64,000 nt of DNA from Periconia sp. R9002 (Eukaryota; Ascomycota; Dothideomycetes; Pleosporales; Periconiaceae), in the NCBI GenBank assembly GCA_023627715.1, contig JAMAHW010000003.1, positions 1 through 64,000 of the forward strand, written 5' to 3'. This document shows, piece after piece, positions 1 through 64,000 of this stretch. The notes under the pieces are model-generated. The model saw only the letters and a program-made list of their open reading frames with translations, had not been told where the DNA came from and made no database searches. How positions within the stretch are numbered: the first letter of the stretch is position 1; each line of letters begins with the position of its first letter. A program made the translations under genes and the position numbers.

Positions 1-284
1 GTTGGTAATGGGGTATATACGTAAGTGTGTATGGTGTGTGTGGTGTGTGTAAGGTTGGGTGCAGATGAGGGATTTTTTTTTTGCTAGGGTTGATGGTGTA
101 TTTTGGCTGGGTATGTTGGGGTTTTGGTTATTTGGGGGGTATGGGCGTTGAAAGGGGAGGAAGGTTTCGAGAAGAGCTTTGAGTAGCAGTGGAACATGTA
201 CACGTCGGTCAGGAGGAAAGCCAACATTCTCGGGGTGAAAAGCCGTCGGAAAAGATTGCAATACCTCTCCGCATACCAGAATGC

Positions 285-1067
285 CTAGCGATATATAAAA
301 GGCACAATTGCAACACCAAATGCTACAAAAATAACCAGCCATCGCATCAATCCCTTCGTAACCATCTTCTTCGCAAGCCGATCAATGGCCTCGCTATCGT
401 TGATCCTCGGAAACGGCACATCTGGAATGTCCTTGCCTAATGCTTTACACAGAGGCTCCCACCCTTCCTTGACGTTGAAGAACAGAAGCTTCTCCTTGGG
501 CACTACTCTTTCCAGGTACGCAATATGATTGTAATGCGTCTTGGTCGTGACGGGCTCGGCCTCACCATATAACGACACCCACTGCTTCCTCAACACGTTG
601 ATGTAATCAACAAAGTACCACATCCCTGGTAACGGGAAGAGTACAAATCTCAAAAACCACATCGTCGATACGTTACTGACGCCCTTCATGCTTTCGACCC
701 ACACGTCAGGATGGTCGCGGACTGTGCAAATGACAATCGCGTCTGGGAATACCTCGATCAACTCCTCCACGAGGCCAGATGTCGGGGCGTCGGTTGCGGC
801 TGCGTAACCTTCGAATCTATGCTTCAGCATGTCTTTGATTAACGACTTGTCTGAGGGTGATTTTGGGGGGAAGTGCGAGAGGAGTTTGATCCAGGAACGG
901 ATTTCGGTTTCGGAGCCGAGCGTGGCTTGGGTGCCTCCATGGTAAACGGGACTTTCCAGGAGAATGCGGAGCGCTTCGCTGAAGGATGCGGTACCGGTAC
1001 GAGGAAGCCCTGCTCCTATGACTTGAAAATTTGTGCCTGGCTTGGGTACAGAAGCTTGGGTACCCAT
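285..1067 (-). CDS. Sulfotransferase-like P-loop protein, fungal family
   Basis: Single-exon gene, 260 aa from the ATG at 1067. An in-frame ATG further upstream adds 52 residues, but the region from 1067 starts just ahead of the conserved fold, so I prefer the shorter form. Residues 18-26 read GAGLPRTGT, the 5'-PAPS-type P-loop variant of the fungal Sulfotransfer_4-like family, which databases often mislabel as NAD-dependent epimerase. A second conserved block, ICTVRDHPDVWVES, carries the Arg/Asp/Trp cluster usual after the central strand. The last 20 residues (LMRWLVIFVAFGVAIVPF) form a hydrophobic anchor, so the protein is probably membrane-tethered. The substrate is unknown; sulfotransfer is inferred from the fold only. 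No partner gene adjoins it. Confidence 0.8.
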   Translation of the reverse strand: MGTQASVPKPGTNFQVIGAGLPRTGTASFSEALRILLESPVYHGGTQATLGSETEIRSWIKLLSHFPPKSPSDKSLIKDMLKHRFEGYAAATDAPTSGLVEELIEVFPDAIVICTVRDHPDVWVESMKGVSNVSTMWFLRFVLFPLPGMWYFVDYINVLRKQWVSLYGEAEPVTTKTHYNHIAYLERVVPKEKLLFFNVKEGWEPLCKALGKDIPDVPFPRINDSEAIDRLAKKMVTKGLMRWLVIFVAFGVAIVPFIYR

Positions 1068-4000
1068 TCTCAGCGCCGGGGAGTAGAAAAGAAAGAGTAT
1101 GCGAGCGAAAGGTATTGCGTTGTTGACGAGTTGAAGGCTATTATCGTAAGTTGTGTAGTTTGAAATGAATACAGAAAAAGCAGAGGTTGTGTGATGGCTG
1201 GGTCTGTGCCGCATGCTGGGCAATCCGTCTTACATACACCATCGCCCAGAAAAGGGATAGCACCAAGATTTAAACACCCGAATGTCGTTCGCAACTCTAT
1301 TATTTTTCTAGAAATTTCATATGTTGAACTAAAACTGTCAAGTTCCGCTGAAAAACACGATGATGTAAATTTCTCACAACACTGAACTTTGTGATTTTGC
1401 GAACTTGCCTCGAAAGTCGACTACCTAGGCCACCACTTTACCTGCTCTCGCACTATATAGGAAATAACCGCACCACAATTGTGCTTCAGAATAGTATCAG
1501 TCGATAGCGGCCTGACCTGACAGTTGTGCCGCAGCGCGTGCGTGGGACAATTAAAGCGTCAGCTTATCAAAAGCACTATAGCTGAGCGTAAGCATCAACT
1601 CTTTACCTCTCAGGTCAATCCTACTTCGAAAGGATTTGCTTCCTATGCCTGGGCAATTAATCCTTTCTGGTTAGTTATCTCAAAGCCTTGATAACTCGAC
1701 AATGTGCTTCTAAAACTCCCTGCTTAGCAGTATCAATTTACGTAGGCCTTGCCATGGTGGGCTGAGCAATTCAAATAATACCAAACTCGTACAAGAAAAT
1801 CCTGCGGCACCGAATATAGAAGGCCTAAAGAGCTTATTGATTAATGACTACAAGAAGGATAATAATGCAGATATCTCGAAATGGAGATGGCGTGTGACAT
1901 TTATTGTGCCTGACAACCCCTCAGACAAGAACCCTCAAGCTGGCAAGCATCAATTTCAAACCTTTGTGTTGTTGGCACAAACTCTCCTCCACGAAGTGAT
2001 GCAGCTCCAAGTTTATGGACTTAAAAATTGATGTATAGATGATTCTAGCACAACTTGACTAATCATTAGCACATGGAAACTCGCAAAATATTTGGTTTGG
2101 ACCATGCGCGGGAGTTTGCTAGAGTGGCTAATGCTCAAAATGCGCAGATTCCGAACATGAACGGTAAAACGCATGTTTCTACGTAAGCAAATGTTTACCA
2201 ACGTACTCTTATAGCTGATAATTACCCGTATTTCTATGTATACAACTTCTTTGGTAAGCATTATCAATGGTTTGTCTCCCTTTAAACACGGATAAGGAAG
2301 AACTGCGTCGCGATGTTCAGGCTTCGGATGCGCATGCCACGACTCTCTTCCCAGCAAGCGAAGCCAACACTGCACTAGTACGCAATGCAATGCGATGGTC
2401 CATCCAACATGCAACTGTACTTGTGGTGGCCATTGTGCAATGTTGGATGGCTCTTGCTGTGCAGAATATGCCGGAATTCTGCACTAGAAGAAGCCTTCCA
2501 AGACTGCGTCTCTCTTTCTAGCAGCAAATGAACAAAGCCCAGGGGCCCCGACACATGGCAGTTCTTTCAGATCTCATACCTTAAAGCCGCCTCGTGGTGT
2601 GGAGAACCAACTCACTGAACCCCATGCAACAAGACCAAGGCTGGAGGACGATGTCTTAGATGACGACGTGCTTGCGGACCTGCCTGCGTTTGCTATGGCC
2701 AAGTGGTCTATGACTTTGCATGGTGAAGACTGTGTGTGACGCAAATAAGCATACTGGCCTCTGCTCTAGCATGGATTGAAGTGTTGCATACACAGACCAT
2801 AAAAGCAGGAAGATGGTGATGCCGGCAAGACCTGCACCATCAAATGGCGGTGGCGAGATTTTAGTCCCACTGTGGCTTTCTGTGGGTGGTGATCAGCAGG
2901 CAAGCCGAAGGGACGTCCCTTGTGTCTCTCTTTGCTTTTCTTGTCTGTAGTTCCTTTGCCATGTTGGCGTTGTTCTGGAGCTACAGTATAGAATGTTGGC
3001 TTTTACTATTAACAGAGGCTAATCCCTTAGATTCTTTGTGTAACTAAGTGTAACCGGCAAGCGAGTGGCGCACCCTCACCCCTATTCACCACGCCCCCAC
3101 CTTAGCTATTCGCAATGCGGGAGGGAACATATACGCCCTACAGCCAACTAGCCCTGTGAACTAGCTAAAGCTGCAAGTAGTCACCCCGTCGGATAACTAA
3201 TAAGCTTCCATGTATTCAAGCCTAAAAGTGTCCGTGACGGTCTTCATGTTGGCCATAGCTCTCAGACTTGCATCCATCATGGATATTCCGTCCAACTACA
3301 GCAGAATTATGAGACATTTCGATGATTGAATGGGAAGCGGATTGCTGAAGGATTCTTCTTCCAAAATCAGCCCAAACCTCGTAATCAAACAGCCTGCACT
3401 CATAGGCAACTGCTGTGTGGGCAACCGTTTGGAGAAACCGCTTGCTCAATGTCTGTATCAAACCTCCTTATAGGGGTATAGCATACTACGAAGATGTTTG
3501 CTTTTTGGGATGTGGAACATATTGAACGGTTGACCACAACTGTAGTATGCCCATGTTTCTGTCCGGTCAATTGGCAAGCATATCAAAGACACAACCAGGG
3601 AAAAGCAGTTTCAGGCTTTTTCTACGTAGCAAACTGTCTTGCAAACACCCGCATGACTGAAAGTTGCGTATGCGGGATTATAAAGTAGCAAAAGCAGTAT
3701 CTTTTTTGACTTCTTAGATCAACTTTACCTCTACTTTTCAAAGCTTTTGCTCAATACAGCAAACCAACCCCAAACTGCAGTCCGATTATTCATATTGAAA
3801 AAAGTAGCATCATCGAATTCCTGGCCCGTGAGTTTTGTTACCTCCCCTTTTACGGGAATCAACCTCGCCTAACTGTTTAAAGCCCTTGAAAGCATGGCGA
3901 AGAACCTGCAAGCAACCCAGCGTCGGAAGCCCCCAGGTCCCAAGACCCAAAACATGAACAAAAACGCAGAGGTGGGTATAGGTACAGTCCACCATGCGCA

Positions 4001-4291
4001 TTGACCTAACATCTGAAATAGGGGCCAAGCCTCTTAAGGCTTTTTGAGGCCAATGCTCCCATAGCAGAGACCGGCAGGCGGGCTCTGTATCTTGAGCATA
4101 TCCCCGGAGAAGCTTCTTCGGATAGGAAGCGTCTGATACGATACGATATCATATTACAATGCGACAACCGAATCCAGATGATACCACGTCGAACTAAGGG
4201 CCCGACGCGCAAGGAGGAGCTTGGGTACATATCTCATCATCAATTCCACTTCGATGTTTTGCAAAAATCCGAGGAATCATTTCATCCAAAA
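1068..4291. other. Gene-poor stretch, no convincing gene
   Basis: About 3.2 kb with no ORF that I recognise. Short ATG-initiated frames here have no family-like features. The best candidate coding relic is a stretch open from 2488 to the TGA at 2739 (+), 83 codons without an early ATG. It encodes an acidic, Asp/Leu-rich tail (LEDDVLDDDVLADLPAFAMA) and could be a decayed terminal exon. I see no tRNA, clear transposase or terminal repeat. Confidence 0.4.
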
Positions 4292-4453
4292 ATGGGTTGC
4301 GAACATTGCAAGCCCTGGAAACTCTGCGCGGATTGCGCAGCGAACCAAAATGCGTGGATCGCGGGGGTTGTGAGCTATCTACGATCTTCCCACGATTATC
4401 CCCATGTTCTCTGCCCTACCTGTGTCGATACCCAGGGTACCAATACTCTGTGA
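4292..4453 (+). CDS. Small CxxC-rich putative zinc-binding ORF
   Basis: The frame from the ATG at 4292 encodes 53 aa with three CxxC pairs, at residues 3-6 (CEHC), 12-15 (CADC) and 41-44 (CPTC). This spacing would suit a treble-clef or zinc-ribbon knuckle. An upstream in-frame ATG at 4178 adds 38 residues of no clear character. I do not recognise the family. It may be a real microprotein or the last exon of a lost gene. The decayed similar segment at 7071-7112 shows that the 3' end was once duplicated, which mildly favours it having been coding. Confidence 0.35.
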   Translation: MGCEHCKPWKLCADCAANQNAWIAGVVSYLRSSHDYPHVLCPTCVDTQGTNTL

Positions 4454-5126
4454 GGATCCGAGTTTAATTTCATCCAGTGGTGTGGGCTTGAAAGGTATGC
4501 TGTCCCAGAAAATCTAAATGCTATGCGCTAATCGTGTGTGCAACACAGCAATTCAGGGGATTGTGAAGCAAGGTGGACAGTTGTTTGTTGATGATTGGGA
4601 TGCGTTTCTGTCTTAGGGACGCGATAGGTCTCTCTTACAAATTTGTTCTGTTCTGGATTCTCTTTCTTATAGATTTTTTTTGAACATTTGTTTCTTAAAT
4701 ATCTCCTCCGTTACTCGTCTTCTCATAGATCTCCTCCTGTATCAATGATTATATGATGTTGTTTTATTCATTTACTATTGCAAAGGTGAAGATCACGCTT
4801 GCCTTTCCGGAATGCTCATCTTCTGAATGTTGTCGATTAATGGTATACCTGTTGAGCACCCACCTGTTCCACGGTATATTACAATCGACTCATATCATAG
4901 TTGTAACTGTTTGTTCGTTCCTTTGCTTCAAATCTCACATCGCGAAGTATATATTTTACAATCCCTATTTATAATCCGGATTGTAGCGATGCACTTGGTA
5001 TGTTTTTTGGAGAGGGAAGCAGAAAAAAAATCTTCATTTATCCTGCAACTCAGCACATGCTCTAGAATAGAGAGATTGATTGGTTATAAATTGATAGTTA
5101 CACAATGCCGAAAGTCACAAGCAAGA
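4454..5126. other. AT-rich intergenic stretch
   Basis: This 670-bp stretch lies between the CxxC ORF and the 3' end of the phosphotransferase pseudogene. It is rich in T and A runs. Short frames are present but have no protein-like features. I see no RNA gene. Confidence 0.5.
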
Positions 5127-6544
5127 CTAGATAAAACAATGATACTGGAGACCGTAATCATAGAAAAGTGCCATCAAATTATTGGCGTTGGAAGAAAATA
5201 TACCCTCATACTTGCCCCAGAAGATTTCTGTCTCCGGGCTGCGTAGGCGATAGGATTTGATATCGCTCAGCATATATCCAGTTTCATACCAAGACGGAGC
5301 CCACCACATATCCTCCCAGTCAATCAAAACAACTTCTTTGATTCCGATAGGATCGCCTAATGAATCCCTCTCTAGCACTAGCATGATATTTGGCTCTACG
5401 CCATCATTGTGGCTGAGTACCGGCGCGCGATCACTCGGCTGAGCATTATCTATAAGTGCTGCTTTCGCATCCCTATAAATAATCCTCGTTAAAGGGTTGA
5501 TTTCCATAGGCATACTCGACCTGTAGGCTTTCCCACTGCTCCCCAACAATTTAGTCAATGGATCCATTACTTCACGTTTTTTAAGGGTTTCTTACGTATG
5601 TACCAGGCTGGCCACACATTCCTCGTAATTCCAAGGGCCCAACTGGTTTGCGGTGGAGCCAGGTACAGGGACAAGGAAGCTGCAAATCCTCTTCCCCGTA
5701 ATCGCTTTACCATTGACTCGCCCGAAGAGACAATCATCTGGTGGTGGGACGCGGCGAAGTTTGCGATATTGCTCTGCCAACAATTCTCCAATCTTCTGAG
5801 CCGTCTCCCGATTGAGTATACGACTCAATGCCTTAGATTGTATTTCCAAAGTCTCTTCGTCAGTGTCGCTTCCGGAATCCCAGTCATATTCAGGCTTCGG
5901 GTCTGTTTTTTTATGGTAAAGTCTGCTGAATTTATTGACGGTGATCCCATCTAAGAATTCCGAGACGAGAAAGTATTCATTTCCCTCATATGTATCTTGA
6001 CCGGGGAGAACGTGATTGCCCTTGGTAGTCATAAATGCTGCATAAACCTTTGCGGTTCTCACGTCGGAATTCTTCTCTAGGAAGAGCATGTTCTCGGCTT
6101 CCTACCAATGAGAACTAAATTATTTCATGGAGTCAAACATGTCCCAGAAGTAGTATTTACCTGAAATATGATGTAATTGCCAATTTTCACCATGTAAGGC
6201 CCCATGCGAAATGCTCGATTTTTCTCCGGCATTGCTGCTGCAATTTCTGAAGGTGTAGGTATTGGCGCAGGGGGGTCTTCGGCATAATACGGAAAAAGGC
6301 TGGTTTCAAAGTTTTCATCTAAAAAAGTATCATAGGAATCTATATCGGATGTACAAAGTTAGCCGACTCTTAAAAGAGATGGATCGGTACATGATATGAT
6401 GTCCTGATTCCAAGCAATCTTTTACCCACGGCACAACTTACCGTTGTACATACGACGCTCCGTTTCAAGCAGTATTTCGTGGTAGTCTTGTTTCGATGTT
6501 AACTCTTTGGGATCAGAGGGAAGTTCGAATTTATAGTCGCACAT
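5127..6544 (-). pseudogene. Aminoglycoside-phosphotransferase-family gene with an in-frame stop
   Basis: Three exons can be joined cleanly: ATG at 6544, introns 6319-6441 and 6102-6160, final stop at 5127. Together they give 411 codon positions typical of the large fungal APH/choline-kinase-like family. Late motifs include SHNDGVEPN (Brenner-type HxDxxxxN loop) and VVLIDWEDMW (metal-binding DFG equivalent). Codon 257, at 5592-5594, is TAA, and the frame stays open and family-like on both sides. The stop lies before the catalytic loop, so a truncated product would be inactive. A removable intron does not fit, since the only GT...AG there spans 26 nt and shifts frame. A single CAA-to-TAA change is the simplest cause. 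Assembly error or readthrough cannot be excluded. Confidence 0.75.
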
Positions 6545-7287
6545 GGTTGAGAAGTTGTAGGACAGGCTGACACTAAGAGGCTGAAGTGTGATTGCACGAA
6601 GAGAAAGTAGAAATCTCGAAGCCAAATTCGACAACAACTCATGGATTTATAGGAGAAAAAACAAAGAAAATAGACCAGAGAAATTTCCAATAACGCGTCT
6701 GCCGTTTGCGGTGAAAAGTACAAAATTCGGGGTTTCTTTCAACTTCAGAACAAAGCAATATAAAATCTAGGCCGAATGCGCTGCGCAGGTCTCTTTCAGC
6801 TGAGAAGTCAATGATGTCTCTTGTTACAACAAATTCGCTATACAATAACATTCGTTGTCTGATAAAGCCAATTTTCTTGATCTAACTCTATGCATACATA
6901 CATGTGTATATACTCCATCACGTGGCACTCAGTTGCTTGTTTTCGTAGATACACAAAACTTCATCTGAAGAGATACAGGATCTGAGTATTTTGAAAGGGA
7001 GGAGGGAGGAACTAAAGAGTTTATATGGACTTATTCCATGTTAATAGTTAAGCATAGTTTCTATTCCTGATTTGCCTGCATCGATACCTAGGGTAACGAT
7101 ACTCTGCGCTGATCAATTCATAGTTGACTTCACTTCATTCCTAAGACTTTGATGGAATACTACCTGTATGATGAATGGTGAAATTCGGTGTACACACACA
7201 GAAAGAGAAGAGATTGACTCCTTCCTTTGTGAAGCACTTCGTTTCTAGTCTAACAATTCTGCTCCACTCTATCGCACACACCTCCAA
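6545..7287. other. Intergenic stretch upstream of the phosphotransferase pseudogene
   Basis: This is the promoter side of the minus-strand phosphotransferase gene and the 3' side of the alpha/beta hydrolase gene. Apart from the 42-bp relic at 7071-7112 I see nothing specific in it. Confidence 0.5.
7071..7112 (+). pseudogene. Decayed copy of the 3' end of the CxxC ORF
   Basis: The 42 bp align codon for codon with the end of the ORF at 4292-4453. The intact copy reads C-V-D-T-Q-G-T-N-T-L-stop. Here it is C-I-D-T-stop-G-N-D-T-L-R-stop, with CAG changed to TAG (7089-7091). About 23 of the 26 most similar bases are identical. Similarity fades upstream. The C-to-T change in a CpA context is of the kind RIP makes, but one site proves nothing. 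Confidence 0.4.
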
Positions 7288-8421
7288 TCAACTCAACCAC
7301 CTTCCCTCAACCCACGCCAACTCCTCCCTCAGCCATTCTTCCTCGCTCTCCCTCACCCCAACATCAAACCCGTGATCTCCATCCCGAACCACCAACCTCA
7401 CCTCTGCTCCCTCTTTTCCCCTCGCCTTCTCCACAAACGCCTCACTATCTTCCAACATAACAAGACTATCTTGTCGACCATGGAAAATTGTAATCGGAGG
7501 CAAAGTCTCCACATCTTCTACCGCTGTGACAGGCCACAGCTCCTTCCCCGTCCCGAAGAATTCATGGAAGCGACCATAAGAATTCAGCGCAGCGGACAGC
7601 CCTTTGCGACGCTCATCGGTAGATGGGTTCGATGAAGAGATTACGTCGTCGGGTTTCATGTTGCGAATATACTTATCCAACCACTCTCGCGGCGGCGGGA
7701 CCTCGCCAAATGGGCGGTCCTCGGGCGTGCGCCGCGAGAAGTTGGTCATTGGGTACTGCGCGAGGACGGCCTTGATGGTGCCTTTGGGCAGTGTGAGCGC
7801 AGATTGTAGCGCCATGTAGCCGCCTGCCGATTCACCCGTGACCAGTAGCCGCGTGTAGTCAATGTCGATGCGTTGCTGCGGATGGTGCGTGGCTAAGAAT
7901 TTATCGAGTTCCCGATCATCGAGGAGCCATGTGTACAAGGAGGAGAGGTCCGAGAGGATGTCGCGACCGGAGGATTCCGGGGTGAGGCGGTAGTTGGGCA
8001 AGACGGTAATTGCAGCGTTGCGGATTAGGAAGGGGATGAAGAAAGAGGACATCCAGGGCGTGTAGAGGCAGTCGCCGTTTATCTTTTTAAATGTGGACGT
8101 TTAACGTTAGATCCCATTGTTTTATTTTCGCACAGGGGAATGGCTGGGGGATGGGGAATGTGGAAGCGCACGTGATCGGAGAGTTTTCTTGTGCTGCATG
8201 GCAACGTTCGTGTACGTGGGGTTGGAGGAATTAGAGAGAAAACTCACAAGGCCGCCTCCGTGGAACTTCACAACGAGCGGGTATTTTCGGCCTGGGGAAA
8301 GGTTCTCGGGTATCATAATCCCAGCTTCAATCTCGTGGGTGCCGACGGTTTTGTAGGTCGTGCGGTACACGGTGAAGTTGTCGAGCCGCGTTTCTGGAGT
8401 GTTGTTTTCGAGTTCGGCCAT
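7288..8421 (-). CDS. Alpha/beta hydrolase fold-3 esterase/lipase-like protein
   Basis: Two exons, 322 aa: 8248-8421 and 7288-8082, with an intron at 8083-8247 (GTGAGT donor). The start at 8421 gives MAELENN; an ATG 30 nt upstream is also possible. Residues 54-57 read HGGG, the oxyanion-hole signature of the hormone-sensitive-lipase-like group. The nucleophile elbow GESAGG follows in exon 2. GRQDSL and GDHGF near the C-terminus supply the acid and the His of the triad. All catalytic residues are present. There is no signal peptide, so it is probably cytosolic. The substrate is unknown; such fungal enzymes hydrolyse small esters and often accompany secondary metabolism, but no biosynthetic genes lie nearby. 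Confidence 0.85.
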
Positions 8422-9269
8422 TTTTCTTCCTTTTTTTCCGTAGAACGTCAAGAGGGCGGTTTCTCGGGTTCAGATTTGGGAAGATGGTATTACTTGGGTG
8501 GGGTGTTTGGTGGACAACTTCGAGGTCTTCGTTTTGATGGATAGGAGAGAGGTTGTAGGCTGTAGTTCAAACAATCTCGCCCTTCTATTTATACATCTAG
8601 TCTTATGTGGGGCATCTTCAATACCCCTTCTCGCACCTCACCTGAGCAAACGTTGCGACAAACTTTCCACCCAACACGACATCAGCATCCTCCTTAGTTA
8701 TGCTTGGAAATCAAACCCTTTCACGCCACGTCACCTCATTCGCCCAATAACCAACGCTCGATGAACTCCGTGTGAGCCCTTCGGGTACGTTATCGTAACT
8801 TCAAGGGCGTTCCCATCTCAAACCGGAAAAAACTGCCTGTGCGTTTTTGATAGACTAGTCGAGATGGAGATTTGGGGCCGTGCGCTTTTGCAGAAAGCTT
8901 GCGGAAAGCTTGTTATACCCCCTGCTAGATGGCGGCTTACTAGTGAGATGAGGTCTGCGCTCGTAGCATACCTATTTGGGTAGTCAGGGGGCTGGCGTGG
9001 TGGGGATGAGTTGTTGAGTAGTGTACTTTGTGAGAGTGTGTGCTGGAAAGTGTTTCGTAGAATGCTAGATTGGTATATCGGGAGAAAATGGTAGGAAACC
9101 ATCTGTAGAATAAAGTCAGAGTGATCGTGATCAAACAACATTAAAACTCGTAAAAAATTACTGTAAGAATGACTTATGCATAATTCTATTGCATTTCCAG
9201 CATGCGGCCTCAGACAACGGTAGAACATTTTGCAAATTAGTTCGTCTTGTAGGGTCCGATTGTCCAAGC
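8422..9269. other. Intergenic stretch between two minus-strand genes
   Basis: It contains the promoter of the alpha/beta hydrolase gene and the 3' flank of the aldolase gene. I see no gene, RNA or repeat in it. Confidence 0.5.
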
Positions 9270-10329
9270 TCACTGAACTTCAGAAGCCTCTATCGAATCC
9301 TCCGTCTTCTTAATCCTGCCCAGAACCTTGTCCCATTTCTCCCAGCTGCCTTCTGGCAACTTGCCCTTGAGAGGTAACCGACCACCCTCCAGGGTGCCCA
9401 TACCAAGGACGCGGTGGACGGCCTCTTTAATTCCAATGATACCACCTGCCACCACAAACTCTTCAGCTGAACTCACAGTGTACTGCAGTTCCTTGATCTT
9501 CTTCAGCGTGGCATCATCCACAGGCCGCTTTTCTGCTAACTTGAACAGTAAAGAGACGGTTTTGGGGTATATCGCCGCCAATCCATCGATCACGCCTGCA
9601 GCATCGAAAAGAACAATGGGCCCTAGTTGCTGCCCAAAACCGCTGTAGACTCTGAACTTTGCGTGGTCAATTTCCGGGTCTAGTGATACCTGGACGTGGT
9701 ATGAGACGTTCCCGTGAGACATCTTGCAGCCTACAATGTTGGGGTGTTGCGCGAGCGCGCGGTATGTGTCCGGGGTCAGCAGTACATTGTTTGTGACACC
9801 AGGGTAATTGTAACTGCGATCAAAATTATTAGACAAATGGTTACTGCGGCGAAATTCAAACTCGTGACTAACGAGAAACTTACATGAGAATTGGAATCGG
9901 TGATCGATCTGCTACAAGTGTATACCATTCTTTGATGTTGTCTTGGCTGGCCGCTGCTCCAAAGTACCCCGGCGCCAACACTAAACCCCACTGCGCACCG
10001 GCTTTCTTGAAGTCTTCCAACCACTCCAGCACTTCATCCACGCTGTTGATGAGCACGCCAGCCATAATAGGGTAATTGGCAAATCCCGCATCATTCAGCC
10101 CTTTGCGCACCCCAGACACTTGGTCGAATCTCTCTTGCCGTGACATGTGAACAGCCTCACCGGTCGAACCCAACAAAACAAGACCTCTGACACCATTCTT
10201 CGCGAGATGCACAGAGTGCGCAATTTGAGTCTCGACGTCGATGGCCGGTTGTAGCGACGATGAGGCGGATGCCGGTTTGAAGAAGGTCGGGACGGGTACG
10301 AAGACACCGGTTGGCGGGGAAGTCGTCAT
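9270..10329 (-). CDS. DapA-family 2-keto-3-deoxy sugar acid aldolase
   Basis: Two exons, 329 aa: 9884-10329 and 9270-9813, with an intron at 9814-9883. The protein follows the class I aldolase (beta/alpha)8 plan of the dihydrodipicolinate synthase/N-acetylneuraminate lyase family. GSTGEAVHMS is the substrate-carboxylate loop, YNYPGVTNN (joined across the intron) carries the catalytic Tyr, and VGCKMSHGN carries the Schiff-base Lys. Fungal members include L-threo-3-deoxy-hexulosonate aldolase of galacturonate catabolism and 4-hydroxy-2-oxoglutarate-type aldolases. The divergent neighbour is a galactonate-dehydratase-type enzyme, so cleavage of 2-keto-3-deoxy-galactonate to pyruvate and glyceraldehyde is a reasonable inference. 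The exact substrate cannot be read from sequence. Confidence 0.88.
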
Positions 10330-10768
10330 CTTCGGTCGCTAGTGCGTTGTACAATCCGTTTAAGATTCTTGAGATGAGATATAGAGCCTTTCAAAGTTGA
10401 ATTCGTAGTGTTTCTTTTCTGGATGTAGGAATCAACGTCGACATATTAAGCACGTAATAGTACTTCTTCGGCTGCCATTTACCCGTAGACCGAAGCTAAA
10501 GCCGCCCAAAGTGGATCTACATGGTGACCCCGCGCGTTGAGACGGATCGGAACTCGAGTCACAAATTGAAAAGGTTTTGAAATCCGTCGGATAATCATTC
10601 GGATATCCAGCGGGGGAATGATATACTTTTCTTCGTAGAGCATTAACCTTACTATTAATGCTCATAGTCATACTACAAAGAAGTTAGCAAATATTGCATA
10701 GATGCGCTTGTATCGTGTTGATTTCTCACCGTCACTCGTAATTTTGTCTTCAAAAAGCAACTTTTAGC
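10330..10768. promoter_or_regulatory. Divergent promoter of the aldolase/dehydratase pair
   Basis: These 439 bp separate the start codons of two divergent genes with linked functions, so shared control is likely. At 10582-10604 an inverted repeat ATCCG-N13-CGGAT is present, and within it CCGTCGG (10584-10590) forms a second small palindrome. CGG half-sites in inverted pairs are the usual targets of fungal Zn(II)2Cys6 activators. No factor can be named. Confidence 0.4.
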
Positions 10769-12043
10769 ATGGGAAAGATCGCAACAATAGAATATTTCCG
10801 AGTACCACCTCGATGGCTCTTCGTCAAAATCGCCGACGAAGACGGCAACGTAGGATGGGGTGAGGCATCTTTAGAAGGTCATACACAAGCCGTAGAAGGG
10901 TGCTTGGACTCATGGATCGAGCGATACATTGGGTTTGAAGCAGAGTTAGTTCAAATCATACCTATCCAGCAACATTGGTTTGGTGCCACTAACATGGAGA
11001 TACCAGTGAAATTGAGCACATTTGGCAGATGTGCTGGCGAACAAGTTTTTATCGTGGCGGACCCGTTTTCATGAGTGCACTAGCTGGCCTCGACATCGCC
11101 TTGTGGGATCTCAAAGCTAGAAAGCTCGGAGTTCCCATTTACCAACTTTTGGGCGGGAAAGTACGAGACAAGTTGAAGGTGTACGCTTGGATCGGTGGAG
11201 ATAGACCATCAGATGTGAAAGAGCAAGCGTATGCAAACCATCAGATCAACTTCACATCTTGACATCAACTTTTCTTACTGACTCGACTCCAGACAAGCTC
11301 GTAAGAACCAAGGCTTCACGGCCGTCAAAATGAACGCAACTGAGGATCTTGGCTGGCTGGACTCACCTGCTGCACTCGAGGACTCAGTCTCCCGCCTCAA
11401 AACAGTAAAAGATCTAGGTATGGACGCCGGAATGGATTTCCACGGACGAGTCCACAAGCCCATGGCAAAGCAACTAGCCGCTGCCCTCGAGCCCCACCGA
11501 CCGCTCTTCATAGAAGAACCACTCCTATCCGAGCACATCGGCGGCGTTAAAGACCTCTCCCACCACACGTCCATTCCCATCGCGCTGGGCGAGCGCCTCC
11601 ATAGCCGCTGGGACGTGCGACCCTTCCTCGAAGCCGGCTGCGTGGACATCCTACAAGTCGACATTGCGCACTGCGGCGGCATCTCCGAGCTCAAGCGCAT
11701 CGCTGCTATGGCGGAGACGTACGATGTTGCGCTCGCGCCGCACAGTCCGCTTGGTCCAATCGCACTCGCGGCATGCATCCAGGTCGATGCTACTGCCGCC
11801 AACTTTGCGATCCAGGAAATGAGCCTGGGAATCCACTATAATGCCGGTAGCCAAGATTTGACGAGTTATGTGAAGAATCCGGAGGTTTGGGATATTAAGG
11901 TCGGGGGGTATGTGGAGCTTATGAAGGGGCCAGGGTTGGGAATCGAGGTGGATGAGGAATGGGTCCGGAGGGAGAGCAAGAAGGCTACAGCCTGGGTGTC
12001 TCCCGGATTTATTGGACCTGGCGGGGAGATAAGGGAATGGTAA
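10769..12043 (+). CDS. D-galactonate dehydratase-like enolase-superfamily enzyme
   Basis: Three exons: 10769-10944, 11007-11228 and 11293-12043, with introns of 62 and 64 nt. They give 382 aa, close to the usual length of bacterial DgoD. The intron positions were set by restoring conserved text: FEADEIEHIWQ across intron 1 and [17 protein letters not shown] across intron 2. The metal ligands and general acid/base residues of the family are visible: DFHGRV, FIEEPLL, ALGERLH and the catalytic-His loop [11 protein letters not shown]. The reaction expected is dehydration of D-galactonate to 2-keto-3-deoxy-galactonate; other aldonates are possible. It is transcribed away from an aldolase that could take the product. 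No targeting signal is seen, so it is probably cytosolic. Confidence 0.88.
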
Positions 12044-12773
12044 GGCCTGATGAGGGCCATCAGTTTCCATAGCATTGGACCTTAGTAAAATCTGAAAAAC
12101 AGCGCAACTTGACATATACGTTAATCACCTAATCTTGTGACACGTGCATCCAGGTGCGAGACAATTTATTCCACAGACTGAAAATATCATCTGGGCATGT
12201 TTGCGCAAAGGCTTAAATGGTTTTGATCAATATTTACTACCCCATTCACTCTGCGCATGGTCAGCAAGATATACCCTGAACACCGGACCGTTATGAGCAC
12301 AACGCCACATTTCTCCACAGTCCCGCCTCGATTTTTCTGGCCATGTGTTCGAGTCTCCGACCTGACGCGTCATAGGTAGGGCTGAAACTTCGCTTGCTCC
12401 CGCTGTCAACAAGGTGAAACCTCGGTTGTGCAACGCATGAGAAATGCGTACTCGCAGCTGGTTGCAAACGAGCATAGAAATGACTACCGAGGGTACAGGT
12501 AAATATTGCAGTTTTATGCGTGTGGATTTGGTAAGAACTGCGAATGTGGATGATTATCAGCGGAATAGATGTCCAAGGAAGGAGATCGCAGCCAGCTGAG
12601 CTTTGGTTATGTCGCTAGACAGGAAAGTATTTTCGAAGTACCATCAAATTAAAATTCGTTATCAATTTCAAGACCTGCGGGGGTATTCTCAAAGATATGC
12701 AGTTATCAACTCAAAGCCGTCATCCCTGTTTCACGCTCAAAAGCCACAAAAAAGTTAAATGAATACCTATGCT
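12044..12773. other. Convergent intergenic stretch
   Basis: The 3' flanks of the dehydratase gene and of the GPI-like protein gene meet here. I see no gene or repeat. Confidence 0.5.
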
Positions 12774-13862
12774 TCAATACGTCGAAGTTACCAAAGTTGT
12801 GAAAGCAGCCATGCTCCACATGCCGATCCACCACACACTGAGACTCTTGCTCGCAGCTCCTAAAGCACCGTTCGCATTAGTTCCAGTATTGCCGTTGCCA
12901 ATAGCCCCCTGACCGTTACTGTTCCTCCCTCCTCCATTAGACGATCCGGGCCCACCAACCTGCCCGCCATCAGTTCTCTGGGTGGTCTCTATCGCAATGT
13001 CCTGATATGGCTGTCCAGGTGGATTATTCACGCTTCTGACCAGCGCGGGGAAATCCATCATTGGATTGTTGATCATATTGCAATTGATCCTACCTCCTGT
13101 AGCACTTAGAGGACCCGGAGGAGGTTTGGTGAGCAATTGGCTGGCACCCGGGAATTGACTTATGCTGTTTGTGACTGATATCGGGAGGTTGAATATGCTG
13201 TAGTGATTCGAGCCGTTGAGGCGGAAATTTTGGTGGATCGAGATATTGTAATCACCCCGCGCCGTGGTGTTAAAATCTTCTTTGCCATCGCCGACAAGAC
13301 AATCTGGCCACTCAAAGTTGATGTGTTTGACTGTTTGTCCGGACTCCTGGTTCATAATGTTGGCGAGAGGTGGGGTTGTAGTGGTTATGTTCGAGATTGT
13401 GAAGTTTTTCCTGAGGGTGATGCTTGTCAAGAACAATGTAAAATTGAACACTTGGGTTAAAGGATCGTCGATATTTCGAGGTGGAACTTGAAGTTTGCCA
13501 TCGCCCGAGACATCGAGGGCTATGTGGAGGAAATCGCCGCCCATGGGTGTAAAAGGTTGAGGCTTCACGTGTAAGTTTTGCTGACCGCAAAGTTTGAAAT
13601 AGACAATGCTTACAGCAAGTATTATGCCCAGCCCTGGTGTCAGTATCCTCCCATTCACGATATTGAATCCGTCCTTGTTCGGCCCGTTATTGTCATTATT
13701 GTTGTTCCCGTTCCCGTTTTGCCTCTCGCGGAGGCTTCGATGATTTTGCGTCGGTCGCGCATCTCCCCATCGCCCTAGCATCTGAGCTTCGGCATGGTCC
13801 ACAGCCCATTCGGAGATTATAAACAAAAATAATATTCGGATTAAGTAAGACGGTTTGATCAT
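12774..13862 (-). CDS. Secreted, probably GPI-anchored glycoprotein of unknown function
   Basis: The ATG at 13862 opens a signal peptide (MIKPSYLIRILFLFIISEW). A 51-nt intron at 13563-13613 (GTAAGC...AAG) keeps the frame either way; removing it joins ...GRILTPGLGIILA to PQPFTPMGGDFLHIALDVSG, which reads like the conserved core of an ascomycete surface-protein family, giving 345 aa. The middle has many NxS/T sequons. Residues beyond about 290 are Gly/Asn/Ser-rich, and the C-terminus ends in a hydrophobic run (SVWWIGMWSMAAFTTLVTST) after small residues, as in a GPI-attachment signal. Function is unknown; a cell-wall or plasma-membrane location is likely. The in-frame intron leaves a longer, unspliced form possible. 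Confidence 0.7.
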   Translation of the reverse strand: MIKPSYLIRILFLFIISEWAVDHAEAQMLGRWGDARPTQNHRSLRERQNGNGNNNNDNNGPNKDGFNIVNGRILTPGLGIILAVSIVYFKLCGQQNLHVKPQPFTPMGGDFLHIALDVSGDGKLQVPPRNIDDPLTQVFNFTLFLTSITLRKNFTISNITTTTPPLANIMNQESGQTVKHINFEWPDCLVGDGKEDFNTTARGDYNISIHQNFRLNGSNHYSIFNLPISVTNSISQFPGASQLLTKPPPGPLSATGGRINCNMINNPMMDFPALVRSVNNPPGQPYQDIAIETTQRTDGGQVGGPGSSNGGGRNSNGQGAIGNGNTGTNANGALGAASKSLSVWWIGMWSMAAFTTLVTSTY

Positions 13863-15565
13863 TGCACAGCAACGGAAGATCGCATTCTCTCGCACCAGCG
13901 AAGAATTCCCTAAAAATAAAGAAGATAAAAATAAAAAGCAAAGCGAGGTGGGTGCAAGGAGAACAGAGACGAACAGCAGAACACGGGAATGTCATTGTCT
14001 CAAAAGAAAGACTGCAGCTGTGGGTAAGCCGGTGGGCGCGCATGATCTGCATGAACTCATATGATATGCTGCCGGGTACCCGATGTTGCGTTCTAGGCAG
14101 GTACCTGGGTACTTTACTCGTGGCGAGTACTTATTGCATTGTGTTATGGTTGATTGACAGATCCCTGAGACTTGCAGTGTAACAGATTGCGGAAGTTTGA
14201 TATTGACCGTGTAGGTACGCTAGTACACATTAAGCCTAGATTGAGATCTACGATAGCTTCAAATCACTCACTTAGAATTGTTCGAAGTTATTAAATTCTT
14301 TGCGAAAAGTACCTTCGCAGAGTATTGTACTACTCGCGATATCGATGCAGGCAAGCTTTACAGTAAATTCCCCTTATATTTCTTGTTGACTAATATGTAG
14401 GTTCGCTAACAACTTGTAGACACATGTATTGAACTGTAAGAGCACAGAGTAATGCAATTCCACTCCATCAGAAACATCAATATGTAGAATACATACATAC
14501 CTACTTACATAAGTACATCTGGGATCTGCAACCAATCAGGTGATATGTATTTCTCGTCACTCCAACCCAAAACTCCACGTTGGCATACATGGGACACAGG
14601 AATCCACATATACTAATTCAAGTAACACTGAACTACCAAAGGGTACCTCGTGGCTATGGCTGGGACCAATGAATATCATGAACTGCTTCTTAATATGTGA
14701 CAACACTTCCATTCAGCCATCTCTCATTCGCGAGTTATTTCAAGGGCTGGAAATTCAAGGTAACGTCTCATTTTGAATTTCCAAAGCCATGCAATAGACG
14801 TTTGCTGTGGAACAACGTCGAATAAATACATATGTAGCTTCATCTGTTATGCCGGCAGTGTGCATTTACCCGCATGCAAGTGATCATGCTAAGAGTTAAC
14901 TTTCCATGTATTCCTTGCTGAGAAAATCTGCTTGCTTTTTCTTGAGCACTAGATATACATGTAGATAGGTAACACATACTTTACCACGTGCTTCACGGTT
15001 TACCTTGTGGGCCCAGATATCTCACTCGCCAGCTATCGGTGTCCACGCCGCGTGTCATTTGGTGTTTCGCGACAATAATCCTTTTCTTGGACCACAAAAC
15101 ACAGTCGCTACCGCATGAAAACAAATTGTCTTTATAAGCTCATGTGGGTTGCAATCTATTGTACAGAAAGGTTTGAGCAGCAAGAACTACCAGCGAAGCT
15201 ATCATGGAAGTGGGACAGCCCATTCGTTGCATCGGTAAGCTCTTTACACAAGAACAGGGAAAGATGTCCGAGAGCGAGTACAGAGACGTTGGTTGTACAG
15301 AATCGAACCTATCAGCCACTTTTCCACCACGTCGAGCAAACAGATCAATGACTCCTAAGCTTCACAACCAGCTGTTAAGTTGCGAGCACCAGTTGAATAT
15401 CCACTACTCCACAGCCTTCACGGGACCCTGCTTGAGCGAACAAATGTATAAATATCATCTTCACATACGGCATTCCTCACACACAATCACCACTCCACCT
15501 TACAACCCTCTGCTCTACCTACAACCCTACTCGCCTTCCTTGCAAACCAAATCGGAGAGTCGAAA
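13863..15565. other. Divergent intergenic stretch
   Basis: These 1.7 kb separate the GPI-like protein gene (-) and the J-like gene (+) and hold both promoters. Many short TAGGTAC/GTACCTA-like words recur (for example 14095-14115 and 14495-14515). The 80 bp before the J-like gene are CT-rich, as in a fungal leader. No gene is seen. Confidence 0.5.
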
Positions 15566-16195
15566 ATGCCCCCGGAAGACTACTACAAAATCCTCGACAT
15601 TCCACCCACGAGTACGACCGAGCAAATTTGCCGCGCTTACCATGGGGTCAGTCTCACTTGCTACCCCGAATTCGTGGCCGACCTCGACATCAGCATGGAC
15701 GAGAAGCGAGAGCGGATGGATCGCTTTTTAGCCGCCACAGAGGCTTTCGTTGTTTTATATGATCAGCGTAGGAGGAAGGAGTACGATCGCGAGTGGGCGT
15801 TGGGGAACCTGGTGCTTGGATGGATGGATCGACAGGAGAGGGGAGGATCGCAGGAGCGAGGAGAACAAGAGGAAGGGAAACGGAAGAATGAAAAGGGAGA
15901 AGGGCTTGCCAATACTGAGGGTGAGGAAGTTGCGCATGGGGAGATCAAAGCACCAACAGTGCCACTACCGGCGCAAACCGTGGCACGGCGGTCGCACCCT
16001 GCTCATCAGACGATGAAAGGTGGACGTCGTCGACCACTTAAACTCGTCCTGGAAGGAAACCCCAGGGCAGTGATGCTGGTGGTATTTGGGGGACTATTTG
16101 GGGGTTCATGGTTGATTTGGTACGTCCTTCTGCCCTCTGTGGGGGTCAAATGGTTGGCCGTCTTCTTTGTCCTGGTGATGGTATTTGTGCGATAA
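15566..16195 (+). CDS. J-domain-like membrane protein with degenerate HPD
   Basis: Single exon, 209 aa. The N-terminus (DYYKILDIPPTSTTEQICRA) is a clear start of a J domain, and LYDQRRRKEYDREW matches its last helix. The HPD tripeptide needed to stimulate Hsp70 ATPase is replaced: the loop reads SLTCYPEFV, so HPD has become YPE. A charged Arg/Glu-rich linker (about residues 88-125) follows. Two hydrophobic segments end the protein (about 167-187 and 192-208), implying a double-pass or hairpin anchor with the J-like domain on the cytosolic side. A role as an ordinary Hsp70 co-chaperone is unlikely without HPD. It may act as a J-like scaffold, as Pam16-type proteins do, but it is not Pam16. Confidence 0.75.
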   Translation: MPPEDYYKILDIPPTSTTEQICRAYHGVSLTCYPEFVADLDISMDEKRERMDRFLAATEAFVVLYDQRRRKEYDREWALGNLVLGWMDRQERGGSQERGEQEEGKRKNEKGEGLANTEGEEVAHGEIKAPTVPLPAQTVARRSHPAHQTMKGGRRRPLKLVLEGNPRAVMLVVFGGLFGGSWLIWYVLLPSVGVKWLAVFFVLVMVFVR

Positions 16196-16417
16196 TAGGG
16201 CGATGGCTAATGTGGGATTGATGTTGGAGAGTGGTGAAATGATTTGGGCTAATGACTCACTGGGGTTGTATAACCATGGCATTTGATATCATTAACTATT
16301 TCGCGGTTGAAAACACACCAACCGCCTCTGGCACTGCTCCAATGCAGTGGTATGTAGAATACTCCTTGTACATATCCAAATCCCGCTACTATGCTAGAAA
16401 ATTCATTATGATACTCG

Positions 16418-18830
16418 TCATCCCTCAGTTCGTAAAACACCGACATTTTCCTTAACATCAAACTCCACCCATCTAGCTCGCCCCTCTCGTCTTCCTCTCC
16501 CATCGCTTCCGTCAATCGGCCCTGGGTTCATAACGGTACACCCACAGTATTTCACCACAAACGGCGGTGCTTCGCTATCTGCCAACACAACGCTTGTCGG
16601 TAAGGGGTACAAGTTAAGCGTATGTGCAAAATCCCAGTGGAGAGGCCGCACAGAGAGTGGAAAAGGCGATAGGTGTGATTGAGAAAGCAACGTTCGAGTG
16701 ATTGCACGTGCAATGAGAGTATCTTGATCGACTTGTGGGTCTTGGGGTGGTGCTGTAGGCTTTGAAGTAGGATCATCGACATCCATGGAATCCTCTTGGG
16801 TTTCGCCAGTAGACGGAGAAGCTGGATCAGGCACATCGTCGTCGATTTCTTCCTCAGACTGGGAAAATCTGACACTAGTCCTTTGCAATCGTCCCAGAAC
16901 GTCATCTCTTAAGAGAACCATTTCGCCCTTAACTCCGAACCAGGTCAGCCTGCTGGGATTACTTGTCCACACCACTTCGCCTTCCCTGCCCTTCTTTTTT
17001 GTTCCTCCCGCACCCCAAACTTCCCTGTTTGCCGCTGCAATGATTCGCGACACGCGGTTGGTGAAGAGCTCAGGGACTTGTTTTCTCGGCAAAGGCGTTG
17101 ATGCGCCTGCTGAGAAGGCGCTAGGCCATGCGTCGTTGTCACCTGGAACGAAAACAAGGGTCGTATGTGCCAGAAGATTTTGAAACTGCTTCTCAGCAAG
17201 CATAGATGCAAGAGCATTGAAATTCTCTTTATATTCTATGCTGCCTGCGCTAGATACGCCCGCCAGACTAGCTTTGGAGTTGAAGTTGCCCATCAGAATG
17301 AGTGCCAGTGGGTAGGTAGGCTGCATTTCTGGAGGGTCAGAGTATGATTTAAGGAGTGATCGGAGAGCTGAGAATGTTGAAGGTTGGTCAAGGTGAATGT
17401 CAGACGCGATGACTAAGGTATGCGAATGCTCAGAGGTCAAAAGCTTTGACGCGATGCGGTTCATGCGCCCGCCTGTTGCGCGCTCCGAGCCTACTCCAAG
17501 GAAATCGGTCCAGCCAAATGCGGGGCCAGTCAGGCTGTTCTTGTCTGTTTCCTCGGTACCACCTAACGTGGTTGTGCGTCGCTCACATGGAGGGTGTCCC
17601 ACTGTGGAACCTATAAACTTTCCACCAATTGTTCCACCAATGCCCCCGTCACCTCCTAATGCGGAGGATGAACCTGATGTGGGATTCGCATAGTCTTCTT
17701 CGTAAATGCCTTCCACCAGGACAATCATTCCCGGAGTAAAGTATGTGCCATCTGCGGGTATCGGTTGGGCGTGCTGAATATCGAGAGCTATTGTCCCAGA
17801 AAGGTCCGATATTGACAATGCACCGGTCGGGGAGACTGTGAGCATACCGAGCAGAAGATGGGTACTTCCGCTGCGGCCTAGTAGATTTGCGATGGGTGTG
17901 ATTGTGTTCGTTTGTGAAAGGGCAATGGATCCTGTTCGATTCAATGTTGAGGAGCGCGTGGCGGAGAAGGTTGGAGTTTGGAAAGTTTCGTTACGGAGGA
18001 CGCGCTGGTGTACTATGTGGTATCTTTGCCGGAAAAGGTCGGTTTTATGTGAAGGGTTGGGGAATATGGACGGCTTTGTAGGGGACCTGCAAACGTCAGT
18101 AAGAGTAACTTTATACAAGGAAGGCTACAGACTTCTCAAAATGTCTTTGGGAGACGTTATAAACCAACTTCGGTTGCTCAAAGGCTCCCACGATTTTGAT
18201 CCACTCTCGAGGATCTTTTAGCAGGTCTTCCTCCTCATCTTTATCCTCGACACCCAATTTGGACATGCCGAAGCTGGTGTTTGTCTCTAGTCCCGGCCTT
18301 TCTTCAAAACCCGATCCATTCTGACCGCTTGGGTCCTGGCCAAAGGTGAAACTACTTTGTCTGCCAAGGCTGGAGCCAGCAACCACTCTGCCTCCGCTCA
18401 TCGAGCCCTCCAACGTTTTCAGTATTTCTTTGAGTGTTTCCCCGTCACCTTCCACAATGACCTGACCTGTGCTCTTCTTCCAACTCTTGGCTACCTCTTC
18501 CAACACCTTTTCCGCCAGCCCCTCTTCCCTCCATCCCGAACCGCAATGCTTCCCTATAAAATCGGCTAACGCTGCGAGAGCTGATGATGTGAGAGTGAGA
18601 TTGTGCTTTTTTGTGAAAGTGCGGAAGGCCAGCGGGCGAAGTGTCGCCGAGGGAAGATTGATTGGAAGTACTGTAGTCCGGACAACAGGTTTGAGAGCAG
18701 GTGGTGGGCGGATTGGAGCTGAACGGCGGGGATGAATAGGATGTCGAGGTGTGCCAAATGCGGGCGATGAAGAAGGGATTGAGTTATTTTGTACCGAGGT
18801 AGGCTTTTCCGGTCTCCTTGAAGTCGCCAT
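16418..18830 (-). CDS. DPB2: DNA polymerase epsilon subunit B
   Basis: Two exons, 18133-18830 and 16418-18086, 788 aa. The 46-nt intron (18087-18132) has an unusual GTCTGT donor, but it is the only split that joins ...SQRHFEK to SPTKPSIFPNPSHKTD in frame. The N-terminal 150 residues include the small helical domain that binds the Pol2 C-terminus (FTKKHNLTLTSSALAALADF). RQRYHIVHQRVLRNETFQ starts the OB region. The inactive calcineurin-like phosphoesterase fold follows, with VIASDIHLD, LILMGNFNSK and FVPGDNDAWP marking degenerate metal-site motifs. An acidic insert (SEEEIDDDVPDPAS) interrupts the fold. It is the essential structural subunit of the leading-strand polymerase, linked to the CMG helicase. 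It shares a promoter with the histone chaperone gene. Confidence 0.93.
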
Positions 18831-19281
18831 AATGTCGAAAAATGGTAAGGTTGCAAGTGAGGCTCGGAATGGGATGAGTGGGATGCTTAATTGATTTCGT
18901 CGCGTCGACGACGCGCTCCCGCATTTCGCATGCGCACAGACCATTCCTTATTGCAAGGGTCTTTGCTCAAGATATTCTTAAGCAGCAACACTAGAAAAAA
19001 AATTACACGACAATTATATGGAAATATTCTTAGTTTGTTAAATACTCTAAATATAATTTAAATCTCAAAGATAAACGTCCTCTAAGCATGTACGCGGAAG
19101 GTAAGTGTGGTGAGTGCGAGCTATTTGGACAATCGAGGTGTTGCGCGTGCGCACGAACCACCCCTCTGCTTCTCACCCCAGCTACAGCTTCTATCAACAA
19201 CCGCCGCGCTTTCATTGCGTCTCTTACCTACTTATCTACAACATTTCGCATACACCATCTTCACATACTATAGCCACCACG
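18831..19281. promoter_or_regulatory. Bidirectional promoter of DPB2 and the NASP-type chaperone
   Basis: These 451 bp separate two divergent start codons of genes that act at replicating chromatin. Around 18898-18917 there is a CG-rich near-palindrome centred on GTCGAC with two CGCG cores (TCGCGTC and GACGCGC), about 70-90 bp upstream of the DPB2 ATG. MBF-type factors of the G1/S programme recognise ACGCGT-like boxes, so this is a candidate cell-cycle element. It is not an exact match to the MluI box. Confidence 0.4.
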
Positions 19282-20710
19282 ATGTCAGAGCAAAGTCCGA
19301 TCGTACTTGATACCCCCGAGCCTCCAGCTGCAGCTGCAGAAGTCCAGGAGCTGCCCAAGACGAAAGAAAAGCTCGAGGAGCTCACCAAAGCCGCCTCGCT
19401 CCAATACACACTCAAAAACTTTTCTGCATCCGCCGATCACTATGCCGATGCTGTCGAGATCCAAGCCGAACTCAATGGCGAAATGGCCCCCGAGAACGCC
19501 GAGTTGCTTTTCTACTACGGTCGCGCACTATACAAAGTCGCAATCGCAAAGAGCGATGTCTTAGGTGGCAAGGTTGCGCAGGAAGAGAAGAAGAAGCCCA
19601 AGGCTCCGAAGGCTCCGAAAAAGGACGCCGCAGGAGCCTCCAACGCGGCCGAGAAGGAGACAGAAAAGGATGGGGGTATAGCGTCCAAACCGTACTTTCA
19701 GCTCACAGGCGACGAGAATTGGACTGACTCGGAGGACGAGGAGGAAGATGGCGAACAACAACAGGAGGAGGAACAGGATGACTTTGCAGATGCTTACGAG
19801 GTCTTCGAAATCGCACGCGTGTTATATTCCAAGCAGCTCGAAGCGCTAGAGGCGGCCGAAACCGCGGATAAGGGCAAAGGCAAAGCAGAACTCACGCCAA
19901 AAGCGCGTGCCATCAAGGAGAAACTAGCCGACTGCCACGGTTTCCTTGTAGAGATCTCCCTCGAGAACGAGCGCTTTCACGACGCCGTCACCGACGCCCG
20001 GTCTGCAGTCGCTCTGCAAGAGGAATTGCATCCCATTGAGCACGAGAACGTGACAGAGGCACACTACTCCTTATCTCTTGCGCTCGAGTTTGCCTCTACC
20101 TCTAAAGCCTTTGAAGACAATGGAGATAATGCGGATGCGCCAAAGGAAGACGCCCCGCCCCAGATCGATTGGGATTTACGGAAAGAAGCGAGTAAACACA
20201 CGGAGCTTGCTGTCGAAGGACTGGAGAAGCGGCTGAAGATCGAGGAGGCAGCACTGTCATCGGACACCTTAACACCAGAGCAAAAGAAGGAGAAGGAAGC
20301 CGTCATTGTAGACAAGAAGGGCCTGCTCGAGGACCTGAAGACCAGGGTAAGTCCCTCTTATCTCATGCCCACGCCGCAGTAAGACATGGCCTAACACCAC
20401 ACAGATAAACGACCTCAAATCAGACCCGACGAAGCAACCCGTCGACAGCCTCGATCCGTCCCTCTTCCAAGGCCTCATCGGAGGCCTCCTCGGCGCAGAC
20501 GCCGCAACGCAGAAAGCGAAGCTCGCTGAAGCGAAGTCGACAGCGAACGACATCTCCGGTCTCGTCAAGACGAAAAAGAAGGATCAGGTGCCGGCGCTTG
20601 TACCGGCCACGCCGTCGGCAGCAGATGATGCAGGAAGCAGCAAGAGAAAACTCGAAGCCGAGGAGGATGAAGCGAATGGGAAGAGGGCGAAAACCGAGGA
20701 AATGCAGTGA
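19282..20710 (+). CDS. NASP/Sim3/Hif1-type histone chaperone
   Basis: Two exons, 19282-20346 and 20405-20710, 456 aa. The first TPR (about residues 35-88, LQYTLKNFSASADHYADAVE) and the following ENAELLFYYGRALYKVA block define the SHNi-TPR family. A Lys/Ala-rich linker (100-130) and a strongly acidic stretch (DSEDEEEDGEQQQEEEQDD, about 149-167) interrupt the TPR array, as in NASP. The later TPR (HGFLVEISLENERFHDAVTD) and a long helix complete it. The C-terminus has a bipartite-like nuclear signal (KRKLEAEEDEANGKRAK). It would bind H3-H4, or the CENP-A form as Sim3 does, and deliver it to chromatin. Divergent transcription from DPB2 suggests S-phase co-expression. Confidence 0.92.
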
Positions 20711-22320
20711 TGTTGTCGCCGAGGAGAAGGGGAAAAAAAAGCTATTCTATTTCTTTACCTTGTTTTAATGTATGGGTTTTCGAGTACGAACATGAACGGC
20801 GGCTGGCAATCTTGTACTTTTCATTTTTTTTGGGGTCTTTTTTTTGTTTCACGATACCTCCACGTGAGGATTGATGCGGTCTGAGCTGCTTGCTTGCTTG
20901 CTTACCAGCTGCGGGTCCGGTTCCCCAACCTTGTGCACGCCATGACGTTACTTCACCTCGACGTACCATAAGTAGTTCACAGCTATCCAACTACTGATAA
21001 CTATGTAAAAACAAACGGTTCCACGCCCCATCCCAAACATAAACAACCCTTCTTCTTTCTCTCCCCTCCCCCGCGACCCTCGTCACCCTCGCAAATGCCG
21101 TCATTTATCGGCGCGGCGCGGCGCGGCTCAAAATTTAGCCGCCCAAGACCATCATTCTAGCCCCCACCACAATCAGCCTAGCTTCGCACCCTTGGAAAAA
21201 AAAATCCCGCAAACTACCTACTTTTTCTTTTTAAGCTTAAATACCACAGTGATCTACACTTTCCTGTTTTGGTAGGTTTGCGGGTTATGCTTAAGCTTGA
21301 GCTTATATTTATGTTTACAAGATTTTTTAAAGGGGAGTTTGGGGGAGGGGATGCTGATGGATGGTGGTGACGTACATGTGTAGGGTTTTGGCTTGGGGTT
21401 TTTTTTTGTTAGGTGAGGATGAGGTGGGGTGGGTGTGGGAGGGGATGGTTGTGTGTGTGTCTCTCTCGGATAGGAGGATGGTTATGGGGGCATTTGTAAA
21501 GATTCCTTCGATGACACGAATTTCTTAGGTGTAGAGTTCGAATGGACCGTTTTATCATTCTACGCTTTTGTTTTCTTTATTAGAATAAAAAAAGACTTCC
21601 TAATACCTGTATTTATCGCACCCCAAAAAACACCATTCCGCATCTTCACCTACTACATACGCTATCTCCTTCCTCATCAACAACAACCAATATAATAAAA
21701 GCTCGCGCACGACTTGAAACACACTACACAACACATTCCAAACCTTCGAATTTGCGTGACATATATGTATATTGTACGTCGCAATGAATCAACATAAAGC
21801 TCGGTAGCTTCACACACGTAACCAACGTATCTACAACCGGTGCTTGTGATATCTGAATGGGTGGTGCGATGTACAGGGCTCTTCCGTTATTTTCCAAGTG
21901 AGGAATTGTGTGAGAAGTGATGCGGGTTTAGGATTGGAAGGTGTGAGGAGAGGGTATTCGGGATATGGATTGGTGGGATTTTGAGATGGCTGGTAGAGTT
22001 TTTGAAGGATACATAGGTATGGTTAGTAATTGCTAAGGGGGTGGTCGTGTGTTTTGTTGTTGTTAACGATGTTTCGTGAATTGCTCCAGAAAAGGCGGGA
22101 CGAGCATTCATTAGATTAGTGATGGTCGTAGAATGTCAGTACGTCTTTGATAAAAATGTGAACTATGGTGGGGTGGTATGCAGTTGTTTTGAACGTTTGA
22201 ATGAGAGGTTATCTTCATCCATCTAAGTCTGGGGAGGTTCTAGCCAACACACATCTACTACATTGACATGACGGAATCTGGATCCCACAAGGAGTACTTC
22301 TCACAAATAGTCCAAGTACT
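20711..22320. other. Convergent intergenic stretch with homopolymer runs
   Basis: These 1.6 kb lie between the 3' ends of the chaperone gene and the hexokinase gene. They contain T and A runs, a GCTTGCTTGCTTGCTT repeat near 20888-20903, a CG-rich word cluster (GGCGCGGCGCGGCGCGG, about 21110-21126) and TG/GGTGT-rich DNA around 21400-21450. I see no ORF or RNA gene. Confidence 0.5.
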
Positions 22321-23981
22321 CTAAATATGAACCTTCCTCGCGGTCTGTGCCGCGAGCTTCATGGCCTCGGGATCCCTAATTCCCGCGTTCTGGCCCAATT
22401 CCACTCTCTTCAATGTCAGCGCTGCGATGAGTGCGGCTCCAACACCGGATCCATCCTCGGCAGGGAACAGTTCGACAGGATCGCCCTTGCCCTTGCCCTT
22501 GTTCTCCGGCCAATCGAGGATCTCCTTGAGCGCTTGCGCACCACGGACCTTGAAGTGGGGGTACTTGTTGAAGACGGAGCCGTCGGCGCCGACGTGGCAG
22601 GTGGTCCAGCCCTTCTTCTTGCAGATGGCAGCGACACCGCAGGCGGAGAGACGAGCGGCGCGGGTGCCGATGAGCTCGGCCAGACGGCGGATGAGTTCAA
22701 GCTCGGGCTTTGTGCAGGTGATGGAGAGTGTGTTTTGGAACAGGTCTTGGGTTTCTGATAGATTCTCGAAGGGGTCTTCCTCAATAGCGGCCAAGAAACC
22801 GGAGTCCAGTGAATAGGCTTTCTTGAGCTTGCTCACGTCCTGGCCCTCAAATATTTGGCATTCAGCCTGCTGGTGCAAGTCGAGCAGCACAAGACGGAAG
22901 ATCTCGCCCAAGTAGAGGCCTGCAATCATCTTCTCGAAGGCCTGCTGGTCTGGGCGAGGAGATTCCTTGTCGATGATAATGTCGTACGGTGTGCGGGGGA
23001 GAACCTTGTGTTCGCTATCGAAGGCACCGTATTCGCAGTTGATGGCCATGGGCAGGTTTGGGTCCAGGTTCATGTGGGCCAGTTTGGGGATTGAGCCGCA
23101 GTTCTCCATGTACGCAGCATTGCAGCCGGTACCGAAAATGCAGCCGATTCTCATGAGCGGGTCTGTGTAGGCGGAGGCAATCATGGTTCCCGTTGTATCG
23201 TTGACCAAAGCGGTCAATTTGATCGGTACGCCCCGTTCCTTGAGCGCGGCCTCAAACGGCGGCACAACGTCCTTGCCTTCTACACCATCGATGTCAAACC
23301 CTTTGGTCCACCGTTGCAGGATACCGTGGTCAATGTATTCTTGGGTGGCTGGGTATGAGAAGGTGAAACCAAGTGGGAGCTGCTCGAGTTGCTCTGTTCC
23401 GTGGTGATACTCAATGAACTGCTGCAAGCAGTCGGCGACATATCCCCACAGCTCGTCTGCTGTGCCAGTCTTAAGCTCCTCGGGCATGCGGTATTTGGAT
23501 TGTATGATGTCGAATTCACCCTTCTCCTTGGTGAGAGTCACTTCGCAAACGCGAAGGTTGGTGCCTCCCATGTCGAGAGCCAGAAAGGTGCCTGTCTCGT
23601 TGCCATCGGGGAATTCCATGCACCATGTTGCGTTCATAGGCTGTTCCTGTCAGAGATGCCACACTATACAATAGATTAGGACTCAACTCACAATAGTTGA
23701 GTTCTCCTCGCGTAAACCTCTCTCAAGCTCAGAGATGAAGTGGTCGGTGATTTCCTTGAGCTTCTCGCCCGGTACAGTGAAAAGCTCTTCCAGCCTCTCA
23801 ATCTGAGAGGCCAAATCCTTGGGCAGATCGGTCAAGGACCCTAGAACACATGTCAACCCTCCCATCTCGAAGTATCCTGTTGTATAGAGTTTGATGCGCA
23901 GGCGGGAGTAGAGTGAGGGCACGCAGAAGGGAAGAGCGTACCCCTGCGAGAACGCGGTTTCTTTGCGCCAAGTCCAACCAT
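22321..23981 (-). CDS. Hexokinase
   Basis: Three exons, 502 aa: 23942-23981, 23692-23840 and 22321-23640, with introns of 101 and 51 nt. The first exon is only 40 nt and encodes MVGLGAKKPRSRR plus one base, a short basic N-terminus common in filamentous fungal hexokinases. The sugar kinase fold is complete: ALDMGGTNLRVCEVT (phosphate 1), FTFSYPATQ with the sugar-binding loop ending ILQRWTKGFD, catalytic Asp in LVNDTTGTMIA, FGTGCNAAY, and the adenosine loop near EDGSGVGAALIAAL. It phosphorylates glucose and fructose in the cytosol, at the entry to glycolysis. Its length and these motifs suggest the general hexokinase rather than a glucokinase or a non-catalytic regulator, though paralogues cannot be told apart by eye. 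Confidence 0.95.
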
Positions 23982-26174
23982 TGTGGCGATTCGAGGTCTG
24001 TCGTTGAGGTGGTACGGTACGGCGATTAACGACGATGGTGACGAAGGATACCGAATTCGCGGATATGCAATCGCGCTGCTGCAGGGATGGGGTTGTTCTA
24101 GGTTGAGAGATCTATCGAAAAGTACCGACTCCACGATTAGCAGGCTGGACCGGATTTTATGGGTGAGCGATGCGAAACACGCATTGGAAGCCAAGAGGTG
24201 CCATTGGTCATGGGCAAAAAAGCAAAACGGGGGATGAATCAAAGATGGTCGCCCATCAATGTACCCCACGGTTTCTGCAGTTGCTTTTTGGGCGAAAAAG
24301 TGGAGAGGCTGTGCTTACGGAGGGTGACTGTAATGCTGTGTCACGATTACCCCGCTGGCGACGGCGGAAGCAATTGATGCTGGTCTAAATGCGGGTATAG
24401 GAAGGGAGAAAATGCAAAAGGTAGTCTAGTTGTGCCTGAAGCTTCGCGAGGGTCCAACAAAAACCGGGAATATGCAATTGGTGAGGGGATAGAGGCGGAG
24501 AGGTTGAGGACTATCTGTTGGGACGAAATCTCGAGGCCAGGCCGGTCATAAACTAGCTATCTAGTTAGCTCCAAGCTACCCCAAAGAAGAGGGGCACTTT
24601 GTTTATCAACGCCATTAGCTAAGCACAGACCCTAACTGCCTATAGCTTACTTATCCTTGTACCTCCAGTTTGCCGTTTTTGGAATAGTGCCTTGTCCACT
24701 TCTACCTACAATTGATATGTATACCTACTACCAAGACTATCACTTGACGGTATTGTGAACTTTGATACACTCGGATCCATGACGATTAAGTCTTTGAAAC
24801 CAGCTCAACATTGAAATCTGTGCTCAAGTCAATGTGATCGGGCCAGGCGAGGAAGAAGGGTCTATGCCGGCCAGCGGAAAGATTGATTCTATGCAGAGAG
24901 CACTTGAGCTCGTTGATTTAGATGTGTCTCTCATATGTACCAATCTGCCAGACTGGATGAGACATGTTACATACTTGTGGCACGCACGGAGATTACCGAT
25001 ACTCATCATTGACTAACTTCTACCAGTCATACATGCCATGCAAGACATTGCAGTCTCCGCATGTCATGTTAGTAATTCACACGTGGAGGCCCGCCAGTCT
25101 GGGTCTGGATCGTCTGCAGTTGCCAGTTTCCATTGTTCGGTGAATGATCCATGTCCGATGTCGGCCGGAGATAGGTGCCTCCGCTCCGTCACCAAACAAA
25201 CAACTCCCTCACCACTCTGTACAACTTGATCGTGTATCCTATCACCCCACACAATTACTTGGAAGTAACTGACTGCTCTTTTCGGACGCGCATGCCTTCC
25301 CCGTGATGCTGTACCATACGTCTCTTTTTGCTCTCTCGCGAACCTAGCTAATCAGATACACAGTTACCAAGTTGCATCCAGTCCACCATCGTATTGGCTT
25401 TGCGTTGCTTCGACACATGGCTGAGATCAACAAAACTTTTGTCACGAGCAGAAGAACGAAGAACTACTCGTAACATACCAAATCCACTCGGTGCCAATAC
25501 CCCTGATTTTGATGTTGTGTTCTCAAATTCTAACTTCCCCATTGAAGTGATCAGTTGCGTCGCATTCGCCACGTCAATATACGACTGATTTCCAGTTGTT
25601 GTGAGGAAACAGTGCACTCAAGAAACCTCATAAGTTTGAGAATTGCCTAATTTGAGCTTTGATTTCTGCAATTCCCAGCCAGTCGTCCTAAAACATGCCT
25701 AACCACATGAAGAGGGTGACTCTTTGCAACGCCAGTCACGCGGGGGCGAACCACTGGGGTGCTCAGCAGCCCAATCAATGCTCAAATTCGGAGTGAATGC
25801 ATTGCGTAATTGGCGCGGCTCTCACTGCGTCGTTGCCTAGCTCACGATCCCCGTTTGATTTGTTTGCCTCGTTTGCCCATGGTTTTTCCGTGGCGTCTGT
25901 CTGTGCTTGACAACCACACCTACAATCACAACCACCCTTTCAAGTCACACCAGCTTGCAACGCAATAACACAAGTCTTCCTGCCGCTGGAGATCTCTCCC
26001 CAAGAGTCTCCAGCGTCAACCCTACGCTGAGGAAGATCGCAACCCCTACCCCATCTTCTGCATCAGCACTGCCAAGACCGTGTGTGGCTTCGCCAGAAGG
26101 AGAGCTACAAGAAGAAGTATCCTGCTTGTCCTCACCACCTGACAACGACAACTACCATCAACCCTCCAGGAATC
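23982..26174. other. Divergent intergenic stretch, 2.2 kb
   Basis: It holds the promoters of hexokinase (-) and of the unrecognised gene at 26175 (+). A perfect short palindrome AACTAG-CTAT-CTAGTT lies at 24551-24566, followed by more AGCTAC/TAGCTA words to about 24660. No credible ORF spans it; the longest frames lack protein-like composition. Confidence 0.5.
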
Positions 26175-27040
26175 ATGTCGGGTAACTCCTTGAACCCCCG
26201 CGACCAAGGTCGGGCCGAGAATCGTACGTCGTCTATCATATGTGCAACAATTCTATGCTAATGTGGTTTCCAGGTGACGAGCGTGGCATCCCGAGATCCG
26301 CTCCTATCGATATCCCTGGTCGCGGCCGTAATCGTGGTGCGACCGTTCCTGCGGGTCACAACGATGGCGCCCAAGGTTTGTTTAGAGACGAGTGTTTTGG
26401 TCTTCCTCAAAAGGGACATATGTTTCCACCCCACTTTGAAGAAAAGTTCAAGGAGAAGTCTAACGAAAACTTCAATGGCAATCATGACGAGAACAAGCGA
26501 GCGCAAGAACCTGGCAGGCGGGCTAGTACGAGCGACCAGGCCAACGCGTACCGAAACATTCAAGAGGCCATGGTTCAATTCGAAGGTCAGCATTACCTGC
26601 TCGTGTCGTCAGCTTCCCTTCGGAACTTGTCCCCTTTTTGGACCGGAATGCAACCAATAGCTAATCCCAAAATGTTTGAACGTATTTTGATCAGCAAGGA
26701 GATCAATCAAGTTCATACCGACCATGCGGTGGCTGCTTTCGAGAAGGTCGGCAAGCATTGCAAGCACCTTGTTGTCATCTCTCCGATCTATACATCCGAA
26801 TATGGCGAGGTGTTCAAGCGTGAGTGGGGCAACATGGGCACCTTGGTCAACGATTGGGGTGTCATCTTCAAGTGCTTCCCTAAGCTCGTGTCCGTCACAT
26901 TCAAACATCCAGAGAGTGAGCCTGGTGATCTCATGCTGGAGACGTTCAAGAACTTTCAGAGTGCCATCGTTGGTGCACAGTACCCTGCTGCGCTTAAGAT
27001 CAATGTCTCTGGTCCACCAGAGCTTGTGAACCCTCACTGA
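26175..27040 (+). CDS. Conserved-looking protein of unknown function
   Basis: Two exons, 26175-26223 and 26274-27040, 271 aa. The 50-nt intron (GTACGT...TTCCAG) joins MSGNSLNPRDQGRAEN to RDERGIPRSAP in frame. The first 100 residues are polar and disordered-looking, with a Gly/Arg patch (IPGRGRNRGATVPAG) and a Lys/Glu/Asn-rich stretch. The second half looks folded, alternating helices and strands (HYLLVSSASLRNLSPFW; KHCKHLVVISPIY; FPKLVSVTFKHPE), somewhat like a leucine-rich or F-box substrate-binding fold. I do not recognise the family. There is no signal peptide or membrane span. Confidence 0.6.
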
Positions 27041-27814
27041 TTCTGCGCCCATATACTCCTTCCATCTCCGCGCACCAAAAACTAAATGCGGAAGAAAATG
27101 GAGGAAAGCGCATTCGATGTCAGTGAGTGTTGGGTTAGGAGTTGCTACGAAGGGTTTAGGTGGGAAATCTGGATTTTTTTCCGGGCGTTTTGGGGGAAAT
27201 GGGCCAGGTCGAGGATTCCCTGTGCCGGGATCATGGGTTGCATTATCCAATGAGGCGTTGGTTTTCCTGTATCTGATGCTGAATAGCAATTCAATGGCAT
27301 CGAGTACCCAATGAAATTTTTTATGGGGGACCGAATTTCAATATAGTGCGTAACTGTAGATTCTCGTGTTGATTCGTGATGTCGATTTAAGCTTCGGCCC
27401 TAGTAAGACTACGGCGACATTTGATCAACATTTGATCAACACCATGCATGGCCGACCGCGACACAAAACTTGATCATGCCTAACCCTCATAGCCACAGTC
27501 AAACTGTTAAATAAACCCCTGTACCTTTTGCGCAAAATGCGAGTCATACCAAGATTTCGCAGTTGGTGCTCCATGTCGTAGGATGCGTTTCCCAGAGACC
27601 GGCTCCCCACACGGACCAGGATCGGACCCGGAACAAACGGAGGACACTATCACCATCGGGATCTCATCACTTGCGAAAATGGCAATAGCATATAGATGCG
27701 AGCGATTTCCTGCCAACTCTGTGTCAAAATATATTCATGGATCATATCATCTGCCGTGTTTTAGCAAATTGACACACAAACAAAACATCCATACAACAAT
27801 TGATATTCAACACC
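27041..27814. other. Intergenic stretch
   Basis: It lies between two plus-strand genes. A direct repeat CATTTGATCAACA occurs twice in tandem at about 27417-27441. Otherwise I see nothing. Confidence 0.45.
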
Positions 27815-29210
27815 ATGGCGGGACCAGGCGGGAAATTCTTCATTGAAGAGAACTTGAACATAAAAGCGAAACACCACGAGAGTTTCGAGCAGTTATGGGA
27901 AACAAAGTGGAAACAACCTGTAGGTTTGCATTGAAGGCTATCCTTGTTAGCCATCATTCATCTCGCCATTGATGTCCTAACAAACATCCACCAGGCTGAA
28001 ATGGGCGTCTACCCTTTTATGTTCAGCACTGCGGCAGACTTTGAACCCGTCGTCTCCGAGCTGGTGGCCAAGGGCTTCAAAGAGCCATACAACTGGGAGG
28101 AATACGCAAAAGTGTATTTCCCTCAAGCCGAGAGGCTCGCGGATATAGCTCGGCAGGCGCAGGCCAAAGGAGAAAAGGAGAAGGCATCGGAATACTTTCT
28201 AAGAGCAAGCGCCGTCTACCGAATAAGCCGATTCCCAGCACCGAGGAGCGAAGTGCAGAGGGAGGCATGGAGAATCGGAAAGGAATACGCCATCACGGGA
28301 CTTGGGTAACATTTCCACACACCCCAAATAAAAACCCAACATTCCTAATATCAAACTCCACAGACTCCGACCTCACCCCGTCCAAGAAGTCCAAATCCCA
28401 CACACCCACCGTCTCCCCAACGAAGGCGCCACCATCCCCGCCTACCACCTCGTCCCCTCAACCGCAACCCCCCAATCCCCCTCCCCACTCCTCATCATCT
28501 TCACCGGCCTCGACGGCTACCGCACCGAACTCGCCGTCTGGATGGAAGGCTGGCGCCAAAACAACGTCGCAACCCTCATCCTCGAAATCCCCGGAACAGG
28601 CGACTGTCCCGCCTCCCCCTCCGACCCCAAATCCCCAGACCGCCTCTACACCTCCCTCTTCGACTGGATCGCCCACCAACCCCACCTCAACCAGAAAAAA
28701 ATCGCCATCTGGGCCTTTTCCACCGGCGGCTTCTACGCCATCCGCGTCGCGCACACGCACGCGGACAGACTCGCCGGCGTCGTCGCCCTCGGTGGCGGCT
28801 GCCACTACATGTTCACCCCCAAATGGCTCTCGCACGTCAACCACCTCGAGTACCCCTTCGACCTCGCCAACACGCTCGCGCACAAGTGGGGCTACGGGTC
28901 CGACGTCGAAGCCTTCAAGCGCGAGGCCCTTTCCAAATTCTCCCTCCTCAACGATGGGACGCTCGACAGGCCCACGTGCGCGCGATTACTACTAGTGAAT
29001 GGGACGGAAGATGAGATTTTCCCGATTGATGATTATTATTTGGCGCTGCAGAGGGGGGCGCCGAAGGAGGCGAGGTTTGTGGAAGGGGTAAAGCATATGG
29101 GGGAGCCCATGAGCTTTTTTGTTATTTTGAAGTGGTTGTATGGGGTTTTTGGGATTGAGGCGGATGCTGTGAAGCAGATGCAGACGTTGCCTTTTAAGCC
29201 TAAGTATTGA
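27815..29210 (+). CDS. Alpha/beta hydrolase, FrsA/Ayg1-like (DUF1100 type)
   Basis: Three exons, 27815-27919, 27995-28305 and 28364-29210, 420 aa, with introns of 75 and 58 nt. The first half is a helical cap (EEYAKVYFPQAERLADIARQ; ASEYFLRASAVYRISRFP) and the second an alpha/beta hydrolase core. LLIIFTGLDGYRTE forms the oxyanion strand, WAFSTGGFYA the nucleophile elbow with Ser, NGTEDEIFPIDD the acid, and VKHMGEP the His. This arrangement is seen in Aspergillus Ayg1, which shortens a heptaketide in DHN-melanin synthesis, and in bacterial FrsA. No polyketide synthase or other pigment gene is visible here, so the exact reaction is open. No signal peptide. Confidence 0.85.
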
Positions 29211-29587
29211 GTCTGTCTCGTTAGCTATGTACGTAGTCACTATATCACTATTCTACAACAAACCTGTGCTGTCATTATACATCTACTATCAGCTTCTTAC
29301 CAATCTTCTCTTTCACAATGTCTTCTTTCCATACTTCTTTGACCTCTATATTCTTTCAGGTATGCCCTCTCCTCTACACGTAAGCATACACTTCACGAAC
29401 AGAACCCAAAACCTTTGATACTAGTAGCATTTATCCGCACGAAAACATCTGTATCACATCTCAGACACAAGAGTCATTGATGATCTTGTATAGCAATATG
29501 TTATGGAAGACTATATGCAAATGTTAAAAGGGGATGTGAATGCTCGAGAAAAAGTACTAATAGTGTGCGACGCTGGTGGGTAGGATT
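29211..29587. other. Convergent intergenic stretch
   Basis: This is the short AT-rich gap between the 3' ends of the hydrolase gene (+) and the helical protein gene (-). I see no gene. Confidence 0.45.
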
Positions 29588-31016
29588 CTAGACCACGGCA
29601 TTCTGCCGCCGCTGTGCTAGCTGTCGACGCGATTGGTAGTGTCTTTGCACGCGCTGTGCATACTGACGAAGGCTATGAGACATTGGTAAGTGGTCAATAT
29701 TGCCTGTGGGACCGAAGGAAGACTCACGGTTCTATAACCTTTCGCATATATCGCGCGGTATCTTGAGCATATGCTTTATCCTCGCGATACAGCCGGTCGA
29801 GCTCTATACAGTACTGGACTGCATCTTTGTACGCCAATGATTTCCTTTTGAGCTGTGAGTATAGTTCTGTGTCGGTGTATTGCTGACCGTTGCTCCGGTA
29901 GACCATTCCTTGTGCGCCACGATCAGGGTACTCTATACGCTTCATGAGGAGAAGTTCAGAAAGCACCGTTGCAAGGTACAGGTACTTGTGATGACGTATA
30001 TGCTCTTGATGAACCTGACATATTTCTGGTCGCCCGGATTGAAGCACAGAAAACGTAGTGTTTTCGTCGCAAATAGCAAGGTGGATCTTGCAGCTGCAGA
30101 GATTGGTGGTCCAGTGAGTTCGTACGAGTGGAAAGACCCAGATAGCAAGGCCAAGTGAGGTTTGTGCGCTCTGAGTCTTTATGTATCCTTGATCGTCTAT
30201 GTTATCCAGCGAAGAGGAGAAGAATCTTCGGTGCAAGCCAGCGACCTCAAGACGGGCTGCTTCTTGTGCCATGGTCATGATATCAATATCTTTGTCATCT
30301 AAGCGGCTGTACGAGAGCTTTTTCATGTGGAATGAAGGGTCTTCATCGATGCTTTCAACAATGAAGTCGATGAGTATATCTTCTTCGTTGTGGCCTGGAA
30401 GGTTGCCCCCGTTATCCGTGAGTACGATGTTCCATGATTGTGGCGAAGAGCTTTGCGCGCTGTGAACCTTGTTCATCCAGTGTGAGAAATGACTTATTTC
30501 GTCTCGATTGTTGCTGATCTTCGTCAGGGTATCGTCGTTAGGCTGGCCGTCATGTCTTTCAGAGAATTGGATAGTAGAGAATTTGGTCAGGTCGTCCATC
30601 GCTTCCTTCAACCGATTGATCCTGTTCTTAAGGGAAGCGCTTTCATAAAGACTGAAGGCGGCCTTTTTCAATATCTCAGGTTGCGATCCCTCTTGCGGCA
30701 ATTCCTCTATGAGGGAGCGACTCCTCCTCTCAATGTCGCTAAGCCGCTTTAGAACTCCTAGAAAACCTTCATCACCCCAGAAGTTGACGTAGTCGCTTTC
30801 ATCTCGTAGGGCGTCACACCAAACATCTTTCCAAGCTTTCAACTCTTTGTGCTGTGTGTTGATTTGAAAGGCATACAAGCGAAGTCGCAGCCAACACTCT
30901 TTCCATTCCCAATATTTCTCTGCTAGCTTTTCCGCGGTACTAACGAGGACGCCCAGGATTGAGGCAGTGGTAGTAAACAGGGAGATGATGGCGAGAGCAA
31001 AGCTGAAAGGCTCCAT
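29588..31016 (-). CDS. Helical protein of unknown function beside an NLR gene
   Basis: Exon 1 is 29728-31016. A GTGAGT donor and a 55-nt intron (29673-29727) join ...YMRKVIEP to LRQYAQRVQRHYQSRRQ in exon 2 (29588-29672), giving 457 aa with a basic, Gln/Arg-rich tail. Residues 1-30 are hydrophobic (FSFALAIISLFTTTASILGV), then come long amphipathic helices to about residue 150. This resembles N-termini of fungal HeLo/HeLo-like membrane-attack domains in general plan, but I cannot confirm homology. The C-terminal half has a conserved-looking block (LAIWVFPLVRTHW; HHKYLYLATVLSELL; YKDAVQYCIELDRLYR). The NLR gene lies 552 bp upstream on the same strand, suggesting a functional pair. Confidence 0.6.
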
Positions 31017-31568
31017 GGCAACCGAATGTGATCTTTCAGTGGGTTGGGAGGTTGCGGGGTAGATGGAAGGCTGAAGTTTTTATCGAACTGCAGGCGCCAC
31101 CAGCCTTCCTCTCGTGGCTGGTTGCTGCATGCGCAGCCAATCACCGTCGCAATAATGGGACGAGTAAGCGCCAAAAATGTACACAGATCTACTTGCACTG
31201 GTTGAGTGATTCGAGCTCCGAGATCTAAAAAATTTATAGTATCGCTGTTCTTCCGTATTAATAGCAAGTGGTGAAAACTTTGTAACGCAGAACAGTGGCC
31301 CTGTAAATATACTTGAGGATTTGAAGCAGTTCCAGTCTAAGGCTCGCTCTGAAAACGTGAGCACGACCCGCGATAATTTTTTTTTCTTGCAGATACAGGA
31401 CCGTACTGTGAGGCTAGCAAGCGTTTCACTGATCAAATTGTCACTGCAATACAATACAGTCGCCCCATGATGTCGTGATAATCAAGAAAGCTACGAGCGC
31501 ACGAAAACTCAAAACAGGTGTGCTCCACTACCTACAATATTCTCGGGCGTAAACGTCGCAATTGCCTT
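31017..31568. other. Gap between the NLR gene and its neighbour
   Basis: These 552 bp lie between the NLR stop codon and the start of the helical protein gene, both on the minus strand. They probably hold the promoter of the latter. No ORF is seen. Confidence 0.45.
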
Positions 31569-34136
31569 TCACTCAAGCAGACCTGTAATTCTCTTCTCTA
31601 GATTTCTTCGCTGAGGCTGTGTCCTGATGATCTCCGCGGTATCGATCAAATTATCCAATGCTTCTGCCAGATTGGCAAAGGGTGAATCGGAATCTGATGC
31701 CTCGCGTTCGGGGGCCCGTGTTTCAGCTTCGTTCGTTTCCCCCCAGTCAACCAAGGATGCAATTCTTTCCGAAAGTATATCAAGCCCTTCGACCATCAAC
31801 TCGCTATGATCTTGGTATCGAGTTCCAATGAAATCGAATATGTTGTCAAATTCTTCGTCCTCTTCTGCACCTAGCTCATCCTCCCATACCTCTAGGCGCA
31901 ACAATGCATCGTCAAGAGCAGCCGCAACCGTTGGGGGAAGTTGTGCAGATCCTGCACCATTCAGAGCAAAGGCGATGTGCGTGATTACGCTGTTATAACT
32001 CCCCTCCAAGTGCTTGCCTTGGAGTTTCAGCACTTCGGCTAAGTTATTCATGGTCTCCAGCGTGTCCGGATGATAAGCACCAAATATTTTCTTCTTAGCC
32101 ACCAGGGTCCGCCTGTGCATCGATTCCGCCACCAAGTACAGGCCCTTCTTCGACAACACGGACCCAAGCTGACTAAGACTGGTGATCGTAGCTGGATGCT
32201 CTCCTCCCAGAACATAATCTCTTGCTTTAAAAGCCTGGAAACTCATTTTCTGCGCTACGTTATAGCTTCCCGTCTGATTCGCATGCCACGCAGCCTTGAA
32301 AAGGATCGATGCCCATGCTTCGAGCGCGCTTCCGCCCTTTGGACGGTACGCTATTGCGGCTTGAGCATGCGGGAATAGCTCTTGACATAATTTCCAGTTC
32401 TCATACCATCGTATCGGGTAATTATCGTTTATAACCCTGACGTACCTTTCCTTCCAACCCTCTAGCTGGCCTTGCAGCTCAAGCCATTTTCTTGTGGAGT
32501 ACTGTACAACTCGGTTGATCTCAAGGTGGGACCCATCTACATTTGTCGAGACTAACGAAAAATCAGTCAGCGTGTTCAAGTCGTCTTCAAAGTCGTCTTC
32601 AAAGTCGAAGCGGGAATCATTGTGCTCTTGATAACGGCCATCAAGTAGCGATTTAGGAATTCCTTGCCGATCGAAAAGGCTCATGAGCGATAAAAGCTGA
32701 GTAGCCGAAGGCTTCTCGAAAAGAAGATGCTCAAAAGACATGTGCCAAGTAGAGATGATTGAGGCTGCCACCTTTCCCTCGGGAGGAAAGTCTTCAGTAG
32801 CCAATTCCAAGAACTTTGCACTCTTTAAGTCGCCTTTGCGGAGATCTCGCAGATAGCCTGATACCGTAGCTCTCTGAATGATATAAGCCGCGGCTTGGGT
32901 GATAGCAAGTGGGGAGTAGTCGAGCTCCCGGACGAGTGCCGCCGCATGGGCGTTCAGTTCTAGTTTTCCCTCAAGCTTGTTTTTGAACAAGTCCAAAGCA
33001 TATGATGGGCTCATTGGATGGACGAGAATATAACTTGGATTGCTTTCTGTCAGTTGAAATTTGAGAAAGTGACTCCGGGTGGTGATAAGGATAGTCCCAT
33101 TCCGCGATAGTGGCAGAGGTTCTGGCAAAGAAACCACGTCATTTACACTGTCGTCATTTTCATCATCTTTATCATCTTTATCGCTATCAAGTCTCTGTGT
33201 TAGAGGGTCCAAGACGCTTGGGTCATCCGCATTGTCAATAATCATCAACCAGGAATGTTTTACCTCTGTACACAGCCAGCTGTGGACTAAACTGACCAGC
33301 TTTAGAATGTCGACATCTTGCCGATCACAAAGTTTGGCTCGTTCGGCAATATTCCAATAGCCTTCTTCGAGCTTCGCTCTGTTACTTGCACAGATCCAGA
33401 AAACCGAGGTATCTGGTGATTTCTCTCGTACTCGATAGCAATACTCGACGGCAACGTGCGACTTACTTTCGAGCTTGTCAGTTATATGCCGTTAGGGGGA
33501 CCACTGTCTTTGCTGCATACCCAACGCCGCTAGGACCAGTAAGCAGTACGACAGACCCAGGCCGTTGGGTCTTCTCCTTTATTGCGGGAAGAATGCCGTG
33601 GTCTACAAAGTGAGGGTCCCGCCGCAGAGGAACATTGAAAAACGAGGCATGATGGGGTAGAGTCTGGTCTATGGAACATGGACTGTTAGAATATAGATAA
33701 CATGTGTCAAGAATGGGAGGATTATACCCGTTAACGGCCGTATTGAGGCAGCGGTGTGGGATGTCAGGATGGGAATATATCTTCGTATTACCGCGAACCT
33801 CTTCTCTATGTTTGAGCGATAGCGAAGATCCACAGTTTTTATTCCAACCGAGTAGTCGCTCAGTGTGAGAAACGCTTCTCTAATTACATCGTCTAGGTCC
33901 ACTGTTGACTCTTGAATAGCCATGAGTATCTCCCTTTTAGATTCATCTCGGATGAATCCAGAATCGAGCATCACTTTCGCCTGTCGGAGCGCATCTAACA
34001 GTTGGGGCAGCTCTCTCTGAACTTCACGGAAGGCTGGTGGAAGGTCTTTGGAGTGTTCTTCGAGCCGTTTCAGGATCCGAGATCCGCGGTCCACGATGAC
34101 TTCCAACGCAGCTAGCTCCGGCCTCAACGTTTCCAT
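31569..34136 (-). CDS. NLR/STAND protein: SesA-like domain, NB-ARC, TPR
   Basis: Three exons, 33728-34136, 33521-33668 and 31569-33465, 817 aa. Both introns (59 and 55 nt) were placed by frame; the second splits the P-loop codon and restores GPSGVGKS (about residues 181-188). Residues 1-136 resemble the SesA/NACHT_N death-fold-like domain (LPPAFREVQRELPQLLDALR). Then come Walker B (WLMIIDNADD, near 260), the sensor ILITTRS (near 311) and the GLPL-like SPLAITQAAAYI (near 370), so the NB-ARC looks intact. TPR repeats occupy about 583-690 (HPATITSLSQLGSVLSKKGL; HPDTLETMNNLAEVLKLQGK). The last 120 residues are acidic and helical. Fungal NLRs sense non-self and trigger cell death or incompatibility. 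Only two or three TPRs are evident, a low number. Confidence 0.85.
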
Positions 34137-35203
34137 TCTATCGCGATAATTCTTGTAGCACGGGGCTAGCCTCTGTTGTGAAAAAGAGATGTATTATGTG
34201 AAAAAGGTGGTGTCAAGGGCATGCACAGCATTGTGTAGCGTTCTTCAAGCGGGGCGGCCGAGAAGGCTGTGGAAGCTGATATATCGGTCTTGGCACTGCA
34301 CTGCGAAGTGGGGGAGTATACGACACTGAGTATAGCGAGATAAGCAAAACAGGGAGAAAAATTGCGGTACGAACTAGTATTGTTAGTTCTGCCTGTGTCG
34401 ACACTGGAAATAATTTTATCTTTTGCGATGATGAGATTATTATTTTAGATGTCTGCTTCATAGTTAGATGGATGTATACAGGCGTTACTCGGGAATCTAC
34501 AACAACAGTCCAATGGGTGACTCGCAACCAATCAACTTGTACCCTCGACGCCACGAAGGCTTCACAACTAGTGTATTTCTAAGCTAAGCAATCTCAAGTG
34601 CTACAGGTTGCGGTTTGGCATCACACGCGCCTGGAAGTAGTAATAGCGAAATCATAGGCTGGTCTTAAATCTGATGATAAGAGGGCTGCACTGGTTACCT
34701 GAGCCATGACGTGGATCCACCGCAGGTGGCTGAGTAGTCGGGTCTATGGAGGTGCTGGAAAGCTATGAGTTGGTGGATGACTCCGTCAATTTTAACATGT
34801 GATGTCGGAGTGGACAGTAGGTAGTTACTCGAGAGGTCAAAAGGCTGAGGTGAGTGGATGGGATTAGGCGGCATAGTCTTCAGCAAGCTGTGAGCATGTA
34901 CACGGAATTTGATTATGGAAATGGGCTTTGCGTGCCGCCGTAACAAGATGAGCACATACATATTATAGAAAGAGGATTTAAAATCTTGGAAAAAATTTCA
35001 TCAAATATACACTAAAACGTAGCCAAACAATTATGTCGAAAGATACTCGGTAAAATTCATATTTTATCTTTTCATTCAGACGTCTCCCAGGGCGGACGAT
35101 TATCTAGAGTATTACAATTTCCTCTACAGGTACTGCTCGCTTGCACATGTTCTCCTGCAATCAAGCTTCATTCTTTCTCATTACCAGTTGCCAGGCCCCA
35201 CAT
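34137..35203. other. Intergenic stretch upstream of the NLR gene
   Basis: About 1.07 kb, AT-rich around 34960-35080. It holds the NLR promoter and the 3' flank of the first F-box-like gene. I see no gene. Confidence 0.45.
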
Positions 35204-35806
35204 TCATTCAGCCTCCGGCGTGTAACGCGAACACTTGTCACGAAGCTCTTTATCATTCACAATGAATGTCCGTTTTTTGCCAAACACAGTGACTTTCCAC
35301 GTTGTATTGCGAGCGTGAGCATTTAGTTCCATAACTCGGAGCCACCCTTCGTCATAATACCAGTCATTGAAACCCTTGTAATTCACTCCAGTATCCACAA
35401 CAAGGTGCACAACTTGGAGGCAAGGAAACATAACCAGATGAGGCCGCTTCGTTCCCTCGCCCCAATTATATGCCACAAGCTCACGGACATGGCAACGGCC
35501 TTTGGGGACATTTGTTTTGGGTTTGAAGTTGTTCCCGGATATCGTGAACGCGGAGAGCGTGAACGGCAGTTTCGAGGTTTCTTTGTAAATGTGCTTGCAC
35601 GTGCGTTGGAGGGCTAAGGGGTTTTTGAAGCTTTTGCTTGCTTTGAACTCGACGTCGTCGCTGACGATCCAGTCTTCTCCTCCGAATACGTACTTGTAGA
35701 TTATATTGCGAACTTCGGGAGGAAATGTGAGGAAGTCGTGGTTCGTGGGGTGCGCGTTCGCTTCGCTTTGGATAAGGTGGGTGGTATTTTGAATGTTTGG
35801 AGTCAT
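35204..35806 (-). CDS. F-box-like/2EXR-type family protein, copy 1
   Basis: Single exon. The ATG at 35806 gives 200 aa; an upstream in-frame ATG at 35926 would add 40 residues of low-complexity text. The family core is clear: FLTFPPEVRNIIYKYVF (residues near 26-42, an F-box-like helix pair), then GGEDWIV, FKASKSFKNPLAL and the TCKHIYKETSKLPFTLSAF helix. The C-terminal half is variable and ends in an alpha/beta segment (TTWKVTVFGKKRTFIVND). In ascomycetes such short proteins are numerous and uncharacterised. Some may act as substrate adaptors of SCF ligases, but no Skp1 contact can be shown here. It is the first of five related units on this strand. Confidence 0.75.
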   Translation of the reverse strand: MTPNIQNTTHLIQSEANAHPTNHDFLTFPPEVRNIIYKYVFGGEDWIVSDDVEFKASKSFKNPLALQRTCKHIYKETSKLPFTLSAFTISGNNFKPKTNVPKGRCHVRELVAYNWGEGTKRPHLVMFPCLQVVHLVVDTGVNYKGFNDWYYDEGWLRVMELNAHARNTTWKVTVFGKKRTFIVNDKELRDKCSRYTPEAE

Positions 35807-36191
35807 GTTGTGTGATTCCTTGGTGGGAGGGTAGAAGTTGGTTGAGGGGTAGTGGTGGTCTGAAGAAGACAAGAGGTATCGTTGGGAAGATTGGAAGTTG
35901 TATATATAGCCTTGAGGCTCATGCACGGACCATTGTGAATAACCAATGAGAGGTGGATTGTTTGGTTGAAGCTTCTTGTATCACCGGAATTTGAACAGGA
36001 ATATATAGTGCATAAACAGAACAAGCCCGAATACATGTATTCTGAGTGTATGGTTCGTACTTTACTGATGTGGCTATGTACATGCATCATGGTGATCATG
36101 CTTGCCAAACTCCGCCGGTGAGCTCAAGATCCCCATGAACTTCCCTTCCTTCAATGAGCCCTTATTCGCGGAAATCCCATCTCGGGACCCA

Positions 36192-36605
36192 CTAAATTGC
36201 AGAGGCAGGTAGGCGTTCAGTTTGTTCCTTAATGTACTCACTAAAGTTTTCGATTTTCAGCGTCTTTGTCTTCGACCAAACTAGGGTTTTACCGGAATTC
36301 CGTGGAAGACTGGTAAGCACGAGGTAGTGTAAGACACGATGAGCTCCATCCCAATCCCGGGGTTCGTTGTAATTCACCGTTTCGAAGATCCACTTGCTCC
36401 GGATGATGATCAAGTGTCGGACGGATGAACACTGCTCGAAAAGGCCATAAAAGTGGTAGTCACAGTAACCCTCCCAGTATTTTTCTAAGACGATTGTTTG
36501 AACAAGAGCCAACCCCTTGGGAGCATTTTTCCACAGTCGAATGGTCTTGTACGGGATCTTAAATGCACTTAGTGTGAATGGTAGTTTGGCGGCCTCGTTG
36601 TGCAC
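36192..36605 (-). pseudogene. N-terminally truncated F-box-like/2EXR copy 2
   Basis: The frame from 36605 encodes 137 aa starting inside the conserved helix: HNEAAKLPFTLSAFKIPY aligns with YKETSKLPFTLSAF of copy 1. The LPxEIRNxVY motif and the EDW block are missing upstream, and the frame upstream hits TAG within a few codons. The downstream part keeps the family pattern (GYCDYHFYGLFEQCSSVRHL, then SGKTLVWSKTKTLKIENFSE). It therefore looks like a copy whose 5' half was deleted or replaced. A spliced 5' exon from the odd Ser/Arg-rich frame at 36618-36842 is conceivable but would not restore the motif. Confidence 0.6.
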
Positions 36606-37536
36606 TTGTGATCTCCACTAGAAAAGCCCTGATTCTTGTCCGCGGATACGTTCAATCTCTTTCCAGCCCTGTCGCTTTCGACTGCTGTAGGATTGTAATT
36701 GCGTTTCTGTGCTATGTTTGTTTGGCTTCGAAATCGAACGGTTGATTGCGTGGTTGTCTGCAGTAATGTGGAGAGGAGAAGGTGTAGTAGAAACGATATA
36801 TTCCACGAGAGGGGACCGTGCGTCTCGCTTATGAGGCAACAAAGTGAAGGTGGGTGATATTTCAGCCCGATAGGTTGAATGTAGTAGTAAATATAATGGT
36901 AAAAGTAGATTATATAGGTTGTGCTAGGTAAGGAAACTCTGTATTGGTACCTTACTACCTGAGAGGGCAGGCGGCATTTATATAAGGCCACCTTGTCCAT
37001 GCTGCTGCCTAGTGCAGTGAGCAAACGCAAACAACAAACGCGAACAGTGAAAGATCGGATCACGTGACAGGGATATACCCAACAGGTTGTAGGCAAGGTA
37101 AATTTGGTGTAGTTAATACTTGATACCTAAAGTGCGACTAGTTGGTCAAGGTCAAACCAGTGAGGTCATTGATCTGACCAATGTAACAACTAAGAGGTAA
37201 ATACGCAAAAGAGTAATTAGCACGGTTGTGGGCAGGAGCGTTCAGAATCATGATTGTGAGAATTCTAATAGGGGAAGGAGCGTACATCACGAACATCACT
37301 TGTAAGCATGGAAAACAAAATAAGTATCTGGCTATAAGGTGGATTTCTACCTTGAGTTTGTGTGGTGGACCGTGTCCATTCCATCGTCTACCGAGACTCC
37401 ACCAGTTTGGTTGTTCTCGATACACATTCTGTTTCTATCAATGATTCTCTGCAATCGACTGTTCAGTTTTCCCCGCAAATCCTATTATGTTTGCTTCGTC
37501 CAATCAGCTCCCTAACTGGAAGGGATCTACAGCTGA
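36606..37536. other. Intergenic stretch within the F-box-like cluster
   Basis: About 930 bp between copies 2 and 3. Frames here have no family motif. It may retain scrambled upstream sequence of copy 2. No RNA gene seen. Confidence 0.4.
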
Positions 37537-38262
37537 TTATGTTGATGTCGTGTCCGCTGCCGCCGGCGCCGGCGCCGTGATTTTCTTCACCGCGTCCACG
37601 AGGATGCCAACGGTAAGTGTTTGCCGAAGCGTCTCAGATGTGATGTTCTTGAAAACGGTTGTCTTCTTGCCCTCGTGGATGAGGGTCAGAGTCCACTTTA
37701 TCTTCCATCCATTTTTGCACACATCCTTGTCAAGGAACAGCAGATTGCCTCGTATTTTGTCACAATCCCACACACCAGCGTCCAAATCAGAAGCCTCCAA
37801 GACGTGATGGATCTCTTTCAGCTCAGGCATTTGATGTAGAAGATAGATCGGGGACCACAACAGGAATTGGTAGTCCCCGTCTTCCTCCATCCAGTCTTCG
37901 TAGTCGGAACCGAGGTCCTCCAAGTCATGGTGCATCAGTAGTGAACGGAACCGAGAAAGAGGCTTAAGGAGATTGTCCTTGGCCCTAGGATACATTGTGA
38001 TGGAAGAGCGCAACGCACAGAGCGTGAACGGCAGATTCGAAGCTTCATCGCGAATCTGTTTGCAGGTTCCGAGTAGAGCTAGGGGCTGTTTGAATGACTT
38101 GCTAGCTTTGAATGGATCATCCATGCAATCTTCGTGGAGAACCCAATCTTCATCGCCGAAGACAAAGTCGTAGACCCTATTTCGAATTTCTGCAGGTAAA
38201 TCGAGAAAGCGGGATTTGGATTCCGTCATCGTATCGTTTTTTGTGTACTCAGTCGAATTCAT
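37537..38262 (-). CDS. F-box-like/2EXR-type family protein, copy 3
   Basis: Single exon, 241 aa from 38262; a second ATG at residue 12 is equally plausible. The core is FLDLPAEIRNRVYDFVFGDE followed by DWVL, FKASKSFKQPLALLGTCKQI and ASNLPFTLCALRSSITMYPR. The second half carries LWSPIYLLHQMPELKEIHHV and the strand pair GWKIKWTLTLIHEGKKTTVF, both shared with copy 4, its closest relative here. The C-terminus is Ala/Pro-rich. The function is unknown. The shared orientation and lack of introns with copies 1 and 4 fit local tandem duplication. Confidence 0.75.
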   Translation of the reverse strand: MNSTEYTKNDTMTESKSRFLDLPAEIRNRVYDFVFGDEDWVLHEDCMDDPFKASKSFKQPLALLGTCKQIRDEASNLPFTLCALRSSITMYPRAKDNLLKPLSRFRSLLMHHDLEDLGSDYEDWMEEDGDYQFLLWSPIYLLHQMPELKEIHHVLEASDLDAGVWDCDKIRGNLLFLDKDVCKNGWKIKWTLTLIHEGKKTTVFKNITSETLRQTLTVGILVDAVKKITAPAPAAADTTST

Positions 38263-38615
38263 TCCTGTGATGTTCCTTTCCGATTATTCGTTGTTATGTA
38301 GTTTGAATTAATTTGGATATCCAGGCATTGTGTGAAATTGTGTGAAAGTTGTGTGGGAGAAGGATTATCATGAAGGAGGAAGTTTGTATTTAAGTCAAAG
38401 GGGTTGGTCCGTGCACTTCAGAGTAACCGTATCCATGTGCGTGCACGATGGACTATGTTGATGATTAATCGTTTGGGATAACAAACACTACTTTAATAGA
38501 CCAATATGCGTGCACAATGCCGACTATTCCCATGTTTGGTTGATAGGTGAAAGAGGAATTCGGACAGCTTCCGCTAACCAAAAAATAATGAGTCATCAAT
38601 CCCATCTGACTAATG

Positions 38616-38783
38616 TACATCACGGGGTTTGGCACACCCTAAGAAGGCTGTCTAACAGAAATTAAAGTCTTAAATGCCCGTTAAGTGCCTGTAGAAGCTA
38701 AGTTAAGAGGATGTTTAATAGTATTTTAAAGTAGAAAGTACGGTTAACAGCCTTTTCCTAACCTAGCCAAACCCCGTAATGTA
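38616..38783. mobile_element. MITE-like element with terminal inverted repeats
   Basis: The left end (38616-38633) reads TACATCACGGGGTTTGGC. The right end (38766-38783) is its reverse complement with one mismatch (17 of 18). Weaker inverse similarity continues inward, including AAGGCTGT followed by TAAC on both arms. The ends can be read as TA target duplications flanking a CAT(C/T)ACGGGGTTTGGC repeat, the pattern left by Tc1/mariner-type transposases. The element is 168 bp, AT-rich inside and has no ORF, so it would be non-autonomous. It lies between copies 3 and 4 of the F-box-like family. Confidence 0.65.
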
Positions 38784-39493
38784 GGTATTGATCAGATTTG
38801 TTTGCTATCGCGAACCGGTTGATCGAAATACAACCTTCTGAGGGGAAAAATCGCATATAATTTCCTTGGTGGGACGTACACAGGCAAATAACTGTCACGT
38901 AAGTGGCTTGTACACAGCTAAGTGAATCATCTATGTAGGGACAGTTTAGTATTGCTGGCAATCGTAAGTGGGTCGAAATCTCCATTTACTCCTGCAGATT
39001 ATTGCAATCAGTGGTTATTTTTATCGCAACGTGCTTGAATTGAAAGTCTTCTTGTCTTTGCAACAGATTGATGAAATCATTCACGGTATTGACATCAAGT
39101 AGAAGAAATTACAGGTCTCGTCCTTGGCTAGGACCTGCACATAGGTAAAGTTTTTTAAACAACGTAAATATAATAGCTTCCCAGTGCATAACGACAAAGT
39201 GGAATTCGCACCGAATACTACTAATTGCATGTCGATAGTCTCATGTCCCTGCTCCCTTGCAAAGACCAACAAACCAACAATACATTACTCGGAGACATGT
39301 TCCTCATCGACGCTCAGTCCATATCCTCCAATTTACGTCTGTTTCGTGGGATTGTAGAAGGAATTTCGGGAAACTCAGTTAGGAAGAACCCTATTTCGTT
39401 CAACAATCTCGGCCGTGTTTTCGATCTTGTTCTTTATCATAGAGATCGCTACCTTGAATAGACCAACTGCGAATTCCTAAGATTTTGCATCCG

Positions 39494-40135
39494 CTACTGA
39501 GGGTTCGTTGGCATAATCTTCTTCAGCGCATCCTTCAGGCTGGCAACGCAAAAAGTTTGACGAAACATGCTGGCTGTGATGTTCTTGAAAAGCGTCGTCT
39601 TCTTTTCATTATCGATCAAGGTAAGACTCCAGTGTATTTCCCAGCCCTTTTCTTCGCAAGATGATACAAGAAATTGCAGTTCTGCTACTATCTCTTCGCA
39701 CTCCCATATGTCAGCACCGGCCTGCGAATCAAAAGCCTCCAAGACATTATGGACGTTTCTGAGCCCTGGTAATTGACTTAGAAGATATTCCGGGGACCAC
39801 AATCTAAAATGGTACTCTTCTTCGTCATTCAAGCAGTGGTAAATCTCTACTGAATGTACGGACGAAATGCCTGGGGGAAGTTTGAACCTAGGATACATAG
39901 TGACCGGCGTGCGCAGCCCACAGAGCGCAAACGGCAGATTTGATGTTTCAAGATGCACTTGCTTGCATGTCCGAAGAAGAGCGAGGGGGTCTTTAAAGGA
40001 TTTGGTAACTTTGAAAGGCTCGCTGTGGACATCCTTATCATCAAGGACCCAGTCTTCGTCGCCAAACACGAAGTCGTAGACCCTATTGCGTATCTCGCCG
40101 GGTAAAGTGAGGAAGTTGCCTTTGAATTCTTCCAT
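39494..40135 (-). CDS. F-box-like/2EXR-type family protein, copy 4
   Basis: Single exon, 213 aa. It starts directly before the core: MEEFKGNFLTLPGEIRNRVY, then DFVFGDEDWVLDD, FKVTKSFKDPLALLRTCKQV and TSNLPFALCGLRTPVTMYPR. It is the closest match to copy 3, sharing RLWSPEYLLSQLPGLRNVHN, an EAFDSQAG region and GWEIHWSLTLIDNEKKTTLF near the C-terminus. Frame and motifs are intact, so it is probably functional. The gap to copy 3 (38263-39493) holds the MITE-like element and nothing else I can identify. Confidence 0.75.
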   Translation of the reverse strand: MEEFKGNFLTLPGEIRNRVYDFVFGDEDWVLDDKDVHSEPFKVTKSFKDPLALLRTCKQVHLETSNLPFALCGLRTPVTMYPRFKLPPGISSVHSVEIYHCLNDEEEYHFRLWSPEYLLSQLPGLRNVHNVLEAFDSQAGADIWECEEIVAELQFLVSSCEEKGWEIHWSLTLIDNEKKTTLFKNITASMFRQTFCVASLKDALKKIMPTNPQ

Positions 40136-40835
40136 TTGTTCTCTGTAGTGGCTGGGTCAGATTTGGAAATAAGGGAGTGATTCAGCGCAAAACCCACTGC
40201 TTGTTATCCTTGCTTGAATTCATTTGATTTGTTATCCCTCCTGTAACACTTGCTGGCAACGAAGTCTTTAATTTGCTCGTAGCTGTTGGTAGTATGAGGG
40301 TGGTCTCGACGTCCGGTGTTTGTCTACGGGTGGAGAGAAGGATTATTCGCGCCTTTTTATATGTTGTAGGGCCACCCCTTCTACAGGAGAAACATATTTT
40401 AAGCGCCCTATTTACTTCCTACGATAAAGAAATAAGGGCTAACACAGAACTCCTGATCCGGGTGTATAGAATAAGGAAACATCTATTGTCAAAGGCTTGA
40501 TCGTGTGTGGTGGATGCCTAGGTAGTCGGGGGGTGAACCATGGATCAACAATGACTCATTTACTACTACCGTGCACCTCGCCTATTCAAGAATATCCTAC
40601 CCTTTTCTTATCGTCACATGTTCAGCTTTTGTACTGTATACTAACGAACAAATACATGTTTTTTTTTTTACTCTTATTACAATTGCATTTCATTCTGAGA
40701 TCATTTTGCCCTTGGGATTTTCATCAAGAGAATTACTTGGAAACATTTTCCTCGCCGGCATCCAGTCCCGATCTACCATTGTACTTGATCGTAGCAATAC
40801 AAAATGAAATAATATTCAAAAAAAAAAAAAATCAA

Positions 40836-41622
40836 CTATGTAAAACCCCAAATCTGGCTAACAATCTCGGCTGTGCTCTTCATGTTAACCACTAACGCCG
40901 AGTCGCCCTCGTCCTCCCCAGCGTAAACCTTCAAACTCACGTTCGCATTGGAATGATGGTTAAGAGCCACATCCAGAATTCCATGTCCCTTTTTCTCATA
41001 CCAATCCCTCACGTCCTCGCATGTCTCCTCTGTGTATAAATCGTAGACGTAGATGTTCTTGAGAGAAGGGAATTGATCGAGAAGACTGCCGAGGTTGGAA
41101 GCATACCAAGGTTGAATTTCTTCATCCGAATATACGCCGAGATCGAGTTCAACTAGACTGATTGACTCGGCAAAGAACTGGTTATACGGGTAGGAATGCC
41201 TTGGGTAACACATGTCCATGGTGAATGTGAATTTGCCCAAGATGAAGGGCAGCCTGGACGTCTCGGCATACACTGTCTTGCAAGTTTGGAGTAAAGCAAG
41301 CGGGTGGTCGTCTTGGATGGGGTCGCGCTTGGTGGCTTTGAATGACAGTTGATCCCACACTATCCAATATCCCGGCGCGAACACGTAGGCGTATATTTCG
41401 TTGCGAACCTCTCCCGGCAACGAAAGGAAGCCAAGCCTTTCCCCTTCTTTTTCTTGCTGTCTTAGAGAACGAGAGTTAGTAACGTAAGAGGAAGCTTATG
41501 TAGCGAAGGACTTACGATATGATCTTGTCCTCGTGTTCGTCATCCGTGGGATTGTTCAATCCCATGGTATCATTCTCGATCTTCGCTGTCGCGTAATTGC
41601 AGTGACTTGCTGAAAGTGCCAT
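40836..41622 (-). CDS. F-box-like/2EXR-type family protein, copy 5
   Basis: Two exons, 41516-41622 and 40836-41460, 243 aa. The 55-nt intron (GTAAGT...CTCTAAG) joins ...DEHEDKIIS to QQEKEGERLGFLSLPGEVRN in frame, supplying the full F-box-like start that an ATG inside exon 2 would lose. The core is LGFLSLPGEVRNEIYAYVFA, with GYWIVW, then DHPLALLQTCKTVYAETSRL. It is the most divergent full-length member and the only one with an intron, so it may be the older locus. A sequence gap begins 158 bp upstream of its start. Confidence 0.75.
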
Positions 41623-41780
41623 GGTGGGTGGTTGGGAGAGCGAAGAGTCGATGCTATAAATAGTTGATTGTTATGGATTTGGGTTGATCAACAGGATGGT
41701 AAAATTGAATTGCTTGAGTATATGAAATTGAATTTGATGCTCACACAGTATTGCTACCCTGGGTATCAACACAGGTAGGG

Positions 41781-41790
41781 NNNNNNNNNN
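41781..41790. other. Run of ten Ns: assembly gap
   Basis: Ten N characters between G-rich and C-rich flanks. The true gap size is unknown, and sequence between copy 5 and the Ap4A phosphorylase gene may be missing. Confidence 0.98.
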
Positions 41791-41925
41791 CCCCCGCACC
41801 AGCACACCCCTACGTGGGGGAGGGGCAATATGCAACGCAGTTGGAAAGCTTCTATCACTATTGAATCGTGGTTTAGTGGGCCACGTGGCATTACTGGTTT
41901 ATTCGCCGAAGACTCATGGAAGATT

Positions 41926-42882
41926 TTAGCATGCATCTCTCGAGATTGCCTCCAGCGGTACCCCAAAAGACGGTAGCAAGGTCATTGGATCTTGCTCAGT
42001 CCAACTTAGATACTCTTCCTCCGACGTGACCCACACCATGCCTACCATGGCAGCCGCGTTTGCGGCCAAATTTCCGACTCTGCCTGTTCTTCGCGGGATA
42101 ACCAAGATCCAACGTTTGGTTAGGATGAGGTTGTGAGGTGCTTCCTGTCCGAGCGAGAGATGCGATAGAAGCTTATGGTATGTATCCACTAGAATGTTCT
42201 CGTTGACTGTTTCCGGTAGACGGTGGACAGCGTGCTTGAAAGGGACTCCTTGGATTGAATAGATTCCTACATAGAAGAGAACAAGACCGTCAGTGGTCGT
42301 GTCGCCCTTGAAATCTTAGCATACAGAGTACCTCACCTTCCTCCATTGAACTCATATCTGGAAATAGCTTTAATCTTGTGTCCGCAGAACGAGGCAAAAC
42401 CTGCATGTGTTTATGCCCCACTGATGCGCCTGCCTCTGCGCCGCAGTTGAAGATAGCAATATGCTCGCTCTTCAGATTCGTCAAGACGTACCACAAAGCG
42501 CCTAAATCCTCAACGTCGAGTGCCTGTTTCTGCGGCACGAAATCAATCGTATGAATTACGAATTGCGGACGGACGACGCAGAACTTGTTCAAAATGAGTT
42601 TGTGCTTTGAGCCGATAAGGCCTAGACTGAAATCCGGATTGGAGTCTGCGAAGGCATTCACGACTTTTTTCTGGTTTGCTGTCATGGGTTTCTTGGCTAG
42701 AGCGGATGCTACGCGGAATTCAAACTGTGGAGTTCAGATTTGCCTGGCAAATTTTGGGATCGCCATGTACTTACATTGAAAGGTTGAGATGCTACATGGC
42801 GGGGTGAGACCTCTTTCCATAGCAACTCTCCTGATTGAACCAGACGGTCAAATTGTGTCAGAGATCGGGTTTCGAGGTCCAT
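41926..42882 (-). CDS. Diadenosine tetraphosphate phosphorylase (ATP adenylyltransferase)
   Basis: Three exons, 42775-42882, 42337-42724 and 41926-42266, 278 aa, with introns of 50 and 70 nt. It matches the yeast Apa1/Apa2 family. N-terminal FEFRVASALAKKP, the central NKFCVVRPQFVIHTIDF strand and the branched-HIT active site GASVGHKHMQVLPRS (His near 140-142) are present. C-terminal HNLILTKRWILVIPRRTGR and NAAAMVGMVWV also fit. The enzyme phosphorolyses Ap4A to ATP and ADP and can exchange the ADP phosphate, in the cytosol. It is somewhat shorter than the yeast enzymes (about 320 aa), but no key block is missing. The next gene upstream, divergent, is lysyl-tRNA synthetase, an enzyme that makes Ap4A. 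Confidence 0.92.
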
Positions 42883-43312
42883 TGGATATCACAAGACGGT
42901 CGTTTATCAAGTATTAGCAATGGAATGGGGAAAAGTGACTGCGATCATAGTCGGTGTACCATCTCCTTTGACCAATCAAATCGAATCATGCTAGCCATTC
43001 TGGATTTGGTATGAATAAGTTAGTAAACTCGTCATTTGTGGAAAAGTTGATCAATTGCAATGAAAATCGAGAAATATTAGTAAAAAGAGGTTAGGCAATA
43101 ATCGTATTCCAGCAAAATGTCATTAATTCGAACACGAATTGCCAAATGGGACGGTTCATTCAACTTCGAACGGAACAACTATTATCCGGCGGGCGGCGGG
43201 GAGACGCGGGGCTGAGTCAAAACATAATTTGACTCTAAAAAAGTACAGTCACCCCGCGGACGACCACACGACACCAGACTCACATCCTCCCAGCAGGACA
43301 ATCGCGAAAATC

Positions 43313-45377
43313 ATGGCTGACGCAAACACGCCCGCCGCCGAGGGCGCTGACAACCTCCACAAGGATCCTGTGACGGGCGAAATGATCTCCAAGAGCGAAT
43401 GTACGCTGTTTCATTGTATTCTGCAAACAATCGAAACTGACTGTTTCCATAGTGAAGCGCCGCCAGAAGCAGCGGGAGAAGGAGGCCAAGAAGGCTGAGA
43501 AAGAGGCTGCCATGCCCGCCCGACCTAAGAAAGAAAAGAAGGAAGACGAAGAAGAATTGAACCCTAACGTATGTGCTCGCATGAAGGTGCTCGAGCTCAG
43601 AACTGACTTGATAACAGCAATACTTTGAGATCCGCAGCAAGAAGATTTCGACTCTCAAGCAGACCAGGGATCCTATTCCTTACCCCCACAAGTTCCATGT
43701 CAACACCAAGCTCGCCGATTTCGTCAAGGAATACAGCTCGTTGGAGAAGGGCCAGACGCTGGAGGACAAGGAAATTCGCGTCGGTGTAAGAATCATCACC
43801 AAGCGTGAGGCAGGAAACTCATTGAAGGTGCGACTTGAACTACTCTATATTGCATTGGGTGCTAACGAGGTTTTGCTCTAGTTCTACGTCAGCAAGGCCG
43901 AAGGCGTAACCGTCCAAATCATGTGCCAACTTCAATATGCGTCTGATAAGGTCCCATTCGAGAAGCAACACGAACATTTACAGCGTGGCGATATCATCGG
44001 TGTAGTGGGATTCCCAGGTCGTACCAACCCCAAGAAGGGTGGTGAGGGAGAACTTTCCATCTTCGCACGTGAAGTTGTTCTACTCACGCCTTGCTTGCGC
44101 ATGTTGCCCACTGAGCATTTCGGCTTCAAGGACCAGGAGCAGCGACACCGGACGAGATTCTTGGATCTGATCATGAACGATACCACCCGCGAGACCTTCA
44201 TTACCAGGACCAAGATTGTCAAGTATGTGCGCAAGTACTTCGATGACCGCGACTTCCTCGAGGTGCAGACGCCCATGATGAACAAGATTGCAGGCGGAGC
44301 CACCGCGCGGCCTTTCAAGACTTTCCACAACGAACTCAACATGGAGCTGTTCCTGCGAATAGCGCCCGAACTCTATCTTAAGGAACTTGTTGTCGGTGGA
44401 CTGGAGCGTGTCTACGAAATCGGTCGTCAATTCCGAAATGAAGGAATCGACCTTACCCACAACCCCGAATTCACTACCTGCGAATTCTATATGGCATATG
44501 CGGACATGCACGACATCTTGGAGATGACCGAGGAACTTGTCAGCGGACTGGTTTATTCCGTCAAGGGCACCTACGAGACCGAATACCACACACAAAGCGG
44601 CGAAACATACAAGGTGAACTGGCAGAAGCCATGGCGAAGAGTGGAAATGATCCCGGAGCTGGAGCGATGCACAGGCGAGAAGTTCCCTCCCGCTTCAGAA
44701 CTCCACACGCAAGAAACCAACGATTTCCTACAGAAGGTGCTCAAGAAGCAGGGTCTGGAATGCTCGCCTCCTCTGACCAACGCGCGCATGATTGACAAGC
44801 TTGTTGGCGAGTACATTGAAGAGACCTGCATCAACCCGACGTTCATCGTGGGCCACCCGGAAGTGATGAGCCCGCTTGCCAAGTACCACCGTGACATCCC
44901 TGGACTGTGTGAGCGATTCGAGGCTTTCGTCTGCAAGAAGGAAATCTGCAACGCGTACACGGAGTTGAACGACCCCTTCGACCAACGTATGCGGTTTGAA
45001 GAGCAGGCAAACCAGAAGGCGCAGGGTGACGACGAGGCCCAGCTCATCGACGAGGTTTTCTGCCAAGCACTCGAGTATGGTCTACCGCCCACCGGTGGAT
45101 GGGGAATGGGTATTGATCGACTGTAAGTAACTACTCATTCCTCGATAATTGATGGACGGAAGCTAATCGCGCGAAACAGTGTCATGTTCTTGACAGACCA
45201 CTACAGCATCAAGGAGGTGCTCACGTTCCCCTTCATGAAGGACATTGTAGAAGACAAGCCGCAGAAGACAGCAGCTGAGATTGCAGGCATCGAGCCCAAG
45301 CCTGAGGAAGGTATTCGTAAGTGTTGACCACTTTTCCATCATTCTATTTGTACTGACACCCTGCAGCTCACAAATGA
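43313..45377 (+). CDS. KRS1: Lysyl-tRNA synthetase, cytosolic
   Basis: Six exons: 43313-43400, 43453-43568, 43618-43827, 43882-45122, 45180-45316 and 45367-45377, 600 aa. Introns are 49-57 nt and the last exon encodes only the final PHK. A basic helix ([19 protein letters not shown]) precedes the OB-fold anticodon domain, as in eukaryotic cytosolic enzymes. The class II core shows motif 1 around [20 protein letters not shown], motif 2 in [20 protein letters not shown] and EFTTCEFY, and motif 3 in [13 protein letters not shown]. No mitochondrial presequence is evident. It charges tRNA-Lys with lysine and can also make Ap4A, the substrate of the adjacent divergent gene product. Confidence 0.95.
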
Positions 45378-48300
45378 TCGAATCCATCCAGGGCCGGGTT
45401 AAATGAGGGATGGAAATCTACGTAACACCAGCACGAAGCGCACGAAGGAATGAAGGCATGAAGCAGCAAGCCCCATCTTCTCAAAGGTAGGAGAGCCAAG
45501 AACACAAAAAGGTCGGTCTTTAGACCAAAACCCGTTTGAACAATCAATGCAAAAACATAAAATTCCTTTCAATGAACACAAGTCACATTTCAGAACCATT
45601 CACTGTTGCTTCTCTGTACATTTCTCTTTCCCTGTACCTTTGTTCCGCAGCACATATGCCCTCCACAAAGTTCATCTCACACCCAATCCATAAACACCGC
45701 CGATGTACAAACCTAACCTCCACTACCCGGAATCAATAACCCCCGATTCCAGATCTCAACCTCAATAACGATGACGATGACGTGAGAAACAATAGCATAC
45801 CTATCTCGGTCCCGCGTACTCCCCCTCTCCCCTATGCCTTACTTCTATACTTACATAGGTACTCAGGTACTCAGGTCTTAACCTCACCTCACCTACCTAC
45901 CTTTCCATCTATGTACACCACATACACGTACACATACACATCCTCCATACGCACCCAGCTAGCCACCCGCAAACCTCTCCACCCGCCCACCTAAGCACGC
46001 AACTCGGTACCTGTCAGACCTGATGACGTGAGCTGTGAGATGCAGGAACTATCGATCGTCTTACTACCTTGATGATTTACCTACCTACCTATTGTGTAAT
46101 TCCGAGACACTCACACAGACACAAACGGTTGGGGAAGGGTGGGAAGGTCAGGCGTCCACGGGGATGTCTTGCAGGGACGGCAGACGGGACGGCGAGGTGT
46201 GGAGGGTGGAAGCTTACGTGGGATGATGATGGTGATGATGGGAATGCTGGGGATGATGATGGTGATGGTGAGATGGAGGGGATGGGAGGGGGTAGGATAG
46301 GAAGCCGAGTGTTGGTTGGGAAGGGATGGGGAGGTGGTTTGATAGTCAGTGAGGGTTAGATGTCCATACGGTGGTGACAAGCGTCACGTGCGCGAAAACA
46401 CCAAACAACATCAATTTTGAATGAACGCGCACACATCTCCACGTACGTTACCAAAAATCAATTGCCTCACCTACCTTACCTACTCCCCCCTCCCCCTCCA
46501 ACCAACCCCCAAAGAAGATTCCAAATCCCCACCCAGTCCATACATACACGCCATTGTGGCAAATTTCCTCCATGGATCAACAAAAGTGTTGACGCGTACA
46601 TACACATTCTACCAGACAACCACCAAACGCGCATGTATCAACCATGTCGAGCAATCAATCAATTACCAAGCCGGTATAGATACAAAGTAGTCCCGCGGTC
46701 GCCCGAGTGAAGTAGGTAGGTAGATGCCCGTTGCGTTCGTGGAGGGATACCTAACCTAGGGTAGGGGAGGAGTCCCATGTTGCCGTTTTCGGCCGGAGAG
46801 GGGCTGGAAAGGGAAGGCGGGCGCGGGTGGGAAAGTTGAGGCTACGTGTGTAGTAATGCTTACCTACTTACCTACAAAGGTAGTTTACAGTGAAGTGCCG
46901 TGGAAATGGGCGATGGTTAAACATGAATCGCCATCGATGGTTAGCTCTTGGAATGTGTCAAAGGCAAAGTTGGCATGGCACACGCGATGGCGCGCCCAAT
47001 GGTGTAGACGCGATTCAAGTTCGTGGGCTGTGTTTAGTGGGGGGTTTTTTTTTTTCATTTCGTTGATTCGTTAGCTGGAGGGAAGGTAGTGGGAAAGTCA
47101 CGGTGCGTGATTCGTCGGATGGCGAGCGGAATTTTTTTTTTGATTGGGTTAGCGGGTAGCCGGGGAGCAAAAAGGGACGTGTGTGATTTGATTTTCTTTT
47201 TTTCTTTTTTGTTTCGAATGGCAACATTAGACGCAAAAAAAAAAACAAGTTTGTAAACAACGCGGGACGGCACGGCTCAGGCATCCGGTGAGCAAACCGG
47301 TGACAGACAAGAAACTTTTGGCAGAGGGCAACACTGTGCAAAAACGAATGGGAATAGGTAATGAGCAGTGGGCCGGAGGGAGGTAGCGACTGACAACCGG
47401 TCGTGCAGAAGATTGCGGGAGCCCGCACGGCGGCCCGTTTGGGTATTGATGGCGAATGGTAGTGGGAAGCGATCCGGCTGGAGGCGCTGTTTGGCGTCGC
47501 TGAAGGTTGGGCGACGAATGGTGCTTTTGCGCTGATCTGCCTTCATGATGCAGGAACGGGACTGCCCGCAAAGTGCGTGTTTGCGCTGCCGTTGGTGGTT
47601 GAGCTGTGATGGTGGCTCACAGCATATAAAGTTAGTTGGTGGGCAGGTGACGATGATGAGATCAGAGGGGGCAATCTATCGATAGGTGATAACACAGGGC
47701 GTCTGCGGGCGCAATCGAGAGGGCGAACGAACAGTGTGGAGTTGTTGGATCCAAGCCCATGCGTCGCGAGCCATGACACGATGAGGGTGCATGTGGGCGC
47801 AGACGGGCGGCCTGGCGGACGGTCTGATGAAGATGGCAGCTAGCCCCTTTTCTGCGGGATTGCATAAATGTGCAAGATTGCCTTATTTGCGAGGGCGGCC
47901 GGGATCATGGCTGTCACCAGGGGCAGATCTGTCATTGCATTGTGTGCTATGGCATGGGAGAGATGACGAGCGATGGGAGTTGTGCTGACGGCTGTTCAGA
48001 GTTCTTGGGGTCCGGCTCGGTGGGTCTTGGGTGATCTTCCGCACGTACACGCGTTGCCGGATGTAAATAAATAAACAAACAAACACCACGCATGTAAACA
48101 ATAACAATCACAACAAAATGCTAATAATGAAACTTGACGCCACACAGCGCAGCGGCCAGGTGGCATGAACAGGAGAAAATTGGATGGATGTAGAAGGGAC
48201 TGATTTTTTTCTTCTTCACATTTTTTGTTTGCAATTGCGGCGGCGCTTCGACGTTGAGAGGTCGCGCGTGCTCTAGCAGGTAGCCGTCTGGTTGCAGAAG

Positions 48301-49426
48301 GCGCTTCAGAGGTCACGCAGAGGTCACGCAGGAGATGATTCGGTGAGGCGGCTCGGTTCGATACCAGCCCAACGGCTTTTGCTGCTGCAGGTTCGCTCGC
48401 GCGGATAGCTGATTAGACGACTGTTGCCGTATGCCTGAAGCCAAAGACCCTTGCCACCAAAACAGAGCGCGCTGGCCCGTGCGCGTCCACCTTAGCCCCC
48501 CGAAAAAAGTATCGCTCGCTCACCAGCGCCGGCGCGTCTCATCTTGTCCTGTCCTGCTCCCCATCCCCATCCCCATCATCCCTCCTCCCCCATCTCGATC
48601 GCAACCCTCGCGCCAAATTTCTCCTGCATCGCCGCCTCTCCTTCTCACCACCATCCACACTACCGCTCCCGCCGACATTGCATCATATCATCACTGCTCT
48701 GCTCGCCGCTGTCTTGCGCCCCTCCTCCCTCCCTCCTCCCATCTCATCTGAGTTGGGGCAGGCGCACCCACCGCACCTGCGGGTGTTGTTTACAACGACG
48801 CGCATTCCGCATCGCGCCTTCCGCACCAGCCTCACACCACGCCAGCAAATCACCACACGACACGCTCGATAGCCCACCAACCTCCTCAATCATCTTTACC
48901 CCACTGCCATCCTCACCACCTCCTCCGATTTCCCTGCGCAGGCCTTGCATGGAGAACAAGGACGTGTCACTCATCGCTCGCTGAGGTGGACTTTTGGGTG
49001 AGCTGTGAAGCTGTCTCGTCATCGTCATCGAACAACAACAACAACAAGACCATCGGCTGCTGCCTGCTCTCGAGCAACCCGCGCCTGCCCACCCGCACGC
49101 CTCCGACTACTCCTTGTTATCGATACATCACACTTTGGCTCCTTCGCGTGACCGTCGCCGTCGCCGTTGCCTGATCCATCTCCAAACCCGCCACCTACCT
49201 CTGCCTCAGAAAATCTGCCTCAGAAACATCGACATACATACAAAGTACTGTGTACTGCAATTGTGTCCACGGCATCCTGGAGCCCGACCATTCAACAAAT
49301 ACGTCTCCCCGGTCGCTCACCTCCCACCTCGAGCAACCCACCACCCCACCAATCCAAAGCGCCGTCGCGTCAGTGAATTCAACCTGGACTCCAGCGACGC
49401 CCGCTCCCTCCTCTTCTCCGTTTGAT
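45378..49426. other. 4-kb non-coding stretch upstream of the Wee1-type kinase gene
   Basis: It runs from the lysyl-tRNA synthetase stop to the kinase ATG. Its left part has TACC/CCTA-rich and GATG-rich runs (45830-46330). The middle has long T runs (47043-47056, 47133-47142). From about 48430 the plus strand becomes strongly CT-rich, fitting a long transcribed leader for the kinase with many short upstream ATGs. No ORF on either strand is convincing. Confidence 0.5.
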
Positions 49427-52400
49427 ATGGACTTCGCTTACTCACCCCACCGCGAGGGCGGTACCATGCACCTGCCTTCCCCCACCCACCAAGGCTATCG
49501 CATAGAAGGCGCGCACTTTTCCTCCCTCCAGCAACTCCGTCGCTCTCTATCACGCTCTCCCTCGAAACCCTCCCGCTTTCAACTGCGCACCGCCAAAACC
49601 GACGTTCCCGGCTCGCCCCTCTCCCCGCTGGCTCTCTCGCGCGCCTTCACGCCCAAAACACACAAGCCCGTCAGCCCCATCGCGACCGCGCACGAGTCGC
49701 CCTTCGCCTCGCAGACCGTGCCGGCCAAGAAGAAATTCACGTTGCGCCGCCCAGGCCCATTCCGGTCCTCACCGCGCAATCGCGCCAACCCCAAAAGCCC
49801 GCGTCGCGCCCTCGTTGACTCATCCGACCTCGGCAACTCCACCACACCGTTTACCTCGCGCTCGCTGTTTGGCGACGAAAACAGCCACACGCCCGCGCCG
49901 GTACGCAAGCCCAGTGTTGATTTTTGGGATACGAGCGATAGCATGCGCTTCGACATTGACGACAAGCCCATCAAGTTTGGCATCACGCGATCCCAAACCC
50001 AGAGCTCGAACGCGCCAGGCACCAACTGCTTTGTCCCCAACCAAGCAAGCCCGCTCAAACGTCGCGAAGGAAATCCCGCGTTTGACTCGGGTAGCAGCAT
50101 GACGCCGAACCCCAAGCGCAGAAGTTTGCACGGTCCGCTCTCAGGCGTTGATTTCAGTATATTTGAGACGCCCGTCCGACCTGTCGCCGCCGCTGACGAT
50201 TCATTCGGTGCGCGAGACAGCGAGCCATTCAATCTCTTTTCCACGCCAGTCAACAGCGCACAAACGCCAATGAAACGCCCCATGTCGATAAGGCGCTCGA
50301 CTTCACAGCGCGCTTCTGCAAACTCTCCCCGCCCGAAAGCTCTCTTTGACGGCGAGTTTGCGGTGCCCGGTCTCGCAGCCTCCAAAAGCAAGCAGAGGAT
50401 GTCTTTGGACGGTGCCGCGCTGCGAAGCAGCACTGGTAGCCAGGCGCGCCATCCACTTGCCAACTCATTGACTGCCTCGTCATCGTCGCCTGCCGTCGGA
50501 GGTGACTCGCCTGATCAGATGCCCGCACCTCCCACTGTCGCACCTCCCTCTCGTCATCCGTTTGCCAAATCACTGCCTATTGGAGCCTCTCGCCCAACGC
50601 AGACTGGCGCTGACCAAATATTTGCTACTCCGGCCGCGTTGAAACACGTCAGGCAGCATATAGCACCGATCCCACAATCCACTGGTGGGCTCATGTCCAA
50701 GAAGCATAGAGACATTTCTCTCGAAATTGATGAGTACAAGCCACCCGGCACCCCCATCAAGCGACAGTCTTATCCTCCCGCCTTGACGGAAACGCCCACC
50801 TCAAACAAGCGCAGTCATGCGTTCAAGCCTCTCCCGCAACCAGTCTTCGGCACAGCCAGCACGCCTTTCAACTCGATTCAAACCTCCAATCATGGTAGCA
50901 ACTTCTTCAGCGATATGGCAAACCCTCATGTTCGCCGTCGGAGCTTTGTTGACATTGACGGAGATAGCGACAGCAATGAATCGCCGACTGGAAACAAGCA
51001 CATGACCGACAGTCAGTCTAGTGCAGATGATGGACCGCCCACCCCTACTAAGCCTAGCGGCGATGGGCGACGCTCCAAGGAGAGTAGCTTGAGGCGGAAG
51101 ACTTTTGGGCGCTCCCGACCTTCTCTCAGCAATGCATTCCCATCCGATGATGCTTCCATCGCCATTCCAACGGCATCCGAGACGCCTCTTTCTTCCAAAG
51201 GCTCCCCTCACACTCCCAACGAACCGTCTCTGCCCTTTGATACGAGCAACTTCTCCATTTCTGGCTCTCGTCGTGACTCCCTGCGTGACTCGCTGTCCTT
51301 CAACAGCAGTTTGGCCAGCAATTCATTTCCGCCTGCGACGCCCACTGGTCCTCGTGGCAGCTTTGGATTCTTCAACCAAGGCCAGGTGATTTCTGTCACT
51401 GAAAATGACGTTGATGAGTCTTTGGCGGCGCGTTTCCGCTCGGTGGAGAAGCTCGATGGCGCCGAAGGAGAATTTTCGCAAGTCTTCAAGGTCAGCCGGC
51501 CGATCAAGCAAGGATCCATTGCGACATCGTCGCCCAGCAACCGCTGCTGGGTCGTTAAGAAGTCCAAAAAGCCACTCATGGGATCTAAAGACTCGGAGCA
51601 AAAGCACCGCGAGGTGAATGCCCTCCGTGCCCTCCATGGACACGAGCACATTGTCGCTTTTGAGGATAGCTGGGTCGAAAACAACCATCTCTATATTCAG
51701 ACAGAATTCTGCGAGGATGGCAATCTGCGTCAGTTCTTGCAAAAGTATGCTAGCGCTGGGTGTCTCGATAACTTCAGGACCTGGAAGATGCTCCTGGAGC
51801 TGTCCTCGGTAAGCTTCACTTACTCTTGTCGCAACTTTCATCTGCTAACTATAACTTAGGGTCTGACCTACATCCACGAAAGTGGTTTCATTCATCTTGA
51901 TCTTAAGCCAGCAAATATCCTCCTCGACTTCTCCGGCAACCTCAAGATTGCTGACTTCGGCATGGCTGCCCAATGGCCCCTGCCTGAACATTTCGATGGC
52001 GAGGGCGATCGGCACTACCTGGCACTGGAAGCTATGAACGGCAATCCCGACAAACCTTCCGACGTCTTCGCTCTTGGCCTGATGATGGTTGAGATTTGCA
52101 GCAACTGTTTCATGCCAGAGATGGGCGATGACTGGTACAGGCTTCGCTCGGGCAACTTCATCGATGTGCCCAGCCTCACCTGGAGTGAAGACAGCACCCT
52201 GCTTCGCGATTCAGATGGTGTACCTATCTCCAAGGACAACTCTGATGCATTTGACCCGGCCATGATGGACGACGATTTCAGCTTCTCCAGTTCCGTTAGC
52301 CTCGCTGTTGGAATTGACGAGGAGAAGGAGTTCGCCAAAGCTCCCGACTTCATGAAGGACGCCCTCAGTCCATACTCCATGGACCAGATTGTCCGCGCCA

Positions 52401-52579
52401 TGCTCGACCCCACTCCCAGTCAACGGCCCACCGCTGATGACGTGCACCGCTCTTTCGGATGCCAATGGGTAGACCAGCGCAGGCGAGCCGGTGCAACCAT
52501 CTACGAAGGCAACTTCGGGCCTGACTATGATGTCTTGGCCTCGTACGGCGACCATCCTGACGCAATGGATACCAGCTGA
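49427..52579 (+). CDS. Wee1-type cell-cycle kinase
   Basis: Two exons, 49427-51808 and 51860-52579, 1033 aa. Residues 1 to about 660 are Ser/Pro-rich and disordered, with many SP/TP and basic sites typical of a heavily phosphorylated regulator. The kinase domain begins near 678 (EGEFSQVFKVSRPIKQG). It continues through HIVAFEDSWVENNHLYIQTE, the catalytic loop FIHLDLKPANIL (near 807; HLD instead of HRD is normal for Wee1) and KIADFGMAAQ. The exon-2 block RHYLALEAM and DVFALGLMMVEI support Wee1 over other families. A polar insert (about 895-940) precedes the C-lobe end. Wee1 phosphorylates the Tyr of Cdk1 and delays mitosis; the Aspergillus counterpart is AnkA. It would be nuclear. Confidence 0.92.
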
Positions 52580-53879
52580 ATGACACATCGTTTCTTCAAT
52601 CTGTTCTATTTCGTCTTGGATTGATCCGTGTCACTGCAAGTGATGTCTGGATGCATCGACTTCGTCTTGGTTGCACGGCATCCTCTCGACATCACATTGA
52701 AAAAAATAAAAGTTAAACACGAACATTGTCTTTGATCGCCATCGGCATACCGAAGCTCGACTTACCATCTCTAAGGATATCAGTCTAGCCACATTGTCGA
52801 TTCATATACGGCCCTTCTACGGTCGTTCTTTGCGCCTGCTTGTTCTTCAGACGGAAAATGTCTTGGTTGTTAATGATCATACCTCGGTTTCGGGCTTTGT
52901 TTTTTTCTTCTTGTTCTCTGTTACTGGCATGATTTGCATCTTCCCTCAATGTTACCCTCGCTACACCGGAACCATGTATGCGAACTGAGGGAGCGGGCGT
53001 TTTTCTCTCACCACATTTGTGCTTTTTACCTTTCTTTTTTGGTTTTCCCCTGCAGCATGTTCTTGCCCACGGAGTCTCCTGTCGTGCGGCAGAAAATACG
53101 CATGCATATGTATGGTACGATATGATATCAACGGACGATGTTTGGAAACGGCCTGTATCAACCTCTTTTATCTTCTTTGACGGTCTTGGGACGCCATTAC
53201 AGTGTGGCAACTTTACCACTGTTAATTTTGGAGGTGGAGGATGGATTGTTGGTTTTGATTGGCTTTGTGCGTGTGTGTTACTTTAGTCTGGCCCGGTCTG
53301 GTCTTTTTCGCAGATGTGGGGAGATTGAGGGAATGTCTGGGAGCAGCTTCATTTTCGATGTTGCTTACTGCATGGTTACCTCTTTCTTTTCGTCTCTGTT
53401 CGGGAGGTTGGGGCGTTGGGGTCGGACTGGAGTTGTTGGTTGGTGCGGATGGGATGGATCTTGTTTGTACACGAATGATTCCAAGTGTAAGAGAGTGCAA
53501 AGCGAGCGAGCGAGCAAGCGAGTGAGTGTGCTTGCTTGCTTTTGTTATGAATATGATGATCAACAGACCACCTACTCACCCAACTGCCGTGTACCATGTA
53601 TGTGATTGTGTGTGCTTGTCGTGCTGCGTGTATGACTGAAAGTGACGTGTCTCTCTACTAACTATCGTTGATGGGTTTGTAGACCTCTACTTGTGCATGT
53701 TCCTACATACATGTACGTACTAAGGAAATAGCTATTCAACACTTCTTTCCAACTTTGGCCGATTTTTATCTTTGTTTTAAATGTTCATTATATGGTTTTC
53801 TCATTTTTTTCGAAAACATGGACGTGTTGCACATGGTATTTGAGACATGAACCTGTTATCATGTTTTCGAATTTTCGAA
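52580..53879. other. 3' flank of the Wee1-type gene, no gene seen
   Basis: About 1.3 kb. It includes the likely 3' UTR and a T/G-rich stretch. An AGCGAGCGAGCAAGCGAGTG run lies near 53502-53521. The remainder is not repetitive, and the repeat array starts just beyond it. Confidence 0.5.
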
Positions 53880-53967
53880 ATTCCAAAGACCATGATGATG
53901 ATGCTGGCGGTAGTGATCGTCTTCATCATCATCATCATCATCATTGACTTCATCGTCGTCGTCGTTG

Positions 53968-54015
53968 TCGTTTCGAGCGCTCACATAGGTGGGAAGGGGT
54001 GGGAGGGTGTAGGTG
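53968..54015 (+). repeat. 48-bp block, exact direct repeat, first copy
   Basis: This block (starting TCGTTTCGAGCGCTCACATA) recurs without a mismatch at 54289-54336, 321 bp away. Both blocks follow the GTC-rich arm of the hairpin core and precede the TATA box of their unit. Exact identity over 48 bp marks a recent duplication or homogenisation at the left edge of the array. Confidence 0.9.
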
Positions 54016-54288
54016 GGAGGAGAAGTAGCGGTGTGGTGGTGGAGAGGGGTATATAAACACCCTTCTTTTCCTCCTTGCTTCGTTTTTTGTTTTTTTCTGC
54101 ACAGAGGTGGGTTGTGGTGTGGTGTGAGTAGGGGGGTTCTAAAATCACTACAATGCAGATGTATGTGTGTGTGTGGGTGGGTGTGCGTGTGTGGGTTGAT
54201 GAAGTGGGCGTGATTTCGAAATGGGGTTTTTTGGGTGATGAGATGGTGGTGGTGGTGGTGATCGTCGTCGTCATCGTCGTCGTCGTCA

Positions 54289-54336
54289 TCGTTTCGAGCG
54301 CTCACATAGGTGGGAAGGGGTGGGAGGGTGTAGGTG
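54289..54336 (+). repeat. 48-bp block, exact direct repeat, second copy
   Basis: Second copy of the block at 53968-54015. After it the two units still agree in AGAAGTAGCGGTGT before diverging towards their TATA boxes. Confidence 0.9.
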
Positions 54337-54944
54337 CGACAGAAGTAGCGGTGTAGGTAGGAACAGGGAAGGGGGCAGGGGGATGGGGATGGGTATATAA
54401 AGCTTCTTCTTTTCCTCCTTTTTTTCTTTCCTTTCTTCTTCTTCACACAGGTGGGTTGTGGTGTGGGAGTAGGGGGTAGAGGGGTTTTAAACCTATGCAA
54501 AACAATTTTCATGTGTGGGTGGGTGTTGGAGTTGTGTGAGATTTTCGAAGTGAGAGTTTTTAGGGGGGAATGAGATGGTGGTGGTGGTGGTGGTGGTGAT
54601 CGTCATTCGTCGTTCTTGATCATTATCGCCATTAATCTAGATTAAGAGCATGTAGGAGGGCGGGCAGTGGGGATTAGTAAGTACGTGGGTGTCGGGGTAT
54701 ATAAGCCCCTCTCCCTCCCCCTTCCTCTTTCTTTTCTTTTTCACACAGATGGTTTGTGGTGTGGGGTGAGTGGGAGGTTCTAAAAAGAATTCGAATGCAA
54801 GTATAGGATGTGTGGCGTGGGTGGGTGGGTGTTCGTGTGTGCGTGAGGTTTTCGAAGTGGGAGTTTTTAGGGGGGATGAGACGGTGGTGCACATCATCAT
54901 CATCATCGCCATCATTCCAGATTAAGGGTACGTAAGACAGGGGA

Positions 54945-54978
54945 TTAGTCATACGTGTGGGAATCCAAGTATTTAAAC
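54945..54978 (+). promoter_or_regulatory. TTAGTCAT box plus TATA-like box, example unit
   Basis: TTAGTCAT at 54945-54952 is followed 26 bp later by TATTTAAA (54971-54978). The same box occurs at 55249, 56117, 56390, 57680, 58470, 59277, 59864 and 60208. Spacing to the next TATA box is about 24-26 bp in five of these units and 35-44 in three. TTAGTCA resembles AP-1/Yap1-type bZIP sites. Being upstream of TATA at constant spacing, it reads like a core promoter. Confidence 0.45.
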
Positions 54979-56023
54979 CTCTTCTTCTTCCTCCTCCTTC
55001 TCTTCTCTTTCTTCTTTACACAGGTGGTTGTGGTGTGGGTAGGGGAATTTAAATATCAAGGTCCTATGGCCATGTGCGTGGGTGTGGTGCGTGTTTGTGT
55101 AAGGCTCATGAACCGTGCTGGGCAAATTCGAAGGATTTTGCGATTGATGATGCTGAGTCTGATGGTGACGCTACACACCATCATTACAAACAATGATTAG
55201 TACAAAGTGGATAAAATATTATAATTTTACCTTGTAGCCAGGAGGGGCTTAGTCATCCGTAGGGATTAAAGATATATAAACCCCCCTTCGCCCTCCTCTT
55301 TTTTTTTCCTCACGAGTAGTGTGTGAGTAGACAGGGTTCTAAAAGATCGAAAAAAATGGCTGCATGTGGTGGTGGTGGTGTTTGTGGGTTGGAGTCGTAC
55401 GTGTTTTTCATGAACTGTGTTTCGCAAATTCGAAGGATTGTAGTGATGATGCTGAGGTTGGTGGTGGTGACGACAAATATCGTTATCATCATTATTACGA
55501 GAGTTCCTCCCTATAGATTCTGTGGTGAGTAGGAGGATATAATTCAGGTAACGAAATAGCGGTGTGGACAGGGACTCAGTGGGTATATAAACCCCCCTCT
55601 TCTTCCTGATTTCTCTTCTTTTTCTTTTTCTCACAAGTGGTGTGTGTGAGTGGAAAGAGTCTTTAAAAAAAAAGGAAAGCCACAATGGCGTTACGTGTGG
55701 GTTTCTGGGTTGGAATTTGAATTGTGAGTTGTTTATAATTATTAAATTTCCAATAGATGGTGATGATGAATATCATCGGCACCGTTGTTTTCATCGTCGT
55801 CGTCGTTGGCACGAGGGCTTACATAAGAGGGGTATACTCACTAGCGTGGCTAGGTGGGGATATAAACCCCCCTCTTCTTCGTTGTTTCTCTTCTTCTTTA
55901 CACAGATGGTTTGTGGTGTATGTAGGGGGATATAAAAAAAACACAAATCAGCTGTTCATGTGTGTCTGTTGTCTCTGGATCATGTAAAAACACAGATTCT
56001 AGGAATACGATTTTGATAGTAAT

Positions 56024-56051
56024 GGTGATGCTGTGTATCATCAGCATCACC
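56024..56051 (+). other. Perfect 10-bp hairpin core of an array unit
   Basis: GGTGATGCTG (56024-56033) pairs with CAGCATCACC (56042-56051) around an 8-nt loop. It is the best-preserved inverted repeat among the units and sits about 100 bp upstream of the next TATA box. Confidence 0.75.
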
Positions 56052-57319
56052 GTCGTCGTTACAAGGGCTTGCTCTCGATCAATACATTGTGATTTGGATG
56101 GACATAGGGGAGAGGATTAGTCACTAGCCTGAGTAAGGTAGCGGACGAAGGTATATAAACCCCCTCTTCTTCCCTGATTCTCTTTTCTTTTCTCTACAAG
56201 TGGTTTGTGTGTGTAGAGGAGTTCTTTGAAAAAAAGAAAACCGGTGATTATCTATGTGGGCGCGTGCGCGTCTGCGCGTCTGCGAGGTTCATAAAATGAT
56301 TATTTGGATATGGATACAAGTATTGATGATGATGTTATACATCAGCACTAGATCAAATCACTACCCGAAGGGATTGACCGAAGGATTGATTAGTCAGGGG
56401 AGGAAGTGGGTAGGGTATATAAGCTTCCTCCTTCTCCACCTTCTTTTCCTTTCTTCTTTTCTTTTTTACACGCGTGGTTTGTGGGGGGTTTATACACTTC
56501 GAAAAGGGCAACGAGAGAAAGTGATGGGGTGCGTGCGTGTTTGGTTCATGTTCGAATTTTGCGTGTCTATAGTGTGTGGGTGTGCTTCTGTGTGTGAAGT
56601 TCATGAACTATATCTTCGAATTTGAACTAGGTGGCGATAGTAGTGGTGCTGTTCTGTGTCATCATCATTATCATCACCACGAGAGTTCTAGATCAATCAA
56701 ATCCTCGTCATTCTCGTCACCAGTGCTCGTTCTTGATTGGATAGATTATATAGTAAGTAGGAGTGGTAGGAGACAGTTATTAGTAATCAAGTGAGCGTGT
56801 TAGGGTATATAAACTCCCTCCTCTTCTTTGTAACTTCTTTTCTTTTCTCTACAAGTGGTTTGGGTAGTATGGGTTTGTAGGGGATTAAAAAGGCAAACTG
56901 AAAACATACTATGTCTGTGTTTTTGTGTGTGTGGTTATAGTTTATAAACTACATGGCCTTTTTTGATCGAAGCTAAGAATAATGATGATGGTGGCAGTAG
57001 CGGTGACGGCCTACACCATCAGCACCAGTCTTTGTTCCGGACTGGATTGTAGGGATAAATATGGGAGTGGGAGAGGAATGACTTGGTGCGGAGATTGGTT
57101 ATGTAGGCAGGGAACTAAGGTATATTAATCCCCTGATTATCCTACTTCTCTTCTCTTTTTTCCGACATAGATACTGGTGCGTGTCAGTGAACGGATTAAA
57201 AATGTGCAGGTGAAGGAACCATGTTGGTGCTCGCGCTGAGTGTGTGAATTTCCTAAATCATGTTTTGAAATTTAGGTTCAATTTTGATAAGTATGCGGCG
57301 ATGGCTCTGATAATGATGG

Positions 57320-57337
57320 TGATGATGTCTATCATCA
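57320..57337 (+). other. 7-bp hairpin core of an array unit
   Basis: TGATGAT (57320-57326) pairs with ATCATCA (57331-57337) around a 4-nt loop, in the same place within its unit as the core at 56024. Confidence 0.6.
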
Positions 57338-58029
57338 GCATGGTTACGAGAGTTTGCTCTAGATGGGGAGTAAGTAGGATGGGGAGGGGATAGATTTGTC
57401 AGTTGAGGAAATGGCGGTGTCGGTGGGTATATAAACCGCCTTCTTCTCTCCTTCCTTTCTTTCCTGCACAGGTAGTGTGTTTAGAGAGTTAGAGGGGTTT
57501 AAAAGGAACCCCTATCCGGAACTATGTGTGGTGTTGTGGGCGGGTGTTTGTGTGCCCGTAGAAGTAATATTAAATGGTTGGTTTTTAGATACGTATATAA
57601 GATGGTGATGATGATGCTATTGTATACCATCGTCGTTATCAGGCAGGTCAGTTTCAGTTCTATTGTAAGTAGAAGGGGATTAGTCAGGCATAAGATTGTG
57701 AATGGGTCCGGGTAGGTATATAAACCTCCCCTTTTCTCTTCCCTTCTCATTTTTTTTTTGCTTTCTGCACAGGTGGTGGAAGTGGTGTGTTCAAAACATT
57801 GTTTTGGAGATAAAAACTGGTGCAAATACATTTCGATGGTTTGTTGGAGGTTAAACAAGAACACGAGTACAAAATGATGTGTGGTGTGGGTGCGCGCTTC
57901 AAATTCGTACATGGCATTCGCCTTTTTGGCGGCGTGCGTGGGGTACCCTGGGTGTGTCAAGTGCATGTTTTGAGCTTTTAGATACATCATGATTTGCAAG
58001 AAGATGATGATGGTGATTTGATTGCGGTA

Positions 58030-58049
58030 GTGATGCTATACAGCATTAT
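58030..58049 (+). other. 8-bp hairpin core with two G-U pairs
   Basis: GTGATGCT (58030-58037) pairs with AGCATTAT (58042-58049) around ATAC. Two of the pairs are G-T, stable only as G-U in a plus-strand RNA. Confidence 0.6.
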
Positions 58050-58826
58050 CGGCGCCAGCCGATTAGAGAGGGGGAGGGACTTAGGAGTTAGGTAGGTAGG
58101 CATTCAGATATATATACCCCGTTTCTTCCCTTTCAACTTTTTTTTTTTTTTTGATTAGGCTTAGTATTTTAGTAGGGGATTTTGAAAGAGGATTTTTACC
58201 AACTTTTTCACACTAGGCCTAGGAAACCTAGGTAGTTATTACTATTAAGAGTGCCTAATACTTACTTATACTTATTGAAAGAGGATCAAGTTCAAACTGA
58301 TGTGTCTTTGTGCGTTTGTGTGCGGGTCAGGTTTCCATGTTTTTAGGTTTTAAGGTATATAGGTAAGACAAAGGCGATGACTATGATGATGATGCTGCGC
58401 ATTAGCATTGACTACACCGGATTAATATACTATTACTCGTATATTCTAAACTACGAATACTAGGATTGATTAGTCATAAACGTAAGCGTAAGTGTGAGTG
58501 TCGGTGTCTATGGTATATAAGGTTCCTTCTCCTCTTATTGTCTTCCCTTTTTTCCCCCACAGATATGATATTCTGGTTCGGGGAAAAACGAGACGCAGGC
58601 CTACTGTATGGCTGTGTGTGCGGGTGTGCGCGAGTAGTTTATGCAATGGGTTTTTTCTGTGTTAAGATGGCAATGGTGGTAATGATACACAACACCGCTA
58701 ATAACCCGTATCTTAGCTTTATGGCAAATTGGATGGACTTGAAGTAGAAGTAAGGATTTTGATACATGGCTGTAGTATATTTGTGGACCAGTGATTTTTA
58801 GGCAGAATTTTAAGAACCAGATCGCG

Positions 58827-58846
58827 GTGGCGATACGTATCATCAC
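58827..58846 (+). other. Hairpin core with central GATACGTATC
   Basis: GTGG and TCAC flank the palindrome GATACGTATC. The arms pair with one C-A mismatch (58831/58842) and one G-T pair (58830/58843). Confidence 0.5.
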
Positions 58847-59105
58847 GCATGCAGCGCGAATTGTAGTTTACGTGCAAGGTAGAGCCTAGGTGATTACTAA
58901 GAGATGAAAATTCATGTATATAAGCTCTCTTCGTCTGCCTGAATTTCCTTTTTCTTCTCTTCACTGTATTAATAGGGGGTGTGGTATTTCTGTTTGTAAA
59001 CAACTGAAACATGGACTCCAGTATGGGGGTGGTGTGTGTGAGTTGTCTGGCTTGTATGAAAATCAGATGACTTACTACTTTATTATGTGAGTATTTAGGT
59101 AATAT

Positions 59106-59127
59106 GGTGATGATTCGTGTCATTACC
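59106..59127 (+). other. 9-bp hairpin core with two wobble pairs
   Basis: GGTGATGAT (59106-59114) faces GTCATTACC (59119-59127) around a 4-nt loop. Seven pairs are Watson-Crick and two are G-T. Confidence 0.6.
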
Positions 59128-59491
59128 CACGCCGCACGAAATATAGTCTACGAAGAGATGTTTTGGTGGACCACACATGCTGGATGTTTTTTTTGGTTTC
59201 AAAATGTTCATAACTACATGAATAGGTAATGATACGCATCAGCACTATGCGAAAATTGCTATGTGGCGTGGAATTCTTAGTCATACACTTAACCATGAAA
59301 GTATATAAACTCCCCTCTTCATTTCTTTTCTTCTCTCCACGCTGAGGGTCTTAGTTTTCGTTGTAAATCAAAACAAAAATGGTACAACGCCATGAGTGAC
59401 GTGGGTGGTTGGTTTAAATACGGTCTATCTATATGTGTGGACGTTATTATGTTGATGTTTTACAAAGTGGATATTTCGAAATATGGGTGGG

Positions 59492-59517
59492 GTGGTGATG
59501 TAGAACAGCATCACTGC
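59492..59517 (+). other. 9-bp hairpin core with two wobble pairs
   Basis: GTGGTGATG (59492-59500) pairs with CATCACTGC (59509-59517) around an 8-nt loop. The two mismatches to a perfect inverted repeat are both G-T. Confidence 0.6.
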
Positions 59518-61110
59518 ACTGACATGTAATTTCGGATGCCTACCTATACGTGAGATGTCATAGCTATCGCTGAGAATTCTGCGTATATAAACCTCCTTTA
59601 TTCTGTCTCTCCGTTTTCCTCATACCATGGTGTGCTTCGTGTTAGGGTGTTTTCTTTTCCTTAAAAAAACAAACAAAAAAACGAGAAGCGATATTCACGC
59701 ACCATGGTGGGTGTGTTTGTGTATGAAGGGTGATTACTTTTAATGATTGGGTTTGCTGAAAGCTTCATGAGTTATGTTTTTTAAATGAGTTGGTGATGAC
59801 GAGTAGCATCAACGCACAATGCTAGAGCCTATGGTTGAATAGACTACATACAGGTGAAACGTCTTAGTCATACATCTAGATATCTGATATGAAAATGTTC
59901 TCTCCTCTTCTTTCCCCCCTTTCCCCTTTTCCTCACAGTAGAATTGTACTTGTCTATGCAATTTCTAAAAAGTCTCTTGCACCGACAAATGTGTTGTGGC
60001 TGATCTAAAATTGGCAAGCACTCATACATATGTCTTGCTGGGTGTCTATTCAAAAATAACTACAATGAGGCGAAATGGGGTGTGTGCAGTAGTGCATGGT
60101 GAGTAGCTTTTTCATGTATTGACTTTTTAGAGAGACCCAGGGTGAATTCCAGGATTGAGGTGGTGATGATGATGATGCGTATCAGGATTACCCCAATCAA
60201 TATATTATTAGTCATGTAGGCATTTCTCTACTATATAAGCTCCCTCTCTTCCTCTTTCTTCCTCTCCTTTACACTGCAATTCTATTCGTTATGAATGAGC
60301 ACTGGGGGAATCCCAAAAAAGCGGAGATGGATGATAATAAGTAGTGTTCGGGGTTTAGTTTCAAATGATGCTACAAACTCTTGAATGGCGTGTGTGTCAC
60401 AGTGTATGTGTGCAAATGGGTGAGCGCGTGTTTTTCGAAATGGGAAGAGCGGGGCTCTTTTCACTGGAACACTTTTGTGGTGATGATGATGATGTACAGC
60501 AGCACCATTTGGTAGAGTATCAGTCATACGCTTGCGTATCTACAAATATAAAAATCCTTCCTTCTTGATAACAATGATTCTTCTTTTTCGCATTACAGTG
60601 AAGTGTGATATTGTGTTTCAAAATGCTAAGATCTGCGATGAATGTGTGGAGTTTGCTTTGGCTTGAAGCCCGCCAGGTAATCTATGATGTTATGTGCGAA
60701 TGATTCATTCATGAAGTCGTTTTTTAGAGAATGCGGCGATGATGCAGAGCAGCAGCGACAGCGGTATGCATTCATGTGTTAGTAATAACCAAGAAATTCG
60801 TTCTCCCCAGTCTTCTTGTTTTCCCATTACGACGTACCACTCTCAAGGTTACGAGAAAATTCTCTCAAAACATGGTTCGACGAGTCCTATGTGTCGGGTT
60901 GGGTGTTGGGCTTGTAATTTGTCTTTCTTCAGATGATGGATAATGACGACTGGAGTGCTCATGTGTCATTTCTAGCGCATTTGGAAGTTGGGATGTGGTG
61001 TGATGGTGATGCGTGTCAGCACTGCAGGAAAGTTGGTGAAGATGCGCAGCACCATCCTTGGCAAGCGAGTAATAGCTTGTTTACGGCGCAGTTTTCGAAA
61101 CTTCCTTTCT

Positions 61111-61885
61111 TTTCGTTATTTACGTTATATGGCACCTGAACATGCATAGGAAAAATTCAAAAGGACCACCCGAACGTTGAAAAAAAGGTGTGTGGACTTA
61201 GAATCAAATACTCGTGAATAGTGTGTTGATAGCACCTCTACAATTCCCATACAAGTTCTGAGCGAAGCAGGTGATGATTATCTACGGACTCATGCACGGA
61301 TTACTATCGTCACCCTTGGCGACTTACCGATGATTGCATCGGGAGAATTGATAAGATCATTGAACATTGTAAGATGGATGACAACAAACGCGCTGCGCCG
61401 TAGATGTACGCCCATGAGTCTCACGTACACCCCACTCTCCGTCTTTGTGGGCGTCCGATTGCTTTCCTCTTCAACAAGGCTCATTTCTTCAGTAACGAGG
61501 TTATGGGCATAGCTGTCATTATGGAATGAATTTTCCGGTGTGTACAGTTCTTCGGGTTTATTTTTTTTGTACAGGTTATCTACGTTCAATTATAAGTCCA
61601 GAGATGTAGATCTTGGCTGTAAGATCTGATAGTCATATCGACCAGGGGGATGCCATCTAGTTAGAGCATTGGCGCGTTTGTGGTGGAGCAAACTACGCCG
61701 TATAGACGAATCCTGAGTACATCAACTCGAGATACGTTACGTGTTTGCGCACTTACGAATTACCTCAATTACGTATTTTGAAAGACTCTCCATTTAGTTG
61801 TCCCTGTTCGTTGTAATAAAGTACACACTGCTTTTTGAAAGATTATTAGCCGTTCAATTCTCAACCCTTCGAAATCGCGGATACA
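61111..61885. other. Intergenic stretch between the array and the MDR gene
   Basis: About 775 bp that includes the promoter of the oxidoreductase gene. The minus-strand frame at 61290-61589 shows no family features. I see nothing else. Confidence 0.45.
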
Positions 61886-63153
61886 ATGAAGGCTGTCATC
61901 ATCAAAGAGCGGGGCATTGCGGCGCTTGCTGATATCAAGGAACAGACATTGCCGCCAGACTACATTAAAGTCAAGACCGTTGCAGTTGCTCTCAATCCCA
62001 CCGATCTACATCATACGGCCGCTACAGGCCGCATAGGTGGTATTCTGGGGTGCGACTTGTCTGGGATAGTTGAAGAGGTTGGCGGAGAATGTAAATCCGA
62101 TGTAAAGAAAGGTGACAAGGTGTATGGCGTTGCCCACGGCGCGAATCTCGTGGGTACTCATCTTAAATCAGCATTATATGCCTCTAACATGGAATAGAGT
62201 TCTGAGGAGGATGGCGCATTCGCTGAATATGCTTTGGTGGCTGACGGCCACATCGCCAAAATTCCGGACTGCTTGACCTTTGAGGAGACGGCCACTTTGG
62301 GCGTGGGTATCACGACAATCGGCCAATCTCTTTACATGACCATGGGAATACCGAAACCGGGGGAGGAACCTCTCCCAGGTTCGCCTTTCATTCTGGTTTA
62401 CGGTGGTAGCTCTGCTACTGGAACCCTTGCCATCCAGTTTGCAAAGCTGTATGAAACATCAATCCCCAGATCTGAATTTCGGTGAAACTGACACTATAAC
62501 AGATCTGGTCTTTCTGTTGTCACTACCGCGAGCCCGGAGAATTTCGATTTGGTAAAATCTAGAGGCGCCGACGCTGTTTTCGACTACCATGACGCGGATT
62601 GCGCGCAGAAGATCAAACAATGCACTAAAGGATCAATTCCATACGTGCTAGACTGTGTATCGACGGAAGCCAGCTACAAAATCATTGCAGAGGCCTTACC
62701 AGAGGAATTAACAACACCAACGCAGATGGTGACTCTGTTGCCGGCAGAGACCTGGCCAAGGACGGATATAAAGCCGACCGTAGTGCTTGCTTATACGACG
62801 TTGGGCAAAGCTTTCACCAAATTTGGTGTCGACTTCCCACCCATTCCGGCTCATTTCGACTTCGGGGTCAAATGGTGGGCTTTTAGCAGGGAGCTTCTGG
62901 CTTCTGGAAAGGTCAAACCGCATCCGGTTGCACTGCGCGGTGGGGGACTAGGCGGTATTCCTGCCGGGTAATACCCTTCCGTCTCTCTCTCAAAATCGTT
63001 ACTAATTTGAATAGTATTGCTGAACACGCGAAGGGACAAGTAAGAGCTGTAAAGCTGGTATATAGGGTAGATGAGACGGATTCTGTGCTTGGAGAAGATG
63101 AACTTGCTACTCAGTCGAAACTTGACTCAAGCGTAAAGACGTGGAATTCATAA
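61886..63153 (+). CDS. MDR-family NAD(P)H oxidoreductase, ToxD/enoyl reductase-like
   Basis: Four exons, 61886-62149, 62198-62448, 62503-62967 and 63015-63153, 372 aa, with introns of 47-54 nt. The first joins restore YGVAHGANLSSEEDGAFAEY and QFAKLSGLSVVTTASPENF; the last gives PAGIAEHAKGQVRAVKLVYR. The GroES-like N-terminal domain (ILGCDLSGIVEEVGG) is followed by a Rossmann domain whose nucleotide loop reads LVYGGSSATGTLAIQFAKL. The Cys/His set for catalytic and structural zinc is absent, so it belongs to the zinc-free quinone/enoyl reductase group that includes ToxD and the trans-acting enoyl reductase LovC. No polyketide synthase is nearby, so a general reductase role is more likely. It probably acts in the cytosol. 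Confidence 0.9.
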
Positions 63154-63630
63154 CATTTTGTAAGATTGCATCAAAGTTTTTGAGTTACATGGATTGAAGT
63201 TTCGAATTATTTCCATCGCTTTGGTACTTGACTAGTATGAGATCTGATTTCCCGTGTGCAAACGATGGAGATTCGACTTGTGGCGTCACATGAAGGGTAA
63301 TGTCACATTGTCTGCATAAGCAGCATGACAGGTGAATTGCTATGAGAAAACCCCGGCATCAAGAACAATGATCCTTTCACCGCTCAAGCGTTGCTAAAAG
63401 ACATTTTAAGTGATTAGAAACGAATCGGACGTGTCGGGCAAAGCCAAAATGCTGTGAGTTCTCACATTTATCAGCACAAGATTAACTTTTCGTTGAAAGC
63501 ATGTGTATAGATTGAGTACACTCTTTGAGCAGTGCGTACGAGAATGCTGACAACTACAATGTAAAATAAATCCCAAACCACTGACACTCGTGTCCACCAA
63601 CGAGCTGGCAGTTCCCAGTACCAATTCGGC
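63154..63630. other. Convergent intergenic stretch
   Basis: The 3' flanks of the oxidoreductase gene and of the transporter gene meet here. I see no gene or repeat. Confidence 0.45.
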
Positions 63631-64000
63631 TTAGAGACTGTACCTGAAGTCGGGATGCTTTTCGCCTAGGTCCTCCACACTACCCTCATCGAGAACATCT
63701 GGCAACTCCTTGCGTCTCTCGTCACGGCGTTTGTTTCCGAGGAAAGTACCGACAAACATGACAGTGGCAGCGACCATACCCATGGCGCAAAGACCCAAAC
63801 CAGTGCTGAAACCAGTGCGGAACTTCGGTTCCTCGCTCTTCAAGAAGACGTTGGTACCAATGAAAGCACCAGCGTTACCAAAACAGACAATGGCTCCGAG
63901 GGCAACAGTACGCTTGTATCCTTTTCCAACGTTGATGGCAATCCATACGACAGAAAGAGGCATGACGAGGTACGCGCCTGCGGTCATGAAAAAAAGACCC
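63631..64000 (-). CDS. MFS transporter, Dal5/allantoate permease-like (partial, C-terminus)
   Basis: Only the last 122 or so residues lie in the window; the frame stays open to its right edge (GLFFMTAGAYL...). It includes the last membrane spans (YLVMPLSVVWIAINVG; VALGAIVCFGNAGAFIGTNV; GLGLCAMGMVAATVMFVGTF) and a charged cytosolic tail ending HPDFRYSL. The motif NVGKGYKRTVALG and the DFRY tail are typical of the anion:cation symporter family that includes allantoate, nicotinate and pantothenate permeases. The substrate cannot be told from this part. It is a plasma-membrane protein by family. Confidence 0.85.
   Translation of the reverse strand, partial: GLFFMTAGAYLVMPLSVVWIAINVGKGYKRTVALGAIVCFGNAGAFIGTNVFLKSEEPKFRTGFSTGLGLCAMGMVAATVMFVGTFLGNKRRDERRKELPDVLDEGSVEDLGEKHPDFRYSL

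What the first reader, a model, noticed from the sequence alone, without database searches (positions are those of the whole stretch)
53880..61110. A 7-kb tandem array of composite units with no shared reading frame
About twenty units of 260-400 bp repeat the same order of elements in one orientation between the Wee1 and MDR genes. The elements, not the overall sequence, are what persist, and no ORF is shared. The unit is too complex for a simple satellite and is not a known mobile element that I recognise. It could be a tandem family of non-coding RNA genes. The plainest alternative is a minisatellite that expanded once and then decayed.
Basis: partly seen in the sequence, partly recalled or inferred. 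Interest (0 to 1): 0.8.

Follow-up and report, generated by a model that had tools for sequence, protein, structure and literature searches.

The report
Fungal arrays carrying unique 18-base cells
In a fungal genome, several long non-coding loci repeat the same switch-like DNA parts many times, and at one fixed spot the copies hold different sequences of about 18 bases, an arrangement that resembles a store of guide RNAs but whose function is untested.

Summary
Confirmed and extended. The window array has about 22 units; 20 keep a TATA-like box, and element order is constant. Split-half profiles recognise the other half above shuffles. No reading frame is shared. It is not a lone decayed minisatellite: seven further loci of the family lie in the same genome, a Pleosporales-like ascomycete. 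Two have one promoter followed by short modules only. The shared core is AAA - 17-20 nt - ATG plus GT-rich DNA (243 candidates; distance sharply peaked). The ~18-nt cell is the anomaly. Among 243 cells no two are alike beyond chance. In the 15 module pairs whose two flanks are both at least 75% identical (mean 83%), cells match at 50%, against 48% for random partners. So the cell has a fixed length but is not inherited with its flanks. None of those 15 pairs is from the window array; at the looser 68% cut 7 of 69 are. Best reading, inferred: transcribed non-coding loci whose payload is short variable, guide-like RNA, similar in logic to nematode piRNA genes or CRISPR arrays, member of neither. 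Transcription, processing and targets are untested.

The parts
53880..61110 (+). whole array, about 22 units in one orientation
54050..54163 (+). unit 1: TATATAA 54050, CACAG near 54100, variable cell 54145-54162, ATGTGTG 54163; no TTA[CG]T[AC]A
54394..54511 (+). unit 2: TATATAA 54394, CACAG near 54446, cell 54493-54510, ATGTGTG 54511; no TTA[CG]T[AC]A
54674..54808 (+). unit 3: TTAGTAA 54674, TATATAA 54698, CACAG near 54744, cell 54790-54807, ATGTGTG 54808
54945..55072 (+). unit 4: TTAGTCA 54945, TATTTAA 54970, CACAG near 55019, cell 55054-55071, ATG 55072
55249..55364 (+). unit 5: TTAGTCA 55249, TATATAA 55273, CAC near 55311, cell 55346-55363, ATG 55364
55584..55693 (+). unit 6: TATATAA 55584, CAC near 55632, cell 55675-55692, ACG instead of ATG 55693
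55859..55958 (+). unit 7: GATATAAA 55859, CACAG near 55901, cell 55940-55957, ATG 55958
56117..56254 (+). unit 8: TTAGTCA 56117, TATATAA 56152, cell 56236-56253, ATG 56254
56390..56524 (+). unit 9: TTAGTCA 56390, TATATAA 56416, cell 56506-56523, ATG 56524
56780..56911 (+). unit 10: TTAGTAA 56780, TATATAA 56806, cell 56893-56910, ATG 56911
57121..57221 (+). unit 11: TATATTAA 57121, cell 57203-57220, ATG 57221
57428..57524 (+). unit 12: TATATAA 57428, cell 57506-57523, ATG 57524
57680..57877 (+). unit 13: TTAGTCA 57680, TATATAA 57717, cell 57859-57876, ATG 57877
58109..58300 (+). unit 14: TATATAT 58109, cell 58282-58299, ATG 58300
58470..58608 (+). unit 15: TTAGTCA 58470, TATATAA 58514, cell 58590-58607, ATG 58608
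   Evidence: the profile placed the TATA at 58495; the exact box is at 58514
58894..59023 (+). unit 16: TTACTAA 58894, TATATAA 58917, cell 59005-59022, ATG 59023
59277..59392 (+). unit 17: TTAGTCA 59277, TATATAA 59302, cell 59374-59391, ATG 59392
59584..59697 (+). unit 18: TATATAA 59584, cell 59679-59696, ACG instead of ATG 59697
59864..60075 (+). unit 19: TTAGTCA 59864, TATA lost near 59888, ATG 59989; a further module ATG at 60075
60208..60337 (+). unit 20: TTAGTCA 60208, TATATAA 60232, ATA instead of ATG 60337
60520..60642 (+). unit 21: TCAGTCA 60520, AATATAA 60545, ATG 60642
60779..60889 (+). unit 22, most decayed: TTAGTAA 60779, no TATA, ATG 60889
   Evidence: PF00069 in both ORFs
61887..62971 (+). 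downstream zinc-binding dehydrogenase gene (start at 61887 read by eye)
   Evidence: PF00107 in ORF 62492-62968

Best explanation
The window array is one of at least eight loci, in one fungal genome, of a family of transcribed-looking non-coding arrays. Shown by sequence: a core promoter-like block (TTA[CG]T[AC]A, TATATAA, pyrimidine tract, CACAG/CACTG) followed by one or more modules AAA - 17-20 nt - ATG + GT-rich DNA; the 17-20-nt cell has fixed length, no sequence in common between modules, and is not inherited with its flanks when modules are duplicated. Inferred: the block is a Pol II promoter, perhaps driven by a Yap1-type bZIP factor; the transcript is cut at the two constant borders of each cell; the cell is released as a short RNA of about 18-22 nt that guides an Argonaute or another effector; and cells are renewed by replacement or strong diversifying selection. 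What replaces them is unknown.
For: Constant element order at eight loci found from a window-only profile and then refined. Strand asymmetry: 243 module candidates on the array strand, 19 on the other; 4.5 per kb against 0.27 per kb and strand in 172,893 fetched non-array bases. AAA-to-ATG distance peaks at 18-20 nt (0.21, 0.29, 0.21 of 565 ATG-GT sites; about 0.03 elsewhere). All-against-all similarity of 243 cells equals shuffled cells, best 13 of 18. Pairs chosen on the left flank at 80% or more (n=25): cell 0.467, right flank 0.663; chosen on the right flank (n=46): cell 0.468, left flank 0.592; backgrounds 0.45, 0.50, 0.47. Fifteen pairs with both flanks at 75% or more: cell 0.501, own shuffle 0.463, random partners 0.478 sd 0.030. 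C1 holds four copies in which homology runs on both sides of an unrelated cell. Inside the window, units 2 and 3 share the spacer of the TTTTCGAA module almost fully but not the cell. The promoter site set TTAGTCA / TTACTAA is the published Yap1 site set (PMC6545440, passages seen). The genome has Piwi-domain loci: 6 matches over the cut-off at 5 places, 4 with an open frame over nearly the whole domain.
Against: No RNA data. The 15 best pairs are not independent (6 from C21, 4 C15, 3 C1, 1 C12, 1 C45) and none is from the window. In neighbouring window-type units the cell keeps a slight similarity (0.045, se 0.016, over shuffle), so some inheritance may remain; the stretch after the hairpin is no more inherited than the cell (0.024 against 0.027 for non-neighbours), so in window-type arrays fast neutral change is not excluded. 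No target: 31 matches of 15 or more of 18 in 172,893 bases against 30 and 29 in controls; the genome-wide cell search was void because it did not find the cells' own loci. Predicted folds of 7 transcripts are not unusual (z -2.0 to +0.4). Two youngest window units lack the bZIP-like site.
Confidence: 0.4

Rival explanations
1. Each module is a cleavage and polyadenylation site (A-rich signal, about 18 nt, cleavage at CA, GU-rich downstream element), so the arrays are strings of promoter-terminator pairs or terminators giving short polyadenylated RNAs; the cell is an unconstrained spacer of fixed length.
For: Order and spacing fit the textbook signal (recalled): A-run, 17-20 nt, then GT-rich DNA starting at the ATG, often preceded by C (35 of 89). 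It explains fixed length without fixed sequence and loci directly downstream of genes in the same direction.
Against: A merely unconstrained spacer should stay similar in recently duplicated modules; it does not. One promoter followed by many terminators (C21, C91) makes little sense.
Confidence: 0.2
2. Old tandem arrays of promoter-like units without RNA payload: the promoter blocks act in cis (transcription itself, an insulator, or a sponge for a bZIP factor); flanks are kept alike by selection or gene conversion and the cell is neutral.
For: Promoter block is the best conserved part of the unit; TTA[CG]T[AC]A persists as different members of one site set in different arrays; post-hairpin DNA is as poorly inherited as the cell in window-type arrays.
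Against: C21 and C91 multiply the module without the promoter. Flanks that stay alike in C1 and C21 are locus-specific and run beyond any shared motif, so they point to recent duplication, not constraint.
Confidence: 0.25
3. Plain minisatellite that expanded once and decayed, without function.
For: Identity of neighbouring units falls from 0.72 at the upstream end to 0.36-0.46 at the far end.
Against: Eight loci with the same element order; TATA and TTAGTAA retained next to saturated spacers; orientation and module distance fixed.
Confidence: 0.1
4. Tandem short protein genes starting at the conserved ATG.
For: ATG in 89 of 101 aligned units.
Against: Open length no greater than in other frames; no A at -3; cell lengths 17-20 not in steps of three.
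Confidence: 0.03

Closest known systems
Caenorhabditis type-I piRNA (21U-RNA) genes
   Same: Thousands of clustered Pol II mini-genes with a constant upstream motif and a unique payload of about 20 nt (PMC7917550: abstract and passages seen).
   Different: Animal germline system; different motif; not tandem duplicates; one payload per promoter, whereas C21 and C91 have one promoter for many modules. No small RNA shown here.
CRISPR arrays
   Same: Leader-like promoter end, near-identical repeats in places, unique fixed-length cells, better preserved units at the leader end in three of four large arrays.
   Different: Eukaryotic nucleus; repeats diverge far more; no Cas genes sought; higher-order A-B-C blocks with changed cells are not how CRISPR arrays grow (recalled).
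Fungal minisatellites and satellite-derived non-coding RNAs
   Same: Tandem, non-coding, locus-specific variants.
   Different: Composite promoter block, several dispersed loci with constant order, and a non-inherited fixed-length cell.
Rfam RNA families
   Same: None.
   Different: 0 matches at gathering cut-off in the window; one chance-level miRNA hit below its cut-off in six other loci.

Membership tests
Type-I piRNA-like mini-genes | Own promoter with a constant upstream motif per payload | tested here: inconclusive
   True for promoter-bearing units; not for C21 and C91.
Type-I piRNA-like mini-genes | Unique short payload at a fixed place | tested here: met
   243 cells, no two alike beyond chance; distance peak 18-20.
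Type-I piRNA-like mini-genes | Short capped precursors and Argonaute-bound small RNAs | not testable with these tools
   No RNA data; only presence of Piwi-domain loci.
CRISPR array | Near-identical short repeats separated by unique spacers | tested here: inconclusive
   Holds locally in C21 and C1; most repeats are too diverged.
CRISPR array | Adjacent cas genes and spacers matching foreign DNA | not tested
   No cas search; target search void, 172,893 bases without excess.
Simple satellite or minisatellite | All parts of the unit diverge at one rate | tested here: not met
   Motifs retained beside saturated spacers; cell not inherited with flanks.
Tandem short protein genes | Shared open reading frame | tested here: not met
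Known RNA family or tRNA | Covariance model or tRNA match | tested here: not met
Yap1-type bZIP target promoters | TTAGTCA / TTACTAA / TTAGTAA-type site near a TATA box | tested here: met
   13 of about 22 window units; other arrays use other members of the set; binding not tested.
Poly(A) site arrays | RNA 3' ends at the module | not testable with these tools
   No RNA data.

The most novel reading that the evidence does not exclude
A nuclear fungal system that stores hundreds of unique ~18-nt guide sequences in promoter-led arrays and renews them in place faster than the surrounding repeat, i.e. a eukaryotic guide-RNA repertoire analogous to, but independent of, CRISPR arrays and nematode piRNA genes.
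Probability: 0.25. Interest if true: 0.97.

Novelty: categorically new. Interest (0 to 1): 0.82.

Why it matters
If the cells are guides, a fungus keeps a genome-encoded, rapidly renewed repertoire of short RNAs, which would open a new kind of eukaryotic sequence memory or arms race. Even if not, a fixed-length 18-nt stretch that is not inherited with its duplicated flanks needs a mechanism, and the arrays give eight loci in which to look for it.

Tried and rejected
Led nowhere or rejected: (1) shared ORF. (2) Hairpin as an RNA element kept by covariation: arms do not co-vary; the count of G.T against A.C mismatches (43 to 15) is explained by arm composition in my judgement. (3) RIP as cause of divergence: array TpA/ApT 0.83 and (CA+TG)/(AC+GT) 1.12 lie within the range of the rest of the window. 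(4) Known RNAs: Rfam and tRNA searches empty; six other loci gave only a sub-threshold miRNA hit. (5) Splice-site reading of TTACTAAT...CACAG: rejected because the other arrays have TTAGTCA and CACTG. (6) Cells shuffled among modules: no shared cells. (7) Genome-wide search for cell targets: void. (8) Stable fold: seven transcripts unremarkable. (9) First guess from memory that the organism was a Mortierella relative; the hexokinase search pointed to Pleosporales (one protein only). (10) Literature: searches listed nothing describing such arrays; subscription papers are not covered.

Weak points of my own tests: the hold-out profile test used an alignment that had been fitted with all loci included; the clean cross-locus evidence is the window-only profile. 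Module candidates were chosen by AAA, ATG and GT-richness, so information content at those columns is partly by selection; the distance peak and strand asymmetry are not. About 14-19 of the 243 candidates are expected by chance.
Full report
What is in the window. Order within a unit: TTA[CG]T[AC]A, about 18 nt, TATATAA, C-run and pyrimidine tract of about 38 nt, CACAG, a G/T-rich stretch, TTTAAAA, a variable cell, ATGTGTGTGGG, TTCGAA, a hairpin GATGATG...CATCATC. Twenty units keep a TATA-like box. Split-half profile tests recognise the other half above shuffled and other window sequence. Neighbour identity falls from 0.72 at the upstream end to 0.36-0.46 at the far end.

The family. The genome (42.9 Mb, 267 contigs) belongs to a Pleosporales-like fungus, judged from one protein: hexokinase, 95% identical to Periconia digitata. 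A 19-base pattern from the core matched six places outside and inside the window; two of them lay 319 bases apart on contig 15 and opened the family. With the profile made from the window array alone, hits with E up to 0.01 were C12 34, C15 23, C60 20, C1 3, C21 2, C91 1, C107 1; C14, C19 and C24 gave none. A refined profile added C45 with 15 hits (14 on one strand) and more units at C1, C21 and C60. I count eight loci: C3 (window), C1, C12, C15, C21, C45, C60, C91. C107 has one promoter-like match and no array. The combination TATATAAAC...TT[CT]ACAC[AT]G occurs six times in the genome, all in C15 and C60, control 0.

Promoter block. Different arrays use different members of one site set: TTAGTCA and TTAGTAA (C3), TTACTAATC (C15), TTAGTAAG (C60, C12). 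TGACTAA, TTAGTCA and TTACTAA are published Yap1 sites (PMC6545440, passages). That these are promoters is inference. Five of the eight loci lie downstream of, and in the same direction as, an ORF with a Pfam family: kinase (C3), RNase T2 (C15), zinc dehydrogenase (C60), DH/PH-domain ORFs (C12), P5A-type ATPase (C91). For C21 and C1 the tested upstream ORFs had no Pfam match and C45 was not tested.

Direction. Scores against the family model fall from the upstream end: Spearman -0.86 (C3, 23 hits), -0.70 (C15, 26), -0.74 (C12, 36); C60 -0.31, not significant (17 hits, p 0.22). Growth at the upstream end is one explanation; stronger selection there is another.

The module. C21 and C91 have one promoter block and then short modules: palindrome TTTT-NN-AAAA, 17-24 nt, ATGTGTG.... 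C1 has four promoter units and then several kilobases of modules of its own kind. The same module sits inside the window-type units. Over eight loci (53,827 bases) there are 243 candidates on the array strand and 19 on the other, 4.5 per kb against 0.27 per kb and strand in 172,893 fetched non-array bases; the AAA-to-ATG distance peaks at 18-20 nt. The pattern TTTT[CT][AG]AAAA-N16..20-ATGTGTG occurs five times in the genome: four in C21, one in C1, with 0 and 1 in the reversed controls. The looser TTNTAAAA form gave three: two in C21 and one at C1:1,313,237, outside the known loci.

The cell is not inherited. Between the 243 cells, similarity equals that of shuffled cells; the best pair matches at 13 of 18; none are shared and reverse-complement matches are at the same level. 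Of 7,093 within-locus pairs, those alike on the left flank (80% or more, n=25) are also alike on the right (0.663, background 0.50) but not in the cell (0.467, background 0.45); choosing on the right flank (n=46) gives cell 0.468, left flank 0.592, background 0.47. The 15 pairs with both flanks at 75% or more have mean flank identity 0.83 and cell identity 0.50 (range 0.43-0.62), against 0.463 for their own shuffles and 0.478 (sd 0.030) for random partners of the same locus. These pairs come from C21 (6), C15 (4), C1 (3), C12 and C45 and are not independent. C21 shows why the flanks must be recent copies: three module types recur in the order A-B-C with 85-92% identical flanks for five pairs while cells are 43-60%. 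C1 shows it again in four copies with homology on both sides of the cell. In the window the evidence is weaker: 7 of 69 pairs at the 68% cut are C3; units 2 and 3 share the spacer behind TTTTCGAA almost entirely but not the cell. Across promoter-bearing arrays neighbouring cells keep a slight similarity (0.045, se 0.016), and DNA after the hairpin is no more inherited than the cell, so in those arrays alone neutral change could suffice; C21 and C1 carry the argument.

What it does. Shown: composite arrays at eight loci, selective retention of a promoter-like block, fixed module geometry and strand, and a fixed-length cell that is not inherited with its flanks. Inferred: transcription from the block, processing at the cell borders, guide function, renewal of cells. 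The genome has Piwi-domain loci (six matches at five places, four with an open frame over nearly the whole domain), so an effector is available. Nematode type-I piRNA genes, >15,000 Pol II loci giving 28-nt precursors (PMC7917550, abstract and passages), work in a similar way in outline; membership is not claimed. The strongest rivals are a poly(A)-site reading of the module and a promoter or bZIP-sponge reading of the block.

Limits. Searches of the paper library listed nothing that describes such arrays; only listings were seen for these.

Noticed in passing
G000 C1:1,313,237-1,313,271 (-): A single strict module match outside the known loci; may mark a ninth locus.
   Followed up: no
G000 C107:104,466-104,538 (L038): TTAGTCA + TATATAAACC + pyrimidine tract matching the family core without an array; could be an ordinary promoter or the ancestral form.
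   Followed up: partly
G000 C60:155,133-157,002 and 161,347-161,667: Further diverged units beyond the main C60 array, separated from it by an ORF region.
   Followed up: partly
window 53,970-54,035 and 54,290-54,355: Units 1 and 2 share a nearly identical block of about 60 bases (TTTCGAGCGCTCACATAGG...), the youngest duplication in the window, and both lack TTA[CG]T[AC]A; AGTAGCGGTGT stands near its place.
   Followed up: no
G000 C37:52,547; C57:4,814; C69:11; C234:1,467: A near-identical AT-rich sequence (TTAGTAATACTATACTTTAC...TATATAAGC) at four contigs, probably an unrelated dispersed repeat.
   Followed up: no
G000 C6, C15, C59, C161, C1: Piwi-domain matches at five places; the C1 one is split and holds a TAG.
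   Followed up: no
window 46,224-46,276: Short TGATGATGG tandem repeat inside the gene-rich part, similar in letters to the hairpin arms.
   Followed up: no
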